Source: Panopea generosa
Lineage: Eukaryota > Mollusca > Bivalvia > Adapedonta > Hiatellidae
Assembly (NCBI GenBank): GCA_029582155.1
Contig: CM055903.1
Span: 41,523,353 to 41,587,352, forward strand
DNA: 64,000 bases
Reading direction: 5' to 3'
Part shown: piece after piece, positions 1-64,000 of the stretch
How the letters are laid out: the number at the start of each line of letters is the position of its first letter
Position numbering within the stretch: position 1 is the stretch's first letter
Position numbers and translations under genes: made by a program
Notes under the pieces: generated by a model
The model's database searches: none
What the model saw: only the letters and a program-made list of their open reading frames with translations
Told to the model about the DNA's origin: nothing

Positions 1-2790
1 GTTATTTAGATCGAGATACCATTATTGTTGTCACATGACGGTTATTTAGATCGAGTTACCGCAAACATGGCCACATGTCGGTTATTTAGATCTAGTTGCC
101 ATAAACATGGCCATATGACTGTTATTTAGATCGAGTTACTATGAACATGGCCACATGATTGTTATTAAGATCTAGCTATCATTATTGTTGTCATATGACG
201 GTTATTTAGATATAGTTACAATAACCATGGCCACATGACGGTTATTTGATCTAGTTGCCATAAACATGGCCATATGACGGTTATTTAGATCGAGTTGCCA
301 TAAACATGGCCACGTGACGGTTATTTAGATCGATTTACTATAAACATGGCCACATGACGGTTATTTGGATTTAGTTGCCATAAACATGGCAATATGACGG
401 TGATTTAGATCGATTTTCTATAAACATGGCCACATGACGGTTATTAAGATCTAGCTACCATTATTGTTGTCACATGACGGTTATTTAGATCTAGTTACAA
501 TAACCATGGCCACATGACGGTTATTTAGATCTAGTTACCATAAACATGGCCACGTGACGGTTATTAACATCAAGTTACCATAAACATAGCAACATGGCTT
601 CATGACGGTTATTAAGATCTAGTTGCCATAAACATAGCAACATGACGGTTATTTAGATCGAGTAAATATAAACATGGCCACATGACGGTTATTAAGATCT
701 AGCTACCATTATTGTTGTCACATGACGGTTATTTAGATCTAGTTCCAATAACCATGGCCACATGACGTTTATTTAGATCTAGTTACCATAAACATGGCCA
801 CGTGACGGTTATTAACATCAAGTTACCATAAACATAGTAACATGGCCTCATGACGGTTATTAAGATCTAGTTGCCATAAACATAGCAACATGACGGTTAT
901 TTAGATCGAGTAACTATAAACATGGCCACATGACGGTTATTAAGATCTCGTTACCATAAACATGGTCACATGACGGCTATTTAGATCTTCTTACCATTAT
1001 TGTTGTCACATGACGGTTATTAAGATCTAGTTACAATGATTATGGCCACATGACGGCTATTTAGATCTAGTTACCATTATCGTTGTCACATGACGGTTAT
1101 TAAGATCTAGTTACAATAAACATGGCCACATGACGATTATTTAGATATGGTTACCATAAACATGGCCATATGATGGTTATTAAGATCAAGTTACTATTAT
1201 TGTTGTCACATGACGTTTATTTAGACCAACTTACCATAAACAAGGCCACATGACGGTTATTTAGATCGATTTACTATAAATATGGCCATATGACGGTTAT
1301 TTAGATCTAGTTACCGTAAATATGGCCACATGGTGGGTATTAAAATCGAGTTACCGTAAACATAGCCACATGGCCGTAATGTAAATCGAGTTACCATTAT
1401 TGTTGTCACATGACGGTTTTTAAGATTTAGTTACCATAAACATGGCCAAATGATGGTTATTTAGATTGAGTTACCATAAATATGGCCACATGATGGTTAT
1501 TTAGATTTAGTTACCATAAACATTGCCACATGACGGTTATTAAGATCTTGTTACCATAAACATGGCCACATGACGGTTATTAAGATCTTGTTACCATAAA
1601 CATGGCCACATGACGGCTATTTAGATCGAGTTACCGTAAACATGGCCATATGACGGTTATTTAGATCTAGTAACCGTAAATATGGCCACATGGTGGGTAT
1701 AAAAATCGAGTTACCGTAAACATAGCCACATGGCCGTAATTTAAATCGAGTTACCATTATTGTTGTCACATGACGGTTTTTAAGATCTAGTTACAATAAA
1801 CATGGCCACATGATGGTTATTTAGATTGAGTTACCATAAATATGGCCACATGATGGTTATTTAGATTTAGTTACCATAAACATTGCCACATGACGGTTAT
1901 TAAGATCTTGTTACCATAAACATGGCCACATGACGGTTATTAAGATCTTGTTACCATAAACATGGCCACATAACGGCTATTTAGATCGAGTTACCATAAA
2001 CATGGCCACATGACGGTTATTAAGATCTAGTTACCATAAACATGGCCACATGGCGGTTATTTAGATCGATTTACCGTAAACATGGCTACATGACGGCTAT
2101 TAAGATCTAGTTACCATAAACATGGCCATATGACGGTTATTAAGATCTAGTTACCGTAAACATGGCCACATGACGGTTATTTAGATCGAGTTACCGTAAA
2201 CATGGCCACATGACGGTTATTTAGATCGAGTTACCGTAAACATGGTCAAATGACGGTTATTAAGATCTAGTTACCGTAAACATGACCACATGACGGTTAT
2301 TTAGATCGAGTTACCGTAAACATGGCCACATGACGGTTATTTAGATCGAATTACCATAAACATGGCCACATGTCGGTTATTTAGATCTAGTTACCATAAA
2401 CATGGGCACATGACGGTTATTTAGATCTAGTTACCATTAACATGGTCACATGACGGTTATTTAGATCTAGTTACCATTAACATGGTCACATGACGGTTAT
2501 TTAGATCGAGTTACCGTAAACATGGTCAAATGACGGTTATTAAGATCTAGTTACCGTAAACATGACCACATGACGGTTATTTAGATCGAGTTACCGTAAA
2601 CATGGCCACATGACGGTTATTTAGATCTAGTTACCATAAACATGGCCACATGACGGTTATTTAGATCTAGTTACCATAAACATGGCCACATGACGGTTAT
2701 TTAGATCTAGTTACCATAAACATGGTCACATGACGGTTATTTAGATCGTCTTGCCATAAGCGTTGCCCCTTGACAGCTATTTACATTTAT
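1..2790. repeat. 40-bp satellite array, block 1 (about 70 units)
   Basis: Head-to-tail units of 40 bp run from the window edge, so the array continues outside. A typical unit starts TGACGGTTATTTAGATC, continues with a GTTACC core and ends CATGGCCACA. Two main variants alternate: one ends AAACATGGCCACA and the other ATTATTGTTGTCACA. Higher-order duplications are visible: 431-678 repeats at 679-926 (248 bp, six units plus an 8-bp insertion), the 1321 region repeats at 1681 (360 bp, nine units), and 2221 repeats at 2501 (280 bp, seven units). The last unit (about 2745-2790) already carries the GCCATAAGCGTTGCC form that typifies the second block at 4688. No coding function is visible. Confidence 0.97.
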
Positions 2791-2950
2791 TCATCAATTG
2801 TTTGGGAAATGATGCCCAACTCAGAAATAACAGCAGTAATTTGAATATTGATATGTATTTATACCATTTGAAAAAATAATGTATGTATTTGTGAATATTT
2901 ACCATTTATGTCCAAAAGGTTTGAGAGTTGTTTCTAGAGGTAAATTTTAC
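2791..2950. other. Short unique spacer after the satellite
   Basis: AT-rich sequence between the end of the 40-bp satellite and the first copy of the 355-bp repeat. I see no gene, RNA or regulatory motif. Part of it, with TTTGAGAGTTGTTTCTAGAGG, resembles the ends of the following repeat units and may belong to that repeat. Confidence 0.5.
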
Positions 2951-3995
2951 GCTGAGTCCGAAAGTCTATTTCTTACTAACTGCTGTTTGGGCGTTTGGTC
3001 ACAAATCCAAGATGGCCGTCAAAATGGCCACCAAATATTGAAATTCACGTTATAATATATAATCTGATAGAAAACACTGCAAAATGTTAAAGTTTGGATT
3101 TATTGTGTTGTTGTAAGTTGTACGACACGTTTTAGAGTAATTTTCCATAAAAAATGATTGTTTCAAGTATAAAAAGTCTAAATAAGGGACAAAATGGCTG
3201 CCAAAATATGAAAAAAAATTACACTTTTTTCTGCAATTATATTCATTTAGTTGAATGCTTTGGTCTTATTTTTATTTATAAATGCTTGCTTCTATACGTT
3301 AACTATATGCTGAGTCCGAAAATCTATAATCTCTTATTAACGGTTGTTGGGGTGTTAGGTCACAAATCCAAGATGGCCGCCAAAATGGCCACCAAATATT
3401 GAAATTAATGTTATAATATATAATCTGCAAATATTAAAATTGAGATTTATTGTGTTGTTGTAAGTTGTATAACATGTTTTAGGGTAAAAAAGAGTAAAAA
3501 TATGGTTGATTCAATCATGGTTGATATGAAGTCTAAACAAAGGGCAAAATGACAATTAAAATATGAAAAAAATGACACTTTTTCTGTAAATATACGCATC
3601 TGGTGAATGCTTTGGCCGTTTATCTATTTATAAATGCTTGTTTCTGGAGGTAAAATGTATGCTGAGTCTGAAAATATATTTCTTACAAACGGCTGTTGGG
3701 GTATTTGGTAACAAATTCAAGATGGCTACCAAATTGGCCGTCAAATATTGATATTCATGTTATATATAATCTGATAGAAAACACTAAATAAAATTTAGAT
3801 TGATTTTGTTGTTGCAGGTTTTATGTCACGTTTTATGATAAAATAAGTAAAAAGATGGTTCATTCATGTACAACAAGTCTAAATAAGGGAATAAATGGCT
3901 GCCAAAATATGGGGAAAAATGGCACTTTTTTCTGCAAATATACGCATTTGGTGAATGCTTTGGGCCTTATTTTTATTTATAAATGGTTCTAAAAA
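2951..3995. repeat. About 355-bp repeat in three tandem copies with AAGATGGCC core
   Basis: Three diverged direct copies begin with GCTGAGTCCG or GCTGAGTCTG at 2951, 3309 and 3661, giving periods of 358 and 352 bp. Each carries an ACAAATCCAAGATGGCC-type core followed by AAAATGGCC and an ATATTGAAATT stretch, then a GATTTATTGTGTTGTTGTAAG stretch and an AAATGGCTGCCAAAATATG segment. The third copy is the most diverged and fades out near 3990. A related fragment lies at about 38440-38500. The short open frames here (3154-3402 on plus, 3879-4067 on minus) are repeat shadows. Confidence 0.88.
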
Positions 3996-4687
3996 TACTG
4001 AACATGTTTTAAGGATTATACTTCTCCTTAATACAAACTGGAATATCTGTATCTTCTTCACGTTCACATTATGCTTCTTTCACTCTAACAAAGCAATACA
4101 ATAAACAAGTTTATATGAAAATTCCATATAATGATTGAACATAGTTTTATGTTTAATATCCCTTGAATTTCCGACATTCGTTTGAGTGTTTTCATAATCA
4201 CATGCTACTGAAGAGCATGAAATGGATGTTGTCATTTACCACCAATTACAGGATGTACCTATATTCAAATTAACATTAATATTACTGCTTAGTGCAAAAC
4301 CTCACAAAATTAAGTGTCACATATTGTTTTAAGAGCGCACGAATCATATTTATTTTAAGTCGTTTTCTTAATATTCTATCATACACAACATCTGAGTCGC
4401 CAGGCCTTTAAACATGTAAATTATCATCAGTTCCAGCTTCAACATTTCATTGAAAAGTACATCAATGTACATCTGACCCTGACAATTGGCTTTCAGTTGC
4501 TTTCATATGTAGTTTTTCCATTATTTTTTATTTTCCTGCATCTGAGTCAATGTGTTATTTTCATTGTCCTGCATGCTATTGACTATTAATATCAAAGAAA
4601 CAGCCTATTTGTCTAACTAATGTTGTGAGAACTTGTGGCAATTATTTGCTGCAATAAAAAATACAACAGAATATGATTAAACCTAAA
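3996..4687. other. Non-coding AT-rich spacer
   Basis: About 690 bp of AT-rich sequence between the 355-bp repeat and the second satellite block. I see no open frame with protein-like composition, no tRNA-like boxes and no repeats with other parts of the window. Confidence 0.5.
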
Positions 4688-5170
4688 CCTAAGTTGCCGT
4701 ACGTGTTGTCACATTACAATTATTTAAATCTAATTGCCATAAGCGTTGCCACGTTACTATTGTTTTAGATCTAGTTGCCATAAGCGTTGCAATATGACGC
4801 CTATTTATATCTAGATGCCATAAGTGTTATCACATGACAATTATTTAGATCGGGTTGCCATAAGCGTTGTCACATGGCAATTATTTAGATCTAGTTGCAA
4901 TAAGCGTTGTCGCATGACACTTATTTAGATCTAGTTGCCATAAGCAGTGTCACATGACAATTATTTAGATCGGGTTGCCATAAGCGTTGTCACATGGCAA
5001 TTATTTAGATCTATTTGCCATAAGCGTTGTCACATGACAATTATTTAGATCTAGTTGCCGTGAGTGTTGTCACATGACAGTTTTTTCTTCTTCTTTATAT
5101 TTGTTATAAGCGTGATTTTTTTGTCGTCGTCATACACATGGCAACATGGCTGTTATTCACATCTAGTTGC
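4688..5170. repeat. 40-bp satellite array, block 2 (about 10 units plus decayed edge)
   Basis: Ten units with the same 40-bp period as block 1 run from about 4688 to 5080. They use a diverged consensus, with TTGCCATAAGCGTTGTCACA in place of TTACCATAAACATGGCCACA. A further decayed unit is recognisable at about 5125-5170 (CACATGGCAACATGGCTGTT). Because the last unit of block 1 is already of this type, the two blocks were probably one array that was split by, or fused across, the 2.8-4.7 kb segment. Confidence 0.93.
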
Positions 5171-5189
5171 TATAAGAAATGTAAAAAGA

Positions 5190-5445
5190 AGTACGTCACT
5201 TGCGGTTCCGGAACTGCCGGTTTTATTCCGACTTTTACTGTCTCACTGCTTTAATGGTCCCAATTATAAATGATATCAGGGTGGCCTTACTTAATAGTGA
5301 CCCATGCATCATCGTGGACCGTATACCGCCATCTTAGATAAGGCAGCAATTAACGTTTATTCCAAATTAGGTCATTAAGCTGTAAAAAATGAAGATATAT
5401 CGACCAATCACAGCAATCTACGTCACGTTAATGGCGGAGATGTCA
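5190..5445. promoter_or_regulatory. Promoter-like cluster of ETS, CRE, YY1 and CCAAT motifs
   Basis: Within about 250 bp, motifs typical of TATA-less housekeeping promoters occur together. TACGTCAC (CRE-like) is present at 5192-5199 and again at 5420-5427. GTTCCGGAAC, an ETS-type palindrome, is at 5205-5214. CCGCCATCTTA (YY1-like) is at 5327-5337. ACCAATCA (CCAAT box) is at 5403-5410 and ATGGCGGAGATG at 5431-5442. An ATG at 5431 opens a 34-codon frame with a possible splice donor at CTA|GTAAAA, but no downstream exon is recognised. Either strand could be the transcribed one. This is motif matching only. The AAGATGGC word also occurs in repeats here, so the call is weak. Confidence 0.25.
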
Positions 5446-5837
5446 GGAAAATGTCTGACAATACTAGTAAAAAGCAACTTCATATTGACATTCATTGAAT
5501 TTCGACCACATAAAAAACAATATTGTCTTGTATAATCAAAAGCAATTGTATCGATATATATGACAATTTTGCAAGAAGCCAATTTACTTTATATTGTTTA
5601 TATGAATTATTTTATGGTTAATATAAAGAACGCATACTTTGATAGCAAAGTGTTAATTAAAACGGTGCAACAGTCAATTGTAATTTATTGTACGGTGTTA
5701 ACTTTTTAGTTTTAAAAATCAATAAATCAGACATTATGATAATTCTGCTGCGTGACAGTTGTCTAAGAGCTGTCACATTGAATCATTCCACATGAACCTG
5801 GTGTGATACCCCCATCGTTTTAAATACCGGCACAGCC
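5446..5837. other. Non-coding AT-rich spacer
   Basis: About 390 bp of low-GC sequence between the promoter-like cluster and a SINE. Apart from the short frame starting at 5431 there is no coding signal, and no repeat match elsewhere in the window was noticed. Confidence 0.45.
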
Positions 5838-6135
5838 GGGTCCGGTTAGCTCAGTCGGTAGCGTGTCTGACTATCAATTCAAGACGGTCGTGAGTTCGAA
5901 TCCCTACCCGGCCGCTATATCCGTTATTATTGATATACGACATTGCGTCCCATTGTCATTCGTCTCTCAACGCTGATTCAAGTGTGAGATATCATTTACT
6001 TGCGTGCGCAGATGGGTTTAATTAAATACTTGTTAACCTTCCAGGATCCCAGTAAAGAGTGGTTAGGTTAAATGATCGTCTGTTAGCAATATATGATGGC
6101 ATTAAATGACTCTAAATATTCAAATAAATTAAATG
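5838..6135 (+). mobile_element. tRNA-derived SINE, family A, copy 1
   Basis: The head is tRNA-like: GGTTAGCTCAGTCGGTAG contains the A box, and GTCGTGAGTTCGAATCC the B box of an RNA polymerase III promoter. The body carries a diverged form of the family's CATTTGTCTCTCACCGCTGA core, here CATTCGTCTCTCAACGCTGA. The 3' end has GATCGTCTGTTAGC and an AAATATTCAAATAAAT tail. Four more copies (15.0, 25.3, 27.5 and 48.4 kb) lie in the opposite orientation. Because the body continues past the tRNA-like part, this is a SINE and not a tRNA gene. Confidence 0.88.
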
Positions 6136-6429
6136 AAACTGGGTAAATCAATGGTTAGCACATTCGCGAAAACCCTGAATTTTTCAACGCAGTTCGGAAG
6201 CACGCCGCGGGTTGTTCCATAGTTCAGCCTTTTTTATATTCCGACACCGGTCTGAATATATTTAGAAATATATTTATGATGCTGAGCAAAAGATGCAACT
6301 TCTGGTACATATGTGAACTGAGTAATTAAAGAATATTGAATTGAATTGGTGCAGTAACTTTTTAATGGCAGTCTTTTGTAACCGGGAACCTCCGTCGCGC
6401 GTCACGAACATTCTTCCTTTACTGAGTCC

Positions 6430-6490
6430 TCCATGGCACAGCGGTCTAAGACGCCGTCTCAAGTTTACTTTTAACGTAAGTTCGGGTGGT
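6430..6490 (+). mobile_element. tRNA-like SINE head, family B-like fragment
   Basis: TGGCACAGCGGTCTAAGACG (A box) is followed by CCGTCTCAAG and a decayed B box with GTAAGTTCGGGTGG. The same GTCTAAG-CGCCGTCTCAAG arrangement is found in inverted form in family B at 15.46 and 50.72 kb. No body or tail could be traced beyond about 6500, where a pentanucleotide microsatellite starts. Confidence 0.6.
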
Positions 6491-6512
6491 TAAACCGTAT
6501 TCATATTTAACT

Positions 6513-6568
6513 ATACGATACGATACGATACGACACGATACGACGATACGATACGATACGATACGATA
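6513..6568. repeat. (ATACG)n microsatellite
   Basis: About eleven units of ATACG with two imperfect units, directly after a SINE head and before another SINE-like tRNA head. Confidence 0.95.
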
Positions 6569-6582
6569 GTCTATTATATGGA

Positions 6583-6805
6583 CCTGGTGTGTTTCTAAGT
6601 CTGTGGACCAGTGGTTATGATCTTAGACTGCGAACCCGGATGTCGCAGGTACGATCCCCCGCTTTTCCAACTAAATATTTACAGGGACGCTACAAAAAGG
6701 TCTTCTGTATATCTGCACTATCCTCCAAAACATCTAAAATTACAAATATTCTTCTTGGGACGTCGACCATATGGGAAACCGGTGGCGACGATAAATAAAA
6801 GTATC
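6583..6805 (+). mobile_element. SINE-like element with tRNA-like head
   Basis: An A-box-like TGGACCAGTGGTTATG at about 6603 and a B-box-like TCGCAGGTACGATCCCC at about 6643 are spaced as in a tRNA. The following 150 bp end in CGACGATAAATAAAAG, which resembles a SINE tail. I did not find a second copy in the window, so the family and the exact ends are uncertain. Short open frames that cross it are not credible genes. Confidence 0.45.
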
Positions 6806-7850
6806 ATCATTTAAGTCTATATTGATACACCTATAAGGTTACTGGCCCGAGGGCTTTGTGGATAACGTGTGATGTGTTGAACATGGCATTAAACACCATT
6901 CAAAAAGTGTCTTAGACACATGGCACCCACCATACATGATACCTGGCTGAAAGTTTGCAAGTTACTTGTGGAAGGGCAGTGGTTCTACCCATTATCATGT
7001 CGAGCTCTTCTTAAATAAATGAAACTAACGCAACATTTAAAAGCATTTAATTTGTTAGTCCCATGCCCTCTCTTCTCCTCAATTAAGTTTCATCCGCCCC
7101 ACCGAGAGTGATCTGCTGTCAGCTATTCTCTCCTAATTATCGATGGAAAATAATAAATAATGTTGTTTTTTTGTTCTATAAAATGAATATGTTTGACTTG
7201 CATTTTAGCTTTAAAAACTTCTAGAAGATCTCTAATCTAATATATTTCTCGCAGAACTAAACATTCAAATACGTTTTGACAGCCGTGATATTTTTTTTTA
7301 CTTCCATTGCTCTCTTAGCACCGGGTGTTGATTAATGTGTTTTTTTATTTAAGGTTAATTGCTAATTGTCTTGATTTTGCTAGTTTTGTAAGAAACTCTA
7401 TCTACCTTGATAGATTAATTTTACTGTTAAATACATGTATGGAATTTCAACAAAAATGAAATTAGTCACAGGTCGAAGGATTTACATATTATCCACTTTG
7501 AAATGATTGTTTGTCGCGCATATCGTTTCTCATATCGGTCAAACTATATTAATTAGGTTTAATTAAAAAGTCGTCAATATTCGATTGAAGATAAATACGA
7601 TATCTCAGATGATCTTTGTTCTCGGCGATTTTTCAACGATTTTTTTTATATAAATGTAGTTCAAATTATAATCATGTAAAATGTACGTATATATAAAGTA
7701 ATGGAATTATACAATTTAGTAATTATGGGTGTTAAAACTGTGATATCAGATTTTAGCCAAAGCGATCCGCATGACATATGCTATTTTGATATAGTTTGGC
7801 GGTTCAAACTGTGAATTGTTTATTCAAATCAGAGACTATTATCATGCTCA
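6806..7850. other. Unique AT-rich non-coding stretch
   Basis: About 1 kb without convincing open frames, RNA promoter boxes or repeats seen elsewhere in the window. Long A/T runs are frequent and nothing stands out. Confidence 0.5.
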
Positions 7851-7852
7851 GG

Positions 7853-8066
7853 TCAAAGTTTACGGCTAGATCAGGTCTAGGTATATGTCTGCATATAGAG
7901 ATATACAGGCTATAGATCTAGGGTCAGGGCTATGGCTAGACCCAGATTCAGGTTTGTATAGAGATAACTATTTATATATCTATGTCCATGTCTACGACTA
8001 GCTTCAGGTATTGGTTTAGGTCTGCATTGAGAAATATCTATAGACCTGCGTCCAGGTCTACGTCTA
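7853..8066. repeat. Degenerate AGGTCTAGGTC-type tandem repeat
   Basis: Roughly 210 bp made of decayed repeats of a CAGGTCTA/GGCTAGA word, for example TCAGGTCTAGGTATATGTCT and GCTAGACCCAGATTCAGGT, interleaved with TATAGAGATA. The unit length is irregular (about 50-60 bp), so this looks like an old array. Confidence 0.5.
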
Positions 8067-8082
8067 TTTTAAAGTATAACAC

Positions 8083-8310
8083 ACTCACAATTAAGAATTA
8101 GAATTTTACTATTTTAATACGACCCACCTCAGTAAGCTGATCCAAGAAATAACCTTTTCAGTCCAGTAAACTCACAACAAAGAATTATAGTTGTACCATT
8201 TAAACAAGAGCCATTTCCCAAGAAATAACTCCAATAAACTCACACTAAAGAATTATAGTAGTCCCACTTTGAGATCTGGCGCTATAAAAGTCTCACTTAA
8301 GAATTACCCC
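8083..8310. repeat. Degenerate repeat with AAACTCACA-AAAGAATTATAG unit
   Basis: Three to four imperfect copies of a unit of about 65 bp carry AACTCACA, AAGAATTATAG and CCAAGAAATAAC words (8083, 8167, 8228 and a last partial copy near 8290). No relation to other arrays in the window was seen. Confidence 0.5.
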
Positions 8311-10180
8311 CCTTACAGGACGGTAGCAAGATTCTTACGCCCAAGATATTAAGCTATATAAAGCGGTTGGGCAATTTGTTTATTATAAAATGTCATATTT
8401 CTTTGTGCATATGGGAGCGTTAGAACATTTTCATGATTTCTACCAAGTTTGGATGACGTTGAGAACTGTTTGACGAAGCTATAACAGTTTAAAGATGCGT
8501 AGTGATACACTGTAACAAATGAGCAGAATTGTCAAAAACGAAGGGATGCCATCAAACCGTCGAAATTGTGAAAAAGCAACCTGGTCAACCCCATGCTATT
8601 TTCTGCATAATTGGACTGATAGAGGACTATCCATGGAAACAAGATACTTTTAGAACAACTAGTAATGTATCCAGTATTCCAGAAGTCCGTTTATCTATAT
8701 TTAGAATAGTACTAAATTAATTGTTGTGTATGCCCGTGTTTAGCATAGACAGACCACTTGTAGCTCGTAATTTATGTAGGTATAGGATGTTTCTTGGAGT
8801 TACGTGATTTTTTAAAAAAAGTAATGACATATCAATGCAATATTGCACTGGCGCTAAGTTCATTTAAATCAAAGTTGAATGGCTGACAATATTGAAAATG
8901 TCGTGTCTGTTAAAACTTCATTAAAATTTAATTAATTAATCAATCAATCAATGTTCAAATCGCAAACCATGTTCGTTCTCAAAAGTAGGTGTTAAGATAC
9001 CTACTGTCATTACGACGGCTTGGACAAAAAACATCACTTATTGGCAAGAATGAACAAAAAGCCTATTAGAGGTTTTACGGATTACCAGCGCAGAAAGGTT
9101 ATTTGATTGCAACAGAATGGAATCCAAGTTCACTTTGGCTACAGACATCGGAAAAACAAACACTACAATAATGAATTGTAGAACCGCAGAGTTTCAGCAA
9201 ATTATATTATTTTTCTCCTCAATGTGTGGCTTCTGATGATATGCAATGATACTATTTCTGCCATTACCCACGGAGCACCCATAATCACGAAGGACAGGAG
9301 TTGACCAGTTGGCCCTTCTTATTTTCTTTAAGTCATCTTTATTTTTGTGTTTCTTTATATGATATCTGTAAGCGTTGTATTAATGTTCTCTTGTATATAG
9401 TTACCATATGATATGTTCAGTTTTAAAATTAAGTAGTCTGTATTGATGCGTGAACAATTTTTCCACAACATTGTATTATCTTACATGGAATAAAAGATAT
9501 TAATAACAAAAGTTTGTTTAAAAAAATAAAATAAAAGGAGAGACCAGCAAGCTAGATTTAGTCAGGTTGATTTTTGGTAATCTAGGTGCAGAGTAACATG
9601 ATTACCAAAATGACCATCTATATTTCGGGCCAATCAACTCTTATGTTTACGTAAATTAATAGGACGAAAATATATATTTTTTAATTTTTAATGGAACTAT
9701 CATGCTTATCGCACACATTCAATATCAACCCATATTTCCAGAATATAACTGTATAATCAGATTCAAGATTTAGATTAGAAGTTAGTTTATCCGCAACGTA
9801 GTTGGGTTTCTTATGCACAGTAGCACGATATAGACTGTGTGCTTCTGACGGCATGGTCGAAAACGGAACGCAGTATAAATGCCCATAAATCGCAACAAAA
9901 CACTATGTAGAGATCGGAAGTTAAACACAATAATGAAAATGACAAAAAAGATAAAATTGACATGGCATTCTCTTGGCTGATACCTAGAACACAGACGGAC
10001 AGTGGCCCTATTCTTACCCGGACACGACATCATTTAGAGAAACCTTGAAGAGATCGATATTGGATCTGTTTTTAACCGGCCATGATATAAATGGAGGAAC
10101 ATTACCACTCAACTGAAACTGTAGCCTTGATTCTATGCGACGCTTGCTTTTCTAAAAGACAAACGTCTTGACAAGTTGTG
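8311..10180. other. Unique non-coding stretch
   Basis: About 1.9 kb of AT-rich sequence. It contains an (AATC)-type tail near 8930-8952 (AATTAATTAATCAATCAATC) that may be the 3' end of an old retroposon. Short open frames at 8529-8720 and 9782-10033 have no domain I recognise and are probably chance. Confidence 0.45.
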
Positions 10181-10185
10181 CAGAA

Positions 10186-10249
10186 GTAGTCTTGATCATA
10201 TGCGACGCTTGCTTTTCTAAAAGTAAGCATCGGATATGATCAAGACTAC
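10186..10249. repeat. 64-bp hairpin with nearby direct repeat
   Basis: The ends GTAGTCTTGATCATAT and ATATGATCAAGACTAC are perfect inverted repeats. The complementarity continues inward for about 29 nt per arm with three mismatches. The internal GCGACGCTTGCTTTTCTAAA also occurs as a direct repeat at about 10137, suggesting a second, partial copy of the left arm. Confidence 0.8.
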
Positions 10250-12576
10250 CGAAACTGTAATTAACTACTTGATATACAAACCACACATTTATGTTTTTGC
10301 TCTGAACAGCAATGTTAAAGTTACATTGTTTTTGTCATAAGTGTATGTTGCATTTTCCATCAATGGTAAACTATTTTTTATTTTTATTTTATTTGAATCT
10401 ACTGGACCCGTAGGCTTTACTCTTAAGACATGTTCATGTTAAAAATATCACGATGTTACAGTATTTGTGACTTTTGTAATGAGAACTGTAATAAAAAAAT
10501 CAACAATAACAACAAAATCATACGAGTGCAATTAAACTAAATAAACGCATCAAACAAAAATCTGAAAATTTATCGTTTGCAATGAACAAAGAACCGCGTT
10601 TAAAATTGCTATAAAATACACCTCATCACTCGCCCAGTTTGCCATAAAACAAACAATAGTGAATTAGTATGGGTAGTTTAACTGTTTGCCATTATCATTT
10701 TTCAACATCATTCCCATTATACGGGTATTAAATTGTGATGACTTCGCCATTAGTAGTTGACACAGCCATCTGAATGTAGTTAAATTCGGATATCATCGGT
10801 TTTTCCTAGAGACGGAAGGATCGCTACCGTTTTTGTTTGATGCTATGTTCTGACAATATTATTTAGATGATTAACTCATAATCACATTTTAATGCTGTTA
10901 ATTCCGCCGATTTTCGTGATTTTGTGCCAGCAGAATATCTGGAAACCAAAATTAAAGCAGACGACAGGTTGCTGAAATCCCGCGAGAAGTTCTCGTGAGC
11001 CTTAAGATTGTTAATTTCCGCTGAGTCGTGAAACGCGTTCAAGGGCTTCTTTTATTTTTAGCCATTTACAGACAAAATATTCTTGTTCGCAAATGTAATT
11101 AAGTGGAACTCTTTCGCTCGGCGTCGAAACAATTCATATAAACTAAAACACCCTCTTACCACCATGCCGCTTTCCCCCATTATTAAACGGAGAAAAACGC
11201 CGTATTGTTCGGTACCATTATTTGCAAGAACTACTTTCCCCATTTCACTTGCACTCCTGACATTCGACGAAGCAAATAGTTCTCCGTCATACGCTCGATT
11301 AGTCGAACCATTAATGACAGGAATAAATTTGAATAAATTTGAATAATTTCAACGGGTTGTTTTATAAATGAACCGAAAACAGGAAATGCATTTTTTCTCC
11401 TATATTCCCGACTTCAAGGATTTGAAAAAAAAAAAAGAGTCTCAAATATACACTGCAGAACACAGGTCGATAAATAATTTATATGGCGGTCTTTGAGGTC
11501 TGCCACTCTATCATCTTCAGGATTAGATCTTTAGATACTCTTTTGTGATCAGGCGACAAAAAAACGTGATGATAATGTGATAAAGTAATCCGAATTATGT
11601 ACAAAATACCAGAGTTAATTAAAACAAAAGAGGTCTATTGCATGCCGGGAGAAAATACATCAAACAGAAAGGGTGGTAAACTCACGAGAAACTATCCGTC
11701 GGGTGTGGTGTTACACCGCCGCTTTAATTACCTGAGTAAGCGTCTAATGATACAGACCGTACGGTGTGAAGAAGTTTCCCTTGCGGCTAGTAAATTATAC
11801 ATTTGGCTGAAAATAAATACCTTTATTAACAGCATCGTTATTACAGGATGATTGGCATCAACATGACCAGAACTTGGTTTATGGCGTTGTCTTGTATTTA
11901 AGGTTCTTTACGATATAAATCAAATAATAATAGTTTAGATCGATGTCAGCAAACAATCGATCTTCATTGTTGTGATGAGATAGTGTACTTGTTATGATAA
12001 TTTGATACATATATACAGCTGGCCTACCATACATTTCCTATAGACCGTAATTTTAGCTCAATGCACTGTAGCACTTACCCTGGTACTCCAAACTCCATGA
12101 GCATTTCCAGAATTTATATTCAATTCAAGCAGAACACAAAAACAACATAATGACATGGGCATTAACTGTTTTCAATAGCACTATTTTGCTCAAAGTAAAA
12201 AGCGAAAATGCCCCCCCACCCCCCTAATACAGGGTGATTGAAACTCAAATTATAAAATGATAAATAGAAAGTGTGTCTGTTTAAGACAAGTGGTTGCTTA
12301 ATAAATGTGGCCACTAACGCATGTTTGACTCTATACCTAATAACGACAATTAAAACGATAGAAAATAACTTGACTTGATTGACTTCATTTTTTCTTCAAT
12401 TTCTTGTAAGAATAGATTTGCTTCTTGAATGAACATTAATAATCGATATACTTAATTATAACTTAATCGTAGGAATAAAACACCCACTAACTTGATTGAA
12501 TTTAACCAGATGACATGATTTTTTATAGCTTGATCTGTCTGTATGGGCGTCCACCATTTTGAGTCACCTCAACTGA
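10250..12576. other. Unique non-coding stretch with possible conserved islands
   Basis: About 2.3 kb. Two parts, roughly 10900-11350 and 11640-11800, are more complex and richer in G+C and CpG than their surroundings, and contain homeodomain-type TAATTA words. Open frames on both strands at 11058-11346 overlap each other and neither resembles a known protein. Such islands could be conserved non-coding elements, but conservation cannot be judged from one sequence. A C-rich run lies at about 12211-12225. Confidence 0.4.
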
Positions 12577-13071
12577 TTCACCAACATTTTACTTAAATAC
12601 ATAATTACTTACCTAAGCTTTGACTGGTTATTTATCTATAATATACTCAATATCATTGAAACAATATGCGGTTTTACTGCAACCAGTCTAAAATCATAAT
12701 CACCTGTGTGCTTTAATTTGAATTATGTTTAAGCAAATACTTAAACATAGTCAAGTTCCCTGACCTACTACCGATTTTATTTTTAGGCCAGGAAACCAGA
12801 CTAACTTAAATATTGCTCCAGGTTCATTAGCCTGGTTCTCGGTCTCATAAATAAGATGCGAAGGCAACGCCGAGAGCATTTTGGGTCAGAGACCCAGATT
12901 ACGGTCTCATCAACATAAACCGTTAACAATTATTTCAAATAAAAGCACCCAGGTGATCATGATTTTAGACTGGATACGTAAAAATGCAATTGGTTCCATT
13001 GGCATTTATTGAATAATATTTAAGAACCCAGTCAAAATTGAGTGAAGTTGTTTAAGTATTTAAGTTAAAAC
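12577..13071. mobile_element. Two MITE arms facing each other (family M2)
   Basis: The left arm 12577-12706 starts CACCAACATTTTACTTAAAT and runs through TTGACTGGTTATTTATCTAT and CCAGTCTAAAATCATAATCA. The right arm 12945-13071 is its inverted counterpart, with GATCATGATTTTAGACTGG and GTTTAAGTATTTAAGTTAAA at its outer edge. About 240 bp of other sequence separates them. Compared with the complete copy at 25688-25886, each arm holds most of an element, so this is a head-to-head pair or a large fold-back version. Recombination between two copies is a likely origin. Confidence 0.72.
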
Positions 13072-13091
13072 ACGAGATGGTCACGCATGTA

Positions 13092-13192
13092 CGCATATAT
13101 ATGCGTACGTCCGCACACACATACGCACGTACTAACACAAATACACATGCGCGCGCGCGCGCACGTATGAAGGCACACACGCACACGCGCGA
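13092..13192. repeat. Alternating purine-pyrimidine tract with (CG)n core
   Basis: A degenerate (CA)n/(TA)n/(CG)n stretch with ATGCGCGCGCGCGCGCACGT at about 13148-13167. Alternating purine-pyrimidine DNA of this kind has Z-DNA potential. Confidence 0.8.
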
Positions 13193-14015
13193 AGATGTGA
13201 TTAAATACATAAAACTCATTTTCTGATTTTCTTTAACTATGTCAAAATGTGCGCATCTTTTTACGCCGTTCTCAGTTCTATTTATTTATCGACAACAAAT
13301 AAGGAATCAATAAAATACTATTATATTTCAATATGCCGTTTTTCAGTTCATTAAAACTCGTACAAAAGCATTCTCTTGTTCATGCCAAACTTTATTTCAA
13401 AGGATTAAAATGGTGGAATACTGATACTATCTTACCAGTCAATAAAATTATGAAACAATGCCACATTCTCCAACTATCTGGCGGCCATTACACGCGTAAT
13501 CCGGGGTATTATCTTCAGACGCTTCTTCTGGAAGTCGTAGAACCTTTCAAGAACTGACCAGTTTATTGCTCTAATGTTGCTTCCGTCTTGAACATCTTAT
13601 TATTTATTGCTCAACTTTACATCGATTATTTCAAATGTGGGTTTAATCTTCGTTTTCATCTCACTCGTAATGTTCCAAACGACCAAGATTAAAGTGGGCG
13701 ATAAGCTAGAAATACGGATTAGTAATTCTCACGAGGCGATCAACTCATCTCGCTTAGCAATTTCGTTCTTTTAAATATTTAAATCTTATAATGCGTTCGG
13801 TAATCATATATGTATTTTAATAACTAAACGTTTTACACAGGCAGACAGTAAAATAAGTATTTTTTAATTATTTAAAAATTGAAATGTCACGCTCATATCT
13901 TATCTTTATTACTATTAGATTTTTAAATAGACATATTTAAAACAAATTCAGACATATTGAACGGATTTTTGTTTGATAATATTATTCAGAAAAATGCCGG
14001 AGTAAGAGAAAAAGA
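13193..14015. other. Unique non-coding stretch
   Basis: About 820 bp, AT-rich at the edges and more complex between 13480 and 13760. Open frames of 74 codons on plus (13333-13557) and about 39 codons on minus overlap and cannot both be real. I recognise neither. Confidence 0.4.
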
Positions 14016-14163
14016 TACTAGTATAGCGTGTTGGCCACTCACGCCGGAGGTCACGGGTTTGACTCAATGACATTGAAAACAACTCTAGTTCTATCGATGA
14101 AACATATTCGAGAATGTTCCAGATAAACTCTGAGCTTACTTCACCATCGAGCTAAAATAAATC
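14016..14163 (+). mobile_element. Decayed tRNA-derived SINE, family D
   Basis: GTATAGCGTGTTGGCCACTC with GAGGTCACGGGTTTGACTC (B box) forms a weak tRNA-like head. The 3' part ends CTTCACCATCGAGCTAAAAT, similar in layout to the GAGCTTTCTTCGCAGTTAAA tail of the copy at 17.8 kb. The A box is poorly preserved. Confidence 0.6.
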
Positions 14164-15014
14164 GTATAAAATGAAGACGAAAAAAGACAACCCAAACACA
14201 AAAAAAAAAAAAAATCACGCACATACGTTAATTTCAATCAGTTCAAACGAAAAAAAAAATTACATATGTCGGGTACATACATTTCGATCTTATTAAAGCA
14301 TTTATAATTTACTGTGCTTTATAGGCTAAAATCAATTTTGATCGTCCTCCGATTGTAACACCACACTGTAGCTCTTTCGCTAAAACACGGGTAACTTTTC
14401 TCAAATATTCTAATTTTAAAACTCAATTAAAGTAAACTTTATTTTCACCATTATATCGACTTGAAAATGTCGTCTATTACAGTGCGCAACTGGCACGGGG
14501 GTCGCTATCTGACTTCGAAATCGCCGTGGCGCCATCTTTCTCTTTAACTGCCAATAATGGACGGGCTGCGGCTTCCCATCATCCTTTGTTAATGGACGGA
14601 GTCAGGCGCTTATAGGATTTTTAAATTCGATTTTGAATTGCATTTTATTTATAAAATCGGATGCAGACGTTTTAATATGTACCACCGTGCATTGATTTTT
14701 GGCGCTACGCAACATAGTTTCAAATTATTTTCTATGCAAAATACACCGGCTGGGATTTTTGAGATAGTAACAGCGTTTTAATAGCACGTGTAATGGGTCT
14801 GACAACAATCGCTGGTTGCATCTTTACCCATTACGATGGTCCCTAGCTGCAAACATGCACCATTTAAGGCACACACTGTAATTTTGATTTTTTTTTCATA
14901 TGTGAAATTATCACTCCAAAATGTGTGTTTTGGCAGTTCACATTTATATATGGTGTAAATTTCGATTGGATTGTACAGATCTTGGTATTTTGATATTAAC
15001 TGGTTTTATCTAAA
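14164..15014. other. Unique non-coding stretch
   Basis: About 850 bp. The part 14480-14620 is more complex and CpG-richer than its surroundings (TCGCCGTGGCGCCATCTTT, CCTTTGTTAATGG with a SOX-like core), so it is a candidate regulatory island. No coding signal is visible. Confidence 0.4.
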
Positions 15015-15240
15015 TTAAATATTTAGCGTCATTCTTATACCATTAAGGGCTAACAAAAGATAAGTTAACCTGGACTCACGAAATTACCCAAGCACAATCG
15101 TCTCCGCAAGTAGCTGCTAACGTTTTCAATTGAATCAGCGGTGAGAGACAAATGGCAACGGACCGACGCAATGTCGTTTACCAACCATCACGCAAACTGT
15201 GGCCGACAGGGTATCGAACTCACGACCACGACGTCTAAAG
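15015..15240 (-). mobile_element. tRNA-derived SINE, family A, copy 2 (head lost)
   Basis: In reverse orientation it carries the family tail (ATTTAGCGTCATTCTTA), the GGGCTAACA word, the core GAATCAGCGGTGAGAGACAA and an inverted B box (GTATCGAACTCACGACC). It stops at about 15240 before the A-box part, so the 5' end is missing. Confidence 0.83.
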
Positions 15241-15455
15241 GAATACATTGTAATGCTGAAATGGCGCTTTACTCACCTTTAAAAAATGCCATTTATTATC
15301 TCCCTTGCGTTTAAATGGTTCTATTAGAGTAAAGTCAATATAACATATCTAATAGATAAAACTATACTTGCGTTGACATAATTACTTTTTTTTTTCAAAT
15401 GGTCCTTTAACCGTGAATAAATCGGTAACGGTATTCATAAAACCTTTTAATTTAT

Positions 15456-15680
15456 AACGCCATTTTCAACACATTTCAGGTTATATATGGCATATCCAGT
15501 TGTACTGGTGGAGAATGACCTCAGACTGAGTCAGGCTAAGTAGAACCACCGTCCTAACGCAAGTAACTGGCAAACTTTCTCACTTAAAGTATTCGGAGCG
15601 AGCGGGACTCGAACCTACAACCTAAGCGGTGAGATGTAAGTGATCTTGAGACGGCGCCTTAGAACAGTCGGTCGGACCCC
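15456..15680 (-). mobile_element. tRNA-derived SINE, family B, copy 1
   Basis: Reading the minus strand, the tRNA-like head (GTCTAAG region, then GGCGCCGTCTCAAG, then a B box TAGGTTCGAGTCCCG) is followed by the body and a 3' end CCTGAAATGTGTTGAAAATG. The second copy at 50720-50947 matches along the whole length, including AACTGGCAAACTTTCTCAC and GACCTCAGACTGAGTCAG-type words. The A-box end is more decayed here. Confidence 0.86.
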
Positions 15681-16320
15681 AAAAAGGAATTTTGTTTTAA
15701 GTTGATATATAATTTTATAAGCATACTGTCATGTTTGATAACATTTAACAAATACTTAGTAGTATGCAATCAAATTTCGTATCAATTCATTGAGTATGTA
15801 AGCGATGTAAAGCAGGTAACCTTTTAACTTAACTTAAACTCTCTAAGTGTACTGACTCATGTCGCTTGGTGAATATCGGCACTGGAGATTAGCGCTGGCT
15901 TAATCTTTAAAGGATACCGGAGTTTAAACAAATAATGATTATATAGAGGATCTTACATGAGGGTCATTCATTCACTATTGAATTTATTAGAAGAGTTAGC
16001 AAAATATATCTAGCGGGACTCTTATAAAGCATACTATCCATTTTGCCATGCATGATATAGTTTTGTCAACTAGTTCGATAATTTTGATAATAAATGAACA
16101 CGATTGCAAAATTCTTGATATAACTTGAAAAATTAGTACATATAGGCTACTGTTTTTTTTCAGGTCCTGTCTAAAAGAAACGAGAAAAAACGCTGTTCTA
16201 AGATTCTATAAATAACATTTTGTATATATTTGGTCTATTCAGTGCATGACATCATCCGGTTCTTGTCTATTATACCCTAATATAGAAGCATGAAATTCCC
16301 TGCCAATCCAACGATAGATG
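15681..16320. other. Unique non-coding stretch
   Basis: AT-rich sequence between a SINE and a small inverted-repeat element. No open frames of note and no repeats were recognised. Confidence 0.5.
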
Positions 16321-16549
16321 AGGCCCTCCCCAGGGGTGGGGTCCCTGTTTCATAGATCTCTTAAAGTAATGGCCATTTTCCCCCAGATCAAATGTATTTG
16401 CCATAGTTCCCCAAAAGTATTTCCCTCAGATCTCTTAAATTAGGGCGTTGATCCCTGGATCCCGGAAAGTAATGGTCAATGTACCTCAGATCTCTAAAAA
16501 TAATTGGCCATGTTCCCCAGATCACCAACTTGAACCCCTGGGAGGGCCT
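16321..16549. mobile_element. MITE-like element with internal CAGATCTCTTAAA repeats (M7)
   Basis: Inverted ends AGGCCCTCCCCAGGGGT (16321-16337) and AACCCCTGGGAGGGCCT (16533-16549) match apart from one extra C and one end base. Inside are about four imperfect repeats of an AGATCTCTTAAAGTAATGGC unit with TTCCCC spacers. GATAGA occurs just outside both ends (from 16313 and from 16550) and could be a 6-bp target-site duplication if the element starts two bases earlier. A 72-codon frame on minus across it has no meaning. Confidence 0.68.
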
Positions 16550-16682
16550 GATAGACAGCACTCTGTTTACCAAATTGTGACGTAAAAGCAACTGACTAAT
16601 CAGCATGCTCGTATGTTACTAATATGTATCAGTCCCTTGCGGGGAGATATACAGTCTAGTCTGACAGTTATCGTATTACGCA

Positions 16683-16829
16683 ATGTCTCAATATAATGTT
16701 CCGGCAGGTCGGAAAGAAGCTCGGCAGGTTAGCCGAGTTGTACGGAAAACACCGAACGATGATTCGGCACACGAGATTATGTCATGGGTGTATCACGATC
16801 TTTCGCCGGTAATTCATGTGATAAAATAA
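16683..16829 (+). CDS. Candidate short coding exon, unknown protein
   Basis: An ATG with a purine at -3 opens 48 codons (begins MSQYNVPAGRKEARQ) that end in TAA. The sequence is far richer in C+G and CpG than its AT-rich surroundings, and the translation is mixed and charged with no low-complexity bias. A possible splice donor CCG|GTAATT lies after codon 42 (16808|16809), so the true exon could end there. Upstream is an in-frame TGA and a C/EBP-like TTACGCAAT overlapping the start. I recognise no family and found no partner exon in the window. It could instead be a CpG-rich regulatory island that is open by chance. Confidence 0.27.
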   Translation: MSQYNVPAGRKEARQVSRVVRKTPNDDSAHEIMSWVYHDLSPVIHVIK

Positions 16830-17426
16830 TCTATAAATACTCGTGTTAATAGCTTATGAATGATTATAACTTGCAGACGAGATCTGATTTAGACTTGCCT
16901 GTTAATTGCCTGAGAAATAAACCTCTGTAAACATGGCTTCTTATCTACCATTGCATTTAAATGAATTAATCAAATAACTCGTTTAAATGATATAAAACTA
17001 ATTTTTACTCATTCACGTTTTACGCCCATTTTTCAACACGAAATGGCATTAAAGTAAATGGGAGAGAAAAGCATGATCTGAATGTTTAGTAGACATTCAA
17101 ATAAGTGCATATATATTTAAATGTTTTAAAGCAACCCCATAATTCCTAAAATATTATTAATTAAAATATCTTGATGTACACATATTCTTTCTCGGCAGCT
17201 CGGATTTAAAATTTTAAACTTTGATAAATTTTATGAAGTGACGTCACTGATAAGCTTAAATATTAGCGGAATGTTTATTTAAATATTTTACACTTGGATC
17301 AGTTTTGAATTTAAATAACTGTTCGGTACGAGACTTCAATTACGACATTTAGTCACGGAGCGTGGTATTCGTTGTAAAGTATTAGCACTTTATTCCTCAT
17401 ATGAAATCACTAGCTCTGATTGATAA
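16830..17426. other. Unique non-coding stretch
   Basis: About 600 bp of AT-rich sequence with no repeats or coding signal recognised. It lies between the exon-like ORF and the CTCF-like motif. Confidence 0.45.
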
Positions 17427-17440
17427 GCGCCACCTAGTGG
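17427..17440 (-). promoter_or_regulatory. CTCF-type binding motif
   Basis: On the minus strand the site reads CCACTAGGTGGCGC and fits all 14 positions of the known CTCF core CCASYAGRKGGCRS. CTCF is an 11-zinc-finger insulator and loop-anchor protein with a motif conserved across bilaterians. The site sits in single-copy sequence, not in a recognised repeat. A chance match in 64 kb is possible, and occupancy cannot be read from sequence. Confidence 0.45.
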
Positions 17441-17810
17441 TAACATAGTGATTTATTGGCGGGGCATCTTAAACCGGTCGCGATCTCGTTACTAGTAGCT
17501 TGGAATTAAAGTAAGATCCTTGTTTGATGGCATAATGCTCAAGCTTATGTTAGTTTTGATGATGCTGGTATTAATAAAACTGACTAACAAAATTATGACG
17601 TAAACATTTGACCGGTATGGACGTCATGGAAATGGAATTATCTTCACACAGTTCACGTAGGTGTGGGAACCACATGGGCAACCCTGCCCATATAAGCAAA
17701 ACTCGCTTCTGTCGGTTCTTTTTTTTTTTAAATTATTTTCATGCTCTATAGTAATGACACAGTGTTTATCACATCAGAATCTATATACCTGATAACTCGG
17801 TATAATTGTT

Positions 17811-17990
17811 AAAGTGGAGTGGAAGTGTAGTGGATAGAGTGTTGACTATTCACGCCAGAGGTTGCGGGTTCGATCCGATGCCTCTGAAAAACAACAACAA
17901 TGCTCAGTACTGGTCTACTAAAGAAGTGGAGTCGAGAACGGATCATATAAGCTTTGAGCTTTCTTCGCAGTTAAACAAAAATAGATTAAA
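17811..17990 (+). mobile_element. tRNA-derived SINE, family D
   Basis: A clear head: GTGTAGTGGATAGAGTG (A box) and GGTTGCGGGTTCGATCC (B box) at normal tRNA spacing. Next come an (AAC)-rich linker, the shared word CAGTACTGGTCTAC and the tail TTTGAGCTTTCTTCGCAG. The inverted CCAGTACT words at 25.29, 26.46 and 26.64 kb mark other members. The 90-codon frame across it is a repeat shadow. Confidence 0.8.
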
Positions 17991-19549
17991 ATTTATTTGT
18001 CCAAAACAGAGATTATTTTTAAAATTAAACACATCATTACCACACCACTGTTTATATTCTCTCAACTGGTTATCTTAACATTGCTAGGGAATAAAAACAC
18101 TGTTTGATAACAAGTTTGATTGTAATTGTTATCTTCTACTGCAAGATTGAAAAAAAAATCACAGCAGTTATTTGAGAGTAAACCTAAAATTCAACAATTG
18201 AGTGGAAGGAATACCCATGGTATCGTTGATTTTCATATTTGATAACATTACTCTGGAATCAAAACCCTGCAAACGAAACAATAACAAACACAGTGGGGGT
18301 CAATAAACCAAAATTCAGCACTAAATTCCACGAACAGTATCCAGACGTATTGATAAATTTGCCACAACTTCTACATTCCCCTAATGCATTAAATCAAGAG
18401 AACATCATTTTCCATTCTGAAATTTGCGTGTTTAATTTAAATATCAACGAAATTCAACGAATCGACGGCAAGATAAAGTTAATTCAGTTGAATTTGTATG
18501 CATTATGTAATTGGTAAACGTCAAGTTTTATATACTTTTCGCATGTAGATCGGTTCCTAGCGCTTCTTTTTTTATTCCGAAAAGTAGCATTTGACGTCTT
18601 GGGAATTAGAAAAGCAATACCACAATTTTCAAATCTAATCGGTGCGAGATATTTTAAAGATATAGAAATCCATAAAGATCAACTAAAGATATATATACAC
18701 ATAAATACCATATTTCGAATTACACCGACAGACTTTCTCGGAGAAGCATGTACGCCATCGTTAATTATTCATGGGCCTGGTTTCCTTTGGTGTGAATTGA
18801 TGGGGTTTTATTTCTGCCGAATGCTATCTGACATAGTGAAGTATAGAAATAAACTTGGTTTGCCCATATTGTTTTTATTGCAATAAATCCGTTGAATTGA
18901 TAACAAATTGTTTTAGAAAAAAAAGTTGACTCTAAACCTTTTTTTTTTACAGTATTTGGAAATTGCTGTATTGATGCTTAAAAAAATGAAATACATAACG
19001 GTTGCGATAGACATTAAGTAAAGGAATGACCGTATCTAATGTTTAGAGAAGTTGAGACCAAACCCCTTTGCATATAGTCCTATATGATTTATATGCACAA
19101 TACTTATATAGATGTTGTCTCACTTTCTCAGCCAATACAACCGCTCAGATTTTTCAAAATAGTACATTACCTTTTACATACAATGCCATGACCGTCAATT
19201 TATGTGACATACTTCCTCAGCCAATGAAATCGCTCCAGGAACGAAAAAGTAGATCAACATATAAGTCTGTAAGAAGTTATATATGAACTTTTCTACACCA
19301 TTAAAACTTCCATGTAACTTCTAATTCATGCGTTATATGTGTTTATATGGTAATACAATAAGTTATATGGATTTTTACGCATGTGTACATGGCTGGGCTA
19401 TGATGAAATGAAGCTGACAACCACTCGGAGGAAATTATTCTCTGGATTAATTGACAGAGATCAAAGTTTAATCAGAACACCAAACTGTTTAAAAATTAAT
19501 ATACACAGAAATGTAGTAACTACCTATCATACTTCACCTCAGTGTTACA
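17991..19549. other. AT-rich non-coding stretch
   Basis: About 1.55 kb with several open frames of 72-95 codons (18239-18517, 18599-18886, 19068-19286). They have low GC, do not extend each other and carry no motif I can defend. No repeats with the rest of the window were recognised. Confidence 0.4.
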
Positions 19550-19578
19550 GCGCTTTGTTACAACGCATTGAGCCATAT

Positions 19579-19612
19579 GCGGCAGTAAGCCATAAATATG
19601 GCTTACTGCCGC
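19579..19612. repeat. Perfect 16-bp-arm hairpin (GCGGCAGTAAGCCATA)
   Basis: Arms of 16 bp are separated by AA. The hairpin lies at the left inverted end of the 4.3-kb segment and is repeated with one mismatch at 23762-23795. Confidence 0.92.
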
Positions 19613-20677
19613 AGTTTATATGGCCTACTGCAGCAACAGGCTTGGTGCTCAGGAAGGGGTAACACAGTGCTACATATTAGATAGAAACGAACGTAAATGC
19701 CCCAAATTTGTAACAGTAACGATATTGAAGACGAGTTTCATTTTGTTTTATTGTGTTCTATGTATACTGATACTAGAAACAAGTTTATAAAAAATATTAT
19801 ATAACAAGATCAAGTATGGTAAAATTTGTAACATTGTACAATCTTCAAACAAAATTGAACTTGCTTAACTTAGCAAATACATATCAGAAGCTTTAAAAAT
19901 TAGACGCTCTATTCCGAACTTTATTTTAAATTAATGAATTAATAGTACATTCTCACGAAAGCTATGTCAAATGTTATGTATGTTTTGTTAATAAATAAGC
20001 TGAATTACTTTATTATAATTGGGTGGGTAAAATACTAAGATTATATGGGTAAGTTATATGTTTTTTGTTACTTAATACATTTTGTTTAACAGTCTATATA
20101 CTAAACATTTTATACTTTTGCAAAATTTAATGTTTATAATGCTTATATCGGTCATGTGCGAAAAATATTGTCAATTGTATGTATAATGATGAGAAACAGT
20201 AAAGTTTAAGTCAATAACATATGTCTATGTCTATCATATGCGTATCTTGTATGGTTTAGTGCAGCAGTTGTTTTGATATTTTCATAGATGTGTTAACAAA
20301 ATGATACTGACAAATAACAAATTAACGGTCATTTGACACTAATTATATTAAAAAATCGTAGGCAGTTGATTTTCTTTGCAAAGGACGAGAAATAATTCCA
20401 GTAATTAGGAATTTTATCTAAAGATTACTTTTCAAGAACTTTTATTATACAGTAGTACTTTTTAATTAAAAATAATGAAGTATATTTCGTTGATAATTTT
20501 CTTCTTTTATATCATTTTGCGGCATAGTTTTGTATGTCATAGTTTGTGTGTTTACTTACCGACGCAATAAGCCATACGAAAATATTCTGTTGGAATTTTT
20601 CATATGGCTTACTGCGTTTGGTACTTTTATGACTCACTGCACTGCGTCGATGTGCAAGCAAACGAATTGAGCTTATT

Positions 20678-21514
20678 TTATACGCCCGTTTTGAAAGAAG
20701 AACGGGACGTATTATGTGATGGCGCGTGGGTGCGTGCGTACGCCCATCCACCCGTCAGTCCGTCAGTCCGTCATACTTTGTGTTTTCCGGAGCAGAACAT
20801 AAACAACGTTTGAGGTATTGACTTGAACCTTGGCATATAGATAGATGACAATTAGACGATGTACAGAGCGCAAAAACCAGGTCGATAGGTTAAAGGTCAA
20901 GGTCACCAAATTGGATTCAAAGTTCAAATCTATCATACATCGTGTCCGGAACAGAACATAAAAATCGTTTTAGGTATTGCCTTGAAACTTGGGATATAGG
21001 TACATGATGATTAGACGATGTGCAGAGCATAAGAATCCGGTTGGTAGGTCAAAGATCATGATCACAAATTGAGAAACTGTCTGTCACTTTTTGTGACAAC
21101 TGTTGTAGGTATTGATTTGAAACTTGGAATATAGGTAGGTGACGATGAGTCAATGTGCAGAGTGAAACGCTGGTCACCTCTGCCAAAACCCATCGCCCGC
21201 TTAACCCCCTCCCCCAGCTCCCAATCTCCCCATCCTCATTTGATTTTCAACAAGACAACAAGACAATGTAAAGAAACCCCTAACCGAAATCCCCCCTACC
21301 TCCCAAAAAATATCCCCCCATTCAATTGTTTTTCAACAAGACAATGTAAAGAAACCCCACCCCTAACCACAATCCCCCCCCTCCCCCCAAAAAAAATCCC
21401 CTACTGTTTTAAAACCGAAATATCTTTTTTCTCCACACCCCCGATCTCAATTGTTTCCCTTCATACAATTTAAACCTTCGGGCATATAATGCCCCGCTTG
21501 GCGGAGCTCTTGTT
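20678..21514. mobile_element. Dispersed non-autonomous repeat with internal 160-bp-like repeats
   Basis: It begins with a small hairpin (CCCGTT...AACGGG) and ACGTATTATGTGATGGCGCG, followed by a (CCGT)-rich stretch. Internal copies of AGGTATTGACTTGAA-type units start at about 20813, 20972 and 21106. A C-rich part contains a duplicated CAACAAGACAATGTAAAGAA segment, about 85 bp apart. It ends ATAATGCCCCGCTTGGCGGAGCTCTTGTT (21486-21514). I recall this end type as common in bivalve genomes. No transposase is present. Confidence 0.62.
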
Positions 21515-21761
21515 AAAAAAATGACACACGGTAAAATTTAGTAAACAATTTGTAAGACAATCACATTTATGTTAACTTGAAGATACTTGTGACCACTGGA
21601 GTTACGCATAAATTTCGTATGCACAGGTCGGTCAGAGCAATATATAGTATAGTTATGGTTTGGACACTTTACAGGCAAGGGTTTACCGAGACCGCCCCAG
21701 GGTTCACCGAGACCGTCAGTGAAGTAAAAATACATACGTTTGTATGTAATGATACGTTCTC

Positions 21762-22332
21762 ACCGCCGATCTGAGTACCTCGATCAAACTTGATCATGCG
21801 GTCGTAAAATAATCTCTCTCGGTCTGCAGGGGGTTAGGGTCCCGCCCGGTCTACAGCGGTCTACCTTAGTCGGTAGCGGTCGGCGTTTCAACACGGTTTT
21901 TTTCCGTGTAGCGTTCGAGAAGCCAGACGGTCTGGAAGCGGTCTGATATACATCTTGTAGCGCTCTGGTAAACTCATGTATACTTGTGTACAAGGTCGAG
22001 TTTATCCGGAAGACATCTAGTCACATATTTTTATCAATCTGTCTATATAATGCCTGCTTCTCAACTTCTTCGATAGTGTTTGGTCAACTAAATACCGACC
22101 AAAATACTACAGTTTGATACCTAGTCTGCTGCTGTCGTGCCCAATAGTACATAATCAGGTATAGGTCGGGTAGATGTCTGGTAGAGGTCGAGCAAAGGTC
22201 GGGCTGGTCGTGGTTATCGGGCAGACATCGGGAAGGGGTCTGGAAGGTCGTGATGAGGTCGACCAAACATCTGGTCAATCTTGGTCGCCGAATTTTGCCG
22301 GTCGGGGAGATCGAGGTACTCAGATCGGCGGT
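21762..22332. mobile_element. Element-like block with 24-bp perfect inverted ends and GGTC-rich interior
   Basis: The 24 bases at 21762-21785 (starting ACCGCCGATCTGAGTACCTC) are exactly inverted at 22309-22332. The 520-bp interior is rich in GGTC/GGTCT words, such as GCGGTCTACCTTAGTCGG and GGTCTGGAAGGTCGTGATG, and in CpG, unlike the flanks. No target-site duplication is clear. Open frames of 65-119 codons in and around it are artefacts of the stop-poor GGTC composition. It fits a non-autonomous DNA transposon, but I cannot name the superfamily. Confidence 0.55.
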
Positions 22333-22529
22333 TGGAACTAGCCAGTTTGACATATGGCATAGTCCATTTCGGTCGACTTGAGTCGTAACGTTCCTTTTCA
22401 GCCCTTGCAGTTTCCCCTTCCAAAAACATACAAATATATCCATGTACGGTCTTTACATTAAATGCACGGTCTAAAAGAAATTATGTGTTATATGCTTTAC
22501 TTATAGTATCACTAGAGTACCCACGGCTG

Positions 22530-22975
22530 GCGGGCAGCGTCCAAAAGTTGTCAGCCTTCAAACTTGAATAAGTCTTAGCCAATCTTCACCAAACTTGGTC
22601 AGAATGTTTGTAGGCATAATATCTTTGCCCATTTTGATAACCAGACACTCTGGAGTTATGACACTTTAATTGCCAAAATTTGACAAAATAAGCACTGTGC
22701 GCTCTCTAACCTTTATTCGAGCTTCATGAACTTTGGTCAGAATGTTTATAGGCATAACATTTTAGTCAAGTTTGATAATGAGCCAGATCGCTCGAGTCAT
22801 TTTGGAGTTATGGCCCTTTAATTGCTAAAATGTGACCAAATTAGTAGCATCCACGAAGTTGTCTGCTCTCTTACTTAAGCAGTTCTAATCCAATCTTCAT
22901 CAAACTTGGTCAGAATGTGTATGGGCATAACATCTCGGACAAGTTCGATTAAAAGCCAGATTTCCCAACCGGTAG
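22530..22975. repeat. Dispersed repeat with three CTTGGTCAGAATGT units
   Basis: Three imperfect direct copies of a unit with AAACTTGGTCAGAATGTTTG, AGGCATAA and GAGTTATGGCCCTTTAATTG words start at about 22591, 22729 and 22902, with uneven spacing of 138 and 173 bp. This is a repeat type I associate with bivalve genomes, often found as short tandem blocks. Confidence 0.75.
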
Positions 22976-23289
22976 AGCCATTGGCGCGTACATATAAAGA
23001 GAAGCAACCGCTATAGCATAAAATTCGAGACGAACGTCGGACATAATCGCGCAACTTACTTTGTGCCCTGCTTTATATCCTCTATTCATATAATCTTCGT
23101 TAAATGAAATTCGTCATGCTCGTAGCCATGCGTCAGAAAATATGACGTTAAGTTCTAGGGGATATTCTAAGAATTGAGATAGGAAGGAGCAAAATGCATC
23201 GGCCTATACCGAGACAAGCCATGACATATTAGGGATAAAACTTGTAAACAAAGACCACTGGGCGGATGAAGCTAACTGCGGTTATTGTT

Positions 23290-23375
23290 TACAGGTGGTC
23301 TTTATTCACAGGTATTTCTACTATAAATGAACAGTGCACTGTTTTCTCCCTGCTGGTCTTTATTCACAGGGTGGT
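23290..23375. repeat. Duplicated GGTCTTTATTCACAGG word
   Basis: GTGGTCTTTATTCACAGG at about 23294 recurs as CTGGTCTTTATTCACAGG at about 23352, with the inverted word AAAGACCACTGGG at 23250. The arrangement suggests a small, decayed inverted-repeat element. Confidence 0.4.
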
Positions 23376-23822
23376 CTCCATTTGGAAGTGTTCTTTAACA
23401 CACGATTGACTGCAGTACTTGCAAATCGACATGACAGAGCATACAATTTGGCAAAAAAGTTAAATCCCTATGTACAACCGAAGCAGAACCGGATCTATTA
23501 TAATAATAGTTTTTTCCCCGATTTTGTAACAAACCGATTCAAGTTGCACATCTTCGCCAGCGAAATATACCAAGTGAACCCCATGCCATGGTCATAGCAG
23601 CCTGTGATAAAAGTCAGAATATTTGTGTTACATGCAGCATACCCAGTTGTAAAAAGAAAATAATAGCATACTGCCGCATGTCCTCAATAGTTTCTAACAA
23701 CTGCAGCATTAAAAATCATATGACGTACTGCAGCAGTCATTTTTCAAATATCGACATAAGTGCGGCAGTAAGCCATATGTATGGCTAACTGCCGCATATG
23801 GCTCAGTGCGTTGTAACAGAGC

Positions 23823-25280
23823 TTGTTCATAGGAAAACCGATTGTTGTCCAGGTTTGCTGATTAATTTGCTAACACTCTTCTGTTGTTCGATGTATTAAT
23901 GTTTGCGGTTTCATTCTGTCCTGATGATATCAAGGTGGGTAGAATCACATCGTTGTCAGATTGTCTACATGTTTATACTCTGAAGTTTGCATCACAGAAC
24001 CATGGTATTAAAGTGACCTGGTCAATGTATGCATTTTTCTGTTTAAAAATTGTTGAAATTGCACCAACAAATAAAGACTTTTAGTCTAAAAATATGCAAT
24101 AGGTTATGATTGTTTACCTGTAATTTGGTCATTAACACTGCGGTTCAGTCCCTATATGGGAAATATACAGTAATAATGGTGTGAGGCGTATAAGTGACGT
24201 ACGTCGTTGTTAAGGGGACGCTCATCATATAATTTGAATTCTAAAGAAAATGTTTACATATATTCTATTTTATTTATTTGTAACTGCAGTTGTGTATTTG
24301 GTATTCCAAGTATAAAATTGTAGAAAATGTTTTGCGAATTGATTTTCTCCTTACACTGACGTTTTAATTTATCCACTGTATTACAAGTGCCTTAACTAGG
24401 TGCTACCGTAGAGTCATTAGGAGAAAATGATTTTGATCTTTATGTCCACAAAACTCTTATCTCTCACAATTAAAGGAGGACCAATTATTTCTGATAGCTC
24501 TTTGTCTATAACTTTGTAATGAAAAACATATTATCGAACGACAGTAACGATTCCTTCTGCTTCTACTGTCTCCTAAAGTCTCGTAGAGTATCGTAGATTC
24601 TCGCTCAGTCCGTTAAATCTAAGTCAATACAAACAAAATACGACAAAATACCCATTTACGGACGCCTTTGATGTTATAATATTAGTCAGTCTGATGGCTT
24701 TTGTCTTTAGGGCAATATTGAAGGGGTTTGATTCTCTTTTATAGAATTTCATTTCATTCAAGCCGGATTGCACGAGGGATTTGAGTCTGACTTGAGATTT
24801 CAGAATTGCTCTCTTATTTACGGTAGGCAATAGGAGAAATAATTATTTTCTATCCGTGACTTGTGGGTTGCTGGGGGCGATGGCATGAACAATCGCGTTT
24901 TTGCAGTGCCAAAGGAATACAGATTAATAACTGCATAAATACATTTTTCATTATGCGTGATTATTCAACACCTTAGGTATGATTAGAAATACGCATGCCG
25001 ATTGACATTTAAATGCGTAAGCATGATTATAAAATGAGAATTTTGCAAGGGATTAAACTTTTATACGATTTTAATGAAATTTGTGTATATTTTAGCTACT
25101 GATGTAAATTCAACTACAGATTTTAGATGATGGTTTTATTTTTATTTTCATTAAAACCTTACATAGAATGATTGATGATAAAACACAATGTAATAAGGGC
25201 TGATAAGCGAATCTCCGATTTATATTAATTTATTCTATCTCGATTGCTAAGTAAGTAAGTTCAAATCTGTTGACTTTGTG
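23823..25280. other. Unique AT-rich non-coding stretch
   Basis: About 1.45 kb. Short open frames (23884-24084 plus, 24624-24830 minus) lack recognisable features. No repeat shared with the rest of the window was noticed. Confidence 0.45.
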
Positions 25281-25344
25281 TCCTGTGTAGAACCAGTACT
25301 GGGTGCTTATTTTAATGAGAGGCAAATGGACAGGACATAGGTTC
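25281..25344 (-). mobile_element. Family D SINE tail fragment
   Basis: TGTGTAGAACCAGTACTGGG followed by GGTTCGAGCC at the far side. The AGTACTGG word is shared with the family D copies at 17.8 and 26.5 kb. It directly abuts the family A copy, so one probably landed next to or inside the other. Confidence 0.5.
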
Positions 25345-25505
25345 GAGCCACTTTCCCACTTGAATCAGCGGTGAGAGACAAATGACAATGATATGCAATT
25401 GTCGTATATCAATCATCACGGAGACTGTGACTAGTCGGGAATTCGAACTCATAACCTTGAATGATTGATTGTCAGACGCGCTACCGACTGAGCTAACCTG
25501 GCCCG
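25345..25505 (-). mobile_element. tRNA-derived SINE, family A, copy 3 (3' end truncated)
   Basis: In reverse orientation: core GAATCAGCGGTGAGAGACAA, inverted B box GGAATTCGAACTCATAACC and inverted A box CTACCGACTGAGCTAACC. The 3' tail of the family is missing and replaced by the family D fragment. Confidence 0.86.
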
Positions 25506-25687
25506 ATTTGTTGTTAAACGATTAAAAATAAAACTCAATATTCTCATTTAAATCTAAAACAAACACAGACAATATGAAATGATATAACGAAGCCTTAATG
25601 TTCTTTCTTATTCAAGTCCAAATTTCAAGGAAACTGCTTTGACACTTTTTGAGAAAATACCTAAAATGTCAAGAAAATAAAATATCA

Positions 25688-25886
25688 GGCTCCTGTTTCA
25701 CCAACATATACTTAAATACTTAAAAACTTAAATCTAGGAAAAGCAGCCATGTGATCATGATTTTAGACTGGTTCCAGTAAAACTGCATATTGTGTCATTG
25801 ATATTGATTATATAATAGATAAATAACCAGTCAAAACTTAGTTAAGTTTTTAAGTATTTAAGTTAAATGTTGGTGAAACAGAAGCC
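25688..25886. mobile_element. Complete MITE, family M2
   Basis: A 199-bp element with long imperfect terminal inverted repeats. The left end GGCTCCTGTTTCACCAAC and TACTTAAATACTTAAAAACT mirror TTAAGTTTTTAAGTATTTAA and GTTGGTGAAACAGAAGCC on the right. The interior carries TTTTAGACTGGTTCCAG and GATAAATAACCAGTCAAAAC. Relatives lie at 12577-13071 and 54091-54522. It has no coding capacity, as expected for a MITE mobilised in trans. Confidence 0.88.
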
Positions 25887-26135
25887 AGGTACATTAAATG
25901 TCAAATGTGGCAGGTTAGATGTTCCGTTTAGCATATGTTTAAACATTTCCTTTCTCCAGTGTACACAGTTTCAAAAAGAAAGGGAAACTACACATACTTG
26001 GACTACATTATACTTTCAAAATGAAACGTAGAGTACATGTTTATTGCTATATATGCTTTATATTATACTACTAAAAAGATCAAAGAAACGCCGGGTGAAT
26101 TTCGAAGTTCTATAATAAAACTTTTGTAAGCGATG
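25887..26135. other. Non-coding spacer
   Basis: AT-rich sequence between two inverted-repeat elements. Nothing is recognised in it. Confidence 0.45.
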
Positions 26136-26238
26136 CAGTTTTAGAATATGTATGTATAATGTAAATGTATTTCATTAACGCTTGCTCATATTGACAAAAT
26201 CGCAAATGAAATACTTTTACATACATATTCTAAAACTG
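26136..26238. mobile_element. 103-bp fold-back element
   Basis: CAGTTTTAGAATATGTATGT at the left end is perfectly inverted at the right end (26218-26238). Pairing continues inward through GTATTTCATT/AATGAAATAC, giving arms of about 40 nt with small bulges. Confidence 0.82.
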
Positions 26239-26449
26239 TAGATATAGTTTACAATAGTTTGATAATGTGCTCTGAAATTCACCAGCGTTTCTTTATGCTT
26301 TCAGTAGTATATATAAATACTTGCTGGGAGGGGTTCTCCGTGGCCGAGACGTCTAAGGTACTGTGTTTATTTTTATATATACTAATTAAGTTAAGTTCCA
26401 TTGCGAAGTAACCTCTGAGTTTATATTTATGGACCGCTCTCCGGTCCGC

Positions 26450-26576
26450 TTCTTGGACAGAACCAGTATTGAGTGCTAAGTACCATCTTGTCGAGGTTGG
26501 GATCGAACCAGGAACGCCTAACATGAGCGTCCAACACTTTATCCACTGCACTACCGCCCTGCTCGAGTCTAGCTCG
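26450..26576 (-). mobile_element. tRNA-derived SINE, family D, reverse copy
   Basis: Reverse orientation, with an inverted B box (GTTGGGATCGAACCAGG), inverted A box (TTATCCACTGCACTACCGCC) and the AGAACCAGTATTGAGTGC end. The minus-strand ORFs across it (26279-26671, 26427-26714) are shadows of this and the next SINE. Confidence 0.8.
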
Positions 26577-26621
26577 GTTAGAAAACATTGCCAGTTTAAA
26601 CCTACACAAATCATGCTCGAA

Positions 26622-26754
26622 GTTTTCCTGTGTAGAACCAGTACTAAGCAAATGTGGAACAAGGACACCACACATAGCCGTGGCGGAGGATCGGACCCAC
26701 GGCCCTCCGGTCATGGATTCGGAGCTCTACCACTAGACCACGTTGCCAGTTACT
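26622..26754 (-). mobile_element. tRNA-derived SINE, family D-like, reverse copy with distinct head
   Basis: The inverted head (GAGCTCTACCACTAGACCAC, A box; GGATCGGACCCACGG, B box) is well preserved and GC-rich. The 3' word CCTGTGTAGAACCAGTACTA links it to the preceding copy. Its head differs from that of the 26450 copy, so the two may be different tRNA-head subfamilies sharing one tail. Confidence 0.8.
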
Positions 26755-27487
26755 TGCAAAAAAACCCAAAAAAACTTGCAGACGGACGGACAGTGTTTTT
26801 TTCCTCAGATTCCTATTAATAAGGTCGTCTCCATCGGTACCAATAAAACTGTCTGTAAAACATATTGTTGAATATAATGTTAAACCCAATTCGCTTATTA
26901 CAATAACTTGTCGGCGATGGAATACATAATGGTAGATTTCATATAGAATCGAACAAATTTGAAATAGAAACAAAAACAGAAATCGGTGATTAAACTTAAA
27001 ACTGAAAACTTTGGATCAGAGGGACGCTACAGTCCAAGGTTGAGACTAATGAACGTGTGATTTATTTCAGTTTTTGACAAAAGAATAAAATGTTTTTTGA
27101 TTCGCCGCCGTTCGGCAGAGACGCGGTATACAAGCGAAGTTCTCGATGATCATTAGAGAGGAATGCATGTTATTGTTCGGCAAACGTTTACACTAATTGA
27201 AATCATCAAATTGTAACACAATCTGACTTGAAAAGACAGCCACGTAACCACACACTCTGTCGCAATGTCATGTAGGTGTGTTAGACATAATTAAAATTTC
27301 GTAAACATTTCTTCTAAGGGTATCAGTGACCGGTGAATATGTTATACATGCGAAAAATAATATCAAACTTCAGCCCCTCGCTCACCCCCACCACACATAA
27401 TAGATATGTACTTATTATGGTTACATCGACACGGGGAAGTACTTAATTTTTTGTTCACTGTTTAATCAATATTTATTTTTATCAAAA
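26755..27487. other. Unique non-coding stretch
   Basis: About 730 bp, with a slightly more complex, CpG-bearing part at 27100-27200 (TTCGCCGCCGTTCGGCAGAG). No gene or repeat was recognised. Confidence 0.45.
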
Positions 27488-27781
27488 CATGATTGATTGA
27501 TTGAATATTTAGCGTCATTCTTATGCCATCGAGGGCTAACAGACGATCAGTTAACCTAACCACTGTTTCCTGGGATTAACCAGTACTCGAGCACACCCCA
27601 TCTTCGCAAGTAATTGATAACTTTCCAACTTGAATCAGTGGTGAGAGACGAATGATAATGAGACACAATGTTGTATATCATATCATATCATCACGGAGAC
27701 TGTTGCCGGGCGGGGGATTCGAACTCACGACCCCTGGATTGATAGTCAGACGCGCAACCGACTGAGCTAATCGGGCCCGGC
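27488..27781 (-). mobile_element. tRNA-derived SINE, family A, copy 4 (full length)
   Basis: The best copy of the family in the window. On the minus strand it has the head GATTAGCTCAGTCGGTTGCG (A box), GTCGTGAGTTCGAATCC (B box) and the core TCTCTCACCACTGATTCAAG. The body contains GGTTAACTGATCGTCTGTTA, and the 3' end is CGCTAAATATTCAATCAATC. The (ATC)-like tail is typical of a SINE that borrows a LINE 3' end. Confidence 0.93.
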
Positions 27782-27850
27782 TTTATCAAAACAATCTAAA
27801 TATGAAAATAAGGTTAGAAACCTGTGTTTTTCAAGTAGAACAAAATATAC

Positions 27851-28027
27851 TACTGTCAAATCATTGTAAGCGGTCACCTCTGTTAAGCAGCAACTTGTCT
27901 TAAGTAGCATTTGTTATGTCCCATTTTTATTCTTTCAAAGTAAATTAACCTGTATTAAACAACCTGTCTTAAAAAAGCCACCGTTGTTCCTTCCCATGAC
28001 TGGCTGCTTAAGACTGGTTGGCATGTA
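27851..28027. mobile_element. MITE, family M1 (CAGTCAAACCTGT ends, TA target)
   Basis: Ends TACTGTCAAATCATTGTAAG and TTAAGACTGGTTGGCATGTA are imperfect inverted repeats within TA. The interior has GGTCACCTCTGTTAAGCAGC and AACCTGTATTAAACAACCTG. It matches copies at 43075, 46625 and 57981. TA flanks and a CAGT start fit a Tc1/mariner-type MITE. Confidence 0.82.
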
Positions 28028-28315
28028 CCTAATATTCGTATTTACAGTTTAATGAACGTCTCAATGTGGGAGTGAAGTATTTATTTATCAATATTTTGTT
28101 AGAAAATGAATGTTCAAAGTCAGTTTGTACAATGAACATCTAATTTGTCTCGCCTCTTTTTCATGTATACGTTTTATTCAATCGTATACGTAAGCTACGA
28201 TTTCGTACAAGACTTTGTGTTGACACGACTAGAACTGTGGACTATTGTGGACATACTCTATATTTTTTTTACTGAGAAACATATCTTCCTCGCAGTTTGG
28301 GCTAAATAACTAAAT
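28028..28315. other. Non-coding spacer
   Basis: AT-rich sequence between a MITE and the 102-bp minisatellite. Nothing is recognised. Confidence 0.45.
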
Positions 28316-31005
28316 CATAGCCTTTTATGCAAGACACTTTCAGCAAGACAGGGACATACTCTTTAACGCAATCAGGTATAGAGAGAACTTTTTTCAGAAG
28401 AATAGGGCACAGTATATAACATTCCCTTTTATACCAGACACTTTCAGCAGGACAGGGACGTAGTCTGTAAGGCATCTTGGTAGAGAGGATACTTTCAGAA
28501 GTATAGTGACGCAGTCTGTAACGCAACCTTTTGTACCAAACACTTTCAGCAAGACAGGGACGTAGTCTATAAGGCAACCTGGTATAGAGGACACTTTCAG
28601 AAGTATAGTGACGCAGTCTGTAACGCAACCTTTTGTACCAAACACTTTCAACAAGACAGGGACGTAGTCTATAAGGCAACCTGGTATAGAGGACACTTTC
28701 AGAAGTATAGTGACGCAGTCTGTAACGCAACCTTTTGTACCAAACACTTTCAACAAGACAGGGACGTAGTCTATAAGGCAACCTGGTATAGAGGATACTT
28801 TCAGAAGTATAGTGACGCAGTCTGTAACGCAAACTTTTATACCAAACACTTTCAGCAAGACAGGGACATGATCTGTAAGGCAACCTGGTATAGAGGATAT
28901 TTTCAGGAGTATAGTGACGCAGTCTGTAACACAACCTTTTATACCAAACACTTTCAGCAAGATAGGGACGTAGTCTATAAGGCAACCTGGTATAGAGGAC
29001 ACTTTCAGAAGTATAGTGACGCAGTCTGTAACGCAACCTTTTATACCAAACACTTTCAGCAAGACAGGGACGAAGTCTATAAGGCAACCTGGTATAGAGG
29101 ACACTTTCAGGAGTATACTGACGCAGTCTGTAACGCAACCTTTTATACCAACCACTTTCAGCAAGACAGGGACGTAGTCTATAAGGCAACCTGGTATAGA
29201 GGACACTTTCAGAAGTATAGTGACGCAGTCTGTAACGCAACCTTTTATACCAACCACTTTCAGCAAGACAGGGACGTAGTCTATAAGGCAACCTGGTATA
29301 GAGGACACTTTCAGAAGTATAGTGACGCAGTCTGTAACACAACCTTTTATACCAAACACTTTCAACAAGACAGGGACGTAGTCTATAAGGCAACTTGGTA
29401 TAGAGGACACTTTCAGAAGTATAGTGACGCAGTTTGAAACGCTACCTTTTATACCAAACACTTTCAACAAGACAGGGACGTGGTCTATAAGGCAATCTGG
29501 TATAGAGGACACTTTCAGAAGAATAGGGACGCAGTCTGTAACACAACCTTTTATACCAAACACTTTCAACAAGACAGGGACGTAGTCTATAAGGCAACCT
29601 GATATAGAAGACACTTTCAGAAGTATAGTGACGCAGTTTGAAACACAACCTTTTATACCAAACACTTTCAACAAGACAGGGACGTAGTCTATAAGGCAAC
29701 CTGGTATAGAGGACACTTTCAGAAGTAAAGTGACGCAGTCTGTAACACAACCTTTTATACCAAACACTTTCAACAAGACAGGGACGTAGTCTATAAGGCA
29801 ACCTGGTATAGAGGACACTTTCAAAAGTATAGTGACGCAGTCTGTAACACAACCTTTTATACCAAACACTTTCAACAAGACAGGGACGTAGTCTATAAGG
29901 CAACCTGATATAGAGGACACTTTCAGAAGTATAGTGACGCAGTCTGTAACGCAACCTTTTATACCGAACACTTTCAACAAGTCAGGGACATAGTCTATAA
30001 GGCAACCTGGTATAGAGGACACTTTCAGAAGTATAGTGACGCAGTGTGTAACGCAACCTTTTGTACCAAACACTTTCAACAAGACAGGGACGTAGTCTAT
30101 AAGGCAACCTGGTATAGAGGATACTTTCAGAAGTATAGTGACGCAGTCTGTAACGCAAACTTTTATGCCAAACACTTTCAGCATGACAAGGACGTGGTCT
30201 GTAAGGCAACCTGGTATAGATGACACTTTCAAAAGTATAGTGACGCAGTCTGTAACACAACCTTTTATACCAAACACTTTCAACAAGACAGGGACGTAGT
30301 CTATAAGGCAACCTGGTATAGAGGACACTTTCAGAAGTATAGTGACGCAGTCTGTAACGCAACCTTTTATACCAAACACTTTCAACAAGACAGGGATGTA
30401 GTCTATAGGGCAACCTGGTATAGAGGACACTTTCAGGAGTATAGTGACGCAGTCTGTAACACAACCTTTTATACCAAACACTTTCAACAAGACAGGGACG
30501 TAGTCTATAAGGCAACCTGGTATAGAGGACACTTTCAGAAGTACAGTGACGCAGTCTGTAACGCAACTTTTTATACCAAACACTTTCAGCAAAACAGGGA
30601 CGTGGTCTATAAGGCAACCTGGTATAGAGGATACTTTCAGAAGTATAGTGACGCAGTCTGTAACACAACCTTTTATACCAAACACTTTCAGCAAGACAGG
30701 GACGTAGTCTATAAGGCAACCTGGTATAGAGGACACTTTCAGAAGTATAGTGACGCAGTCTGTAACGCAACCTTTTATACCAAACACTTTAAACAATACA
30801 GGGACGTAGTCTATAAGGCAACCTGGTATAGAGGACTCTTTCAGGAGTATAGTGACGCAGTCTGTAACACAACCTTTTATACCAAACACTTTCAGCAAGA
30901 CAGGTTGATAATCTATAAGGCAACCTGGTATAGAAGACACTTTCAGAAGTATAGTGACGCAGTCTGTAACGCAACCTTTTATACCAAACACTTTCAGCAG
31001 CCTGG
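28316..31005. repeat. 102-bp dimeric minisatellite, about 26 units, open in three frames
   Basis: The 102-bp unit recurs about 26 times with high similarity. It is itself a dimer of two related 51-bp halves, one with TATACCAAACACTTTCAGCA and one with TATAGAGGACACTTTCAGAA, matching at about 37 of 51 positions. Because 102 is divisible by three and the consensus lacks stops in three frames, open frames follow: 865 codons on minus (28394-30991), up to 363 codons in another minus frame, and up to 189 codons on plus. The 865-codon frame would encode 34-residue repeats (VFGIKGCVTDCVTILLK, then VSSIPGCLIDYVPVLLK). No promoter, splice context or known domain supports any frame, so I treat this as a minisatellite. 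The edge units at 28316-28440 and after 30990 are decayed. Confidence 0.96.
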
Positions 31006-33072
31006 AAGGATGGTTACCTTAAATTGCAATGCGACAAAGCGCAACGTTACGCAGCGAAAATGATCGCACGCAACGCAACACAGCACAATACATTAAACAT
31101 TTCACTATCAAAACAGTTGCATTAGTGTCAATGGGAATGGAATATTAAAATCTTCTGATGATAAGAATAACACACATATCATATTTTTACATTCATCTGC
31201 AGATTAATCCCTTCCAGAAATGATTGATACTTCTGCTATATTCATACAGTTCTCCTCACATGACTTTTAACCGATATGTTATAAGTTAACAATTTACAAA
31301 AAACCACGCCTACGTTGTATATTTTGAAAATAAACAGATGCAAATATTTCAGGAGCAATAATAAATATGAATGCTTACGTCATCATTAAGTCATGCACTT
31401 GCAAATTAATTTGAAAATACCGTTTTATTCTGAAAAGAAAATCCGATATAAACACCACATCACAGTTTAATAATTTGCACCATTTTCCTTCGTGAATTAA
31501 GTGTCAGTCATAATTCTTTTTTGCCGTCTTGTTGTTTTTTTTATAAAAAAGGGTGAAAAAAATTTTTTTTTCTAAAAATGTTGAAAGTAAAACACATATT
31601 TTGTAACTTCTCCGTATGTGCTGACATTAATGAAGAGAGGGGTTGGCCGCAAGTCAGTTTGAAATGTAATCTTAAAAATAACAACTTTGCCTGATTTTGT
31701 CGAAAAGTATTTTTTAAGAATGAATTATTTTTACATAACAAATTATTCACATGTTTAAAAAAGAAAGGAGGAAAATGGTTGTTTAACAAAAGACGTGGTA
31801 TTTAAAGAATTCACAAGAAAATCACAAACACAAACACAAATAATGCATTAAAGATGTATCACCTATAACGTTCAATTCAGCAAATGATGGAAAGTTTATT
31901 GAATCTCAAAGAGGAAGGTCCTATTCGAAGAAGACCGTTATTGTAGTTTATCTTTTTTAAGAGAAATTTGTTGTAAAGACACAGGTGGGCATTTTTCCGT
32001 TTTATTCGGCAATGTTTTAGCATAACCGGAAACTGATCAATGCATGACTTTATAGCGGGCCGCGATTTAGTATTTTGTTAACAAAATTAAAGAAGTTTAC
32101 ACTACAGAGATAAAATACAATTTAAGTTATTAAACATAATACCCATAATATATGATGTTTGATATAAATGTGCAGTTTTACTGATAAGATCGAAAAAATA
32201 TCGCCGATATAGGCGAGGCCTCTTTATATAGAACCACAACAATGACGAAGAAGTAAAAACATGAACACAATCCAGTTGGTTTAAACATATTTTATTTCTA
32301 TTTATATACATGCATGTATACAGAAATGGGGTTGGGCCACAAGTTCTTCTAACATTAGATTCGACCCTCCCCCCTACAGTTACAGAGTACGGCAGGTGTA
32401 AACAAATAAAGTAAATACGAAGGAGAAAAAAGACATAATTGTAAGAGACTAAGAGTAGAGAAAAAAAGATTTATAACAAACTTTAAAATACTAAAATGTG
32501 TATTTAACATAGTTAATTTAACGAGTTTATATAAGAAGACGACAGTGTGATCCCGTGATTAAATATATATAAACATTCGACATTGCATAAGTTTATTTGG
32601 CTATTTGCCACATTATACATGCACCTTTGTCATATTTGGAAAGCTTATCAAATGTTTTCGGAATGTAAGATCCAGTTAACTGTCTTTACCTTTTTCAGTT
32701 GAATCTTACATTTACCTCGAAATGAGTTTGTTTCCAGCTTTAATATATTAGATGATAAGGAGAGTTGTGTTCATCAATTAAAACTCGACACTATGATCTC
32801 GGTGAGTAAGTACATATTTTATATGTTTTGCACTGGTAACATTTTATGAGAAGTTCTATACAACTGTTACACTGTATACAAGTTCACACTGATTTACAGT
32901 CATTCATGCTCTGTGTATTACATTTTTATGTTTTGGTTCATGCTACAAACTTTGAATTTACTATAATTCATGTTTGCCGTATTGGTAATACGTGTATGTC
33001 TATGGAATACAATATTTAAGATAAAGTAGTCAATAATTTTGACGCGAACGTTACCACTTAAATAGCTAACAG
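31006..33072. other. Unique AT-rich non-coding stretch
   Basis: About 2 kb. Just after the minisatellite lies a short ACGC/AACGCAAC-rich patch (31035-31085). A possible exon-like signal at about 32701-32800 (TTTACCTTTTTCAG acceptor, CTCG|GTGAGTAAGT donor) encloses no convincing open frame. Otherwise nothing is recognised. Confidence 0.4.
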
Positions 33073-33073
33073 A

Positions 33074-33128
<55 letters not shown>

Positions 33129-33129
33129 G
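33073..33129. repeat. (ACGC)n microsatellite
   Basis: About 14 perfect ACGC units. The minus-strand frame at 32918-33166 that crosses it is a repeat artefact (RACV repeats). Confidence 0.97.
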
Positions 33130-33339
33130 TGTTTGTATCACATTTTATTAGGGAGCACATGAACATCTGTTAGAAGAAACTGATAAAACAAAAATGTCGA
33201 ATGCCTTGAAGGTGTAAAGTTTTACTTATCTTGAAATATATGTGAAGTAGGAAAGTATGTGTCTAAGAGATTATGTAGCAGCCAAAGGGAAGAGAAACCA
33301 GAGCAGTATTTATTTGAACAATGCATAAACTTTGCATAA

Positions 33340-33416
33340 CTATGGGCGTGTGTGGCGTCCTTTGTATGGTTATTAAATTTTATAAACCGTCCAAAGGACT
33401 CCACACACGCCCATAG
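33340..33416. repeat. 77-bp hairpin with 25-bp arms
   Basis: CTATGGGCGTGTGTGGCGTC and its inverted partner CCACACACGCCCATAG form 25-nt arms with one mismatch around a 27-nt AT-rich loop. It could be a small fold-back element or a transcribed stem. I see no evidence for expression. Confidence 0.87.
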
Positions 33417-33511
33417 TTTGTGACAACGTGAGCTTTAGTTCAGCAACGGTCAGTAGCACACCGGACACTTTTGAGTTAAACCCTGTAATACAAGAGCGGC
33501 AAAAATTGCTT

Positions 33512-33534
33512 CCCCCCCCTACCCCCCACCCCCC
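33512..33534 (-). other. C-run with G-quadruplex potential on the minus strand
   Basis: Three long C runs (8, 6 and 6) are separated by TA and A. The minus strand has enough G to place four G-tracts of at least three. Confidence 0.55.
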
Positions 33535-35066
33535 GTCACATCATAAAAAACATGGTGCAAATAAGGTGGCGCCATAATGAATTCTGGTACAAAATATAAT
33601 AGTAACATCACGACAAATAAGAACAAGAAGCAATAGTAAAAAAAAGAAAACATTCGGTTGATTTTGTTTGTAAAAATACAAAAGAGATGACGGTCAAGCT
33701 ACATATAATTGATACTAAAAGTCACAATAACTCCAAAACTGTACCCAGTTGGCTTTTTGCAATGATAAAGTTTACTAAAAGAACTTGGATATATAGATAA
33801 CAAATTGTACATGTATTGTTAAAATTGGTCATGATCAATTCTGATAAACAGACGGTTTATGAATACAATTATATTGATAATATACCATCACCTTTATTTT
33901 TAAATATTATATTTCATAATAAATGTGACTTACACAAGTTCCGAGTAACAATACAATTTTGCTAGTATTACGTGTATACCCACATCAGCTTGATGAAAAC
34001 TGGCTTTCCGTTATTTTTGCAGGTTGTTGGTGGTCTTTAATTTTTGGTTCTACCATAGATTATTTAAAAGAGTTTTGTTTTTTAAATGACTCAGTTTTGT
34101 CTAGGTACTTCGTCATTCAATGAGCATTTCGATGGACTCTTTATTTATTGAACTTTGCAATTTTGCTATTATTATTTTCTTTGAGAATAGATTTGAATAA
34201 ATTCATGTTAACATAGTTGCAAGTCTTGATCAGCTACTGGTCAACACTTGATGTTACTTTTTGGCTACTTTTTGTAGAGTTAAATTAAAATTTGAATTGT
34301 GTATTCCTTTTTATATATTTTAAACTTGTGTCATGCATTAAATATTCATTAGTCTCCTGTGTTTTTGCTGCTCCGGTAATTTGCGAGTAAGATGACACCG
34401 TGTAATCATAAAAAGGGGTCCTGGACGAATCATATGTACATAATTTTATTAGGTTTGAATATTTAACACAAACGTAATTAAAATTGAAAGATAACGTTCA
34501 CAATCAGCACAGACGGACTTCATTGCCAACTGAATACAATTTTAGTCGTCTGCGTAAGCTTTATTATACATACAATGAACACATATACATATAATATATT
34601 TTTGATCTAATCTAATACTAGTCTTCGTTTTTATACGTAACACATGCATAAGTTAAATAAACGTATCTTAATATCTATGAATACTTCAATATATACACTA
34701 CATACACCTCTATGAACTAACTAATGTAGCACACTTTTCAAGGACATCTGATTGATCGGCATTCTTAGTCAACTGTTGATTGGTAATTTCGAAATCGGGT
34801 TTACCTTTGTAAGAGTATTTAATCAATCTTTACCCCCTAGTAACCTGTAATAATATCGGTACATTCTCATTTCCAAGTTTTGCTTTATGAAATTTCATAT
34901 TTAAGAAAGAGTTAACAGTTTTTATAAAACTACTAAAATTATGAGCAACATATCTTTGGGATATCAGGTGTCCGAAATATGATCCAACTTTTTACACACT
35001 ATTACCAGTATTAGACATGTGCATACATACAGGACTAATTTGAATATGATATGTGTATCATGCAGG
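33535..35066. other. Unique AT-rich non-coding stretch
   Basis: About 1.5 kb with very low GC. No open frame above background and no repeats were recognised. Confidence 0.45.
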
Positions 35067-35465
35067 TATACACTCTGGGACTTTGCAAACGTATCACTTA
35101 CATACAGGTTATTTTAGTGCAGAAAAAGTCATCCAATTTCAAAGAAAGTTTATAAAGGTTAAGAATGCCGTCTCTGTCTTCTTCTGTCAAAGTGAAAATG
35201 CACAGGCATCAATAACGAGTGTATGACCCATTCGCCTGGATACATACACTTGTGATTGACGCTTGTGAATTTTCGTTTTTAGGGTAGCTTCGAAAAATGA
35301 GAAGAAAAAGCATAAAAAAGTCAAGACTCAGTCATGAAATATTGACAGTAGAAGACAGAGATAATATTCTAAACCTATATAAACTTTCATTGAAATCGGA
35401 TGACATTTTCTACACTAAAATAACCTGTATGTAAGTGGTGCGTTTTCAAAGATCCTGAGTGTATA
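35067..35465. mobile_element. Fold-back MITE with two nested pairs of arms (M6)
   Basis: Outer arms of about 130 bp match in inverted orientation: CACTTACATACAGGTTATTT on the left and its complement at about 35420-35440, plus TCTCTGTCTTCT and its complement. An inner pair of about 32 nt (GAAAATGCACAGGCATCAAT at 35192 and its diverged complement ending 35276) lies between. The ends TACACTC and GAGTGTA sit within TA dinucleotides, fitting a TA target site. The right half has about 60 bp that the left half lacks. Confidence 0.8.
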
Positions 35466-36494
35466 ATATTCAGAATAGTGCTTTTATTTAGCTAGTTTGT
35501 CACTCGCAGGTGTCTAGATAATGAACGCCGCTTTTGTTTATGTTCAATTTTCCAATCGCATTATCACCTGTACGATTTAAGTTTATACGATCAGGATAAT
35601 TTTTAGTACTTGTTATTGCAGTTATCCCCAAGTTCACCTGGAAATTACTTGATAATATAGATAACATAATAATATATATTGGAAAGAAATACTGTTTAGA
35701 ATTTAACAATTATAGAGTATAGAGTTCAAATTTAAAAATCATTGAAACATTCAGCATAGATTCTGGATAAAAAAGAAAATATTTTAGCAATTCTAAATAT
35801 GCTTTTGAATCAATCTTATCTCACGTTTCTATATTGTACTGTTTTTTTGTATAAATTATTAACATATTATATAAACAAATATTTTGAAACAAAATATGAA
35901 TTGAATAAGAAATAAAAAATAAAACCGTTAAAAATGAAAAAAAGAATCGGATTCAAAATTGAAATAAGAACACTATTTAGTTTTAAAGAAGTACGTTTCT
36001 TAAACACAACCGTGTGCTGTTATCTTACCGCTCCGTCAGGTGAAATTCTGTAAGTTTAATATCTTTAAAATTCAAAGTTTCACACCAAGCAGAATATGTT
36101 ATATAACTAGAATGACATTCTATAACCAAATGCTTGCCTTATATGTATCAAAACTAAAAATACCATGACTCGAACACTCATCTTAACGGGGTGCTAAATT
36201 ATCAGTGATTCCAACAACCTTTAAGCCTAGGTATAGAAATAAATATTTCTAATGCCAGTGCAATGCCTTGAAATTCAAAAAATTATTATGACTGGAACGT
36301 GTGTTCTCTGTAACTGGTACGCCCACAGCTGAACAAACATTTTCTAAGTTTTTGGTACTTGAAAAATCATGCTGAAAAAGGAGATTTAATATCTGTTTAA
36401 ATAGGTTTATACGCCGGGGAAGTAATAATTATTGAGGGAAAAAAATGCAAGTTAAATAACTTAGTATCCAAGAAGTATTCACTCTTTAATATTA
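35466..36494. other. Unique AT-rich non-coding stretch
   Basis: About 1 kb, A/T homopolymer rich, no coding or RNA signal. The 69-codon minus frame at 35500-35709 is unremarkable. Confidence 0.45.
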
Positions 36495-36659
36495 CCGCAG
36501 CGGTGGTCTAGTGTTAGAGTGTCCGCCTTGCATGCAGAAGTTCGTAAGCTCGATCCGCAGCCGGGATACCAAAGATTTGGAAAATTATACTAGTAGCCTC
36601 CTCGCTTGGCGCGTCATCATTTAGAGCATTGTAGGTATGGTCGGCCGGTGTCAGTATAA
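36495..36659 (+). mobile_element. 5' head of tRNA-derived SINE, family C, leading into a 94-bp array
   Basis: GGTGGTCTAGTGTTAGAGTG (A box) and AAGTTCGTAAGCTCGATCC (B box) lie at tRNA-like spacing. The next 90 bp form the SINE body. The sequence then passes without a break into the first 94-bp unit at 36660. The reverse copy at 63450-63738 has the same order (head, body, one such unit, tail), which shows that the array is the expanded 3' part of this SINE. Confidence 0.88.
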
Positions 36660-38258
36660 TGTGACTGGTGGGGTATCATACCATGTGTCTGCGGCGTGAT
36701 ACTTCAGTGTGGCAGCGCTCAGAATACTGTCTCAAGTAGACACCGTCGCGATATGTGACTGGTGGGGTATCATACCATGTGTCTGTGGCATGATACTTCA
36801 GAGTGGCAGCGCTCAGAATACTGTCTCAAGTAGACACCGTCGCGATATGTGACTGGTGGGGTATCATACCATGTGTCTGCGGCGTGATACTTCTGTGTGA
36901 CAATGCTCAGAATACTGTCTCAAGTAGATACCGTCGCGATATGTGACTGGTGGGGTATCATGCCATGTGTCTGCGGCGTGATAATTCAGTGTGGCAGCGC
37001 TCAGAATACTGTCTCAAGTAGACACCGTCGCGATATGTGACTGGTGAGGTATCATGCCATGTGTCTGCGGCGTGATACTTCAGTGTGGTAATGCTCAGAA
37101 TACTGTCTCAAGTAGACACCGTCGCGATATGTGACTGGTGGGATATCATACCATGTGTTGGCGGCGTGATACTTCAGTGTGGCAGCGCTCAGAATACTGT
37201 CTCAAGTAGACACCGTCGCGATATGTGACTGGTGGGGTATCATAACATGTGTCTGCGGCGTGATACTTCAGTGTGGCAGCGCTCAGAATACTGTCTCAAG
37301 TAGACACCGTCGCAATATGTGACTGGTGGGATATCATACCATGTGTCTGCGGCGTGATACTTCAGAGTGGCAGCACTCAGAATACTGTCTCAAGTAGACA
37401 CCGTCGCGATATGTTACTGGTGGGGTTTTCATACCATGTGTCTGCGGCATGATACTTCAGTGTGGCAACGCTCAGAATACTGTCTCAAGTAGACACCGTC
37501 GCGATATGTGACTGGTGGGGTATCATACCATGTGTCTGCAGCGTGATACTTCAGTGTGGCAGCGCTCAGAATACTGTCTCAAGTAGACACCGTCGCGATA
37601 TGTGACTGGTGGGGTATCATACCATGTGTCTGTGGCATGATACTTCAGAGTGGCAGCGCTCAGAATACTGTCTCAAGTAGACATCGTCGCGATATGTGAC
37701 TGGTGGGGTATCATACCATGTGTCTGCGGCGTGATACTTCAGTGTGGCAATGCTCAGAATACTGTCTCAAGTAGACACCGTCGCGATATGTGACTGGTGG
37801 GGTATCATGCCATGTGTCTGCGGCGTGATACTTCAGTGTGGTAATGCTCAGAATACTGTCTCAAGTAGACACCGTCGCGATATGTGACTGGTGGGGTATC
37901 ATACCATGTTTCTGTGGCATGATACTTCAGAGTGGCAGCGCTCAGAGTACTGTCTCAAGTAGACACCGTCGCGATATGTGACTGGTGGGGTACCATACCA
38001 TGTGTCTGCGGCGTGATACTTCAGTGTGGCAATGCTCAGAATACTGTCTCAAGTAGACACCGTCGCGATATGTGACTGGTGGGGTATCATACCATGTGTC
38101 TGCGGCGTGATACTTCAGTGTGGTAATGCTCAGAATACTGTCTCAAGTAGACACCGTCGCGATATGTGACTGGTGGGGTATCATAACATGTGTCTGCGGC
38201 GTAATACTTCAGTGTGGCAGCGCTCAGAATACTGTTTCAAGTAGACACCGTCGCGATA
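36660..38258 (+). repeat. 94-bp satellite, 17 units, amplified from the SINE 3' region
   Basis: Units start TGTGACTGGTGGGGTATCAT at 36660, 36754, 36848 and so on at 94-bp steps, with one extra base near 37430, through 38165. Each contains TGTCTGCGGCGTGATACTTC, GCGCTCAGAATACTGTCTCA and a terminal ACACCGTCGCGATA. Units differ by few substitutions, so amplification is recent or the array is homogenised. Variants such as TCTGTGGCATGATACTTCAG recur in units 2, 11 and 14, a sign of unequal exchange between non-adjacent units. The array is bounded by the SINE head on the left and GATATAACTGAAC-type SINE tail on the right. The plus frame 38120-38398 across the last unit is not a gene. Confidence 0.97.
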
Positions 38259-38310
38259 TAACTGAACAAGTGTTGACAGTGACGCTTAACAACATACAAC
38301 GTCAACTACA
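38259..38310 (+). mobile_element. 3' tail of the same family C SINE
   Basis: After the last 94-bp unit the sequence runs ATAACTGAACAAGTGTTGAC and GACGCTTAACAACATACAAC. It resembles, with divergence, the tail of the 63.5-kb copy (GATATGACTGAAAACAAT, then GCGACATTAAAAC). This places the array inside, not beside, the SINE. Confidence 0.65.
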
Positions 38311-38520
38311 TTCTTCAATATTTAGTGGGGTAATATGGTGCAGAATATTTTGCATTTTTTTAGAAACGCACCAAACTTGGCACATAGTAAAAGGTTAACT
38401 AATTATTTTAACACCGAGACCCACTTTCATAAAAGCGGGAAATCTAAGATGGCCGACAAAATGGCTGCCAAATTTTACAAATTTCACTTTTATCTTTATA
38501 TTTACACTATTTTATGACAT
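38311..38520. repeat. Fragment related to the AAGATGGCC repeat of 2.9-4.0 kb
   Basis: AAATCTAAGATGGCCGACAA and AATGGCTGCCAAATTTTACA resemble the core of the 355-bp repeat (CAAGATGGCCGCCAAAATGG). The flanks do not align well, so only a short piece is shared. Confidence 0.45.
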
Positions 38521-38969
38521 CTTATAGCTCTTTATGACTAATGTTATCAAATTATACTTATATTTATTAATTTCAATGGTTTCGTTGCCACAAATTATTT
38601 AAAAGAGACAAAAATGCAAACTAATGCTAAAATTTAGATATTATTTTATACTTTTGCACAACGTTTTCATCGAATTTTACAAAAAAAAAATGCTTGGACA
38701 CGACAAGCACTCTGACTGAACATGGTACACGTGTTTCAATCAACAGCAATGTCTACAACTCTTGAAGTGGATACGAAGATTGTAAAAATAGACGGTTTAC
38801 TTTGCATACATCCAGTTAAAAGATAACAAGAATTAGTTTTGGATTTCGATATAAAATACAAAAAACACAACAAATTCAACCAATTTGTAAATGCTATTTT
38901 ATAAATGACGTTACACGAATATGTCGTTACCACCCAATTTGCTAATGTAATAAATGACTCTCTTTACAG
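38521..38969. other. AT-rich non-coding spacer
   Basis: Low-GC sequence with no features until the acceptor-like TCTCTTTACAG at its 3' edge. Confidence 0.45.
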
Positions 38970-39212
38970 AAAATGACAGGCAGCTGTTTAAAAACGATCA
39001 GTGACTCGTGCGAGCACGTATATTTGTTAAAGAGAAAGTCAAAAGCGGTAAAACACCTAGATCTTTCCAGAGTCAGCATGTCTGACTCGCCCGCAGACGA
39101 TCGTATACCATTTAGCGATATACCAGGCACGGACAGTACGACCTCAATCATACTTCATACGTCCAACAATACATGGACATGTCCTCAAAGACGAAAACGG
39201 ACTCTAATTTGA
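38970..39212 (+). CDS. Candidate 3'-terminal coding exon, unknown protein
   Basis: An acceptor-like TGACTCTCTTTACAG ends at 38969 and an open frame runs from AAA ATG (38970) to TGA at 39210-39212: 79 codons from the ATG at 38973. The region is richer in G+C and CpG than its flanks and the translation is mixed, with a basic end (CPQRRKRTLI) and an acidic, Ser-rich middle (SMSDSPADDRIPFSDIPGTD). No membrane segment or catalytic motif is visible; it could be the cytoplasmic or disordered C-terminus of a larger protein. I cannot name a family, and no upstream exon was identified. A 69-codon frame on minus overlaps, so chance remains possible. Confidence 0.33.
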   Translation, partial: KMTGSCLKTISDSCEHVYLLKRKSKAVKHLDLSRVSMSDSPADDRIPFSDIPGTDSTTSIILHTSNNTWTCPQRRKRTLI

Positions 39213-40115
39213 TTTTAAGTGTGTATCAATAATTAGACCTAATATTTCAAAAGTCGTAGGGGGAAATAACGTAGTAAGTATAGCTGGAATGAAATATTAT
39301 TATTGGAAAGACTCCAAAATATTCAAAACAATAATTTAAAATATTTTCCTATGAGAAATTAATGTTTTCCGAAAAAATGAAAATAATATACGTGTATTAA
39401 AGAAATATATGTTTTGTAAAAATAATCATATTCAACGTGTGTTTTGTTGTGTAGAGTAAATAGTCCTCTATCTCTATTGGAATTATACTAAAGACTAACA
39501 TATCTGAAAACAAAATTTTCGTCAAAAGCACTTGAATCAGCAATTATTTCTGCATAAACACACCCAGCCCTTGCACACCCGCCGTTCTGTATACGATAAA
39601 AATTCTTCATTAATACACCCCGTCACTGCACACGCGCACCGTTGTATAAAATGCAATCACCGAGAATGCATTTTTGATACTACTTTGACCGTTAAATATT
39701 TCCCCATCAACTCGTTATCTTGCGATAGTTATTTCCCTTAGACTGGTACAAGTAACGGGGCTATGGCTCATATCGTCGTAGATGTTATCCGGTCGTCTAC
39801 GAGCCAGATCTGATTAAACAAGACATAAGCTGAATACTTCACTATCCCTTCATAATAAACTTACTTAATGACTTCTTGAAAAACGTATAACATCTCAATG
39901 GAATCACTGACTGTGATGGCTAAGATTATATGTATATTATATGCCACTATCCAGTGATGATCGAATTGATTAAAGATCTAAATGCAACACAGTTGTGTTA
40001 AAATGACCATAAATTGTTCAAATAGTTTTAACAGATTTCTGGATTTATATTTATAGTTTTTATTGTATACTTACCATTATTGACGTAATATTAACGAGAA
40101 TTAATGTATACATTT
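39213..40115. other. Non-coding stretch downstream of the candidate exon
   Basis: AT-rich sequence. If the exon is real, AATAATTTAAAATATTT-type DNA here would be 3' UTR; no clear AATAAA with a downstream GT-rich element was found. A 69-codon frame at 39532-39741 starts at a non-ATG codon and is not supported. Confidence 0.4.
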
Positions 40116-40429
40116 AGATTTTGGTCGTTGTTTCACTGTGCATGTTAATTTTCATATTAAGCCTATCATATACATATTGTTATTCAGTAAAATTTATGGT
40201 TGTCATCGTTATTTTTAACTAAATATCTAAAAAATATATCATTTCCAACAGTTAATAAATTTATAAATCTAATTTCATCTACAAATAAACGACTAGTGCG
40301 TAATACATCAAGATATATTACTGAGGCCTTTACGCTTAGAAAAACTACCTTGAATACAATGACTGCTTCTTAACTATATTCACTTAAATTATTTATTGAA
40401 AATATAATGTCTAGATTTGTTATCTCACA

Positions 40430-40570
40430 ATATTTGACTGTTTGTTTGTGAATGTCTTATCTATGTTTATATATTGTGTGTCTATGCCATATTTGTTAAA
40501 TATTCTCTGTAAATGGCCATAGGCAATTGTGTATTGTCGTTATGCCAATAAAACTGAAACTGAAACTGTT
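40430..40570 (+). mobile_element. LINE-like 3' end with (GAAACT)n tail
   Basis: GTATTGTCGTTATGCCAATA and AAACTGAAACTGAAACTG look like the 3' UTR end of a non-LTR retrotransposon: a CCAATAAA-type end followed by a short tandem tail. No reverse transcriptase sequence remains upstream, so this would be a strongly 5'-truncated copy. Confidence 0.45.
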
Positions 40571-40846
40571 ATTTTTTAAAATTAAGATTTTGATCGTTTT
40601 TCACACTTCAAATTAATTTTATATAAATCCTTTTATTTACATTCTAACTCAGTAAAACCTATAATAGTTTTATTCTTTATTTATTCATTAAGGCTTTGGT
40701 CGCCTTTTTACTGTTCATTGTTATTTTTATTCATATTAAGCCTATCATATACATTATTATTCAGAAGAACTTATTGTTGTTATCATCATTATTTTTTTAT
40801 ATTAAGATTTTGATCACCTTTTCGCTGTGTATATTCATAGAGGATA

Positions 40847-40988
40847 TTTGTTTGTTTTGGTGTAAGATAATATTTCATCTCGTGATCACCAAAAATGATA
40901 TTCTCACTCGTTGCAAGCCACTCGTGAGAATATGACTTTTGGTGGTCACTTGATGAAATATAATTAGATCTTACACTAAAACAAACAA
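40847..40988. mobile_element. 142-bp hairpin MITE
   Basis: TTTGTTTGTTTTGGTGTAAG at the left is inverted at the right (CTTACACTAAAACAAACAAA). Pairing continues through ATTTCATC/GATGAAAT, GTGATCACCAAAA/TTTTGGTGGTCAC and ATATTCTCAC/GTGAGAATAT, with a loop of about 10 nt. It lies inside the degenerate repeat region and has no coding capacity. Confidence 0.88.
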
Positions 40989-41441
40989 ATTTTCTTTTTA
41001 TTTTATGAATTATATATTTTTTGGTTTATTTTGACTACAATTCACCATTAGATATTATTGGATTAATAAAAAAAATATATATATTTTTTTTAATAATTTT
41101 TTTAATTTTTTTTCTTCTTCATAATTTCACTGTTTAAAATAGTGGATTACCATAAATAATTCACTTAGAAATATCTATAATTCATCAAAAAGTATAAAAT
41201 AAATTTTCACATTAAGCTTATTATATATCTTGTTATTCAGTAGAATTTATGGTTGTTATCAATCATCATTATATTTTACATTAATATTTTGATCGTCTCT
41301 ACAGTGTGTATATTTATTACCATATTGCGCTTATTATATATCTTGTAATTCAGCAAAACTTATTATTGTTATTATCGTTAACTTTTCTTAAATACCGGCA
41401 TTGTAATCCAATGTACATCGTTGATGCATCATATAGACACT

Positions 41442-41443
<2 letters not shown>

Positions 41444-41488
<45 letters not shown>
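41444..41488. repeat. (TG)n microsatellite
   Basis: About 22 TG units. The 41306-41521 frame crossing it is an artefact. Confidence 0.97.
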
Positions 41489-41491
<3 letters not shown>

Positions 41492-41525
41492 ACAGCTGTA
41501 AGGCTTATTTCGCCCAATTGATGCA

Positions 41526-41585
41526 GAGATGTACCAAGTGCCTTCTTATTTCATATACACTTGATACCTTATTGCTCTAATGGGA
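41526..41585. repeat. Dispersed small inverted repeat, copy 1
   Basis: GTACCAAGTGCCTTCTTATT, then CATATACACTTGATACCTTA and CTCTAAT, recurs at 54805-54862. The outer words TACCAAGTG and CACTTGATA or CACTTGGTA are inverted, so this may be a tiny hairpin element. Confidence 0.6.
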
Positions 41586-43074
41586 CGATTTCTTGTTTTA
41601 CATCATACACATATGATTGTTGTCGGAGTTGTTTGAGAACAGTCTGGCGGTGATACTTTTATTGATACCATCTCATTTTATGATGTGAAGACAGAGGATA
41701 GAGTGAGGTTGGGTAACACCAATAAGCCTGACTGGGACTCCCCAGTGGCGGGTTCTTTATTGCTGTTATATTGCCCTTTTTTATGAATAGAATAATTTCA
41801 TTTTTATTTGTGCTGTTTTAGTGGCTGTGTACTTTGAGTGTCATATATCCTGTTGGGAATATATCCTTTCTTATTGACGGTGCCCTTTGAATGCTACGCA
41901 ACCTGTAGATATGTATTCCTTAATTTACTTTCTTAACATTTTTTTTTTAATAGAATTGTTCTTAATTGTAATCAAAATGAAGTTCATACATGTAATGAAA
42001 ATTTTGGTTTTGCAATAACATATAAAAAGAAGCCGAATGTAGAGTATGAGTTATACTGATGGGAATATTGAATGTTTTATAACTTTATACTCAAGAAATA
42101 TGAACACGCAACCTATTGTAACGAGTGTATATTATATCCATATTGTTTGTTGATGTTATTGCTTGTTTACTTGACAATTAACTGAATTATTTGGTACTTC
42201 TTGCATTGGTGTCACTTTTTTTCCCCCAAGCAATTTCCCTTTAAACCCTGTGTTATGTTTTCATATCTTTTCCATTGTTGCGTTTTAATGTCCACTGGGT
42301 GTATGCATTTTTTTTTATTTTAACTGTGTTTATCTTTAATAGGAATCACCACATAAACATTCAGTTTTGTACTTTCATATGCATTAATGTCATATAGTTA
42401 TGTTTAAGTACAATACAGTTCAACTAGGGGACAACTAATACTAGCTTTGGTTATTTGTTTTATCAAAATTAAAGGCGTATTCTTTATAACAAATTTATCT
42501 TTATTAAAGTGTGCTGCTTTAATTACATAACTTTATTAAAAAAATTGATTTTAAGCCACGTTCTATCACGTTGCACCTGTTTATAAAACCATAAGCAAAC
42601 AAAACAAAAAACAAAACGGTCTGGTATAACATTATTTCTAGATAAATACATTTTTATTTGGTTAACACATGAATTAATTATTACAAAAGCACATGCATAA
42701 TACACCTGAATAGATAAACAACTCCTAAATGTTTATGATAAAATGCCAAGGTAATATATCCAATAAACTATGCTATTATTATTAATAGTAGTAGTAGTGG
42801 TGGTTTTATTGAACTTACATGTTATGAAAAACCATTAGTTACATGAAAATGATTATTATCAAGAATAATTATTGATCTATACTGTGATATGAACATCACA
42901 AAAGGGCATTAGGCCTTTATCACAAAATATCGGTTCTAGTTCTCTATCACAGTATTAATCATTTAAAAATTGAGTACCTTATCTTACTTGAGTACTTATC
43001 ATTGTTACTAATAGTTCATGGGTTGAAAAATAAGCTTAAAATAAAATAAAAGTGAATCTTAAAATATGAGAACA
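41586..43074. other. Unique AT-rich non-coding stretch
   Basis: About 1.5 kb. A short (TAG)n/(TGG)n patch is at 42787-42805. No coding signal is visible. Confidence 0.45.
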
Positions 43075-43255
43075 TACAGTCAAATATGTATAAGTGGTCA
43101 CCTCCATTAACCAACCACATTTCTTAAGCAGCCACATTTGTTATTTCCCATTTATATGCGTTAAGAGCAAATTAACCTGCATTAAATAACAACCTGTCTT
43201 AAAATGCCATTTTGGTCCTTCTTTTGACTGATTGTTTAAGACAGGTTTAACTGTA
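43075..43255. mobile_element. MITE, family M1, copy 2
   Basis: The ends TACAGTCAAATATGTATAAG and TTTAAGACAGGTTTAACTGTA are inverted repeats within TA. The interior GGTCACCTCCATTAACCAAC and AACCTGCATTAAATAACAAC match the copy at 27851. Confidence 0.86.
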
Positions 43256-43308
43256 TATAACAAACTGGAGATGTAGTATTTGTAGAAATGACACATCCTC
43301 TAGATCTA

Positions 43309-43988
43309 CATGAACACATTTAATATCAGCAATAATTACAAATCACCATGAACACATTTAATATCAGGAATAATTACAAATCACCATGAACACATTTGAT
43401 ATCAGGAATAATTACAAATCACCATGAACACATTTAATATCAGGAATAATTACATATAACCATGAATACATTTGATATCAGGAATAATTACAAGTTATCA
43501 TGAACACATTTAATATCAGGAATAATTACAAATCACCACGAACACATTAAGTAACAGGAATAATTATAAGTCATCATGAACACATTTAATATCTGGACTA
43601 GTTACAAATCACCATGAACACATTTAATATCTGGATTAATTACAAATCACCATAAACACATTTGATATCAGGAATAATTTCAAGTCTTCATAAACACATT
43701 TATATCAGGAATAATTGCAAATCACCATAAACACATTTAATATCAGGAATAATTACAAATCACCATGAACACATTTGATATAAGGAATAATTACAAATCA
43801 CCATCAAAACATTTAATATTAGGAATATTTACAAATCACCATAAACACATTTTATATCAGGAATAATTACAAATAACCATGAACACATTTTATATCAGGA
43901 ATAATTACAAATCACAATCAAAACATTTAATATCAGGAATAATTACAAATCACAATCAAAACATTTAATATCAGGAATACTTACAGAA
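43309..43988. repeat. 38-bp minisatellite, about 18 units
   Basis: The unit contains CACCATGAACACATTTAATA and TCAGGAATAATTACAAAT with a 38-bp period. Variants (ATAAAC for ATGAAC, GATATC for AATATC) are scattered. Units are contiguous with no unique spacers and the array has no palindromic repeat, so this is not a CRISPR. Confidence 0.96.
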
Positions 43989-46624
43989 CAGTGATAAGCG
44001 CTTTGGATCAGTCAGAGCAAAGTACGCGAAATGGGGAGTTTATACATGTTTAACAAGTGCATTCAACATCCCTCTTCCCAACCACCCGCTGCCATACCAT
44101 TAGACAAGGAGTGTTAATAAAACTATTCCTTTAAGATGATCCTTACCATTACACCAACATGTACATGCGCATATAATCTAATATGAAAAAATAAAATACT
44201 ACTCGTAAAAGTAAAAACTACTACTGCTCTTCAAAAATTCTTTCTTAACGCTGAATATAAGTACATAAGCATATAATTTTTATTTGGTTATATTGAGCAT
44301 TTATGAAATACAAATGTTCATGTAATATATATAATATATCATGTTAATATAACCTTATATTTAAATCAGCAAATTATTACACTGTTATTACAATTGTTTC
44401 GTACATTCAGATTTTAAGAAATGTTATTTATCATATAAATAATGTTAAATAAATACAATAATCATCTGTTTTTGTCACAAATATTTATTGAATACTTTAT
44501 TAAAATATCTTAAGGTGTAAATGAATTTAAGCAACATTTAATGAAAATATTCGTATATTCGTAATTATTAAGCAGTACATATTACTTATTGAGCTAGTTT
44601 ATATACGCAACCAAACAGAAGGGCTTTTGCTTTTTATTTTTAGAAATGTTCCATCTAATATACACTTTAATATTCTGGCTTGAATGTTTTGACTGTTTAG
44701 TATATACGTATTTAAATATGTTTAAATATAGTTCCATATCATTACAACAAGTGTCCCTTTTGACACAGCCCTAATATAATTTTAGATTTCTAAATTTCTA
44801 AAATGATAATAATAAAATTAAATTATATAAATAAAAAATAATAATAAAAAAATGAAATAAAATAAGAAAATATAAAGTGAAAATATGAAAACATCATGTG
44901 ACCATGTGAACTAGTTAATTACATTTAATAAGAATATGTTAATATTTTTTTTTATAAATTTTCAACTAAACGCATTTGAAGCGCACAATAAACATATACC
45001 TTACTCCTGGGAATTTTACTTAAAAATAAAGATTATTTTTCTAAAAAAATATCATAATTATATTTGAAATATGTCTTAATAAATTAATATTTTTTAGTTG
45101 TTTTTAACTCTGACGAATTCAGTCTTATTTATTGACCTTACAACAGCAACCAACCAACAAACCTTTCTATATTAAAGAAATATGTAAATTATTATCATAA
45201 ATCATGTGACGTGATAATCTAGGATCAGAGTTTGTCATTATATAAATCACCGAACGAAAAAAACGTAAGCATAATGAAAAGACACTGTCGTCTGCTCGAT
45301 ATTTTTTTAGGTGTGATATTGACAACACCAAAAGGTCACGGGTACATCTGGTGCAAGACATTCTTTGAAATTTGAGGACGAAATTCGACCAAACATAATA
45401 CCCCAAAATGTATATACCACCCATGATGTCTGCACAACGTGTCGTCTGCACCTCGTTATAGTAAGTTAAAATAAAGAAAGTGACACGATTGATTGACAGC
45501 CGCTTTAGATAAATGAGAGAATGATTACAAGTAATATTATTCAAAAACTTAAATGATCACAACCTTATACGGGAAATGTTCAATGCATATGGAATTATTG
45601 GTATCATTATCATTTGGAGTAATTTGGCCTTTTTTCTCCATATTTTTATGATCTCCATATGGCCAATTATATTAACAAAGTTTCCTTTTTTTAACGATTA
45701 AAACCTTATTAGCAAGGTATTTGGTCATGTTTTGGTTGGCGTACAGTTGAGCCGGTACTGGATTAGTAAAGTATAACGATAAAAATAAATCCCAGGTTTC
45801 AAATATTGTCGACGATATTTCTAAAGATATAATGACAAATGAAGAAAAAGTTAATTATACTTGAACTGTTCCGTAGATAGGACTGATTATGTTGAATTAT
45901 ATAATTTATTACGAATAATAATCGTATAATTGCCATAGGCCTTGAAATGCTTTGGTATGAAGGAAATAATTTTCTCGATTTAGGCAGGCACACGTTTTAA
46001 AGAGCACGGATATTAGATTTGCACCAAAGCAGCGTGGATATTCTATAGAACAATATTGAATTAACGTATTGATATATTTTTTAAGTTAAATATTGTTGGT
46101 GAATGGTGCACTGAATTCTTGGATATTTCTTTTAGTGAATTTTCACTGTATCTTCATGATCCAACAGGTTTCTAAATATGTCCTTTATATAAAGCATGTG
46201 AGTAGTCAGTAATCCTTTACTGGATCATACTCATATAAAGCTATCAGTTCATGAATGTATTCTGTCCGTCCAGTCCAGACGTGTTGCATGTAAAACCATA
46301 CTATACAAGTCATAGTTGAAAACAAGTCTATTGGTTCGTTAGATGTCTTAATATTGTGTCTATGGGTTGCATAGTAGTCTGGTCTGTACATTTATATCTG
46401 ATTGATCACAAATAATTATATATATCCTAGTCTATTTCGCTTAACACTGAATCTCATCTTATATGCTTAGGACAGTTATTTTTAACATGTTTAAGAGCAA
46501 CGTTCAGTGCGTTCATAAATAAGAATATATATATATAACCCAACTAGAGACGTAGCAATCAAAGGACAAGCCGCCAAAGCAGTATGAACAAAATTACTAT
46601 ACAAAATACTTGTTATAAGTACAA
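43989..46624. other. Very AT-rich non-coding stretch
   Basis: About 2.6 kb, with an extreme A/T block at 44280-45080. A 125-codon frame on minus (45167-45544) has no motif I recognise and low GC. No repeats shared with the rest of the window. Confidence 0.4.
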
Positions 46625-46691
46625 TGCAGTCAGACCGGTGTAAGCGGTCACCTCTATTAAGCACCCACTGGTCTTAAGCAGCCTACATTTG
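46625..46691. mobile_element. MITE, family M1, copy 3 (truncated)
   Basis: TGCAGTCAGACCGGTGTAAG, then GGTCACCTCTATTAAGCACC, matches the left third of the M1 family. It is cut off where the (CTAC)n microsatellite begins. Confidence 0.8.
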
Positions 46692-46734
46692 CCTACCTAC
46701 CTACCTACCTACCTACCTACCTACCCACCCACCC
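46692..46734. repeat. (CTAC)n microsatellite
   Basis: About 11 units of CTAC with a CCCA-type end. It starts exactly where the M1 copy is truncated, as if the tetranucleotide grew from a TGCCTAC word of the element. Confidence 0.95.
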
Positions 46735-48396
46735 ATTGTTTTCATTTTCATTATATTTAAAACAACCATACACAGGTAAAATGACACCCAGATACGATCA
46801 GACACATATGTTATTCACAGAAATAATACCGAACATGTTTAACATATGTTTAAATACATTTAACAACATATGTTTAGCATATTTTTAACACACAGTTAAA
46901 ACGTATATTAATCATAGCAATGGTAACACGTACGTTGAACGCATGTTTACCTTTAAATCACCATATTCATAGAAAATTCACCAGGCATGTTTAGCCTATG
47001 TTTCACATACGACTAACATTATGTTTCGTTCAACATAGATTAACATACGAGGTATTCTTATCAGTGTATTATCAGACTATCTTGCATATATTGGCTCAAA
47101 CTGTTTCTGTTCTGTCACATGATACGAAGTTTTACCTCGAATGTAATTTGTGCTGTATATGTTTTGACATATTTTTAATACAGTCTCTTTAATTCTTTAT
47201 AAAATAAGTCTCTTATTCTTAATAGAATGGCATGGTTATTGTTAGATGTAAGGATTGTTTTATTTCATGTATATACTGTGTATTCCCCATGATGAGAGTT
47301 AAATAAAGAATATAACCTATATTTCTTTTATATAGATGAAGGATTCTAGTGTTTTAAAGTTTAGTTCATAATCTATTTTAGACATGGTTTATTTAACAAC
47401 GGAAGAAGAGTAATATTTATATGCAAACTTCTAATAAACAAGAAAATATTAAAAATAAACCAATCAGTGTAATCACCATTTACAGTATGCATGCGCATTT
47501 ATTTTCATTTATCTTATAATTCATTGGCAAGATTGCAGAAAGTCAATCGGTAAGTACAAGCGGTACCAACTACTCATTATATCAGAACAAAAAAATATAA
47601 AACATTCTTTAATATGCATATCAAATGTTGAAGCAGGTGTACAACTATTAACTTTTAATTGGAATTTTGAACAAAAACAATACTTTTACACAATAATAAA
47701 ACTTTTAATGACTAAACAAAGTTTTAAGCATTTGCGCACACACTTAAATCTAATAGAATCACATCCGTGGGTTACTTTTCTATTTCAGTTTGATGCTTCT
47801 TTTCTGAGATACGCATCTACAGGAAAAGTTAAAGACTCAATCTAATATAGATCGTTGACTGATTCCCGTTTTATTATTAAAATTACCGTTCTTCGAGCCT
47901 GCTTTCTAAGAGTTTCCCAACAGGGGTCGCCCTGGACAGGTGGACAAGATAAGAGGAATGCCAAATATTAACGGTTGTTTTAATTAGAGAAGCGCTCATC
48001 AGCTCATCACGTCGGCGTCTGTGATGTTTCCATTTCAAGAGAGAAAGGTTGAGTTATCACGTGATCTATAAGAGAGTTTTGAGTTAAACTGTCGCTTAAC
48101 TCAGTGTGATACAAAGGTCATTTACTACATAGTTAAAACGCCCTCATTTTATTTGAACATCTTGTATGATGTTGACTGAAAATTTGTAAAAAAAATGCTA
48201 ATAAGAAATATGTTTGGATCATACGTGAGTTTCGGCTAGTTTCTTTATTTTATATCAATGTATGTTCATTACCAACAACATAAAACGTAACATTCATTAA
48301 CAACAGCATAAAACTAGCAATAGTAACATCATCAGCAATAGCACCAGCAATAACAATAGTAACAGCCACGATAGTTTGGTACATGTGTGAGTCTCT
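46735..48396. other. Unique AT-rich non-coding stretch
   Basis: About 1.65 kb. A decayed CATATGTTTAACATATG-type repetitive patch lies at 46800-47060 (ACATATGTTTAA words). A possible LINE-like tail (GAGTTAAATAAAGAATATAA) is at about 47296. The part 47880-48080 is more complex and could be regulatory. No gene was recognised. Confidence 0.4.
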
Positions 48397-48652
48397 GCCA
48401 GGGTTTACAGACGATCAGTTAACTTAACCACTGTTTCCTGCGATCCTGAAAGGTTAATCAGTATTCGAGCACACCCCATCGCCCCAAGTAACTGATAACT
48501 TTCCCACTTGAATCAGCGGTGAGAGATGAATGATAATGAGACACAATGTCGTATATCAATCATCACGGAGACTGTTGCCGGGCGGGGAATCGAACTCACG
48601 ACCCCTGGATTGATAGTTAGACGTGTAACTGACTGAACTAATTGGGCCTGGC
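48397..48652 (-). mobile_element. tRNA-derived SINE, family A, copy 5
   Basis: Matches the 27.5-kb copy over nearly its whole length: TTTACAGACGATCAGTTAAC, core GAATCAGCGGTGAGAGATGA, inverted B box GGAATCGAACTCACGACC and a decayed inverted A box. The extreme 3' tail is shortened. The 64-codon minus frame across it is a shadow. Confidence 0.92.
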
Positions 48653-48934
48653 AAGAGTAACATCCCCAGCAATAGAAGCACCAGCAATATCAACGGTAAC
48701 AGTCTCACTAAAACAGGAAGTACAGCACTAGCAGGAGACGCAACATTCAAAGTACACAGCTATTAAAGCAGCCAGAACATAATCAATATTCAAAACATTT
48801 TAGTTAATACAATACATAATGACTTAGCCAAAATTTGCCACCGAGGACCTTATTTAAACCTGGTTAACTGTTGTACCCAGCCTCACTCTACAACACATTT
48901 AGAAAAATAAAACAGACAATTAAAATATCAACAC

Positions 48935-49140
48935 AAAATACCAAGATAACATGTTAAACAGTAATGACCATTTGAAACAATAAAAGCACACACAAAAACA
49001 CAAACGACTCGTCACAAGAAGGATACGTAGCAAACAATGAAACCCCCCCCCCCCCCACCAAGATAACATCTTAAAACAGTATACATTTGAAACAAACAAA
49101 GAAAACCCAACAACAACACAACAAATCCAAACGACGCGGA
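48935..49140. repeat. Two direct copies of an about 118-bp unit
   Basis: ACCAAGATAACATGTTAAAC at 48939 and ACCAAGATAACATCTTAAAA at 49058 start similar stretches with CATTTGAAACAA and CAAACGAC words. A run of about 14 C lies between them (49043-49056). Confidence 0.65.
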
Positions 49141-50719
49141 AATGTAACCAAAATGAATTAAGTAAAAGTGACACTAGTGATTGCCACCACGGAACTGCCA
49201 GAGGTGACGCTAGCGTTGTTAAGCAAAGTCATTGTGTAGCGTTCTCGGCCACGTTATCTAAACAATCGGAGGTAAGACATTTTTTTTATTAGAGTGAAAC
49301 AAATTTTTAGTTTACAAATATAGAGTGTTGAATTGATTAAGCACGGTACATTAAGCCTTGACAACCGATGTAAGTGGCTTAAAGGCAACACCATTTTCAT
49401 AGTAAATTAAATAAAAAAATCTACATTAATGTCGAGTTTGAACTCTGATGGTAAAACATCAGGAACACATTACTTTGTATTTTTGGTTAATGCAAGTGGG
49501 GTTGTTCCTCCAGGGAGGTAATTATTCAAGTATCTAACCTCCCTATCTACTATAATGGTTTTGTTGCACCAAAATGGAAATATCAATCGCGATTTGATCA
49601 TTCAATTGTTAATGTCAATTACAAGGGCAGATAATACCGATATGGGACGATATGTCAGTAGAAATGCCATTGCAGATGCGGTGATTAAGATTTTTCTAAA
49701 TGCATTTTACGTTAGGTAAAAAAAGGTTAAAGAGTTATTTCCCTTTGTGGCCATTTAGATGATGTTTGGCATCTTTACTACCACATTGTAAATGACGGAT
49801 GGTTTTGGTAGCTTAGAACTTAAAAACAGAGATACTTTTCTGTTTGTTATAAAGGACAGAATACAAATAAAAGTAGGATCTGATTGATTTATGTTGTGTT
49901 TGTTTTCTTTTAGTTGCTCAATTTGATTTTATTTAACATTCACATTGGTGACAAGTTCAAGTTAAAATTGTGATTTTTAGCCTGGCCAAATGCATACTCC
50001 TGCTTACGCCATCGTGAGCAAGCTTTGCAGTGTTGATCACCGCCGAAATGATCATACGCGACAGGGACTACTTTTTATTCCTCGATTTTTCTTCATTTTT
50101 TATATATGCATGTAGAAACAAATATACAATTATAACATATTGTGGACATTGGTTTTAGTCATTTTAAAAAAAAGAAGAAAAAAAGTGTTGCATAAAATGA
50201 ACCAAACGCGACAAGAATAGCACCCGCATTAGGACGGCGAATGAATAATTATTAAAATCCTGCTTTCAGTACATTTGAATACTTTAATTAAATTACTATG
50301 ACTAAACTATGATACAATACTTATTAAACTGTTATATATTTGATTAATGAGACTTTTTTTATTTGATTAATTGAGTATTTTAATATTTGATTAGCGAAGT
50401 ATTTTTTGTAATTTACTATAGCACCTGTAATGTACCCAACACGTTAAACAGAACACAAACATGCATTTAATATGAAAAAAAAGTACTCACCAAAAAATAG
50501 AACTGCGTCTCCAACAGGAGGCACATCTACTAAGGGACTTAGCTAACACATCAATATACATATAAATGTAATAAATACACTAAAACATTACAACAAACAT
50601 AGAGAAGTGTCAACATTAAGAGGTTAAACATGTTGTACAGATGCAACAAACATTGCCATTCCCATGCCGTTATATATTACAACGACAGGATGTAAATAAA
50701 GTTTTTTTAAATAGAGTTA
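49141..50719. other. Unique non-coding stretch
   Basis: About 1.6 kb. A more complex patch lies at 49990-50080 (CCATCGTGAGCAAGCTTTGC). No open frame or repeat match was recognised. Confidence 0.4.
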
Positions 50720-50947
50720 AACGCAATTTTCAACACATTTCAGGTTATGTATGGCATATCCAGTTTTACTGGTGGATGAAGATCTCAGACTGAGTCAGAC
50801 TGAGTAGGACCACCGTCCTTCCGTAAGTAACTGGCAAACTTTCTCACATAAAGTTTTTGAAGCGAACGTGGCTCGAACTTACGACCTTAGCGGTGAGTGG
50901 AAAATGATCTTGAGACGGCGCCTTAGACCACTAGGCCACGGAAGACC
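50720..50947 (-). mobile_element. tRNA-derived SINE, family B, copy 2 (full length)
   Basis: On the minus strand: A box GTGGCCTAGTGGTCTAAGGC, then GCCGTCTCAAGATCATTT, B box TAAGGTCGTAAGTTCGAGCC, body, and tail CCTGAAATGTGTTGAAAATT. The head resembles a tRNA with a long variable region. The copy at 15.46 kb aligns throughout. Confidence 0.9.
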
Positions 50948-51106
50948 CTGTTAATAAAGGTAACCCAGCAGATTTCCCAAACGTGGTATAGTAGTATCCA
51001 CAAGTGTATAAGATAAAACACAGATAAGCTCAGGTAAATGAACCCAAGCAGCTAAAAACTGGTCGGCCAAATTGAGCAATCCTCAACGGTATTATACAAT
51101 TGCAGT

Positions 51107-51275
51107 CAAATGACAAATATTGAAGCTGTTCCAAATGACAAACATTGAAGCTGTTCCAAATGACAAACATTGAAGCTGTTCCGAATGGCAAAACATTGAA
51201 ACTGTGCCAACTATGACGGCAAATAGAGAAGCTGTTCCAAATGACAAACGTTGAAGCTGTTCCAAAATGAAGGGA
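51107..51275. repeat. 25-bp minisatellite, about 7 units
   Basis: The unit TGAAGCTGTTCCAAATGACA plus AACAT repeats with a 25-bp period, three times almost perfectly and then with indels. The overlapping minus frames are repeat shadows. Confidence 0.9.
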
Positions 51276-51487
51276 AATGAAGCTATACCACACCAGTGTT
51301 GTAATATACATATAATTAACAGAAATATCAAGAATTGAAATCTTTCACGGTGCGTAGTTTAGGGGAAATATATGTCTCAAGTTAATGAAAAGTAAAATCA
51401 CCAGTAATTTCTGGCGTATGTTTGCACATGGCATTTATATTAAATCAGCTGTAATAGAGTCTTCGCGCAGGTAACTTATAGTCTTAC

Positions 51488-51985
51488 AAGAGGCCCATAG
51501 GCCTTAACGGTCACCTGATTATCCTTGATGACATAAAGCTATATAAAACTATTTTCCAACTTTTGTCAATAAAACATAAGCATTAACTGTCATGTACGCA
51601 ACAACAAATCACACCAAAAACCATTCAAATGAGTCTGTTCAGACATCAGAAATTGCATTTTTTGGTCATTTTCTCTTATATAGATTTAGTAAGTAGGCCC
51701 CACCCCCAGGGTCAAACCGCGAGACCCAGAGACATGCAATTTAAAATATTTAAAAAGGACCCATATACGTCCGGAATCATTCTCGCCATTTGTTTCCCAG
51801 TTCTCCCTATGATAAGAAGACGACTTTTAAATTACTTTAAAGTTGACTGTTTTGGCCCTGCCCCAAGGTGCCAGGGGGGTGGGGGTGTCGAAAATGTCAA
51901 TTGTTGACGGACGCACGACCCACGACGTACGACGACAGACAAAAGGCGATCGCAAAAGGTCCCTTGAGACAAAGTCTCAGATGAC
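51488..51985. mobile_element. Dispersed non-autonomous repeat (AGAGGCCCATAGGCC start)
   Basis: It starts ACAAGAGGCCCATAGGCC followed by GGTCACCTGA and ends with a CGACGTACGACGACAGACAA block and CCTTGAGACAAAGTCTCAGA. The GTCACCTGA and TCAGATGAC words at the two ends are inverted relative to each other. I recall this combination as a widespread bivalve repeat. A 92-codon plus frame inside shows no family features. Confidence 0.65.
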
Positions 51986-53899
51986 ATAAAGATGCTATTC
52001 GAATTCATGTAAGTAAAGAGCTCGTTTGGACATGATCCGTAGTTTCAATGTTTGGAAGAATAAGTGTGGCATGCCACGTATGTATGTTTCGGCTTCCCAA
52101 GAGGTTGGTTTTACGCACACGGCCTGTATTCCAATGCTGAACACATAATACCGTGCATTTAAATATTGGTAAAAAGACAAACAAGCAAACCATCATAGTT
52201 CACGTATTCGTTTACTATTAACAAGGAAGAAATATTAATAAAAAACTGTATATATTTAAAGTCTAAAAAAAGCAAACGCTGAAAGACACTTAAGATGGAA
52301 TGTTTGCTGCTTAAGTTTTTGTTGTTGTTGTTGTTGTTTGTTTGTTTTATTTTGTGTGAAATGTAATTATTTCAAATATTATACGTAGATAAATATTTGA
52401 TTTATTAAACAAATAAAATAGCACGTGGTGCTAAATATTATAATAAAGCGCATGACTCGTACAACGCTTTATGTGTTTTGTTGTATTTTGATGGAAAATT
52501 AGGTTGAGACTAGTGAATGCTATCTGATGATAGGATCCTTTTGAAATACAGAACGCAGACGAACGCAGACGAACGCAGACAAAAAATGAAAATAGCAAAC
52601 TCGGTTTTATAGAGTCTGTGCATTGGGGTAATGGAATATTCAACGCCCCTCGTTCCTCCAGCACCGGTCATAAGCAATATTCTATTCTCATAGAAAATAC
52701 TCACAAAATTCTATAATTCCAAGAAACTTCTTTTAACTGTCTGTTCTTGTTGCATTTGACCTTTTTACTTAATTACCAATCATATGTTGTGCATTAGTCT
52801 CATTTATAATGGAAGAAAATTATTGACAATATCAATATTGTATTAGGCATTATGATTATAAAAAGGAAGTCGAAATGCATAAAATATGCATATACTAAGC
52901 AATAACCTTTAGATTTGCTGCTGAGTAGAATTTGTTTTATTCTCAGTATGGCATGTAGCAAGAGAGGTCAAACGTGCATTCTAAACTAAGTGTCATAAAT
53001 GGTAAGAAAACTACATGTAGTATCTTCCAAACCTGCCAAGAACCTTTTATAATGTATAAATTGTGAATAACTAATTTAAGACATATTTTAAGTATCTGCT
53101 AAGATGAAGCTGTAAGTGGTCTGTAATTGAACGGCCGAAATATCATCTCAAACAACAACATCATCAACGATATTTAAACAATAATAACTGCCATAAACAT
53201 AAACATTTTGTCTAAATTAAAACTTGCCAATTAACAGGTGGACGCTGTTGTAAAAACAAGCGATACCGATGACCTGTAGCAGTAGACGTCATGCCAAAAA
53301 GCCATCTCCATATCCTTGACAATAATTACTTTACAAGTGATGGCAATTTAGTTAAGTGGACCAGGATGGGTCGTATGAAGACAGTCGGTTATTTATTTAT
53401 CTATTCTCATCAAATGTGTCTGAGTTTCTTGTATTGATTAAATACAAGTGTCCATCTTTTTACTGATAATTAAAACTAGATGTTGAGACCTGAAGGACGG
53501 CGCGATAAGTCGTGTAAATCAGTGCCAAACATATATGTATTGAGTTGTCATATAAGTGGTCATTCGATGATGGACGCTACTTTAGTCAAGTATGAAACTC
53601 AATGATATTACTTTTTAGTGTTTCAGCGAAATTGCAGGCAATTTATAAATGCGCTAAGAGTTCACAAAAAACATAAGGGCATCTGATTCCCTTGAAACTG
53701 ATTGAAAGACACAATGTTTTGCATAACAGATTCTGATCATATATGACAAAGTGTCACAGATATTTTATTTTCATCATTTTTGTCGGTATGATCCATGGAA
53801 GATAAAGTTCCAACGAAATAACAAATTCTTGTAATTTCAAGCGCAATATCGCTACTTTTACAAAAAAAAAAAAGTTTGTTAAATATGAAGTTGCAGAAC
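51986..53899. other. Unique AT-rich non-coding stretch
   Basis: About 1.9 kb with a (TTG)n run at 52317-52340 and three GAACGCAGAC units at 52551-52580. Small minus frames at 51995-52196 and 52431-52704 overlap in different frames and are not supported. Confidence 0.4.
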
Positions 53900-54090
53900 C
53901 AGTTCCCGGTTTCACTAAACTTCTAAACTTCAGATTTTTCTCAACTTAATTTTAAAATGCTATTTTCATTGTTCATTCTATATGCTATCCTTTGTTAATG
54001 AGTAAGATTTGTTCTGACTTCAATATTGTGTCGTCATTTAATGTGTGATGAATTAAAGTAATAATTCAGAGAAATTGAGATGTTTCCCAT
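53900..54090. mobile_element. MITE-like repeat, family M4, copy 1
   Basis: AGATTTGTTCTGACTTCAAT, GTCATTTAATGTG and CAGAGAAATTGAGATGTTTC are shared with 63283-63422. The left end CCCGGTTTCACTAAACTTCT resembles the inverted end of the other copy (GGGAAACGGGCTCC). It directly abuts the M2 copy. Confidence 0.6.
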
Positions 54091-54522
54091 GGCTTCGGTT
54101 TCACTAGCATTTTACATAAATACTTAAAAATCTAACTAAGTTTTGACTGGTTATTTATCTATTCTGTTATCAATATCACTGAAAGCGTATGCAGCTTTAC
54201 TGGAACCAGTCTGAAATAATAATTACCTGGTCCCAGTTGTCCAAAGCTTTAGTAGCATGTGAAATTTTGTAACTTCAATAGTTTCTATACTTAATGATTT
54301 TATGGCAATTTAAATGCATTTTTTTTTTAAAAAAAAAGACATGTTTTCATTTTTTTGTTAATACTATAACAACTTAACCGTGTAAATCTCATAATATCGT
54401 GATTTTAAAATTTCACTTAATCCAGGGTTAAGCTAACCAAGCTTTGAACAACTGGGCCCTGGCTGCTTTTCTTATGTTTAAGTTTTTAAGTATTTAAGTA
54501 AAAGGTTGGTGAAACAGGAGCC
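54091..54522. mobile_element. MITE, family M2, split by a second MITE
   Basis: The left part 54091-54230 (CGGTTTCACTAGCATTTTAC, TTTTGACTGGTTATTTATCT, GGAACCAGTCTGAAATAAT) and right part 54458-54522 (CTGGCTGCTTTTC, AAGTTTTTAAGTATTTAAGT, GGTTGGTGAAACAGGAGCC) together match the complete copy at 25688-25886 read in the opposite orientation. The gap is exactly the M3 element, so M3 inserted after M2. Confidence 0.86.
54231..54457. mobile_element. MITE M3 nested inside M2, with 5-bp target duplication
   Basis: A 227-bp element with inverted ends TCCCAGTTGTCCAAAGCTT and AGCTTTGAACAACTGGGC. CCTGG occurs on both sides (54226-54230 and 54458-54462) and fits a 5-bp target-site duplication. The interior is AT-rich with no open frame. 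Confidence 0.85.
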
Positions 54523-54804
54523 GGGATGCAATATTGTATGATTAGTATCCTCATATGCTCATATTCTCATACGTTTATAAGAGTAAGATTCGATTTGAAC
54601 ATCGACGTATGTTCCTTTAAAGGCAAGCTTATCTTGACACGTTTTCAATCAACGTTATTTTGAAATAAATGATATTAAATGACTTTTAAATACCACAAAT
54701 CGTATGCAGACCCTATTTTTTTTTTGGTTTGAAAACAGCCATAACTCATATTTTCGAATTGAAGTTATACTAACTTACACAATACACCGTCCGATTAGTG
54801 CAAA

Positions 54805-54862
54805 AAGGTACCAAGTGCTTTCTTATTCCATATACACTTGGTACCTTATTACTCTAATTTGA
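54805..54862. repeat. Dispersed small inverted repeat, copy 2
   Basis: GGTACCAAGTGCTTTCTTAT and CATATACACTTGGTACCTTA match the copy at 41526. Here the outer words GGTACCAAGTG and CACTTGGTACC are perfectly inverted. Confidence 0.65.
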
Positions 54863-55179
54863 CAATATTTTCTTATTTTTGATCAAGTTGTTTTAAGATG
54901 TTGGCATGTTGATATAAAGATCTCTAACTTGTTATACTTCCCTTGGTTAAAACACTGATATGCTTCGTAAGCAAATATAGATTAAAAATAATAAAATCTG
55001 ATTATTCATATTTAGATTATAATGTTTTGAAAGTGAACATGAAACCAGATACATTTTGTTTTTGAAAGATAATAGTTGGAACTAATACCACTTTCAGTAC
55101 CACTAAAGTGTATGCTCCTGTTTTTCGTTTCGGCTAGTCGTATCAGTCATTGGGCTACATGTGACAATACTCTTCTAAA

Positions 55180-55430
55180 AGTGTCGATGTGTTTTGCAAT
55201 TTGAATGGACACATCATTTATCTATTTCGTTTGTATATATGTAAGTTGTTTGAACTATCGAAGTTATATGTTTGTTTGTATTGTAAATATTTGATTGTCG
55301 TTTTATTGTTTATATGTGTATTAATTGTTTGTATATGTATTGTACTCTCATGTTGCTGTTTAAATGTTTAAACTCTCATGTATATTTGTACTATGGAGGA
55401 AATAAAGAATTAATCAATCAATCAATCAAT
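55180..55430 (+). mobile_element. LINE-like 3' end with (AATC)n tail
   Basis: TTGTACTATGGAGGAAATAA followed by AGAATTAATCAATCAATC resembles the end of a non-LTR retrotransposon: an AATAAA-like signal and a short tetranucleotide tail. The upstream 200 bp are T-rich without a recognisable reverse transcriptase. Short frames at 55189-55568 are not genes. Confidence 0.45.
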
Positions 55431-57227
55431 GTAACAGAAATAAGAACAACACCAGCGTGTGAATTTATTAATTATACAAAACACGCATTCGATTATCAGT
55501 TGCATAACAAACGTGAAATGAAAGAAACTGTAAAAAACAATAGGTCAAATTGTTTTTATCATGCATAATACTATATTTCTGATGATTACTTATACATATA
55601 TAATTATGGCGAAATGCTTTACTTCATTTTCTTCAATTAAGCAAATATATCAAAATTCATCAAGTTAGCGGATACCCTCCTTTATCATGTACCAGCAATT
55701 TTAATTGGGGTATTCTTCAATACGATCCTGCTACCGAGGTCTCCGAAAATGGAATTGAATTGTAATGGAAATGTTTTCAAGAATTACAGCTTTTGTTCGA
55801 TAGTGGTGGTTGAGTCTCCCGGGAACAGGCATGATGTTTATATGGAATTCTTGTGATTGGAAATATTCTAAAACTTAATGTATTAGCTCCAAAATCATCT
55901 CGTAGGAACGCGGAAAACGAGATTCTGAGATAAGTCTAAAAATGTAAATCATGAAATAATACTAGAGCTTCTACCAGACGACAGTACCACGAGACGTTAT
56001 CAACATCTCGCGAGAGTTCTTCACGCGCTAATTTCTTATCTCATAACTGATAACAAAACAAACGATAAATTTTATTTTTATAAATTGAATGGTTGTCATG
56101 GTGTATGACAAAAACCTTTTACGGAATGACGTTTACATTGCAACATTCGCACCCTAATGGCGCCAATTCTGTACACGCACAATTTGCAGTAGCAGTTTCT
56201 TCCAGGGTAATCTTTATTGTATGTTAATGCTAACTTTTTGTTTCGTCTTGCAACTCATTAGGTCATTTGTACCAACCATAAACCGTATGGAGTGTCTAAT
56301 TCAAGAGAATTACCATCCACGTTTTGCAGCTTTCCACATATGTGAACGTCTGGGCATTTATCGTCACAGCCGGGGACGCCGGTCGTAGAATTATGAATGA
56401 TTATACCAAACCGAGTAATGACACCATGACGAAAAGGGTAACGGTGGTGCGTAGAAAAGAGCTGTAGTCAGAGAGCGCTTTGTGAAATACATAATATTTT
56501 GTTTAATTTTGTAGTTTTCAAGAAAACTTAAAATGCTATATTGAAATTGACGATAGGTAACTAAAATGATATGAATAACTTTATGGTATGACTCCGTGTT
56601 GTTATTATGCTGTGTGTAGATAACATAAACATATTTTCTTCCTTTATAGTTTTCGAGAGCTTATTGGGACCAGCTCATGCTGTATATGCATTTTCTTTTT
56701 CTTTGCATTTGAAACAAAAAAACACAACGTGGAATACCAATTAAAAACTGTTTGATTTAGACTGTTTGACTTCAAAGATATGCTTAGGCATTAAGCATTA
56801 AATTCGAATATACTTTATATAAATGGTATGACTAAGATATGAAACGTGTGATACGAATTTACAATTACTGTTACAATTACAAAACATTATTCAATAATGC
56901 AGGCCATCGGCTCAAAATACAAGTATATACAATATATAGGCACCAAGAGAATAATTCTTTACAATCAATTCAACAGGCATGTTATCATTTCAAAACATTT
57001 TTTTTTCTGTAAATCTAACATAAAATAGAATAAATAAAATTGAAAGAAGCAAAATCATGGGTTTGCTTATGGTATTTCATTGTCGTATTCTATTACTGTG
57101 GTTAAAGCACATTGATCTATACGTACATAGATAAACATAGAAAATATGAAATGTGTTAAATATAAAATGTGTACATCATTTTTGCAATATCTTTTAATCG
57201 TAGATTGTAACGTTAAAATGTTATCAA
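55431..57227. other. Unique stretch with a CpG-bearing island
   Basis: About 1.8 kb. The part 55900-56030 is more CpG-rich and contains the palindrome at 56006-56015. A diverged unit related to the following 47-bp array can be seen near 56820-56860 (TATGACTAAGATATGAAACG). No gene was recognised. Confidence 0.4.
56006..56015. promoter_or_regulatory. TCTCGCGAGA promoter-type palindrome
   Basis: A perfect copy of the TCTCGCGAGA word, known as a core element of many animal housekeeping promoters. It lies in a locally CpG-richer region, but no transcript structure is evident next to it. Confidence 0.25.
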
Positions 57228-57980
57228 AAATGTAGTATATAAATAGCTTGGCTTAGAAATTAAGCGTGTGAAACAAATGTAGTATATATAGTTTGACTTG
57301 GAAATTAGGCGTATGGAACGAGTGTAACATATAAATTGTCTGGCTTAAAAATTAAGCGTGTGAAACGAGTGTAGTATATAAATAGTCTGGCTTAGAAAGT
57401 AAGCGTGTGAAACGAGTGTAGTGTATAAATAGCATGGCTTAGAAATTAAACGTGTGAAACGAATGTAGTATATAAATAATCTGGCTTAAAATTAAGCGTG
57501 TGAAACGAGTGTGATGTATAAAAAGCGTGGTTTAGAAATATAGCGTTTGAAACGAATGTAGTATATAAAAAGTGTAAATTGGACATTAGGCGTGTGAAAC
57601 AAGTGTAGTATATACATTGTCTGGCTTAGAAATTAAGCGTGTGAAACAAGTGTAGTATATAAATTGTCTGGCTTAAAAATTAAGCGTGTGAAACGAGTGT
57701 AGTATATAAATAGTCTGGCTTAGAAAGTAAGCGTGTGCAACGAGTGTAGTGTATAAATAGCATTACTTAGAAATAAAACGTATGAAACGAGTGAAGTATA
57801 TAAATAATCTGGCTTAAAACTAAGCGTGTGAAACGAGTGTAATGTATAAAAAGCGTGGCTTAGAAATATAGCGTTTGAAACGAATGTAGTATATAAACAG
57901 TGTGACTTAAAAATTAGGCATCTGATACAAATATAGTAAATAAATATTATAGCTCAGAAATCAAACGTCTAATACGAATG
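57228..57980. repeat. 47-bp minisatellite with 328-bp higher-order period
   Basis: Units of about 47 bp contain GTAGTATATAAATAG, TCTGGCTTAGAAATTAAGCG and TGTGAAACGAGT. The segment starting at about 57333 is repeated at 57661 in the same variant order, a higher-order period of 328 bp (seven units). The last units are decayed. Confidence 0.93.
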
Positions 57981-58157
57981 TACAGTCAAATCTGTCTTAA
58001 GCAGCCAGTCAAGGGAAGGAGCGAAAATGGCCTTTAAAGACAGGTTGTTGCTTAATAGAGGTTAATATGCTCTAAAAGCATAGAAATGAGAAGTAGAAAA
58101 TGTGGCTGCTTAAGACAGGTGGCTGCTTAATAGACCACATACACAGGTTTGGCTGTA
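57981..58157. mobile_element. MITE, family M1, copy 4, inserted in the 47-bp array
   Basis: Complete copy with ends TACAGTCAAATCTGTCTTAAG and GACAGGTGGCTGC...ACAGGTTTGGCTGTA, 15-bp inverted repeats within TA. It lies in the opposite orientation to the 27.85- and 43.08-kb copies. The 47-bp array resumes right after it, so the MITE is younger than the array. Confidence 0.9.
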
Positions 58158-58280
58158 GTTTATAAACAGTGTGGCTTATAAATTAGACGTCTGATACGAA
58201 TGTAGTAAATAAACAGTGTGGCTTAGAAATAAGGCCTGTGAGACGAATGTAGTATGTAAGTAGTCTGGCTTTTAAGATAA
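58158..58280. repeat. 47-bp minisatellite, remainder after the MITE
   Basis: Two to three decayed units (AACAGTGTGGCTTAGAAATA, ACGAATGTAGTA) continue the array interrupted at 57981. Confidence 0.85.
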
Positions 58281-59119
58281 ATGTAAGTAGTAGATGAGAT
58301 TTTCTCAACATCGATCCAGGGCAAGGTCTAAATGTTTAATGTAAATAAAGTAGCCATTTACTTGTGGACGTACTCCATTATTTCTATAAAACTGTATGAC
58401 TCGTGTAACCTGTGATTGAACGAAAACGGTGTCAAACCCTACTATTTTAAACCGAACTTTGTGCAATAAAAATATAAATCAGTCTACTAGTATTTTGACA
58501 TCTTGATTTAACCGATTTCGAATTTGTTGACATACATCAAGTGGCAATGTAATAACTACAAATAATCCGCTCTGGCATATATCTGAACTGACATTTATAC
58601 AAGAATTGTATATAACCATTGTTTGTGGCATCCTCTGTTTTCCATCCGAAATCAATAGTATTCCCATATCTTAATAATGTATCTATATATGAAACAAAAC
58701 ATACCATCTATTGTTTGGAATAATACAAGCGGCAAATTTGAAATTATATACAATGATGCGGACGATTACCAACTGCTATTAAGTTATTTTTATATTTGAG
58801 AAATGCATAAACCATTATGTGTCACAAAACAAATTATATTTCTTTAGAAATAAAATTATATGAGTTATTTAATCAATTTAATGTACATTGTAATAAGCTA
58901 TTACTGAGTCTAATTCGATTTTAGGGGGAATGAAACAGAAGTACTCGCCTAGCAAACCTATCTGTTGAATACAGGAAATTTTTAAATGGTAAAAGAGAGT
59001 ATGTTTATATTTATATAAAACTAAAACTATCGTACAGAAACGTTAGAGAATCATTAATGGCATTCCTGTCTTATAATAATGAAAATTAAAAACAATATTT
59101 GAAATTATGCTAAGAAATT

Positions 59120-59122
<3 letters not shown>
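58281..59122. other. Unique AT-rich non-coding stretch
   Basis: About 840 bp without repeats, RNA boxes or credible open frames. Confidence 0.45.

Positions 59123-59174
<52 letters not shown>
59123..59174. repeat. (AG)n microsatellite
   Basis: About 26 AG units, followed by AAAGAGTGTGTGTG. A purine-only strand of this length can form triplex (H-DNA). Confidence 0.97.
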
Positions 59175-59180
<6 letters not shown>

Positions 59181-60560
59181 TGTGTGTGTATTTATTGAAC
59201 CAGTTATACACCAGTACTTTTTAATGGAATACCTGCTGGCGGGTTAAAAGGGTAACACATACTTAAATCAACATATGCAATAAATTTAGCTATCTCTTCA
59301 AATTAACATAGATAATCTGTTAAAATAAGACATTAATTGTATTTACATCGTCAGTTCACCCGCCACTCTATGCCTATTAAGTTGTTTATATTTATCTTTA
59401 CAATCAACTGGTAGATCAGCTGAAAACAAATCCAGAATAAAACACAGTTCAGATTTCGCCGATCTTTGTCGCAATAACACAATATTGTTGCTGATCCGTT
59501 ATGTCTATTTAATTGTATATTACACGATTACGTCAGTATCAGATTTTGGGCAACGTGTCCAACGAACCAATTAATGCTGTGATCATTAATAAGCGATTTC
59601 TCTACCACAAAATTACCTTCATTATTAGCAATATTGCCACTGTCATATCGCTATAACCTTTCGCTTAGTTTATCAGCAAAGATATCAACAGTATCAACAG
59701 AATCTGCTTTTTATCCTTTCCGAAATAATGCTATCAGATTAGACATCCTGAGATACCAATCGTATCATATCTAAGTCAGTATGTAAGGTGAATATTGTTG
59801 TGTCCTTTTTTTTGTAGGGGTATGTGTATACAGAAAGTCATTTTACATATCTGTATAAAAAAGGGTGTATGAAGTATTTGTAAACCTACCGCATTGGTTA
59901 GATGCGACCGATAAACCATCACCATATTTTACATTAAATCAAATAAAATACGAAAATCTTGTTTCGTGCCGTCGTATCTAGTAACTCTAAACGGTGTCTC
60001 GTTCGGGCATTTGGGTCTTTATTAGTTTTGAAAAATAATTTTCTTAAAAGAGGTGAGCGGTGTTTTATGTTTCATGAATCTAATAATCATCAATCATATT
60101 TCCTTGTCTAGATAAGAGATTGTGTTCGCTGCGACAGCGCCTTCAGGTCGGCAACATTGATGTTATTATGTCGAGGGATGGTGTTATATTAATTGATATT
60201 TAGGCAAAATTGTTAATTTACGAAAAATTGTGAAAATACGGCATTAATCATATCATACCGAATGTCTAACTTACACGCCAGCATCCGGCATATTAAATTG
60301 CGAGCAATTAACACATTTAAAACGAGACACAAGAATGACTGTAATTGAATGAAATGCGCGTAAGGACATTTTCACCAAACGATTATTATATGAAACAAAA
60401 TGTGTTGGAGTTTTATTAATTGGGTTCGGTAATAGTAAACTTTATTCAAAATAGTTGACGTACCACATGCTTAAGCGGAACAAACAATCAATTTAATAAG
60501 ATAATTAGCATCATTAATTAATATTGTTTCTTTTTAATTAATGAAACTAGCAACAGTAGA
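59175..60560. other. Unique stretch, possible regulatory islands
   Basis: About 1.4 kb. Parts at 59480-59720 and 60240-60380 are of higher complexity, with a RUNX-like ACCACAAA (about 59605), GATA words and TAATTGAATG-type homeodomain words. They are candidates for conserved non-coding elements only. No gene was recognised. Confidence 0.35.
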
Positions 60561-60562
60561 AA

Positions 60563-60622
60563 AACAACAACAACAACAACTCCAAAAATCAACAACAACA
60601 CCACCGACAAGATAACGACAAC

Positions 60623-60682
<60 letters not shown>
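60563..60682. repeat. (CAA)n and (GCA)n trinucleotide repeats
   Basis: An imperfect (CAA)n region from about 60563 is followed by about 19 perfect GCA units at 60624-60682. Frames crossing it (60518-60880 minus, poly-Ala or poly-Cys) are artefacts. On plus, a TAA at about 60613 blocks a polyglutamine reading that would join the two tracts. Confidence 0.96.
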
Positions 60683-60684
<2 letters not shown>

Positions 60685-63282
60685 TGAAAACTACAACAAT
60701 AACAACAAAATAACAACAAAAGAAACAAAAAACAACAAAGCATAACAATAAGACTAATATCGGATATAAAGGATCACCTAGAAGCATAGAACGCAAGCAA
60801 AAAAAAAAAAGAAAAAAAGGAAATAGCTGACTCGAATTAATTGAGGCTTTACATGAAGGGGGCAGCAACATAACACTCACGCCCTCTGGCGTCAGCTTAA
60901 TACTGACTGAGCCCCATGACTCTTATGCAACAGATACAACACGTCTTTTAAAAGAAGGGGGGTATTTATGTCAACCAAATAGTCCATCGGATTAGTAAAA
61001 TCAAATATGGGGTGAGTAAGCAATGCATTAAAAATCAGTATTGGTAAACAGCTCTTAAAAATACATACATATTATGTTACACCAAACCTTGAGGAATAAA
61101 GAATAGAGAACGTATCTGCAACCGAAACTTTCAGTTTCCATTAGAAGAATATTGAACATAGTGATTTCGCAACGTCAACATATTTTTTACATTATCGTGT
61201 TAATCACACATCAACCATTAACCAAATAAAAAAACTAATGTTTAATGATATAGAATATGATGTGACGATGGAGCAAGGAGGGAGGCAGACTCACACCGCT
61301 ATTATCTCCCTTGATTACTTCGGGCAGATGAAGGCGATAGAAATACAATTTTAGTTCTCTTTTTTTCTACTTTTATTTTCAGGGTTTTGTGCTGCAGTGG
61401 TTTATTATTTTCCTACCATGTTAAATATTCAATATTTTAGAAATCACCACTCAAACTTTGATGCTGATACCAGATTATTAGGTACTTCTGTATCATTTTT
61501 AAATTCAACCTAGTCAATCGCTGATATTTTCCTTTATAATTGCAGATCTTGAACCAGTGAAGAGTTTGAACCCAGACACATGCTACAGATTTGGTTGTTT
61601 TCACTGTTTTCGACATAAATATTACAAGAAGCCCTTTGTGAAATAGAATAGTGGTATGAGACGTTCAGTGTGTTTAGTTGGGCATACCAAACGTTATTGT
61701 CACCTCGTCTGTTTGTTTTACTATAATACTGTAATGCCTTTTTTGTATTAGTGAAGTCACGGTGACGATGTCCTTTGAATGTTGGCTGCATTCTCTTATT
61801 TATTATTAATGAAAAATGATTGACGGAAACATGTTGAATGCAAGAGGGATGCCGTAGTTGCTGTAGCCAGCGACGTGTTATGTCGCCATTGCAGGCTCTC
61901 AGCTCGCCGACAATTATGAAACATCTTTATCGCAATTCCATCTAGTAGTCAATCAAACAAACTCATTAAGTAGGTGGGAAATTATTTCTTTGATGTGTGC
62001 CGAGCTGGTAATTGATCCTTTATAACTTAATACCATATTTTAATTTTATGAAATATACAATTAATGAGCGGTGAGAAAAAAAACTATTACACATGAGTGT
62101 TGTAAGTGACATGGCAGTTTTGTTATATTTGACGCACGCACGTATTGTTTTTATTTTTCAATTCTTGTTTTATAACTAGATACACCAACAAACAACAAAG
62201 ACTTTTATTTACTATTTCACATGTTACATGTTACAACAGAGGAGAATGATACAATCACAAAAAAAAATAAAAAATAGTGTTACATAATTATATAGATACT
62301 TGAGACAAAGGACTTGTATAGTTAGAACTTTTTAATAAAGAAGGGGAGGCAAGACAAAGCATCAACATATAATCGAATATAGCCATACAGGCATGTTTTA
62401 TGTAAAACACGTAACTTAACAATAGTATATATACTAATAAGATGATATTTGTTGCAACAGTTTACTAGTTCAAAATAAATATCTAGACGTGAATGCAGAA
62501 TTGCAACATGTGCACGTCATTTTGATAAGTCAATCTAAATTTCTTATTCAGATATAAATGCTCTGAGGGGATTTTAGTTTCATTTAAAAACGGAATATAT
62601 TGACATTTCCAGCACTACCCTCGGGTTGTTCTTGGTTTACCAATATCCCCGAATACGCGGCAAATGACAGGCGGACCATCTGGTTTAAGTTCATCGAATA
62701 CCAACTGTTCAAACTTTAAAAGTTTCACGAAGGCCCGTGGGCACACTGTCAACTTTACGAGTCATGCTAGTCATCTGTTAAATGGAATTCATGGCTAGTG
62801 GTTAAATGTCTCCTGAGTACAGAATTGTTGACGCTCTTTGACCACTCGTGTATTGTAATATACCATGTATGTCTTAAGGCAATGTTTAATCAAATAGAAG
62901 AACAGCGTATGCACAACTCTGATTAAGTTATAGATAATGTGGTTTACTGTCAGTCAAGTAACCATAAGATTTTACCTATAACAAGTAATGAAATAAATAA
63001 TTACATATGTATATAATGTGATAATCTGTTATATATTTTTATATGTTTTATTATAATAATCTGTATTAATTATAGATACTCAATTAGATACAACCAGCAT
63101 TACATATTGTCATCACTTGATGATTGTGATACTATTTATAATTTTGAAATATCACCCTTACATTTATATATTATCTAAATATTGGCCACAGTTTCAAATA
63201 TCTCTACATAGATTCCTAAACTCAAATCTATAAAAAGCAATTACTTTATCTAAATTGATTATTTTGAAAAAATATCATTGAT
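60683..63282. other. Mostly unique non-coding stretch
   Basis: About 2.6 kb. An A-rich run lies at 60799-60821. The patches 61830-61970 and 62600-62790 are more complex (GCAGGCTCTCAGCTCGCC; AATACGCGGCAAATGACAGG) and may be regulatory. An inverted LINE-like tail (AAACAACAAAGACTTTTATT) is possible at about 62190. No gene was recognised. Confidence 0.4.
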
Positions 63283-63424
63283 CACTTAGTGAATATTTGT
63301 TCTGACTTCAATTTTGTTTGGTCATTTATAGTGTAATAAGTAAAAGTAAGCATTTAGAGAAATTGAAATGTTTTAGTCGACGAAAATCTCAACTTGAGAT
63401 GTAAAGGGAAACGGGCTCCTGGTT
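63283..63424. mobile_element. MITE-like repeat, family M4, copy 2
   Basis: TTTGTTCTGACTTCAATTTT, GGTCATTTATAGTGTAATAA and TAGAGAAATTGAAATGTTT match the copy at 53.9-54.1 kb. The right end has AAGGGAAACGGGCTCCTGG. Confidence 0.6.
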
Positions 63425-63449
63425 ATTACATTTTTCCTTTGGCATTGAA

Positions 63450-63738
63450 CTATATTGGTGTTTTAATGTCGCTATTATGTTTTATTGTTTTCAGTCATAT
63501 CACGACAATTTTTGCTTGAGGCAGTATTCTAATCACTGCCACAATGGATTACTCTGCCACATACACGTGTTGTAATACCCCACCCAGTCACATTATAACA
63601 AGCATCTAACTACTGCTGAACGCCAAACGAAGAAGATTTGGCACGTGGAACCATTTTGTAATCTTGGGTATGAGACGACCGGGCATCGAACCCACAACAT
63701 TCTACGTGCAAATAGGACAACCTATCACTAAGACAACG
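63450..63738 (-). mobile_element. tRNA-derived SINE, family C, full-length single-unit copy
   Basis: On the minus strand: A box TTGTCTTAGTGATAGGTTGT, B box TGTGGGTTCGATGCCCG, a body with GATTACAAAATGGTTCCACG, then one copy of the 94-bp unit (TGTGACTGGGTGGGGTATTA, TGTGGCAGTGATTAGAATAC, TGCCTCAAGC) and the tail GATATGACTGAAAACAAT. It gives the normal structure from which the 17-unit array at 36.66-38.26 kb was expanded. Confidence 0.9.
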
Positions 63739-64000
63739 CATGTTATCTTTATGAAGGATGTAATAATTTATTATTTGATAAATCATATATTAGTGTTTCA
63801 ATATTACGGTCAATGATGACTATTTTTATAGATGGTTAAAGTTCATTAGGCAATAATAAATTTCTTGCTAGATTATCATCCTCGATCGCCCCCTTATTTT
63901 CATGCCGCCCCAAACATTTTTAAAAAACAAAACAAAAAAACACTAAAAACTAAAAAAAAAAAAAAATTTAAAAAAAATAATATTCGCCCCACTCCCCCTT
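63739..64000. other. Non-coding window end
   Basis: AT-rich sequence ending in A-rich (63908-63975) and C-rich runs. Nothing else is recognised. Confidence 0.5.

What the first reader, a model, noticed from the sequence alone, without database searches (positions are those of the whole stretch)
36495..38310. A satellite being born inside a SINE: 17 copies of a 94-bp SINE segment between intact head and tail
Seen in the sequence: a tRNA-like SINE head runs into 17 contiguous 94-bp units, and the array then exits into SINE tail sequence. The reverse-strand copy at 63450-63738 has the same parts in the same order with just one unit. The array therefore arose by in-place expansion of a defined internal SINE module. 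Variant units recurring at non-adjacent positions (2, 11, 14) point to ongoing unequal exchange. Known background: bivalve Helitron-like 'pearl' elements carry internal tandem repeats, but a pol III SINE with the same behaviour is less familiar to me.
Basis: partly seen in the sequence, partly recalled or inferred. Interest (0 to 1): 0.78.

Follow-up and report, generated by a model that had tools for sequence, protein, structure and literature searches.

The report
Satellite array grown inside a SINE
A small mobile element (a tRNA-derived SINE) in this genome has had one 94-base internal piece copied into a row of 17, and other copies of the element carry their own separately grown rows, which shows how repetitive satellite DNA can start; the same kind of thing is already known from reptiles.

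Summary
A tRNA-derived SINE (36494-38311) holds 17 tandem copies of a 94-95 bp internal segment between its own head and tail, inside an 11-bp target-site duplication (10/11 identical). All 29 other SINE copies fetched by head similarity carry one unit. A paired entry/exit pattern finds 4,291 places at one-unit spacing and 6 at two-unit spacing. This array's junction occurs 14 times in 1.47 Gb, all here. About 40 other places hold arrays (ten not read); 35 of 37 array rows parsed keep at least one SINE end. Unit consensuses of 29 arrays are star-like around the SINE consensus (0.81 between arrays; 0.79 expected for independent origins), and 577 of 585 units are nearest only to a unit of their own array. 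So the arrays grew separately and in place, not by spread of one satellite or of a multi-unit SINE. In 24 of 37 rows the commonest register is 93 bp; the window's junction is private. SINE-derived satellites are already published (squamates 2023; limpet 2024), so this is a new member of a known kind. "Ongoing" exchange is not shown, and what fixes the shared register is unexplained.

The parts
36483..36493 (+). 5' target-site duplication (11 bp, 10/11 identical to the 3' copy)
36494..36658 (+). SINE head; its first ~70 bp correspond to the tRNA-like part of the consensus. In this copy it has decayed: no tRNA call
   Evidence: 85% of 160 compared columns identical to the 29-locus consensus; tRNA found in the consensus by ARAGORN and in L038 by Rfam; none in this copy
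36659..38257 (+). array of 17 tandem units (94 bp, unit 9 95 bp); the units read CTGGTGGGG where the SINE consensus has CTGGGTGGGG
37600..38163 (+). possible block duplication inside the array: units 11-13 repeated as units 14-16
   Evidence: 162 of 5,000 shuffles reach it
38258..38311 (+). SINE 3' tail following directly on unit 17
38312..38322 (+). 3' target-site duplication
63450..63739 (-). old one-unit copy of the same SINE (head, one unit, tail)
   Evidence: tail beyond 63488 by reading only
26682..26742 (-). fragment of a SINE head (consensus 9-69, 81%)
5685..5812 (-). fragment of SINE unit plus tail (consensus 183-310, 66%)

Best explanation
A one-unit tRNA-derived SINE, sharing several base states with an older subfamily, was retroposed at this site (shown: head, tail, target-site duplication; one-unit start inferred from the family). 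Later the segment between an ATG-containing site at its start and one at its end was duplicated at this locus, with a junction found nowhere else in the genome (shown). The duplicate then grew to 17 units by misaligned exchange or replication slippage between units, including duplication of blocks of several units (inferred from recurring variants). The same happened separately at about 40 other places, most often in a 93-bp register with a TGACTG repeat at the two borders (separate growth supported by star-like unit sequences in the 29 arrays compared; the molecular cause is inferred). No function was shown or sought; it is best seen as an early satellite.
For: Array bounded by SINE head and tail with a target-site duplication placed as in one-unit copies. 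29 of 29 head-selected SINEs have one unit. Window junction: 14 exact hits in 1.47 Gb, all in this array. 4,291 places at one-unit spacing, 6 at two-unit spacing. 29 arrays compared: between-array consensus identity 0.809 against 0.790 expected for a star; 577 of 585 units have their nearest neighbour only in their own array. Clearly different registers besides 93: 95 (window), 88 (L057), 80 (L047), 62 and 60 (L053, L075); 92 and 91 may be the 93-bp register with an indel. Two forms of the 93-bp junction, GATATGACTG in most rows and ATGTGACTG in L051, L052, L054 and L064, plus the window's own.
Against: The 6-bp TGACTG repeat is not the longest direct repeat in the SINE (8- and 7-bp ones exist), and 297 of 300 shuffles hold a repeat of 6 or more at spacing 40-160. 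So microhomology alone does not explain why this register recurs. Two- and three-unit intermediates are scarce: of the six two-unit-length places one (C10:54,838,307) has the length of a 93-bp dimer with a diverged first unit and could not be read to the end, and one (C10:55,297,006) shows a two-copy repeat of about 55 bp. The exact-border test cannot see old copies, since none of 34 array regions passes it either. Window units (93% to the SINE consensus) are less diverged than the same copy's head (85%) and tail (83%), which plain neutral in-place growth does not predict; L063 and L067 look alike in this. One assembly: copy number in life was not seen.
Confidence: 0.85

Rival explanations
1. 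A multi-unit SINE master copy was retroposed and scattered arrays with units already in tandem.
For: 24 of 37 array rows have 93 bp as commonest register, as one dimeric ancestor would give; many share G at unit position 55 (18 of 29 arrays; 0 of 27 head-selected single copies) and head states such as T at -33 (the window copy lacks this one).
Against: The G also occurs at 8 of the first 100 listed places of a unit pattern genome-wide (unit number there not checked), so it probably marks an older subfamily. Only 6 two-unit-length places, at most one or two of them possible 93-bp dimers. Different registers and junction forms; star-like unit sequences; the window junction is private. 185 of the 242 matches to the 93-bp junction (up to 2 mismatches) lie in array regions already fetched.
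Confidence: 0.08
2. A pre-existing satellite was captured by, or converts between, SINE copies, and spreads from array to array.
For: Units closer to the SINE consensus than head and tail at the window, L063 and L067, as conversion from younger copies would give. Slightly more states shared by four or more arrays than simulated (15 against a mean of 10.7).
Against: Within-array identity 0.92 against 0.81 between arrays; 577 of 585 units are nearest only to their own array; at least one SINE end in 35 of 37 rows; arrays differ in register.
Confidence: 0.05
3. It is a Helitron-like 'pearl' element carrying internal tandem repeats, moved as a whole.
Against: tRNA-derived head in the family, target-site duplication, ACA-repeat tail in the family, private junction. 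Helitron ends were not searched for.
Confidence: 0.01

Closest known systems
SINE-derived satellites (sSat1-3) of squamate reptiles, PMC10702118 (abstract, sections 3, 5, 19 and found passages read)
   Same: Tandem repeats of an internal part of a tRNA-derived SINE, SINE sequence kept at array ends, homogeneous within loci, subvariants alternating, most variants thought to have independent origins.
   Different: There most sSats have a longer terminal unit at one end, and loci with both SINE ends are called minor variants; here 22 of 37 rows keep both. Most snakes have up to thousands of loci with one repeat design (mean unit similarity 89% in a sample of 45 cobra loci); here about 41 places were found, 81% alike between arrays. 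sSats prefer subtelomeres; here 3 of 40 places lie within 5% of a chromosome end. The main text has no occurrence of 'microhomology', 'direct repeat' or 'target site'.
PcH-sat of the limpet Patella caerulea, PMC11121367 (abstract and discussion read)
   Same: Mollusc satellite containing a segment of a SINE (Nin-SINE).
   Different: A 179-bp pericentromeric satellite at about 10% of the genome; no SINE copy with an array between its own head and tail is described in the parts read.
Helitron-like 'pearl' elements of bivalves (recalled)
   Same: Interspersed element with internal tandem repeats.
   Different: No tRNA head and no target-site duplication in Helitrons (recalled); both present here.

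Membership tests
tRNA-derived SINE | tRNA-like head with pol III promoter | tested here: met
   Family consensus: ARAGORN tRNA at 3-74, run at a lowered threshold; Rfam tRNA 31.2 bits in L038, 1 of 4 copies tried. Not in the window copy itself.
tRNA-derived SINE | target-site duplications | tested here: met
   Window copy 10/11 bp; clear in many one-unit copies, e.g. L013-L018, L027, L035; several one-unit copies and most other array copies tested show none above chance.
tRNA-derived SINE | many dispersed copies | tested here: met
   16,268 unit-to-tail matches at up to 2 mismatches, control 2.
tRNA-derived SINE | pol III transcription and partner LINE | not testable with these tools
   No RNA data; the LINE was not sought.
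SINE-derived satellite (sSat) | tandem unit is part of an identified SINE family | tested here: met
   Unit consensus of the window array is 96% identical to the one-unit SINE (79 columns).
SINE-derived satellite (sSat) | SINE sequence continues from at least one array end | tested here: met
   Both ends in the window; at least one end in 35 of 37 rows.
SINE-derived satellite (sSat) | subtelomeric preference (reported property, not a strict definition) | tested here: not met
   3 of 40 places within 5% of an end; mean relative distance 0.58 where 0 is the end and 1 the middle, KS p = 0.016 against uniform.
Helitron-like pearl element | no target-site duplication, no tRNA head (recalled) | tested here: not met
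   Both present.
MetaSINE / V-SINE superfamilies | conserved central domain | not tested
   Domain sequences not at hand; the MetaSINE paper is not held.

The most novel reading that the evidence does not exclude
The SINE's central segment is a repeatedly igniting satellite seed: in one genome it has been turned into tandem arrays dozens of separate times, usually in the same register, and often in single large steps (for instance template switching or a circular intermediate) rather than through dimers, so that copies nearly always have either one unit or four and more.
Probability: 0.2. Interest if true: 0.65.

Novelty: new member of a known kind. Interest (0 to 1): 0.42.

Why it matters
How satellites start is usually inferred from finished arrays. 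Here one genome offers thousands of one-unit copies of the same element and about 41 array places, with 4 to over 90 units where read, many still framed by the element's ends, so start points, junctions and growth can be read locus by locus and compared between individuals or related species.

Tried and rejected
Microhomology as full cause: TGACTG borders the 93-bp register, but longer repeats exist in the SINE and six-base repeats are expected by chance; kept as a border mark only.

Single-hit places as two-unit SINEs: five places had one exact hit; L069, L071, L072 and L073 are one-unit copies or fragments and L070 is an array of about 20 units. Of the ten small regions, three are arrays (L070, L074, L075) and seven show no repeated unit.

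Absence of dimers as proof of one-step growth: weakened. None of 34 array regions passes the exact border pattern, against 12 of 29 one-unit copies; two of the six two-unit-length places remain possible two-copy repeats; and the tally leaves out rows with fewer than 3 units by construction.

Units evolving more slowly than flanks everywhere: units exceed heads in 17 of 19 array rows, but tails exceed heads as much, so subfamily differences in the head explain most of it; only the window, L063 and L067 stand out against both.

The first junction parser was too permissive and was replaced. One search failed with a script error and was repeated. A paper search for in-situ wording and one for letters of the unit found nothing. 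Rows dropped before the star test: L041, L042 (copies of L039), L045 (overlaps L044), L030 and L037 (several separate SINEs), and loci with under 3 units usable in the compared 79 columns.

Full report
The window lies at C10:41,523,353-41,587,352 of an unnamed 1.47-Gb genome with 39 contigs.

Observation. The array is real and the coordinates are good: 17 units at 36659-38257 between a SINE head (36494-36658) and tail (38258-38311). An 11-bp direct repeat, 10 of 11 identical, sits immediately outside both ends (36483-36493 and 38312-38322); 19 of 20,000 shuffles and 19 of 5,000 random pairs of window sites score as high with the same placement rule. Many one-unit copies show duplications in the same positions, others do not; most other array copies tested show none above chance. 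So the whole is most simply a retroposed SINE.

The element. From 29 copies fetched by similarity to the window's head (L010-L038) the consensus is a head of 170 bp, a 95-bp unit and a tail of about 53 bp ending in ACA repeats. ARAGORN, at a lowered threshold, finds a tRNA in the consensus head, and 1 of 4 copies tried reaches Rfam's tRNA threshold; the window's copy has decayed and gives no tRNA. All 29 carry one unit. This sample is biased to copies like the window's head. Genome-wide, the unit-to-tail border has 16,268 matches at up to 2 mismatches (control 2) and the head-to-unit border 39,525 (control 151). With exact borders, 4,291 places have the spacing of one unit and 6 that of two (control 0 in both). 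Of these six only the first 80 letters were printed: two are interrupted by foreign sequence (C2, C7), one has a short local duplication (C14), one repeats about 55 bp including the head-unit border (C10:55,297,006), one has the right length for a 93-bp dimer behind a diverged first unit (C10:54,838,307), and one is undecided (C5). These exact patterns favour young copies: 12 of 29 one-unit copies pass, none of 34 array regions does.

Other arrays. The first DNA search (39 candidates scored of 13,466) and a second with another array (40 of 8,299) list arrays; with two more from pattern hits (L074, L075) I count about 41 places including the window, a triplicated one on C14 taken once. I read 30 regions and ten small ones; ten array places could not be fetched and are known from alignments only. 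In 37 array rows from 34 regions (rows with at least 3 units; one array is seen twice in overlapping regions; at least five are cut by the ends of the fetched DNA) 29 have at least 40 bp of head, 28 at least 20 bp of tail, 22 both, 2 neither (L049 and L065; L065 is cut). Rows have 3 to 94 units; the row of 3 is one part of an interrupted array (L057), the smallest whole arrays have 4. The count of places is a lower bound, and the DNA searches favour long arrays like the query.

Registers and junctions. In 24 of 37 rows the commonest jump is in a 93-bp register, typically from consensus unit position 96 back to 4 with a shared TGACTG. Others use 80 (L047), 88 (L057), and 62 or 60 (L053, L075); 91 and 92 (L061, L044, L045, L051, L055) may be the 93-bp register with an indel. 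The window is alone in using 95, with a 1-bp deletion that makes the unit 94; its junction occurs 14 times in the genome, all in this array. The 93-bp junction itself occurs in two forms. TGACTG is not the longest repeat in the element, so why this register recurs is open.

Separate growth. Among 29 arrays the consensus units are 0.809 identical to each other, against 0.790 expected if each had left the SINE consensus on its own; 577 of 585 units have their nearest neighbour only within their own array; L063 is the exception, with 2 of its 5 units. Mean within-array identity is 0.92 and mean identity of array consensus to the SINE 0.89 (33 loci). G at unit position 55 is in 18 of 29 arrays and 0 of 27 head-selected single copies, but at 8 of the first 100 listed places of a 26-base unit pattern on contig C1 (unit number there not checked). 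With head states such as T at -33 (15 of 17 other arrays, 2 of 29 single copies; absent in the window copy) it probably marks an older SINE subfamily, in which most of these arrays sit. The identity slightly above the star value, and more states shared by four or more arrays than simulated (15 against 10.7 on average; states shared by two or more are fewer, 58 against 69.6), fit that.

Growth inside the window array. Variants 33T/37A/49A recur in units 2, 11 and 14, and units 11-13 match 14-16; 162 of 5,000 orders do as well for blocks of three, 3,506 for blocks of two. This is a mark of block exchange, modest in strength. Identity does not fall with distance between units.

Results against a simple story. 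Window units (93% to the SINE consensus) are less diverged than the same copy's head (85%) and tail (83%); for the unit consensus against head plus tail, 3 of 79 and 30 of 195, Fisher p = 0.007. L063 and L067 show the same direction (not tested apart). Conversion from younger copies or a younger array in an old SINE would do this; across all arrays the effect is mostly a head difference between subfamilies. The arrays do not favour chromosome ends (3 of 40 within 5%).

Place in the literature. SINE-derived satellites are described from 56 squamate genomes (PMC10702118; abstract, sections 3, 5, 19 and passages read), with internal units, SINE ends and alternating subvariants. A limpet satellite contains a Nin-SINE part (PMC11121367; abstract and discussion read). 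In a survey of bivalve transposons (PMC10294476; passages only) I saw nothing on such arrays. The listings of my paper searches showed no report of this SINE's arrays; that library lacks most subscription papers and the MetaSINE paper. Hence: a known kind, here often with both ends kept, a target-site duplication in the window copy, and a partial census that points to many separate starts in one genome.

Noticed in passing
1-2747, 2928-3985, 4692-5086: A 40-bp minisatellite (68 copies, then about 10 more some 2 kb on) with three diverged copies of a 349-bp repeat between the two blocks.
   Followed up: no
28321-30996: Array of 26 units of 102 bp, 93% alike; the unit looks by eye like a dimer of about 51 bp.
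   Followed up: no
43309-43985 and 57231-57982: 38-bp array (18 copies) and 47-bp array (16 copies, with a 328-bp higher-order period).
   Followed up: no
C1:4754221-4754839 of G000 (not fetched), L053, L075: A second SINE-derived array type with a 60-62 bp unit spanning the head-unit border; in L053 it occurs together with 93-bp units in one locus.
   Followed up: partly
   Followed up: no
L039, L041, L042 (C14:25.26-25.65 Mb): Nearly the same array in three copies within 400 kb, in both orientations: a local duplication or an assembly duplicate.
   Followed up: no
L032, 3' end of the SINE: The ACA tail has grown into a longer run of ACA/GCA triplets, a second way this SINE seeds tandem repeats.
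   Followed up: no
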